Source: a virus. Taken from it: a DNA stretch of 21,690 nt. Position numbers and translations under genes: made by a program. Within the stretch, counting starts at the first letter, position 1, and every line of letters starts with the position of its first letter. The notes under the pieces are model-generated. The model was not told the DNA's origin and searched no databases. It worked only from the letters and a program-made list of their open reading frames with translations. Of this stretch, positions 1 through 21,690 are shown one piece after another. Location of the stretch: the IMG/VR virus record IMGVR_UViG_3300009788_004533, positions 1-21,690 of that record. The stretch is one strand, 5' to 3'.

Positions 1-1
1 A

Positions 2-706
2 ATTAAAGGGAAGGCGAAGGTGCGGATTAGCAAAGATATCGCTGCTCCATTAATAAAGAAAGGGCTGTTAGTTGAGGCTCAATACCAGGAACACGTTGAT
101 GAGTTCGGACTAATAATGACAGACATATTTTCATACGAAAACGTGGAAGCGTTGAATGCGCAGAAAGAGGAATCGGAGAAGGTCACTGATTTCAACGCAA
201 AATATCGTGCTGCCCAGAATGTTGTGAAAGAGCAGAATCAGCGGTTAATGGCAATTGCAAAACAGTATGTCGCGTTAGAAGTTAGACAACTGTTTTCCGA
301 CAATATACAGTTGCTGGAAAACGTTCTCAGCGCTGTAGACATTCAGTGGGAAGGTAACACAAATAGCATTAGAATTCAACCTATGTCTCCTGGAAGCCCA
401 ACGCTGCTTATCAGCACGGATGCTGACCTGGATAGAATTTTATGCATTGAATTTCTGGGTGGGTTTGAAGTATATCTGACAAGCACGAATACACGCTCAG
501 AAAACATACGCGCCAATACCATCATGTTAGAGATCGCTCAATCACTGACACACGGAGTAATAATTGAGCGAGTATTGGAGATTATAAAAGAAGCCAGAAG
601 CCAAATTAAACGGCTTTATGAGTTAGAAGCAGATTTATCAGCGGTTTTCGATGACAAGGATGGGCAGAAGCTGTGCGTGATTATAGATAAAATCACTGCG
701 TTGTAA
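2..706 (+). CDS. Hypothetical protein, probably 5'-truncated by window edge
   Basis: The first possible start in the window is GTG at 20, preceded by a purine-rich AAAGGGAAGGCGAAG stretch that could act as a ribosome binding site and would give 228 residues. The frame is open back to the window edge, so the true start may lie outside. The protein is mostly charged and probably helical, with a likely coiled-coil stretch at about residues 45-85 (counted from the GTG) and a mixed beta-rich middle. I recognise no family. It ends just before a very strong terminator-like hairpin at 711-752, so it may close an upstream transcription unit. Confidence 0.6.
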   Translation: MKGKAKVRISKDIAAPLIKKGLLVEAQYQEHVDEFGLIMTDIFSYENVEALNAQKEESEKVTDFNAKYRAAQNVVKEQNQRLMAIAKQYVALEVRQLFSDNIQLLENVLSAVDIQWEGNTNSIRIQPMSPGSPTLLISTDADLDRILCIEFLGGFEVYLTSTNTRSENIRANTIMLEIAQSLTHGVIIERVLEIIKEARSQIKRLYELEADLSAVFDDKDGQKLCVIIDKITAL

Positions 707-710
707 TGAG

Positions 711-752
711 AGCGTGTCCAGGGGCAAGAGGAAGCCCCTGGACACGCTTTTT
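711..752 (+). terminator. Perfect 15-bp intrinsic terminator hairpin
   Basis: The arms AGCGTGTCCAGGGGC (711-725) and GCCCCTGGACACGCT (734-748) are perfectly complementary, with an 8-nt loop and a run of five T at 748-752. This is a textbook rho-independent terminator for the + strand. The ribosome binding site of the next gene begins directly after the T run, which leaves no room for a promoter between them. Confidence 0.92.
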
Positions 753-765
753 AAGAAGGTAACGT

Positions 766-1158
766 ATGTATATGAAACAGAGAGAAAGAGAAACTATCCG
801 TCAGGCGTATAAGGCATATAAGCGGATGTCAAAAGCATCTTTGGAGGAAATTTACGTAACTAGTCATAATGTGGACAAAGAAACATTAGTTATCGACATT
901 ATGACGATACGTTACGGAGCAAAGATGTTCCGACAGGCATTAGAACCAATAAACGCTAAAGAGCGAAAGGTAGAGGCGAGACAGTTGATTAATGCCTATC
1001 ATGCCGGTTATATGGAGACAGGAGTAGTTTTTCGGCCTGAAACAACGGAGACTATCGGTGGATATGACGTGAGTCTCAATGCGTACATTATTTTTTTCAT
1101 AATTACTCAAACCGGCAAGATTCGATATAGGGGTGAGAAGGAAAATAGTGAAAAATAA
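766..1158 (+). CDS. Hypothetical protein, 130 aa
   Basis: ATG at 766 is preceded by AAGAAGGT at 753-760; a second ATG at 772 is also possible. The N-terminal third is strongly basic and helical (many K, R and E). The C-terminal part has a hydrophobic stretch at about residues 108-116 (AYIIFFIIT) followed by a basic tail, which could be one short membrane segment or a buried strand. No family is recognised. The gene lies immediately behind a strong terminator hairpin, so its transcription must come through that hairpin. Confidence 0.65.
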   Translation: MYMKQRERETIRQAYKAYKRMSKASLEEIYVTSHNVDKETLVIDIMTIRYGAKMFRQALEPINAKERKVEARQLINAYHAGYMETGVVFRPETTETIGGYDVSLNAYIIFFIITQTGKIRYRGEKENSEK

Positions 1159-1193
1159 ACGCGATATAGATATAATTTATTTAATTATTTTCG

Positions 1194-1221
1194 GTTATTT
1201 TTAATTATTTTTAAAAATAAC
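1194..1221. repeat. 11-bp perfect inverted repeat abutting a promoter
   Basis: GTTATTTTTAA at 1194-1204 and TTAAAAATAAC at 1211-1221 are perfect reverse complements separated by six bases. A shorter palindrome, TTATTTTTAAAAATAA, is nested at 1205-1220. The right arm touches the -35 box at 1222-1227, so this may be an operator or an A/T-rich upstream element. Confidence 0.6.
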
Positions 1222-1250
1222 TTGACAAAATAATACTTACAACTTATACT
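1222..1250 (+). promoter_or_regulatory. Strong sigma70-type promoter
   Basis: TTGACA at 1222-1227 is followed after exactly 17 bases by TATACT at 1245-1250, a near-consensus housekeeping promoter. It lies about 50 bases upstream of the ATG at 1302 and has an inverted repeat immediately upstream. Confidence 0.85.
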
Positions 1251-1301
1251 TAATTATAGATTATAGAGAATCATTCATTAAGTAACAGAGGGAGAAAAAA
1301 G

Positions 1302-1712
1302 ATGAAAGATAGAATTAAAGAAAGTCATAAACGGCATTATAAAAAGAATATAAAAAATGCGTTATTCGTAGCAAGCCGTATAGCAAAGCGTATACACCCA
1401 ATAACTATACTGGTCAATATGGACAATGTTGAAGAATTGAAGCTTTGCACGGCAAAAGCACAGCAGCAAACAAAATTCGCGTTAATGAATGCCCTGTCAG
1501 CGACAACCCCGCAAAAAATAGGCGCGGTTGTCAAGGCATTCCAGAAATCCGCGTTAAACCGGGTATATGGAATATTCAGCCTCCGAGTTACAAACATGCT
1601 TCCTGAAGATTTCTTCGATAAACCTGACACGCTGCCTTTTCTATTCATCACAACAAAAATCGTAACACGTACCGGCGTAACTACGCAAATAATAGATAAA
1701 ATTATCATGTAG
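1302..1712 (+). CDS. Hypothetical basic protein, 136 aa
   Basis: ATG at 1302 follows a good ribosome binding site (GAGGGAG). The protein is small and very basic at its N-terminus (residues 1-30 rich in K, R and H), which would suit nucleic-acid binding, but no domain is recognised. It is the first gene behind the near-consensus promoter at 1222-1250 and is followed by an A/T-rich terminator-like hairpin at 1723-1757. Confidence 0.65.
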   Translation: MKDRIKESHKRHYKKNIKNALFVASRIAKRIHPITILVNMDNVEELKLCTAKAQQQTKFALMNALSATTPQKIGAVVKAFQKSALNRVYGIFSLRVTNMLPEDFFDKPDTLPFLFITTKIVTRTGVTTQIIDKIIM

Positions 1713-1722
1713 ACTATTGATA

Positions 1723-1757
1723 GAAAAAAGAGAAGTTGGGGAGCTTTTCTTTTTTTT
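1723..1757 (+). terminator. A/T-rich terminator or attenuator hairpin with TTGGGGAG loop
   Basis: A purine arm (1724-1735, ending AAGAGAAG) pairs with a pyrimidine arm (1744-1755, CTTTTCTTTTTT) through about 12 pairs including one G-U, with an eight-base loop at 1736-1743. The arm runs into continuous T. It sits just upstream of the ribosome binding site of the gene at 1779. Confidence 0.65.
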
Positions 1758-1778
1758 CAAAAAACACAGAGGGAAACC

Positions 1779-2303
1779 ATGGAGAAGAGACAGAATACAG
1801 CATTAATTAATGAAAATATGAATCAGGCTCGTAAATTAATAAAGAACCGAGTCCTAACATGGAAAGAAGTCGCCGAAGTCGTTGCCGGAGACCTGGCGGA
1901 TCGTCACCATGTAGTATACGAAATTTGTTTTGAGACAAAGATCGGGACGAAGAAACAGAGTGCCAAACATTACATAGGCACCACAGAGAACGGTCTAATT
2001 GACCGCCTGGTAAAACATCTCTGTTTGACTACATGGACGGACAAAGAAACCGGGAAAAAAAGAATTCCCGGGTCCCATCTTTTAAGAGCAGTTGGTGATC
2101 AAGGCATTTGGTATAGAGTTGTCAGAGTATGGGAACTTGATAAAGATGATAACGGTTATGAGCTTGAAAAACGATTAAAAGGCATAAAGAACGCCGCAAA
2201 GATGTGCCCCGTATGTAATCCAGAAGGATACATGCGGAATGGTTATGCTGACCAATATCCAGTGGTTATCAATGGAAGTGGCGTAAAAGAAGCAAGGGTG
2301 TAA
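1779..2303 (+). CDS. GIY-YIG endonuclease-like protein
   Basis: The 174-residue protein has the layout of a GIY-YIG nuclease. VVYEI at residues 45-49 stands at the GIY position, HYIG at 64-67 is the YIG element, R76 and H80 follow in the helix, and an acidic YELEK at 127-131 could supply the catalytic glutamate. A C-P-V-C pair at 143-146 near the C-terminus may bind zinc. The family cuts or nicks DNA, and phages often carry stand-alone members. The first motif is degenerate (VYE instead of GIY), so activity is uncertain. ATG at 1779 has AGAGGG upstream. The family call rests on motif reading only. Confidence 0.55.
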   Translation: MEKRQNTALINENMNQARKLIKNRVLTWKEVAEVVAGDLADRHHVVYEICFETKIGTKKQSAKHYIGTTENGLIDRLVKHLCLTTWTDKETGKKRIPGSHLLRAVGDQGIWYRVVRVWELDKDDNGYELEKRLKGIKNAAKMCPVCNPEGYMRNGYADQYPVVINGSGVKEARV

Positions 2304-2325
2304 ATTAGTAATCACTAGATATGAG

Positions 2326-2350
2326 AGAAGAGAATTGGGGTTCTTTTTTT
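2326..2350 (+). terminator. A/T-rich terminator or attenuator hairpin with TTGGGG loop
   Basis: The arm AGAAGAGAA (2326-2334) pairs with TTCTTTTTT (2341-2349) allowing two G-U pairs, around a TTGGGG loop. It closely resembles the element at 1723-1757, including the following A-rich CATAAAAAAACATAGAGGG leader, and it again lies directly before a ribosome binding site. Confidence 0.55.
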
Positions 2351-2373
2351 CATAAAAAAACATAGAGGGTAAC

Positions 2374-2730
2374 ATGGTACAGAATTTTGATCCGGCAATT
2401 CTATTGAACACACCGGAAAGTTTAGAGCGGTACTTTAAGAGTCAGGCAGCAGCAATGCCGCGCGTGCTCGAAGGCTATGACAGTTACCTCGACCAGTTTG
2501 TATTAACAGTAGAGACGGAATGTCGTCAGGTACATTGGATAGTTGAAGAGATTGAGTTTCTTGAAGGACAATTTGTTGTGACATACACGTTCAAATCGGA
2601 GGATACGGACGCTGTGATTGAGTTCTTGAAACGAATAGAGAAAAAAACCGGTCATTCTCAGATGAACATTATTCATGAACAGTATACAGAATTTCAGGGC
2701 AGACTCGCTATTCAATATTATCCATTCTAA
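2374..2730 (+). CDS. Hypothetical acidic protein, 118 aa
   Basis: ATG at 2374 has AGAGGG at 2364-2369. The small acidic protein shows alternating hydrophobic strands (QFVLTVETE, HWIVEEIEFL, FVVTYTF) that suggest an alpha/beta fold. No family is recognised. It follows the second TTGGGG-loop hairpin and is followed closely by the gene at 2758. Confidence 0.65.
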   Translation: MVQNFDPAILLNTPESLERYFKSQAAAMPRVLEGYDSYLDQFVLTVETECRQVHWIVEEIEFLEGQFVVTYTFKSEDTDAVIEFLKRIEKKTGHSQMNIIHEQYTEFQGRLAIQYYPF

Positions 2731-2757
2731 GCATGATAGCAGGAGGCAGGAGATAAC

Positions 2758-3087
2758 ATGAAATACATTACACGACGTTTTGAGGGGGCGCAGACAGACC
2801 CGTTAGCACAATGCGCATGTTGCAGGGGTCAACTAGTGTACGGATTTCAACTCAACACAGGGGAAATCATTGACGCTGACTGTCGTGACGTGTTACATAT
2901 ATTAGAACAGTGCGGGCGTATTAGAATCAATGAACGCACAGCCCGCGATTTACGTATTAGCAGGTATGAGGTTAAGTTTTTCGGGCTGACATATGTAGAA
3001 AATGACCGAAAAACAGCATGGACAGCAGAGGAAGTAAAACAACTTGATGAACAGGCTATGAAGGATGAAAAGGACCTGTTCGGTTAA
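2758..3087 (+). CDS. Hypothetical cysteine-containing protein, 109 aa
   Basis: ATG at 2758 follows a strong AGGAGGCAGGAG site. Residues 19-22 read C-A-C-C, and a further Cys lies in DADCRD at about residue 42, which could form a zinc site (inference). The C-terminal third is charged and probably helical. No family is recognised. Confidence 0.65.
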   Translation: MKYITRRFEGAQTDPLAQCACCRGQLVYGFQLNTGEIIDADCRDVLHILEQCGRIRINERTARDLRISRYEVKFFGLTYVENDRKTAWTAEEVKQLDEQAMKDEKDLFG

Positions 3088-3098
3088 TTCATGTGGTT

Positions 3099-3302
3099 AT
3101 GAACATCATCATCATAAGAGAATGCCCGATATGCAGAAAATATGTCAATAAACACCCCTCGTTTGATACTCCGTGTTTTTTGACTCAGAAATGCAGGGGA
3201 ACGGGTAAATCCTGGAAACATGTAACGCAGGAAGGGGAAGCCTTGCATGTTGTATCATGCAGATTAGCAGCATTAACAAAGGAGAATATAAATGACTTTT
3301 AG
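3099..3302 (+). CDS. Hypothetical small zinc-finger-like protein, 67 aa
   Basis: The frame opens with GTG at 3093, and ATG at 3099 is the more natural start; neither has a good ribosome binding site. The protein has CPIC at residues 10-13 followed by two more cysteines (PC and KC at about residues 26 and 32) and a fourth near residue 54, so a small zinc-binding fold is plausible. Function is unknown. Confidence 0.5.
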   Translation: MNIIIIRECPICRKYVNKHPSFDTPCFLTQKCRGTGKSWKHVTQEGEALHVVSCRLAALTKENINDF

Positions 3303-3408
3303 AATAGGAACAGAATTAGAAATTGAAGGCGGAAAACATATTGTAAAAAATATTGAAGTTTCTGTATTTGAGGGGAAATATGAGACTAACTCAAATGACA
3401 TGTTTTAA
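3292..3408 (+). CDS. Small hypothetical protein, 38 aa
   Basis: ATG at 3292 lies seven bases after a strong AAAGGAG and runs to TAA at 3406-3408. It overlaps the end of the preceding gene by 11 bases and the start of the next by 29. The predicted peptide is beta-like (alternating I, E, V, K). The good ribosome binding site and the chained overlaps support it as a real small gene; function is unknown. Confidence 0.5.
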   Translation: MTFRIGTELEIEGGKHIVKNIEVSVFEGKYETNSNDMF

Positions 3409-3850
3409 AGGAAAAGTTATTGCTGTAAATGGGTGCCTGTTACGCTCAATATCCAAAGCAGGGTTGAAACAGGCTATATGTGACATTGAGCGTATTATGA
3501 AAAAGTATGACTATGTCGGGGCGACAGATTCAGAAGCGGAACGATGCCTGCAAGTTTCAATGATATACACGTATTTATCAGGCGATGTCTGTCGTAAAAT
3601 TTCATGGCAATTATTCGATACGCATCCAGATTTTTTGGACGCTCATGAAGAAATGGATGACGGCCTGCAAAGAATTCTTGGAATTATTTATCAACTTTCT
3701 TTTGCCATGAGAAGTAAGAAAAAGAGAAAGTGTGTTAAGAAAATCTTACTGTCATACTGTGATAGATTAGGTGTATGGCAAGAGGCAATGCAACATAAAG
3801 AAGCAGAACAAACGGCTAAAAAAATCGCCCAGGAGAAATCTGCACAATAG
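3380..3850 (+). CDS. Hypothetical helical protein, 156 aa
   Basis: I chose ATG at 3380 because GAGGGG lies seven bases upstream; a TTG at 3353 would only add nine unsupported residues. The protein looks all-helical with a basic patch (residues about 112-122, KKKRK) and a charged C-terminal tail rich in K, E, A and Q. No family is recognised. Confidence 0.65.
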   Translation: MRLTQMTCFKGKVIAVNGCLLRSISKAGLKQAICDIERIMKKYDYVGATDSEAERCLQVSMIYTYLSGDVCRKISWQLFDTHPDFLDAHEEMDDGLQRILGIIYQLSFAMRSKKKRKCVKKILLSYCDRLGVWQEAMQHKEAEQTAKKIAQEKSAQ

Positions 3851-3895
3851 CTATCTGAAGAAATGATAGAACCGATATTGAATTTTAGCGACGCG

Positions 3896-3916
3896 ACGCG
3901 CCCTTCACGGGCGCGT
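3896..3916. other. GC-rich 8-bp hairpin
   Basis: ACGCGCCC (3896-3903) and GGGCGCGT (3909-3916) form a perfect 8-bp stem with the loop TTCAC. No T run follows, so it is not a clear intrinsic terminator. It is conspicuously GC-rich for this A/T-rich stretch and sits in the 173-base gap before the gene at 4024. It may be an mRNA processing or stability element, or a protein-binding site. Confidence 0.5.
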
Positions 3917-4023
3917 TGATTGAGACCAGCATGTGGGCTTACAGAGAATGACGCCCGCGACGTGTTACTGTATTGGATAGAAACATTTGGTAAGAGGAAT
4001 AGTAAAGGAGTAGAGATAACTTA

Positions 4024-4293
4024 ATGAGAGAATCATCAGATGTAGAACAAGATAGGCAGGCAGTAATTCAAGCAAAAAATCAAAATATTGATCGTTTGAA
4101 TCATGCTGGTATTTCAAATCCATTGTTGCTTCAAAATTTACGAAATACAATAGAAAATTTTTATCAATCTGAAATATGGGCTCTCAATGTAGAACTCGCA
4201 GTGAGAGAAGAAATGGAGTATTCGCATCATAACAACATGTCTTTGAAGTCTTCAGCTTCTTTAGGAACAGTAAACGAGGAGAAAATAAAGTGA
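4024..4293 (+). CDS. Hypothetical protein, 89 aa
   Basis: ATG at 4024 is preceded by AAAGGAGTAGAG. The protein is helical and charged, with no recognised domain. Its TGA overlaps the GTG start of the metalloprotease-like gene (GTGA), so the two are likely translated in a coupled way. Confidence 0.6.
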   Translation: MRESSDVEQDRQAVIQAKNQNIDRLNHAGISNPLLLQNLRNTIENFYQSEIWALNVELAVREEMEYSHHNNMSLKSSASLGTVNEEKIK

Positions 4294-4715
4294 AACAGTT
4301 TTTGGTAGCCTACATATATCAACCCGGCGTTGGTGAAAAATATTGGTTTAAGTTTCATTGGTTTTCTGCAATGAGTATTCCTATTAAATCATCACAATTC
4401 GCGTTGAAAGTTGCCAATGCTGTTATCCAAGATTGTAAAAATTGTGGATGGACGGATTCAGTTAGAAAATTAAAAATTACGTTAGAACCGAGGAAAGAAA
4501 GTTGTCTTAGCAGTTATGATCATGAATTAAACTGGATAGAATTGTATGGCCGTAGAGGTCAGAATGTCGGCACACTATTGCATGAGTTAGCTCATGTCAT
4601 GGATGAAACACATGGAGATGAATTTCAATCATGGTTTGGAAGATTGATGTCAGCATGGACGGCGGAGGTCGAAATATCTCCTGAGTTTTCGGAGTGGAAA
4701 AGATACGGGTGTTGA
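4290..4715 (+). CDS. SprT-like HExxH zinc metalloprotease-like protein
   Basis: The 141-residue protein carries HELAH at residues 98-102, followed by HGDEF at 108-112. This H-E-x-x-H...H-G-x-x-F spacing is typical of SprT/WLM-type zinc metallopeptidases, with H98, H102 and H108 as zinc ligands and E99 as the catalytic base. Family members elsewhere degrade DNA-crosslinked proteins; a phage copy could act on host proteins (inference). The gene starts at GTG 4290, with CGAGGAG upstream and a GTGA overlap with the preceding gene. It is short for the family and lacks the C-terminal zinc ribbon of SprT. Confidence 0.75.
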   Translation: MKQFLVAYIYQPGVGEKYWFKFHWFSAMSIPIKSSQFALKVANAVIQDCKNCGWTDSVRKLKITLEPRKESCLSSYDHELNWIELYGRRGQNVGTLLHELAHVMDETHGDEFQSWFGRLMSAWTAEVEISPEFSEWKRYGC

Positions 4716-4729
4716 AATAGGAGAAATCA

Positions 4730-4960
4730 ATGAGAGATTATGTTTTTTATTTAGAGCCTGATGAAGATATTACAGCGTATGAACTAGCTCTTATTTTAAT
4801 GTTACAACGTCCGACTCTTCAATGGATTGATATAGATCATGATATACTGCATAAGCAATATCCTCAACTGGAAAGGCATTTAAGGAAAGGGGCACGCGGA
4901 GAAACTATTGCAGAAACAACAAGCGGTAGTATCGCAACTATCGTTGACTCATTAGGGTAG
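4730..4960 (+). CDS. Hypothetical protein, 76 aa
   Basis: ATG at 4730 follows AATAGGAG. It is a small acidic protein with no recognised domain, 14 bases behind the metalloprotease-like gene and likely in the same operon. Confidence 0.6.
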   Translation: MRDYVFYLEPDEDITAYELALILMLQRPTLQWIDIDHDILHKQYPQLERHLRKGARGETIAETTSGSIATIVDSLG

Positions 4961-5082
4961 CCACAAAACAATTAGCTTGCGCGGCTACTTTGACTGTATG
5001 GCAAGCTTAGAATTAATTGAAACATCCCGGCAGCGATCAAGGTGTATAAAGCTGGGTATTAACACTACTTGGGAGGAAGAAA

Positions 5083-5352
5083 ATGAATTCATACATTGTT
5101 GCGTTTAGACCACCTGATGAAACCTTTAAAAAAATGAAAACTGTTTCTGATGCTTGCATTAAGGCAGGTGTTGATTTACCAACAGAAGTGTCAAGGTTTT
5201 TTGGTGATTCTGAATCAGATCCGAAAGGTGTTGAAATTGACATCAAGGATGCTATTGAAGAATGGACTGGTGATATGTCTCAAGGATTCCAGGTTGACCT
5301 TGGGAAGTTACCAAAAGACGTGAAATATATTCGGTTTTATAACCAGTGGTAA
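5083..5352 (+). CDS. Hypothetical protein, 89 aa
   Basis: ATG at 5083 follows a strong GGGAGGAAG. The acidic alpha/beta protein begins with a short strand (SYIVAFRPP), has a helical middle and ends in a strand (VKYIRFYNQW). It looks like the small unknown proteins found in phage accessory blocks; no family is named. Confidence 0.65.
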   Translation: MNSYIVAFRPPDETFKKMKTVSDACIKAGVDLPTEVSRFFGDSESDPKGVEIDIKDAIEEWTGDMSQGFQVDLGKLPKDVKYIRFYNQW

Positions 5353-5430
5353 TCGTGCTAACAAATCGTTTAAACTGACCTGAAGTTTCATCTCGGCTGA
5401 ATTCAATGTTATCTATGGAAGTAATACATT

Positions 5431-5709
5431 ATGCGAGTAATATGTTCTAAATGTGAGGGGACTGGTGTTCTTGATTTTGATACTCCACCTGAAAAGTTTG
5501 GAGCGCAACAAGTACTACTTACTGAAATGAATGAAGATATTGTTCGGTTTAAGCAACAGATGTTGATGTCTGCTATTAGGTCGATAATTCACAAGCATAA
5601 ACTTGAAAAATTTAATTTCACCGTAAAATTTTATGAAGAAACGCGGGATTTGCCTGGGTTTGAAAGTCAGCGGTTTTTGATTATGCGTGGCTTATTGGAT
5701 GCCGAATAA
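5431..5709 (+). CDS. Hypothetical protein with CxxCxGTG motif, 92 aa
   Basis: ATG at 5431 has only a weak upstream GGAAG. Residues 5-11 read CSKCEGT, resembling one half of a DnaJ-type CxxCxGxG zinc repeat, but the partner CxxC is absent, so zinc binding would need dimerisation. The rest is probably helical followed by a short beta stretch. Function is unknown. Confidence 0.6.
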   Translation: MRVICSKCEGTGVLDFDTPPEKFGAQQVLLTEMNEDIVRFKQQMLMSAIRSIIHKHKLEKFNFTVKFYEETRDLPGFESQRFLIMRGLLDAE

Positions 5710-6039
5710 AGCATTGTAGCAGACCCTAAAGACACAGGTTAAAATTATCTTGCAATGTTAGCATCAGAATGGCCATGTTTTTGGGGCTGTTGAAGCGAGG
5801 CGTCATTTATCGGTAGGCAAACAGAGCTGCGGAATATGCCGATACCGGAATGCGTTAAAAGGCTATCTATCGTAGCAATTGAAACCGACACAGGAAAAAG
5901 CATCTGAGGGGTTCTGAAGGGGTATTTTTAGACTGAATGGTCTGCTCTGTGGGTGTCTTTGTATTCGTCGCGCAGAGAGTATCTGAGGGGTTTAGATTTG
6001 TAAATTCTAAAGTCTTTTATGTGGAGGAGGAGAAGAGTC
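5710..6039. other. 330-base stretch without an intact gene
   Basis: No frame here has both a start codon and useful length. Two exact copies of ATCTGAGGGGTT lie at 5902-5913 and 5981-5992. A hairpin pairs TTTAGATTT (5991-5999) with AAATTCTAAA (6002-6011) just upstream of the helicase ribosome binding site. One frame (about 5770-5870) reads like protein, including SCGICRYRN, but has stops on both sides and no start, so it may be a gene remnant. I see no clear promoter. Confidence 0.5.
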
Positions 6040-7425
6040 GTGAATAAGGAATCTCAATATCAACAATATCAACAGTTTATTGAACATAAAATACATTTGA
6101 CCGAAAATTTTGGTTTTACTCCTACCTGGATACCGGATATATTATTCGATTTTCAGAAGTTTCTTATAGAGTGGGCATGTCAAAAAGGACGGGCTGCGCT
6201 TTTTGAAGATTGCGGAATGGGGAAGACATTCCAATACCTGACAATCGCTGAGAACATTGTCAGACGTACCAATAAACGAGTGCTTATCCTCACGCCTTTG
6301 GCAGTATCCTTTCAAACGGTACTGGAGGGGGAAAAATTAGGCGTAGAGGTTACTCGTCGTCGGACAGGTATCAATTCATCTGATAAGATTGTTGTGACCA
6401 ATTATGAGCGACTGCACTATTTTAATTCACAGGATTTTATCTGCACAATTTGTGACGAAAGTTCGATCTTAAAAAATTACGATGGAGAGTACAGAAAAGT
6501 TATCACGGATTTTATGAAAAAACATCCTTACCGGTTTCTCTGCACAGCTACAGCCGCTCCCAATGATTGGCCGGAGATCGGTACATCTTCCGAGGCTCTT
6601 GGGTACTTGGGATTTACCGATATGCTCGCAAAGTTTTTCAAAAAGACAAAAAAGGGGAGAAGTCGAAGAGATGAACTGAAGGCGGGCATGTATCGTTTTC
6701 GTGGACATGCGGAAGAGAATTTTTGGCGATGGGTATGTTCCTGGGCAAGAGCGATAAGAAAGCCGTCTGATATGGGGTTCGATGATGACGGTTTTGTCCT
6801 GCCGGAATTAATCCGTCAGCAGCACATAGTGAAAGCGAGCGCGCTGCCGGATGGATTCTTATTTGAAGTTCCTGCTGTCGGCCAACAAGAACAACGGAAC
6901 GAGCTCAAAAGGACAATAGTTCAGCGGTGTGAAAAAGCTGCTGAACTCATAAATGCTCATGATAGACATGCTGTGGCATGGTGCTATTTAATAGAAGAGG
7001 GCCATAGATTAGAAAAACTTATTCAGGGTTCTATCAATGTAGAAGGGGCCGATCCTGAAGAGAAAAAAGAAGAAGCATTTAAAGCCTTTATAAAAGGTGA
7101 ATTGCGTGTTATGATAAGCAAGCCGACTATTGCAGGTTTTGGGCTAAATTGGCAGCATTGTGCTCACATGACGTTTTTCCCTTCACATTCTTATGAACAA
7201 TTCTATCAGGGGGTTCGTAGGATGTGGCGATTTGGGCAGAAAAGATCTGTAACGGTTGATGTCATTTCAACCGAAGGTCAGAAAAGAGTATTAAATAATC
7301 TACAACGAAAATCGGTAGCAGCAGATAAAATGTTTACGATGTTGACGACAATGATGAAACATGAACTGAATATTCATCATACAAATATGTACACACAAGA
7401 GGAGGTCATTCCATCATGGCTGTAA
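6040..7425 (+). CDS. Phage SNF2-family DEAD-like helicase
   Basis: I start at GTG 6040 because GGAGGAGGAGAAG lies directly upstream; the ATG at 6019 would contain that site. The 461-residue protein has a Walker A-like CGMGKT (residues 58-63), a DExx box as DESS (139-142), motif III as CTATAAPN (168-175), and the SNF2-type final motif QGVRRMWRFGQKR near residue 400, which supplies the arginine finger. These are ATP-driven DNA translocases. Phages often encode this short form beside a DNA methyltransferase, and here the last 10 bases overlap the methyltransferase gene. The pair may cooperate in DNA modification or replication; the exact role is inferred. Confidence 0.85.
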   Translation: MNKESQYQQYQQFIEHKIHLTENFGFTPTWIPDILFDFQKFLIEWACQKGRAALFEDCGMGKTFQYLTIAENIVRRTNKRVLILTPLAVSFQTVLEGEKLGVEVTRRRTGINSSDKIVVTNYERLHYFNSQDFICTICDESSILKNYDGEYRKVITDFMKKHPYRFLCTATAAPNDWPEIGTSSEALGYLGFTDMLAKFFKKTKKGRSRRDELKAGMYRFRGHAEENFWRWVCSWARAIRKPSDMGFDDDGFVLPELIRQQHIVKASALPDGFLFEVPAVGQQEQRNELKRTIVQRCEKAAELINAHDRHAVAWCYLIEEGHRLEKLIQGSINVEGADPEEKKEEAFKAFIKGELRVMISKPTIAGFGLNWQHCAHMTFFPSHSYEQFYQGVRRMWRFGQKRSVTVDVISTEGQKRVLNNLQRKSVAADKMFTMLTTMMKHELNIHHTNMYTQEEVIPSWL

Positions 7426-8372
7426 AAGAACAGGTCATAGAAGAAGAATACGCCATTTATAATGGCGACTGTATCGAAGTCCTTGAAACATTACCGGATG
7501 AATCAGTTGATCTATCCGTGTATTCTCCGCCATTCTGCGGTCTCTATAATTACAGTTCAGACCCTAGAGATATGTCTAATAACGGCTATACAGAATTTTT
7601 TGAACACTATATGTTTCTTTTAGAGCATATTTCCAGGGTGACGAAGGCAGGCAGGGTCACAACCGTTCATTGTATGGATATTCCTGCCCAAGGCGCCCGT
7701 ATCGGAGGTTTGATTGATTTTCCAGGTGATATTATTCAGGCGCACAAGAAGGTAGGTTTTAAGTACTGGACGCGGCGCAATATATGGAAAGAACCTCTGC
7801 GTATAAGGAACCGAACTATGTCTAAAGGATTGGCGCATAAGACTATTGTCGAAGATTCCCTTGATTCAAATATCGCAGGTGCGGACTATCTTTTACAATT
7901 TCGCAAAAAAGGAAAGAGCATCGTCCCCGTTACCCATACGGATGGGTTCCTTTCGTACGCCGGGTGTACTCCTATGCCGCCTGATGCAGTAAAATATAGA
8001 GGCTATATGGGAGACCAGACAAAGAATAAATTTAGTCATTGGATATGGCAGCAATACGCCTCGTCAGATTGGAATGATGTTCGTCCTAAAGAAGTCTTGC
8101 CATATAAAGCAAGTAAAGAGCCTGAGGATGAGCAACATGTGCATCCTTTGCAGCTTGACATCATTGAACGTGCGGTTGCCCTGTGGTCCAACCCAGGCGA
8201 GGTCGTGTTGAGTCCATTCATGGGTATTGGCTCTGAAATATTCGTAGCGGTCAAAAATAAGCGAAAAGGCATAGGCATTGAACTCAAGACATCGTATTTT
8301 CAACAGGCATGTCGAAACCTGAAGAAGGCAGTTCTTGAAGCTGCAAAACAAGAACAAGGCATGTTATTTTAA
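7416..8372 (+). CDS. DNA N4/N6 methyltransferase (beta-type motif order)
   Basis: The 318-residue protein has the catalytic motif IV as YSPPF at residues 36-40, ahead of the cofactor-binding motif I region SPFMGIG at about 266-272, which is the beta-type order of amino-methyltransferases. SPPF/SPPY variants are commonest in N4-cytosine enzymes, whereas N6-adenine enzymes usually have DPPY, so N4-cytosine is favoured but not proven. The region between is the likely target recognition domain. ATG at 7416 has AGGAGG at 7400-7405 and overlaps the helicase gene by 10 bases, so the two are translationally coupled. No partner nuclease is present, which fits a self-protecting phage methylase. Confidence 0.85.
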   Translation: MAVKEQVIEEEYAIYNGDCIEVLETLPDESVDLSVYSPPFCGLYNYSSDPRDMSNNGYTEFFEHYMFLLEHISRVTKAGRVTTVHCMDIPAQGARIGGLIDFPGDIIQAHKKVGFKYWTRRNIWKEPLRIRNRTMSKGLAHKTIVEDSLDSNIAGADYLLQFRKKGKSIVPVTHTDGFLSYAGCTPMPPDAVKYRGYMGDQTKNKFSHWIWQQYASSDWNDVRPKEVLPYKASKEPEDEQHVHPLQLDIIERAVALWSNPGEVVLSPFMGIGSEIFVAVKNKRKGIGIELKTSYFQQACRNLKKAVLEAAKQEQGMLF

Positions 8373-8387
8373 ACAAAGGAGACACTG

Positions 8388-8660
8388 ATGATAAATAATC
8401 CATTTCCCAAAAACTCTGCGCGAAGCATTATATGGGACAATTTAAACCTCTATAAGCAGTGCTATAATCCGTTTTTCTCAATGTTTCATGTTCATTTATC
8501 AGTATTTTGGTTCGATAACCTTAGCGGATTCAATGTAGGGAAATTCAATGATGAGTTTTTGCATGTCTCGAAGCATTAATCCATGCATGCCTTCCTCCAA
8601 GAACATTACGGTGAGGAAGGTGTGGTATTACTCAAAAAATTGATAAAATATAAGGAGTGA
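8388..8660 (+). pseudogene. Small gene with in-frame TAA (63 + 26 codons)
   Basis: ATG at 8388 follows AAAGGAG and encodes 63 residues up to TAA at 8577-8579. The same frame then stays open for 26 more codons to TGA at 8658, and this tail reads like protein (starting SMHAFLQEHYGEEG). The second half has an ATG at 8583 but no ribosome binding site. Either a 90-codon gene has been broken by the TAA, or the 63-residue product is the real one and the tail is chance. Function is unknown. Confidence 0.4.
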
Positions 8661-8669
8661 GGAAAGAAC

Positions 8670-9023
8670 ATGAAACAAATTATTTGCGTTCAATGCGGAC
8701 AATCGCTTGTCGTTCATTTTGGACAATATAGAGAGTACTTACGGTGCAGCGGTTATCCTCAATGTGATATCACACAATGCCTCTTTGATGGAATGCCTAT
8801 AGGCGTTCAGGCAGATAAGCCATTAAGGACACAGCGTAAACTAGGGCATCAAAAATTTAATGCAGTGAAACAGCATTATGGCATGACCACACAAGAGACT
8901 TACGCATGGTTAGCCGGGCGATTGCGATTATCAATCGACCTTTGCCACTTTGGATTATTCAGTAAGGAGCTTTGTCAGGAAGCAGTACATATATTGCAAG
9001 ATGAATTGGAGGAGCAAAAATGA
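8670..9023 (+). CDS. Zinc-ribbon protein, DUF3268-like
   Basis: The N-terminal part has C6-x2-C9 and C26-x5-C32, spaced like a topoisomerase-type zinc ribbon. The C-terminal part (HYGMTTQETYAWLA, then CHFGLFSKELC) matches my recollection of the C-terminal region of the phage zinc-finger domain DUF3268 (a pattern of AYxWLA followed by CHxGxF and a final Cys). ATG at 8670 follows a purine-rich GGAGTGAGGAAAG. The stop overlaps the next small gene (ATGA). The zinc ribbon is clear; the DUF assignment is from memory, and the protein may bind nucleic acid. Confidence 0.7.
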   Translation: MKQIICVQCGQSLVVHFGQYREYLRCSGYPQCDITQCLFDGMPIGVQADKPLRTQRKLGHQKFNAVKQHYGMTTQETYAWLAGRLRLSIDLCHFGLFSKELCQEAVHILQDELEEQK

Positions 9024-9193
9024 CACTACAAAAGGTTCTCAATACGCTTATGTCGGTTTCTTCGCTTGTGCAAAGAGGAGAAGCTGAAATATGTCTCTCA
9101 TGTCGATGGCAGAAAATTGATGGAGGATGTCTGAGTACTGAAGCTGATTTAGTGATACTATCCGCAGACGGAACCCAGGATTGTATCATCTGA
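9020..9193 (+). CDS. Small cysteine-containing protein, 57 aa
   Basis: ATG at 9020 overlaps the TGA of the preceding gene (ATGA) and has GGAGGAGC upstream. The peptide has C25-x2-C28 plus C37 and C55, so it may bind a metal (inference). The overlap and strong ribosome binding site make it a likely real gene translated together with the zinc-ribbon protein. Confidence 0.6.
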   Translation: MTLQKVLNTLMSVSSLVQRGEAEICLSCRWQKIDGGCLSTEADLVILSADGTQDCII

Positions 9194-9255
9194 AGTGAAA
9201 CATGTTCTCATGCAGAGCATATCAACTGTATTATGTCTACACAAGAGGAGCAGAA

Positions 9256-9339
9256 ATGGTAGGTCTTGTGGTCGTGTGTCTTATTGTGATGGTTCTTGGC
9301 ATCGCGATCATGTTTATTGACGCTTTGACAAGAGGTTAA
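9256..9339 (+). CDS. 27-residue single-pass membrane peptide
   Basis: ATG at 9256 lies behind AAGAGGAG and encodes a peptide that is almost entirely one hydrophobic segment (VGLVVVCLIVMVLGIAIMF) with a short IDALTRG tail. Spacing and ribosome binding site are good. It could be a membrane-targeted phage micropeptide, but nothing shows a role and a chance frame cannot be excluded. Confidence 0.5.
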   Translation: MVGLVVVCLIVMVLGIAIMFIDALTRG

Positions 9340-9353
9340 CTATATATAGACGT

Positions 9354-9438
9354 TCAGAAAAATAATTACATTTTCCAATTCTCAGAAAGCTCGATATGAT
9401 AACTATTTCATCGTGAAAAAGTGTAATTTAATTTCTGA
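9354..9438. repeat. Long imperfect inverted repeat in the csf operon leader
   Basis: TCAGAAAAATAATTACATTTT (9354-9374, 21 bases) is matched by the reverse complement of 9418-9438 at about 17 of 21 positions. About 43 bases separate the arms. The segment lies in the 162-base gap before csf2 and could be an operator, a structured leader or a small-element remnant. No near-consensus promoter is visible here, only weak -10-like TATGAT and TATAGT. Confidence 0.55.
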
Positions 9439-9466
9439 CTCTCTATAGTTCTAACAAACAACTTAA

Positions 9467-9501
9467 AAATGAGTGGACGCTAAAAGACGTGACGCTCATT
9501 T
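9467..9501 (+). promoter_or_regulatory. Hairpin ending at the csf2 start codon
   Basis: AAATGAG (9467-9473) pairs with CTCATTT (9495-9501), and the csf2 ATG begins at the very next base. No Shine-Dalgarno sequence precedes this ATG. The structure could control initiation, or the true start may be the in-frame ATG at 9514, which has a weak GGATGG upstream. Confidence 0.45.
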
Positions 9502-10755
9502 ATGGATGGTCTTATGCAACAAACACTGAAAAGCACATTAGATATTATACGGGCAGTTTCCCGTGCATCAGATATAAAAGTACGGCGTGGGTTCGTGGAT
9601 TTTTTAGCCGACCGTATTATCCAGGCCACTACCCAGCCGACACTCCTGGCGACGGTTGAACGCCTGGCAGCGCTGCTTGATACAAAAATGGAATACATAG
9701 GCAGCTCGAAAATTGCTGCGTTTATGCAATGTGTGAACGCCCTGGATGCTTCAGCCGTTCTGGATTGGCTGAGGGACTATCCACGAATAGCAGCTATGGT
9801 TATTATGCAAAAAGAGACAAAGGAGTATGAGGCTTGTCTGTCTAACCTCGAGATTTCAGTATCAGTGAATCAAGACAAAGGCACCGCCCTGCCTACTGTT
9901 GGTTGGGATATTCAGATACATGTCACCTGCCTTTCACCCCTGGCGCATGGTGCGGATACTAAAGCCGGAAATGCTACGATCTTTCGGCGGATGCAAGTGT
10001 TGAGTACGACAGAACAAATACTCTCACTGCCATTTTATGCAGGTAACGCGATTCGTGGGCAGATGCGGGATTTGTTAGCTGATCATTTCCTGTCGTCAAT
10101 GGGTCTCATGCCTCGCAAAGACGATCCACCTTGCAATTTGTGGTTTTTCCATGCCCTGTATGCTGGGGGCGCATTGGAAGAGAATAGCGCCCAGGCTAAA
10201 GTGTTGTCAAAGAAACTTGGCAGCAGCGGAGCGATGCGCTCTGAGGGTATGTATGAACTTCGCACTATGATTCCGCCTTTATCCGTACTCGGCACTGCGT
10301 TGGGAAATCGAATCTTAAGCGGGCGTGTGAACGTGTGTGATTTTCGTCCGCAATGCAAAGAGTGGGGTATCGGTGTGATCCCGGTCGGGAATCTTTTCGA
10401 GTGGACATATCTCACTCGTAGAGAAGACTATGAAAATTACGCTGAAGGTGAAAATGCCAGTATGATCGTCAATACTGAATGTCTAAAAGCCGGAACAGTA
10501 TTAGTCGGTGGAGTAGACATCAGCGACCATGCCACCGACATTGAGCGGGCCTGTCTCGGCAAGGGGTTAGCACTCTTGCGAGACGTCGGATATATCGGAG
10601 CGGAGAATCGGAGAGGATTAGGGCAGGTACGGATAGAGATTGAGAATCTGCCTGACTCAGAAAACTATACTGACTGCCTTGAAAAAAATCATATGGCGAT
10701 ACGCTCCTACTTGGAAGAGATCGGCGCGATTACGACACAAGGAGACTTAATATAA
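9502..10755 (+). CDS. csf2: Type IV CRISPR-Cas Cas7 subunit Csf2, with N-terminal helical extension
   Basis: This is the backbone subunit of a type IV CRISPR-Cas complex, which polymerises along the guide RNA. The Csf2/Cas7-like part runs from about residue 134 to 385: it starts with a beta strand and SPLAHGADTKAGN (145-157), then PFYAGNAIRGQMRD (177-190), typical of Cas7 RAMP proteins, and ends with a glycine-rich VGYIGAENRRGLGQV (362-376). Residues 1-130 are predicted helical and are not part of the Cas7 fold; they may be a fused Cas11-like small subunit. The total of 417 residues exceeds the roughly 300-350 I would expect for Csf2. The gene overlaps csf1 by one base (TAATG). Its GC content is clearly higher than that of the cysH/ibr genes. 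Confidence 0.85.
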   Translation: MDGLMQQTLKSTLDIIRAVSRASDIKVRRGFVDFLADRIIQATTQPTLLATVERLAALLDTKMEYIGSSKIAAFMQCVNALDASAVLDWLRDYPRIAAMVIMQKETKEYEACLSNLEISVSVNQDKGTALPTVGWDIQIHVTCLSPLAHGADTKAGNATIFRRMQVLSTTEQILSLPFYAGNAIRGQMRDLLADHFLSSMGLMPRKDDPPCNLWFFHALYAGGALEENSAQAKVLSKKLGSSGAMRSEGMYELRTMIPPLSVLGTALGNRILSGRVNVCDFRPQCKEWGIGVIPVGNLFEWTYLTRREDYENYAEGENASMIVNTECLKAGTVLVGGVDISDHATDIERACLGKGLALLRDVGYIGAENRRGLGQVRIEIENLPDSENYTDCLEKNHMAIRSYLEEIGAITTQGDLI

Positions 10756-11426
10756 TGCATCCGGTAAGTTTAATTTCTCAGTCAATAACTAAGCATGAAG
10801 ATCGTCCTGTCTTGCCCTGCGAGCCACAAGAAAGTATCTGTGCGATTACCGGGGAACAGGGAGCATGTATCTCGCGCAAAAAGCTCTTAGGAAAATCATT
10901 CACAAATCTTGATTTACTCGCACGGCCTGAAAGTGAGATGGTCAGCGTAGACGCCTATTACGCCCTGAAATTCAAATGGGAGCGGATGAATTCCTGGTGG
11001 TGTGATGGAAACACGTTTGAGCGGCTGACACGGCAGGGTGTCCGAGAAAAAGTATTTCAGGAGATAACGCCGGATACATGGACTGCCTATGCTACGACTA
11101 GCTACAAAAAGCATGGGGCATTGCGGGCGAAAGTCAACACTGGGAACTCTCGAATCTGGCTTTTCGACATGCGGCAAGTCAATTGTTCTGACATGGAGAA
11201 AGTCAGGGAATGGTGGCATGTTTTAGATATTGCTTTGCGATTCGGTATAGGTCGCAGAGTCTTAGAATCATTGATTTGTCCTCCATATATCATTGACAAG
11301 ATCGGACTCAAGACGTGGATGCTGTTTGAGACATGGGCACGCGGGAAATATCTATCATCGCTGTATGCGTTCTTGATATATCTACTGCCTAGTCAAAAGG
11401 AGTTGAAAGATGAAAAAAGAGGATGA
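10755..11426 (+). CDS. csf1: Type IV CRISPR-Cas Cas8-like subunit Csf1
   Basis: The 223-residue protein has the size, context and sequence features of Csf1, the Cas8-like subunit at the 5' end of the guide in type IV complexes. A Cys-containing ICAITGEQG (28-36) is followed by FTN (49-51), a VSVDAYYAL stretch (63-71) and a conserved MNSWWC (78-83). In Csf1 proteins the first segment normally forms a zinc finger with paired CxxC motifs. Here the second Cys of the first pair is replaced by Thr (CAIT), leaving only scattered cysteines (22, 29, 38, 83), so the finger looks degenerate. AAGGAG at 10739-10744 precedes ATG 10755. The stop lies 17 bases inside the cysH-like gene. Confidence 0.75.
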   Translation: MHPVSLISQSITKHEDRPVLPCEPQESICAITGEQGACISRKKLLGKSFTNLDLLARPESEMVSVDAYYALKFKWERMNSWWCDGNTFERLTRQGVREKVFQEITPDTWTAYATTSYKKHGALRAKVNTGNSRIWLFDMRQVNCSDMEKVREWWHVLDIALRFGIGRRVLESLICPPYIIDKIGLKTWMLFETWARGKYLSSLYAFLIYLLPSQKELKDEKRG

Positions 11427-12177
11427 AGTCTATTACAGACTCCATGCAAGAAGTCAGGCATTTAACTCTCTCGTCGAAAAGACAGCAATTTTTCTAAAAA
11501 GTGTCCTTGAAAATCATCACAATCCTTATTGCTCATACAGTACTGGCAAGGATAGTCTTGTGATGTTATCTCTTTGTCAAAAAGTCTTTCCTGACATGTG
11601 TACAATGTATCATGACTCAGGAGTTGAACTACCGGAATCCCATGATATTATGAAAAAGGCTGAACAATATTTCAAAATTACTATTCATATAGTGATAAGT
11701 CCAGTTGATGTGTTGAAAATATATAAAAAGAAAGGCGTGTTTGCAGAAGGGGCGAACAAAGACTATGCTTGGACGCCCGCTATGATGAATCCTATTATGG
11801 TATGGGCTCAGAAACATAAAAGGGATGTAGCGTTTATCGGGTTACGAAAGCAGGAGAGTCGTCCACGCAAGATACTTCTCCTGAAACGTGGAAAGTACTT
11901 TTATGCAAAGACAAAACACATTCATGAGGCTTTTCCTTTGGCTGATTGGACAGCACAAGATGTGTTCGCTTTTATTGTTTCGCGGGGCTTGGAGTGCCTT
12001 TTGCACCCGGCATATTCCAAAACTCGATTTGTTCAGTCCCCTGAAGATATTCGTGTGTCATGGTACTGCGACCCATCAATGATTAAAAAAGGGTATTTTG
12101 TATGGTTACGGTATTATTATCCAATACTGTTTCAGTCTTTACGTAAACAATTTCCAGAGGTATGCAGTTATGCCTAA
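11410..12177 (+). CDS. cysH: CysH-like PP-loop protein of type IV-B CRISPR-Cas
   Basis: The 255-residue protein is an adenine-nucleotide alpha-hydrolase of the PAPS reductase family. The PP-loop reads SYSTGKDSLVML (42-53), followed by YHDSGVELPES (67-77), GLRKQESRPR (144-153) and the PLADWTAQDVFAFI stretch (176-189) conserved in CysH/CysD-type proteins. A CysH-like gene is a known constant companion of type IV-B loci, and its role there is unproven. Family chemistry is ATP-dependent activation of a nucleotide or sulfur substrate. I see no CC...CxxC iron-sulfur motif of bacterial APS reductases. ATG 11410 follows AAAGGAG. The gene overlaps csf1 by 17 bases and ibrA by 8, and its A/T-rich composition differs from csf1. 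Confidence 0.85.
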   Translation: MKKEDEVYYRLHARSQAFNSLVEKTAIFLKSVLENHHNPYCSYSTGKDSLVMLSLCQKVFPDMCTMYHDSGVELPESHDIMKKAEQYFKITIHIVISPVDVLKIYKKKGVFAEGANKDYAWTPAMMNPIMVWAQKHKRDVAFIGLRKQESRPRKILLLKRGKYFYAKTKHIHEAFPLADWTAQDVFAFIVSRGLECLLHPAYSKTRFVQSPEDIRVSWYCDPSMIKKGYFVWLRYYYPILFQSLRKQFPEVCSYA

Positions 12178-13459
12178 GATCTACAAGGATGAAAATGTGC
12201 TACAGGCATTCTTTAAAAGAATACACTATGTATTTGATGAATTTGAGCTTGTATATTTAAGTGTTTCAGGTGGTAAAGATAGCTCAGTGATGGTTCAACT
12301 AGGGAATCAAGTTGCAAAAGAAAGAAAGAGGATATTCGATGTTTTTTATGTCGATTATGAGGCTCAATATCAAGTAACGATGAAGCATATCTATGAATTA
12401 AAAAAGTTATCACAAATACGAACTTTTTATCATTTAGCATTACCATTCAATTCGCATAATGCCAGTTCTATTTTTCAACCACACTGGCAACCCTGGGACC
12501 CCGATAAAAAAAATAAATGGGTAAGAGATCTTCCGGAAGATTCTCTTAATATTTCTAATCATCCTTTTGGTAATTTGTTTACAAGGGGTGAAGAAGTTGA
12601 GCAGTTCATGTTTAAATTCCCCTATTGGCTGATGCAAAAACATCAGCAAAAGAAGGTTGCGTGTTTGGTAGCTATTAGATCGGATGAAAGTTTGAATAGA
12701 TTCCGAGCTATCGCATTCGGCAAAAAATTATACAAGGATAAAAAGTGGAGCACGGAAGTAAGACCTGATGTTTTTAATTTTTATCCGGTTTATGACTGGC
12801 GCACTGAAGATATATGGGGAGCAGTGTCGAAATTTGAATTACTCTTCAACGACGTGTACGAAATGATGTATAAAAATGGAGTATCCATACACGAACAGCG
12901 CATCTGTCAACCTTACGGAGCAGATCAAAGAATTTCCTTAAATCAGTGGGCACGGTTGGAACCTGAAACGTGGTCGAAAATTGTCAATCGAGTTTCAGGG
13001 GCCAACTTCGGGAATATTTATTGTAAGAGCACATTATTAGGCCATAATGGAACGGAGAAACCTGGGCATTTAACATGGCAACAGTATGCCGTTTTTTTAT
13101 TAGAGACAATCGGGCTGTATTCCAAAGAATTAATGGAACACTACAGGCGAAAAATAAAAATCTTTTTTGAGTTCTATAGAAGGAATCACGATATCGAAAT
13201 AAAAAATATTCCGGATGAACTTTCTCTTAAACACATTAAAGAGAATTTTGTGGAAACGGGAAAGTGGATACACTGGAAAAGGATTGCGAGATGTTTGGAA
13301 AAAAATGATTACGCATGTAAATCATTATCATATGGTCTTACCATACCGGATTTTGAAGAAATAATTATCTTGCGTGAAAAATGGGGAAAATTCCTGGGTA
13401 TCCAAACACATACGAAAGATATGAGGCACTTAAAGGAGAAATTAGATGCCGTTAATTAA
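12170..13459 (+). CDS. ibrA: IbrA-like PAPS-reductase-family protein (DUF3440)
   Basis: I start at ATG 12170, behind AGAGG; an upstream ATG at 12098 would add 24 unsupported residues. The 429-residue protein has a perfect PP-loop SGGKDSS (33-39), then CLVAIRSDESLNRFRAI (165-181), FYPVYDWRTEDIW (204-216) and QRICQPYGADQR (243-254), all hallmarks of IbrA/DUF3440. In Escherichia coli, IbrA and IbrB are co-encoded and were reported to raise expression of immunoglobulin-binding proteins, but their biochemistry is open. The PP-loop predicts ATP-dependent nucleotidyl transfer or thiolation-type chemistry. It overlaps the cysH-like gene by 8 bases and ibrB by 14, inside the csf operon. Confidence 0.88.
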   Translation: MPKIYKDENVLQAFFKRIHYVFDEFELVYLSVSGGKDSSVMVQLGNQVAKERKRIFDVFYVDYEAQYQVTMKHIYELKKLSQIRTFYHLALPFNSHNASSIFQPHWQPWDPDKKNKWVRDLPEDSLNISNHPFGNLFTRGEEVEQFMFKFPYWLMQKHQQKKVACLVAIRSDESLNRFRAIAFGKKLYKDKKWSTEVRPDVFNFYPVYDWRTEDIWGAVSKFELLFNDVYEMMYKNGVSIHEQRICQPYGADQRISLNQWARLEPETWSKIVNRVSGANFGNIYCKSTLLGHNGTEKPGHLTWQQYAVFLLETIGLYSKELMEHYRRKIKIFFEFYRRNHDIEIKNIPDELSLKHIKENFVETGKWIHWKRIARCLEKNDYACKSLSYGLTIPDFEEIIILREKWGKFLGIQTHTKDMRHLKEKLDAVN

Positions 13460-13976
13460 AATAGATATGCCTGTGTTAAGTCCTAAAATGGTTCCAATAG
13501 AGGATGTTATTGCGAATGACTACAATCCTAATACGGTAGCTCCTCCAGAGATGAAGCTTTTAAAGCTTTCAATTCTTGAAGATGGTTTTACTCAGCCTAT
13601 TGTCACCTATTACGATAAGAAAGAAAAAAAATATATCATTGTTGATGGTTTTCATCGGTATAGATGTGCGAAGGAATATTTTCAGTTACCGGAAGTTCCT
13701 GTTGTTGTCATTGATAAACCGCTTGAACATCGAATAGCCTCTACAATAAGGCATAACAGGGCACGGGGTGTTCATGGGATACGGAGCATGAGTGAGGTTG
13801 TTTTTAGCCTGACAAAGAAGGGGTGGGATGATAAAAAAATATGTCACCACCTAGGAATGGAATTAGAAGAAGTGGTAAGATTAAAACAGATTACCGGTTT
13901 AAAGGAGGCATTCTGCAATCATGAATTTTCAAAATCTTGGGAAGAATTCGAGGAGAAAGCCGAGCATGAACTTTAA
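13446..13976 (+). CDS. ibrB: IbrB-like ParB/sulfiredoxin-fold protein
   Basis: The 176-residue protein has the ParB-like nuclease domain order seen in IbrB: ANDYNPNTVAPPEM (23-36), ILEDGFTQPIV (43-53), IVDGFHRYRCA (65-75) and RHNRARGVHG (102-111), which is the ParB arginine box. IbrB is the obligate neighbour of IbrA. ParB-fold proteins can bind CTP, ATP or DNA, and some cut or mark DNA; which applies here is unknown. ATG 13446 has AAAGGAGAA upstream. It overlaps ibrA by 14 bases and csf3 by 11, so it is part of one coupled message. Confidence 0.87.
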   Translation: MPLIKIDMPVLSPKMVPIEDVIANDYNPNTVAPPEMKLLKLSILEDGFTQPIVTYYDKKEKKYIIVDGFHRYRCAKEYFQLPEVPVVVIDKPLEHRIASTIRHNRARGVHGIRSMSEVVFSLTKKGWDDKKICHHLGMELEEVVRLKQITGLKEAFCNHEFSKSWEEFEEKAEHEL

Positions 13977-14604
13977 AATCATTTTTCAGCTTGACGGATG
14001 CGGAATCTATTACGATCCTAATGAGCCGATTCATCTTGATTCCTTGCTTGCCTGGGCACTCGTTCCAATGCAAACGACAAGACAAAATCTTGAGCGAAGC
14101 GATACGCCGGATGATATTCACCTGCCACTTTTGCGATCGACAATACATGGCTCAAAGGTCTGGCATGCGTCAGCACTTTTCCCTAAGCAGGAAGGACATG
14201 AAACGCTCAGGTTTTGGCGCAAAAGATTTGACCAGTCCCGGATCGGAATGACCTCTGGTAGCCCGAACTTGCAAAACGGTCCCTACCGAGAATATAATAT
14301 GCCAGTACCACTGTTGCTCGTATCGCGCATAGTAGCGTATGCAAGCGGAAACCGAAAAGAAGTCAAGCGGATATTAAAAAAGCATATTAAATATCTGGGC
14401 AAAAAGCGGGCATATGGTTATGGTCGGGTAGTGTCAATCGACTATGAGGAGACCTCGGAAGATTGGAGCTTAGCTAAAAACGGGAAGGCGATGCGGTGGT
14501 TGCCATATCCGGACGGGTGGAGGCTCTGTCGCGTATCCCCACCTTACTGGAACCCAGTTGACCGAATACAGGTCTGCGAAATTGGAGAAATTATTCCAGA
14601 TTAA
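13966..14604 (+). CDS. csf3: Type IV CRISPR-Cas Cas5 subunit Csf3
   Basis: I start at ATG 13966, behind GAGGAGA; the ATG at 13921 would only extend the overlap with ibrB. The 212-residue protein is a Cas5-type RAMP with GSPNLQNGPYREYNMPVP (98-115), a conserved Csf3 block, and the glycine-rich loop LGKKRAYGYGRV (144-155). Cas5 subunits cap the 5' handle of the guide RNA and contact Csf1 and the last Cas7. The gene closes the operon and matches csf1 and csf2 in higher GC content, although the three A/T-rich cysH/ibr genes separate it from them. No cas6, dinG or CRISPR array follows. Confidence 0.85.
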   Translation: MNFKIIFQLDGCGIYYDPNEPIHLDSLLAWALVPMQTTRQNLERSDTPDDIHLPLLRSTIHGSKVWHASALFPKQEGHETLRFWRKRFDQSRIGMTSGSPNLQNGPYREYNMPVPLLLVSRIVAYASGNRKEVKRILKKHIKYLGKKRAYGYGRVVSIDYEETSEDWSLAKNGKAMRWLPYPDGWRLCRVSPPYWNPVDRIQVCEIGEIIPD

Positions 14605-14795
14605 AGAGACGCATTATAATCACTATATCTATGCATGCTACAAAAAATGGTATAGTAAAAAAGTTTAAAGCAAGAAGAATTTATACGAATCCTTTCAGCG
14701 GGAATAAAGAAAGTACCAGATGGGAAAATTATCATTGTGGGTATTGGGCAGGGTATCAAACTGACTCAGGTTTTGAGTTTAATCATTTGTAATTA

Positions 14796-14827
14796 TTATC
14801 TGTTTTTTGTTGACAAAAAACAGATAA
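14796..14827. repeat. Perfect 14-bp palindrome containing a -35 box
   Basis: TTATCTGTTTTTTG (14796-14809) and CAAAAAACAGATAA (14814-14827) are perfect reverse complements around TTGA. The TTGACA -35 box at 14810-14815 starts in the loop, so a dimer bound here would block the promoter. A weak bidirectional terminator function is possible but the stem is A/T-rich. Confidence 0.75.
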
Positions 14828-14838
14828 AGGACTATATT
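14810..14838 (+). promoter_or_regulatory. Strong sigma70-type promoter
   Basis: TTGACA at 14810-14815 and TATATT at 14833-14838 are separated by exactly 17 bases. It drives the gene at 14905 and likely the coupled genes after it. The -35 box lies in a perfect inverted repeat. Confidence 0.85.
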
Positions 14839-14904
14839 AGGCATATACTGATTACATCAGGAAGTTAGAATGATAAAATTTAAACTCAAATAAAGGAACA
14901 AATC

Positions 14905-15555
14905 ATGCAAACAATAAAATTAGACAAAAGTAAGATCAAGGAACTCATTGAAAATGGTGATAACTGTGACGGGAATTATATCCTTATTGTTTTTAAGGAC
15001 GGAAAGTTCAAAACAACCTGGATGCAAAAAGACGCTACGTATTACCCGCAGATTGACAGTAATTTTGTAGTAACTATTCCGGCTCTTGACCCTGACGGAG
15101 ACGGAAAAGCCTCTGAGTACGCCTGGTGGTTGGCTGAAAATTCATCGGTAGTATTAGAGGCTAAAGAACAGATTGAAAATATTCTTGACGATAAAGACTG
15201 GTCAATCATCGAATTCCTGGAAAACCAGTACCCTGAAGAGTGGTTAGCTGAACGAGAGGATTCTATTGAATGGATAGCAGACCAATGGCTATTGGCATTG
15301 AACGAAAAGCCGAATGACCTACATGATGCCAATTTTATGTATGAGTTCTATGACGGACAAGAATTCAAAACCAGAGAAAGGGTTTTTGAATTCTCATGGA
15401 AGGAGGATCAATGGATAGTCCTGGATGAATCATCTATTCTGAAGAGCTATTCTGGAAAATTTAGAGCAATCCCCATTGAATCAACGTTGATACCAAGCCC
15501 AAATGAATTTTTTGACGGGGAAGCAAAAGAATTTTTTGACGGGGAAACAAAATGA
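14905..15555 (+). CDS. Hypothetical acidic protein with duplicated C-terminal 8-mer
   Basis: ATG at 14905 follows AAAGGA, downstream of the strong promoter at 14810-14838. The 216-residue protein is very acidic and rich in W, D and E. The C-terminus repeats EFFDGEAK / EFFDGETK, encoded by a 24-base tandem duplication at 15505-15552. The stop overlaps the next gene (ATGA). No family is recognised. An acidic DNA-mimic role would fit the composition but is only a guess. Confidence 0.65.
   Translation: MQTIKLDKSKIKELIENGDNCDGNYILIVFKDGKFKTTWMQKDATYYPQIDSNFVVTIPALDPDGDGKASEYAWWLAENSSVVLEAKEQIENILDDKDWSIIEFLENQYPEEWLAEREDSIEWIADQWLLALNEKPNDLHDANFMYEFYDGQEFKTRERVFEFSWKEDQWIVLDESSILKSYSGKFRAIPIESTLIPSPNEFFDGEAKEFFDGETK
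15505..15552 (+). repeat. 24-bp tandem duplication
   Basis: Two consecutive 24-base units (15505-15528 and 15529-15552) differ at a single base (G or A at unit position 19) and encode two copies of an eight-residue acidic/aromatic motif at the end of the preceding protein. It probably arose by recent slippage. Confidence 0.9.
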
Positions 15556-15932
15556 AACGATATGAAGCAACAATTCATATTCCTCAAGTAATGAGAGATG
15601 CATTACAAAATTCCCGATCTTTGGAATTGCTAGGCACAATCGGAACCTTTCAAGAATCAGCTTTAGTCCTTCATTTTTACCGAGGTCGCAATTTTTTTAT
15701 AATGCTGTCTGCCTCTGTTCATGAAGAAACGGGTATTGATGTCTGGTTTGATGACGAGATTGAAGATTTGAAAGACTATCTTGTCAATGAGCTGCGCAGT
15801 TCAATCGATTTTGAAGAAGCACATATTTTCATACCTGACATTCAGAAGATATTAACTGAGGTGAATCGGATAGACCCAAATCAACCACCGCTGAGCTTAG
15901 GAGATGGGTCTGAAATTACATTTGCATTCTGA
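15552..15932 (+). CDS. Hypothetical protein, 126 aa
   Basis: ATG at 15552 overlaps the TGA of the preceding gene, so the two are translationally coupled. The acidic protein has beta-like segments and many D and E residues, similar in character to its upstream partner. No family is recognised. Confidence 0.65.
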   Translation: MKRYEATIHIPQVMRDALQNSRSLELLGTIGTFQESALVLHFYRGRNFFIMLSASVHEETGIDVWFDDEIEDLKDYLVNELRSSIDFEEAHIFIPDIQKILTEVNRIDPNQPPLSLGDGSEITFAF

Positions 15933-15946
15933 AGGAAGGGGAGACA

Positions 15947-16171
15947 ATGCCAAAGGGGAATAAAAAAGCTAGAGGGACAAAAGGCAATAAGGGCGGTACT
16001 GGCCGCCCCCTAAAAACAGAAGGTGAACGACTGACAAAGATTGTTAGTTTTCGAGTATCAGGTGAGCTTTGGGATCGAATCAATATAGCTGCCCTGGAGA
16101 ATTGTCAAGATAACTATGGCGGCTTTCTCCGGGAATTTTTAGGCACAAACTTGCAGATAGGAGGTACTTAA
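15947..16171 (+). CDS. Small ribbon-helix-helix-like DNA-binding protein
   Basis: ATG at 15947 follows AAGGGGAG. The 74-residue protein has a basic, glycine-rich tail (residues 1-25), then a strand (KIVSFRVS, 31-38) followed by two predicted helices (GELWDRINIAALEN and DNYGGFLREFLG). This is the ribbon-helix-helix layout of CopG/MetJ-type repressors. It could regulate the nearby promoter with the palindrome at 14796-14827; that link is inference from position and fold only. Confidence 0.6.
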   Translation: MPKGNKKARGTKGNKGGTGRPLKTEGERLTKIVSFRVSGELWDRINIAALENCQDNYGGFLREFLGTNLQIGGT

Positions 16172-16495
16172 ATGCTACATGAAAAATTTAAAACTCCATA
16201 GGCGTGGAAAACGTTTGTTAGTTGTATCACTGATGATATAGTAGCTGAACAACCAGATAAATTTAGGGATCGTATTATTTATGAATACCTTTTTGAATTC
16301 TTCTGGTATGGCATTGAAGCGGCCGCTGGTGGGGGAGTTCATCCAATAGACTGCCCCTTCACAGGTAAACTAAGGTATGCTTTCTTAGCAGGGATGGAAT
16401 GGTTTGAAAGATATACTTTTGGGATAGACTGTATAGATAAAGAACGGGTGTTTAGCATCTCAGTATCAAAATATGAACTCTTGAGTCGTGTTTAG
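16172..16495 (+). pseudogene. Phage gene interrupted by an in-frame TAG at codon 10
   Basis: ATG at 16172 sits seven bases after a perfect AGGAGG. After nine codons there is TAG (16199-16201), then the frame stays open for another 97 codons to TAG at 16493. The tail is convincingly protein-like (for example FEFFWYGIEAAAGG and LAGMEWFERYTF) and has no start codon near its beginning. It is either a recently broken gene or one read through or suppressed at the amber codon. Function is unknown. Confidence 0.6.
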
Positions 16496-16516
16496 GAATA
16501 TTAAATATAGCGTACT

Positions 16517-18469
16517 CTACGAAGATGCAACAACATGGTCGCCACTACCAGGTATAGAAAATGGTTTAAAGGCAGCTACGTCAATTTTATGTATCTTCTT
16601 CAACACATGCCACACCATTCGTACTGTATCCGGCCCATCATTCTTATATTCTATTGGCATTTTCTCATGCGTTTGTTTGCCTTTATGTTTTGTAAATTGT
16701 GTCACTAGAAGACCTTGTTGAGAGTGGCGGCGGTTAACCCATATTTGCCGATGCTGTGCTACGGGACGAAGTGCCGCAATACCACCAAGCTTATTTCCCA
16801 TACTTGCCGGTATAAGCAGTTTTATCGGAAGCCTACGCCAATACTTCTTCGTTTCTTTTACTGCCTCTTTTGCGGCTGCTTGCATGTGTCTCAATGCTGT
16901 TGCATCCATTCCTGCTTCTTCTGCACATAATATTTTTTCTTCCCATGTCTCCCTGATTTGCTGAATTTTCTCTATACGAATGATATTGAGATACGCTCTC
17001 CCGATACCGGAAAAGGCAACAACATCTTCTAAATAGATAGTGACTCCCTTGCCAATATACCAGGGAAAACTCTCCCAAAAAATCTCATATATCTTACAGG
17101 CCAGGTCTTCAGGGGTTGATTGGTCACACCAGAAATGCCGGGTGTATAAATTTTTAGTAGATTTGTGAAAAGACCCGGCATAAATAGCGAAGGGGTCTGA
17201 GCCTTCCTGTGGAGTTCCGGCAACATCTACGGTCATTAGATGAATAAGTGGATGGTTTTTTGCGCTCAATCGGTCAGTAATCGGCGTGTCATTTGGCACA
17301 CTGCCGTCATAATTCACGAACCATTCGTCATAAAATTTCTGAAGGGCAACATCTATCGTTTCGTGCTGCTCTTCTTGCATAAAAATGTCTGTTCCCCAAT
17401 TTGCTGCAATAAAGACATAATCAGCTAACGTGAATCGAGCCTTCCAGGTTGGATGAAGTTGCTGAACGAATTGTTTGTATGTGTCCCAATGTTGATGAAT
17501 ATACTCTTCATGGTCTTGCTGGGTGTCATTGCGATGATCTTCATTTTCTATGCGGTCAATAAAATCACGGATATGAGGGATGTCTTCTGAGATGGTTCCC
17601 ATGAAGTCCTTGATAATCTCTTTTTCCCCTTGTATCGCCGGTATAGTCAATACCTTTGCCATCGGCTCTGCTTGTAAGACATCAATCACATCACCTCGCG
17701 CCTGGCATGTACCGACAATTGTCACTGAAATCGGCGTCTCTGTGTAGGCGCCACCGGCAAATCCAGCATCGGACTTGATCGTATGGACGGTTTTGACCGT
17801 GTGCGGGGCTGAGTGGGCTTCTTCATAGCCTTTGACCGGATCATTGACAATCAGCCTGCCTATACGCTTGCGGTTAAGTGTGACTGTCCCGCGTATAAGG
17901 CTTTTTAGTCCAACATACCGAATATAGGTAAATTCATGCGTTCGTTCAATCCCTGGAAGTTTCGGAACAGAAAAGAAGACTTCTCCTTGACCGGGACGCC
18001 ACGGCATTCCATAGGCGTCTCCGCAGAGCATCCCATAGTCTCCAATGATATTTACATTCGTGCGAAATTCTCTGCATAAATCCAAGAGTTCATTGACTGC
18101 CGTGTCCCGGTCATGCTCCATTCTCGTAATGTACCATTCAAGCCCATAACAGGTACAATGCGCAGTGAAACCCTTTAAAATTGACCCCTTTCCAGAATTA
18201 CGAAAGGTCACAATAAGAACTAAACGTCCCCGGATAGTAAGATACGTTATCATATCAGGATGTAAGTCGGCAAAGTCTGAGGTGAAGTCGTCAGGCATGT
18301 ATGCCGCCATCCATTCAAGCGGTTTATCGGCGTAATACCGAATACGGTCAATGCGTTCGGCAGGGGGAAATATGTCTGCATCAGGGACTAAGAGACGAGC
18401 CTGGCGTAGACTAAAAAATTGGTCGTTTTCTTGGCGGATTTGTGTTTTGAGTTTGGTGAGGAGTATCAT
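16517..18469 (-). CDS. Phage terminase large subunit
   Basis: This is the DNA-packaging ATPase and nuclease. I start at ATG 18469, whose ATGA overlaps the stop of the C5 methyltransferase; an upstream extension to 18589 is unlikely. In the 650-residue protein the Walker A-like loop is RNSGKGS (90-96), Walker B is RLIVND (205-210), and VGTCQARGD (252-260) fits the coupling motif III. The C-terminal RNase H-like nuclease has acidic residues in MTVDVAGTPQEGSD, in VTIYLEDVV and in PGSGDHVVAS at the end. The Walker A is slightly atypical. Gene order ParB-like, methyltransferase, terminase is a typical phage packaging neighbourhood. It converges with the + strand genes near 16500. Confidence 0.85.
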   Translation of the reverse strand: MILLTKLKTQIRQENDQFFSLRQARLLVPDADIFPPAERIDRIRYYADKPLEWMAAYMPDDFTSDFADLHPDMITYLTIRGRLVLIVTFRNSGKGSILKGFTAHCTCYGLEWYITRMEHDRDTAVNELLDLCREFRTNVNIIGDYGMLCGDAYGMPWRPGQGEVFFSVPKLPGIERTHEFTYIRYVGLKSLIRGTVTLNRKRIGRLIVNDPVKGYEEAHSAPHTVKTVHTIKSDAGFAGGAYTETPISVTIVGTCQARGDVIDVLQAEPMAKVLTIPAIQGEKEIIKDFMGTISEDIPHIRDFIDRIENEDHRNDTQQDHEEYIHQHWDTYKQFVQQLHPTWKARFTLADYVFIAANWGTDIFMQEEQHETIDVALQKFYDEWFVNYDGSVPNDTPITDRLSAKNHPLIHLMTVDVAGTPQEGSDPFAIYAGSFHKSTKNLYTRHFWCDQSTPEDLACKIYEIFWESFPWYIGKGVTIYLEDVVAFSGIGRAYLNIIRIEKIQQIRETWEEKILCAEEAGMDATALRHMQAAAKEAVKETKKYWRRLPIKLLIPASMGNKLGGIAALRPVAQHRQIWVNRRHSQQGLLVTQFTKHKGKQTHEKMPIEYKNDGPDTVRMVWHVLKKIHKIDVAAFKPFSIPGSGDHVVASS

Positions 18470-19590
18470 AAAGATGTAAGAGAATCCTTTTTTAAGCATT
18501 CTTGCCAGTAATCTTCTTGAACACCTATAAAAAATAAGCGTTCTCGACTTTGCGGCACATAGAAATATTTGGCATTTAAAAGCCAACATTTAACGATATA
18601 TCCTGATGCTTTTAATTCTCTTAAGATGTCAGCAAATATTAATTTCATCTTGCCCTTGACCATACCAGAGACATTCTCCATAATAAAAGCTTTAGGTTGC
18701 AATCCTTGCAAAAGTCGAGTGAATTCATGAAAGAGTGTATTTCTAGTGTCTTTCATCTGACGTTTTCCAGCAGTTGAGAATCCTTGACATGGCGGACTGC
18801 CATCTAATACGTCAAGCTCTCCTGATTTCATCAATCCTGCTAATTCCATACACTTCTCAACGGATAACTCGGCAATATCGCCATGATAGACCGGAATGTC
18901 AGGAAAGTTAAGCTTAAATGTTTCAACGGCATTATCATTCCATTCGATAGCTAAGAGTTCTTTGAATCCTGCCATTGAATAGCCAAGTGATGATCCTCCA
19001 CATCCGGCAAAGGTACTAATTACGGTTGGGGCGTTCTCTTCCTTTGGCACTAAGTGCTCTTGCCATGTTGCTTCTAAAATCTCAAGATATGACATGTATT
19101 TGGGAAAAGAGGATTGTGTTTGTCCTGAGAAAAGATGATTATTGATATTCATTGCAATTGATCGCATAAAACCGGGAGGAATAGAATTACCAATTCTTGC
19201 GACTTTCTCTTTCCTTTTTCCAATAAAATTATACTCATCAGGAAAAAAAGTTAAACGTTTAAATTCAGGAATTGAAATATATCTTTCTCTTGATGGATGG
19301 ATTATTCCAGTAATATCAATTTCTTGTTTAACAAGAGTACAACTTTCTCGATTCCATGATAATAATTTCGTATTGATTGAACCTGCTATATTATTACGAA
19401 CTTTTTTGAAAGCTCTCTCAACAGATTTACTATTATAATTTCCCGCCTCTATATATTTAGCTGCTTCTTTCAACCAATCAGGGAATTGACGTATATCTTG
19501 AGTAAGTTCATCAGCTACATCATGCAAAGCATCTTTTACAAAGAATGATTCAGGAGAAAGGACTTTTGGGCATAAATTATCAAATATCAT
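18466..19590 (-). CDS. Circularly permuted C5-cytosine DNA methyltransferase
   Basis: All core motifs of a C5-cytosine methyltransferase are present but in permuted order. Motif IX/X-like segments come first (RLTFFPDEYNFIG at 112-124, RIGNSIPPGFMRSIA at 132-146), then motif I FAGCGGSSLG (194-203), II AIEWND (214-219), IV GSPPCQGFS (264-272, catalytic C268), VI ENVSG (305-309) and VIII QSRERLFFIG (347-356) close to the C-terminus. Residues 1-97 are probably the target recognition domain. This order is known from M.BssHII-type enzymes. The gene overlaps the ParB-like gene upstream and the terminase downstream by ATGA. No partner nuclease is seen. Confidence 0.88.
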   Translation of the reverse strand: MIFDNLCPKVLSPESFFVKDALHDVADELTQDIRQFPDWLKEAAKYIEAGNYNSKSVERAFKKVRNNIAGSINTKLLSWNRESCTLVKQEIDITGIIHPSRERYISIPEFKRLTFFPDEYNFIGKRKEKVARIGNSIPPGFMRSIAMNINNHLFSGQTQSSFPKYMSYLEILEATWQEHLVPKEENAPTVISTFAGCGGSSLGYSMAGFKELLAIEWNDNAVETFKLNFPDIPVYHGDIAELSVEKCMELAGLMKSGELDVLDGSPPCQGFSTAGKRQMKDTRNTLFHEFTRLLQGLQPKAFIMENVSGMVKGKMKLIFADILRELKASGYIVKCWLLNAKYFYVPQSRERLFFIGVQEDYWQECLKKDSLTSL

Positions 19591-20252
19591 TTTTTTGTAT
19601 GCTCATTTCCACACGTCGGACACGTACAGACTTCGACTCCCTCTGCGATAGATTCATCATATTCTTTAAATTTAATATCTGATTGTGGATTTATAATATT
19701 CGTAAAGAAATCAAATCCTGCGAATGTAACTTCAGGAAAATGTATTTGCCCTGATAACGTCTGAATATTCTCTGCATTAAAATCTAAATTCGCAAAAAAT
19801 GTTGTGTCAGGATTTAATTCTGCATACCGAGAATTGATAATCGCTATTTTTGCAGCCGCGTCCTTCTTTTTCTCATAATAATCCCTACCCTGAGGGACAA
19901 TAATTTGATACGGAAGCATAATGTCATCGAAATCCTCTGAGGCCGATTCAATCATATTCCCGTCCTTCTTTGTGTAGCTGATAACCCGGCAGTAAGAAAA
20001 ACCGTCATTACGAAGCGATTTTAGGGCACGTAGTGTTTGATGACCATCCTCAGTGAGCATCTCTCCATTAAACCATGCGATAGCTTTTCCAATAAAAATA
20101 TGATGACTCACGATAGATGCTTTAAGAGCATCTAAAGCATCTCCTGCTATTGGCTTCTTTAAATCACCTTGAAATAAGATAAAATCATCTAATTTGGCCA
20201 ATGGCAGATCGGTTGGATTATCCACAATGATAATTTTTTCATCAATGTCCAT
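19587..20252 (-). CDS. ParB-like protein with C-terminal zinc motif
   Basis: The 221-residue protein begins with a ParB/sulfiredoxin-like domain (LFQGDLKKP at 26-34, LKASI at 43-47, TEDGHQTLRAL at 67-77). The C-terminus has C209, C211, C214 and H218, a possible zinc site. Phages commonly place such a protein directly ahead of a DNA methyltransferase and terminase. ATG at 20252 has AAGGAT upstream, and a perfect palindrome at 20276-20295 lies just upstream of the start. It is only distantly similar to the IbrB-like protein. Confidence 0.75.
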   Translation of the reverse strand: MDIDEKIIIVDNPTDLPLAKLDDFILFQGDLKKPIAGDALDALKASIVSHHIFIGKAIAWFNGEMLTEDGHQTLRALKSLRNDGFSYCRVISYTKKDGNMIESASEDFDDIMLPYQIIVPQGRDYYEKKKDAAAKIAIINSRYAELNPDTTFFANLDFNAENIQTLSGQIHFPEVTFAGFDFFTNIINPQSDIKFKEYDESIAEGVEVCTCPTCGNEHTKK

Positions 20253-20275
20253 ATTTTATCCTTTTTGGGTGCCTC

Positions 20276-20295
20276 ACATTACTTCTAAGTAATGT
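20276..20295. promoter_or_regulatory. Palindromic operator-like site upstream of the ParB-like gene
   Basis: ACATTACTT (20276-20284) and AAGTAATGT (20287-20295) are perfect reverse complements two bases apart. An additional half-site, AAGTAAC, lies at about 20305. It is 24 bases upstream of the start of the minus-strand parB-like gene, so binding could regulate the parB-methyltransferase-terminase unit. Confidence 0.55.
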
Positions 20296-20358
20296 TTTCC
20301 AAAATTAAGTAACTACCTATATGATTTTAGAAAAGTCACTTAGAAACGATCCTCGACG

Positions 20359-20553
20359 TCATAATTTGGCTTCTTTCTTCTTAGAGTCGTTCACATAAAA
20401 TCCCGGTCCCTTTAACACAAATGAGCTGAGGGATATGATCTTCTTCGTAGGCCCCTGACACAAGATGCATACGGTCAACGGATCATCGTAGAATCGTTGT
20501 AATAGTTCAAAGATTGTCCCACAAGATTCGCATTTATATTCATAAATCGGCAT
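20359..20553 (-). CDS. FmdB-family zinc-ribbon protein
   Basis: The 64-residue protein opens with MPIYEYKCESCG and has C8-x2-C11 and C29-x2-C32 with the central FELLQRF segment, the signature of FmdB-type zinc-ribbon proteins. FmdB proteins are small putative regulators of unclear role, usually chromosomal. The start overlaps the end of the lipoprotein gene by 14 bases. No function in a phage is known to me. Confidence 0.85.
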   Translation of the reverse strand: MPIYEYKCESCGTIFELLQRFYDDPLTVCILCQGPTKKIISLSSFVLKGPGFYVNDSKKKEAKL

Positions 20554-21058
20554 GAGCTTCTGCGATCATCTCCTGAAGTTTATCAGTGTATTGCGTTAAA
20601 TTCTCAATGTCATATACTATCAGTATCCGATCCCCGACTCCTCGAAAGAATAGGTATTTCTCGCGTGATGGTTTTATGAGTATTGTGACTGGCACATGCA
20701 CAAATAGTACATCCGCTTCGTATAATTCACCGGTGTAGGTTGCAACACACAGACCATAATCGGTATCATTTTCATAGCCCAGGCTGAATAGCCACTCGCG
20801 TAAAGCCTGTAGTATAGACTGGGGCTGGCAGGTTCCAGTGATCTGTTCCTGAATTGGTATGGGTGTCGGTGTAGATGTGGGTATGGGGGTGGGTGATTCT
20901 GTAGGTATTACTGTAGGTATTACTGTAGGTATCGGGGTGGGTATCAAATCCGGTAGCGATGGCGGTATATCGGAATCAGGAAGTTGTAACGGACACCCAA
21001 GAAGTAGTAGTATTATGAGTGCTGTGGTACTTTTTTTAAAAATCCTTTCGTGTGCCAT
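20540..21058 (-). CDS. Proline/threonine-rich lipoprotein
   Basis: I start at ATG 21058 because GGAGGG lies seven bases upstream; the ATG at 21070 would contain this site. In the 172-residue protein the signal peptide ends in a lipobox LLGC (19-22), so Cys22 should be lipidated. Residues about 35-68 are a low-complexity linker of PT, IPT and VIPT repeats, followed by a C-terminal domain of about 100 residues with alternating strands. Phage outer spanins are also proline-rich lipoproteins, but this one is larger and no inner spanin partner is seen. It may alternatively be a surface or superinfection-exclusion protein. Confidence 0.75.
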   Translation of the reverse strand: MAHERIFKKSTTALIILLLLGCPLQLPDSDIPPSLPDLIPTPIPTVIPTVIPTESPTPIPTSTPTPIPIQEQITGTCQPQSILQALREWLFSLGYENDTDYGLCVATYTGELYEADVLFVHVPVTILIKPSREKYLFFRGVGDRILIVYDIENLTQYTDKLQEMIAEAHADL

Positions 21059-21119
21059 ATCGCCCTCCATGTTGATTGTTATATTCCATCAAGGAGAAAG
21101 TTTACACTCTGCTTTCAAT

Positions 21120-21690
21120 CTATCTATTCCCTGACAGTATTTGCATCTTTAAAAATCCCCTAAATTCTTCCAGTAAAGTAATAAATTGATTTTCAACGCT
21201 CTGCTCTAGATGTTTTGTTGGGATAAAATGTTGTGTAATGATATTCAGAATAAGTTCGTAGTGGTCAAAAACACTCGCGGTCGGTTTCAGAGAGTCATGT
21301 AATTTTTGAACACGTTCAAGAGAAACTAAGAGAGTGAGATCATTGATACGCTCTTCTAAGAGATCATGCACTTGTAAAAATGTTGAAGGAACAGATTGTA
21401 AATACGCGTTTCGTTTTTGTTCTAAGACAGGAAGATATTTTATTAATTCTTCTTCTATAAGTGGAGTAAGTGCTGTGATTTCTTCTATAGTTTTTCCTTT
21501 ACGGCAAAAAAAGTATTCTGCTGTTCTATATGCTTGCCTGCGGTGTTCCCACCCATCTTGGAATTCTATGAATTCTTCTTCAGGAATTTCCATTTCTTGA
21601 CTTATTTCTGATATTAGTATATTTTGGAATATATATAATGTTTCTGCTTTTCTTAGTTGTTTTAATATCATATCTTTAAACTTAACAAGA
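21120..21690 (-). CDS. Hypothetical helical protein, possibly 5'-truncated
   Basis: The ATG at 21671 gives 183 residues with only a weak AAAGAT upstream. The frame is open to the window edge, so the start may lie outside. The protein is all-helical, with two repeated helix-turn-helix-like stretches (ISEISQEMEIPEEEF and GKTIEEITALTPLIEEEL). Its place beside the packaging genes would fit a terminase small subunit or regulator, but the sequence does not show this. Confidence 0.5.
   Translation of the reverse strand, partial: LVKFKDMILKQLRKAETLYIFQNILISEISQEMEIPEEEFIEFQDGWEHRRQAYRTAEYFFCRKGKTIEEITALTPLIEEELIKYLPVLEQKRNAYLQSVPSTFLQVHDLLEERINDLTLLVSLERVQKLHDSLKPTASVFDHYELILNIITQHFIPTKHLEQSVENQFITLLEEFRGFLKMQILSGNR

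What the first reader, a model, noticed from the sequence alone, without database searches (positions are those of the whole stretch)
9502..14604. Array-less type IV-B CRISPR-Cas operon with an embedded IbrA-IbrB pair
csf2, csf1, a CysH-like gene, ibrA, ibrB and csf3 form one unbroken chain of overlapping genes (1, 17, 8, 14 and 11 base overlaps). Type IV-B loci are known to lack an array, Cas6 and DinG and to carry a CysH-like gene. I do not know of ibrA-ibrB as a described part of such loci. Their placement inside the operon, between cysH and csf3, argues for a joint function such as ribonucleoprotein-directed nucleic-acid modification by two PP-loop enzymes and a ParB-like protein. The function is inference.
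Basis: partly seen in the sequence, partly recalled or inferred. Interest (0 to 1): 0.92.

Follow-up and report, generated by a model that had tools for sequence, protein, structure and literature searches.

The report
Phage CRISPR-like operon with swappable enzymes
A virus of bacteria carries a CRISPR-like complex without the usual memory array, whose operon has a slot filled in related viruses by different enzyme modules of kinds that chemically modify other molecules (one of them IbrA-IbrB); this suggests the still unexplained "type IV-B" CRISPR complexes serve as platforms for nucleic-acid modification.

Summary
Six overlapping genes at 9502-14604 encode Csf2, Csf1, CysH, IbrA, IbrB and Csf3 in a phage contig without array, Cas6 or DinG. 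One correction: "Csf2" is a Cas11-Csf2 fusion, shared by 33 related viral loci found here.

ibrAB in this operon is not a one-off insertion. In 30 distinct fused-type loci the accessory position (mostly between csf1 and csf3) is never empty: CysH alone (17), IbrA, normally with IbrB, with or without CysH (9), or a B12-type radical-SAM enzyme (4). Whole-contig searches found no DUF3440 outside the operon. The IbrA tree mixes csf-linked and csf-free phage copies, so ibrAB was recruited several times. CysH falls into about ten types whose relatedness does not follow csf1/csf2/csf3. ibrAB also lies beside type IV-B genes in haloarchaeal and alphaproteobacterial plasmids, yet 78 of the 80 best IMG/VR ibrAB loci lack csf within the DNA held: it is an autonomous module that these operons capture.

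Best reading: a phage type IV-B variant whose Csf ribonucleoprotein is a scaffold for exchangeable modification enzymes. Joint function is supported by genetics of position only; chemistry, substrate and guide RNA are unknown. New variant of a known kind.

The parts
9502..10755 (+). cas11-csf2 fusion gene (417 aa): helical Cas11-like small subunit (about residues 1-120), linker, then Csf2/Cas7 RAMP domain (about residues 137-417)
   Evidence: PADLOC typeIV_Cas7 3.9e-41; N-domain profile hits PDB Cas11c 11fs_N 3.2e-4, IV-B Cas11 profile by hhalign 2.6e-6, probability 89%, and separate cas11 genes in L028 (7.8e-5) and L025 (1.1e-4); AF2 model mean pLDDT 79, Foldseek to IV-A and IV-B Csf2
10755..11426 (+). 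csf1, large-subunit (Cas8-like) protein of type IV
   Evidence: PADLOC typeIV_Cas8 5.3e-11; conserved directly after csf2 in most fused-type loci
11410..12177 (+). cysH-like PP-loop enzyme, first gene of the exchangeable slot
   Evidence: PF01507 3e-18; PP motif STGKDS; no conserved C-terminal catalytic Cys in the family alignment
12170..13459 (+). ibrA, PP-loop enzyme of DUF3440 family (429 aa), motif SGGKDS
   Evidence: DUF3440 1.7e-26 and PAPS_reduct 2.4e-9; AF2 pLDDT 78, nearest folds APS/PAPS reductases, ATP sulfurylase, FAD synthase, tRNA thiolase NcsA, TilS
13446..13976 (+). ibrB, ParB/sulfiredoxin N-domain protein (176 aa)
   Evidence: ParB_N 7.9e-9; phrog_2159 1.9e-64; conserved N-x-Y-N-P-N, D-G-x-H-R and N-R-A-R-G-x-H motifs
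13966..14604 (+). csf3, Cas5-like protein of type IV, last gene of the operon
   Evidence: PADLOC typeIV_Cas5 2.5e-39; NCBIfam cas5_csf3 2e-23
11410..13976 (+). exchangeable enzyme block (cysH-ibrA-ibrB), GC 37% against 47% for the csf genes
   Evidence: GC comparison; slot contents vary among 30 distinct related loci

Best explanation
This is a phage-borne, array-less type IV-B CRISPR-Cas variant. Its RNP backbone is a Cas11-Csf2 fusion with Csf1 and Csf3, and its operon carries an exchangeable slot of nucleic-acid-modifying enzymes, here CysH plus IbrA-IbrB. Proposed mechanism: (1) Cas11-Csf2 assembles on RNA as in the solved IV-B complex (by homology); (2) the RNP binds or holds a nucleic-acid target (inferred); (3) CysH and IbrA, PP-loop ATP pyrophosphatases, activate a group by adenylation or transfer it onto that nucleic acid, and IbrB, a ParB/sulfiredoxin-type nucleotide-binding protein, gates or powers the step as DpdB is proposed to do in the Dpd system (inferred); (4) the modification marks or shields viral nucleic acid, or alters host RNA, and the chemistry is swapped between phages because hosts evolve against it (inferred). 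Shown here: operon anatomy, the fusion, recurrent independent capture of ibrAB, and replacement of CysH by IbrAB or a radical-SAM enzyme in the same operon.
For: Profiles for all six genes. Cas11 fusion. Slot contents in 30 distinct fused loci: CysH 17, IbrA(B) with or without CysH 9, radical SAM 4, none empty. Three loci (L011, L033, L035) have ibrAB and no CysH between csf1 and csf3; in the whole L011 contig IbrA is the only PP-loop gene. DUF3440 was found nowhere outside the operon in 27 whole contigs searched. ibrAB presence changes at least 11 times on the Csf2 tree; csf-linked and csf-free IbrA are interleaved with 7 changes. CysH falls into about ten types that do not track csf1, csf2 or csf3 (Mantel rho 0.02-0.14, not significant, against 0.29-0.56 among csf genes). 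Some loci add an N6/N4 DNA methylase and a GNAT acetyltransferase in the slot. The radical-SAM proteins resemble B12-binding radical-SAM enzymes.
Against: No physical interaction, product or guide RNA is known. ibrAB exists without csf in most phages (78 of 80 best IMG/VR loci have no csf in the DNA held; 211 INPHARED phage records have an IbrA match, while Csf2 matched only one). Gene exchange in a phage operon can happen without shared function. Most loci are metagenomic contigs.
Confidence: 0.45

Rival explanations
1. ibrAB is an autonomous phage modification or regulatory module that lands in a tolerant site inside the csf operon; it shares transcription but no function with the Csf complex.
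For: 78 of 80 best IMG/VR ibrAB loci have no csf in the DNA held; the closest IbrA (70% identical) is in a phage locus where no csf was seen (L009); lower GC of the block; in several plasmids ibrAB lies 1-5 kb from csf rather than inside it.
Against: In the fused-type contigs ibrA is always inside the operon, it replaces CysH in three loci (L011, L033, L035), and the other slot genes recognised are enzymes of modifying kinds, not random phage genes.
Confidence: 0.27
2. The Csf complex is a sponge for host guide RNAs or other small RNAs, and the slot enzymes chemically inactivate or tag the captured RNA rather than a target.
For: The solved IV-B complex binds heterogeneous RNAs of about 55-60 nt, few of them array-derived (PMC7937560), and the sponge idea is published (PMC8175902); Foldseek neighbours of IbrA include the tRNA-modifying enzymes NcsA, TtuA and TilS.
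Against: No direct evidence on substrates; the N6/N4 DNA methylase-like genes in some slots and the phage context fit DNA as well.
Confidence: 0.2
3. IbrAB acts as a transcriptional co-activator, as first described for E. coli eib prophage genes, and only regulates this operon or other phage genes.
For: IbrA and IbrB are named after activation of prophage eib genes (Sandt et al. 2002, cited in PMC10434257).
Against: IbrA keeps an intact PP-loop motif and an enzyme fold, and it stands in for CysH in three loci.
Confidence: 0.05

Closest known systems
Type IV-B CRISPR-Cas (e.g. Mycobacterium sp. JS623, PDB 7jhy)
   Same: csf1, cas11, csf2, csf3 and a CysH-like gene; no array, Cas6 or DinG
   Different: Cas11 is fused to Csf2; gene order changed (csf2 before csf1); ibrA-ibrB between cysH and csf3; carried by a tailed-phage contig rather than a plasmid
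Fuxiviridae type IV-B of Bathyarchaeia viruses (PMC10848311)
   Same: virus-encoded IV-B with CysH next to csf genes
   Different: archaeal virus with a mini-array; no ibrAB or Cas11 fusion mentioned in the passages read
IbrA-IbrB (DUF3440 plus ParB_N) pairs of phages and E. coli
   Same: same two families, adjacent and overlapping
   Different: those pairs mostly stand alone; here they sit inside a csf operon with CysH
Dpd, Dnd/Ssp and BREX type 4 DNA-modification systems
   Same: pair a base-modifying enzyme with a ParB-type protein (DpdB, DndB) or use a PAPS-reductase-like enzyme (DndC, BrxP)
   Different: no Csf ribonucleoprotein; no DndA, DndD, DpdA or BREX core gene recognised here; IbrA matches DndC only weakly
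III-E Cas7-11 (gRAMP)
   Same: fusion of Cas11 and Cas7 parts in one protein
   Different: there several Cas7 domains form a nuclease; here one Cas11 and one Csf2 domain (compared from general knowledge)

Membership tests
Type IV-B CRISPR-Cas | Csf2 of type IV | tested here: met
   PADLOC 3.9e-41; phmmer to IV-B 7jhy Csf2 3.1e-7
Type IV-B CRISPR-Cas | Csf1 large subunit (not the Cas10-like HD subunit of IV-C) | tested here: met
   PADLOC typeIV_Cas8 5.3e-11
Type IV-B CRISPR-Cas | Csf3 | tested here: met
   PADLOC 2.5e-39
Type IV-B CRISPR-Cas | Cas11 small subunit | tested here: met
   present as a fused domain; best PDB sequence hit is named Cas11c; PADLOC Cas11 models do not recognise it
Type IV-B CRISPR-Cas | CysH-like gene in the operon | tested here: met
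   PF01507 3e-18
Type IV-B CRISPR-Cas | no CRISPR array, Cas6/Csf5 or DinG/Csf4 at the locus | tested here: met
   the helicase at 6019-7425 hits Csf4 only at noise level (0.068)
Type IV-B CRISPR-Cas | Csf2 clusters with IV-B in a subtype tree | tested here: inconclusive
   separated from two IV-A sequences; no labelled IV-C set was at hand
Type IV-B CRISPR-Cas | RNP assembly on RNA | not testable with these tools
   needs purification
IbrA-IbrB pair | DUF3440 PP-loop protein next to a ParB_N protein | tested here: met
   all 80 best IMG/VR IbrA loci have an IbrB
Dnd/Ssp phosphorothioation system | DndC-type protein with DndA, DndD, DndE | tested here: not met
   only weak DndC matches of IbrA (1.6e-5); no DndA/D/E in the main ORFs scanned
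Canonical PAPS reductase (CysH) | conserved C-terminal catalytic cysteine | tested here: not met
   no conserved Cys in 18 aligned slot CysH proteins; agrees with PMC8175902 for CasCysH

The most novel reading that the evidence does not exclude
Phages use a CRISPR-derived ribonucleoprotein as a programmable or RNA-scaffolded nucleic-acid modifier whose chemistry is exchangeable: different PP-loop CysH types, IbrA-IbrB, or B12-type radical-SAM enzymes plug into the same Cas11-Csf2/Csf1/Csf3 platform. That would give type IV-B systems a function (RNA-guided or RNP-directed modification, as counter-defence) that is not interference.
Probability: 0.35. Interest if true: 0.95.

Novelty: new variant of a known kind. 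Interest (0 to 1): 0.82.

Why it matters
What type IV-B complexes do, and why they keep a CysH-like gene, is an open question in the CRISPR field (PMC8175902, PMC7937560). Finding that the CysH position can be filled by unrelated enzyme classes, with CysH, IbrAB and radical SAM alternating in one operon, makes the modification hypothesis directly testable and offers natural swap experiments. It would also give IbrA-IbrB, a common phage gene pair whose biochemistry I found no report of, a molecular context.

Tried and rejected
Single-protein searches of viral contigs with Csf2, Csf3 and CysH found nothing; only a three-sequence alignment opened the family. A Csf2 alignment of all plasmid types was too diverse to search with. 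A survey of 292 genomes of one haloarchaeal class found type IV Cas7 in 2 genomes, one of them the query genome: too rare for a rate. The PADLOC Cas11 models did not recognise the N-terminal domain; profile comparison did. The AU test of one IbrA clade gave an inconsistent result (log-likelihood 957 lower, p 0.119) and is not used. The reading "local insertion in one phage" was rejected. The E. coli IbrAB regulator reading was considered and ranked low. A terminase search in INPHARED gave no host. Papers with type IV CRISPR, ParB and CysH together: none held; DUF3440: two, neither on CRISPR by title and abstract; type IV-B with radical SAM: one, where the two are unrelated. Pinilla-Redondo 2020 and Moya-Beltran 2021 are not held, so a mention there cannot be excluded.
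Full report
THE LOCUS. The window is a whole IMG/VR virus record of 21,690 bases. It carries a phage terminase on the minus strand (phrog_38, 9.5e-21) and, upstream of the operon, an SNF2-like helicase (6019-7425) and an N6/N4 DNA methylase (7416-8372). PADLOC models confirm Csf2 (3.9e-41), Csf1 (5.3e-11) and Csf3 (2.5e-39). Pfam confirms CysH (PF01507, 3e-18), IbrA (DUF3440, 1.7e-26, plus a PP-loop domain) and IbrB (ParB_N, 7.9e-9). No array-like repeats, Rfam RNA, Cas6, Csf5 or Cas1/2 was found; the main ORFs, not every small one, were scanned.

In plasmid type IV-B loci a separate cas11 gene of 131-156 aa lies directly upstream of csf2. In the window csf2 has about 136 extra N-terminal residues. 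AlphaFold2 models them as a helical bundle (residues 2-115) joined by a weak linker to a RAMP domain (mean pLDDT 79, pTM 0.64). Foldseek matches the model to Csf2 of type IV-A and IV-B complexes. A profile of this N-domain matches PDB chain 11fs_N, named Cas11c (3.2e-4), the plasmid Cas11 profile (hhalign 2.6e-6, probability 89%) and separate cas11 genes directly upstream of csf2 in L028 and L025 (7.8e-5 and 1.1e-4). The fusion is present in 33 of 34 fused-type loci counting the window; in L019 it is split by an apparent frame break.

HOW WIDESPREAD. Two alignment-based scans of IMG/VR found 33 further loci with Csf2 46-65% identical to the window's. After merging near-copies 30 distinct loci remain, the window included. 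Their operons were annotated with HMMs built here. A position between csf1 and csf3, in four loci (L018, L044, L046, L048) just after csf3, is always filled; L041 has a rearranged order. It holds CysH alone in 17; IbrA, with IbrB wherever the contig reaches that far, in 9 (window, L011, L012, L017, L019, L020, L033, L035, L047); and a radical-SAM protein in 4 (L037, L040, L043, L048; PF04055 above its cut-off; B12-binding radical-SAM models in NCBIfam, below cut-off). Of the nine ibrA loci five also have CysH; L011, L033 and L035 do not, and L019 is cut short. In the whole L011 contig IbrA is the only PP-loop gene. The slot can also hold an N6/N4 methylase, a GNAT acetyltransferase and unassigned proteins.

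POSITION IS NOT RANDOM. DUF3440 searched over 27 whole contigs turned up only in the four that have it inside the operon. For the nine ibrA-bearing contigs a random position would fall in the operon in all nine with a probability of about 1e-6; this ignores shared ancestry and is only a guide. The reverse does not hold: of the 80 best IMG/VR IbrA loci all have IbrB, but only two have csf genes in the DNA held. ibrAB is therefore an independent pair; IbrA matches occur in about 0.4% of INPHARED phage records (211 of 50,697), and csf operons pick it up far more often than that (9 of 30).

SEVERAL ORIGINS. On the Csf2 tree the presence of ibrAB needs at least 11 changes. On the IbrA tree csf-linked copies fall among csf-free phage copies with 7 changes; well-supported branches force at least 5 for the csf-free group. 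The window's IbrA pairs with L009, a phage locus in which no csf was seen, next to haloarchaeal IV-B loci. L047 pairs with Flavobacterium phages. L033 and L035 lie near a Chlorobiaceae phage (that branch is weaker). ibrAB also lies within a few kb of csf genes in Natrinema, Halomontanus, Halovenus, Actinarchaeum and Rhodovastum DNA, and inside the csf operon of the viral loci L026, L027 and L075. It was not seen near csf in the Thermococcus, Rhodococcus, Skermania-phage and Bacteroidetes loci.

CYSH IS SWAPPED TOO. Among 22 fused loci with all four genes, pairwise identity of Csf1, Csf2 and Csf3 has a median of 45-49%, CysH 30%. CysH falls into about ten types. Closely related scaffolds can carry different types (window and L010: Csf about 60%, CysH 28%), and distant ones share a type (L015 and L047: CysH 60%). 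Csf genes correlate with one another (rho 0.29-0.56, permutation p 0.001-0.02), CysH with none (0.02-0.14, p 0.12-0.44). In the window the cysH-ibrA-ibrB block is 37% GC against 47% for csf genes. A lower slot GC is common and is most marked in several ibrAB loci, though amino-acid composition may contribute.

LIKELY CHEMISTRY. IbrA keeps the PP-loop motif SGGKDS and other invariant residues. Its model resembles APS/PAPS reductases, ATP sulfurylase, FAD synthase and tRNA-modifying NcsA, TtuA and TilS (mean pLDDT 78). Slot CysH proteins share a PP motif and a G-L-R-x-x-E-S-x-x-R motif and lack a conserved C-terminal cysteine, as reported for CasCysH (PMC8175902). IbrB is a ParB/sulfiredoxin-type protein. 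DpdB of the Dpd DNA-modification system and DndB belong to the same superfamily (PMC12839542).

READING. Four things are shown by sequence: the operon, the fusion, the repeated capture of ibrAB, and the alternation of CysH, IbrAB and radical-SAM proteins in one position. From this I infer that the Csf ribonucleoprotein is a platform for modification enzymes. The step from "same operon slot" to "same reaction or same target" is inference. The autonomous-module rival and the RNA-sponge rival remain open and are listed with tests.

LIMITS. Sampling started from this window's Csf2 and used short conserved peptides, so IV-B diversity is not evenly covered, and a complete survey was not done. Most loci are metagenomic contigs without known hosts. 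Type IV-C references were not available for the tree. Key surveys of type IV systems are not in the held library, so "not described before" means not found in the papers that could be searched.

Noticed in passing
L037:2001-3257, L040:4182-5528, L043:11519-12769, L048:4848-6113: Radical-SAM proteins with a B12-binding-like N-terminal part take the place of CysH in type IV-B operons of four phage contigs. The four form one family in the loci searched.
   Followed up: partly
L017:3210-4004, L020:8577-9521, L005:9828-10667, L026, L027:11560-12342: An uncharacterised protein of about 265 aa (conserved TPSNR/TPGNR motif) accompanies the short IbrA type in IV-B loci; no Pfam family above threshold and no match in INPHARED phages.
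   Followed up: partly
L015:5204-5731 and L027:13319-13957: A small protein with an EDDA motif, by eye like some glycosyltransferases, precedes cysH in two distant IV-B loci; no Pfam or PHROG hit for the L015 copy.
   Followed up: no
L061 (Microbacterium phage Leaf), 505-4137: Without csf genes in the stretch seen, an acetyltransferase, a methyltransferase and an IbrA-like gene stand in a row next to a glycosyltransferase, like the contents of some IV-B slots.
   Followed up: no
L011:2173-2496, L033:11473-11760, L035:3502-3879, L019:4442-4750: A small unknown protein lies between csf1 and ibrA in the loci where ibrAB stands in place of CysH.
   Followed up: no
window 18466-19590 (-): A C5-cytosine DNA methylase gene overlaps the terminase gene by 124 bases and matches only part of the methylase domain; the phage also has an N6/N4 methylase at 7416-8372.
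   Followed up: no
window 20856-20954: A 12-base tandem-like repeat within the minus-strand ORF 20540-21070.
   Followed up: no
L010, start of contig (contig 4781-5236, minus): A radical-SAM gene also lies just upstream of a CysH-type operon in the contig nearest to the window by Csf2.
   Followed up: no
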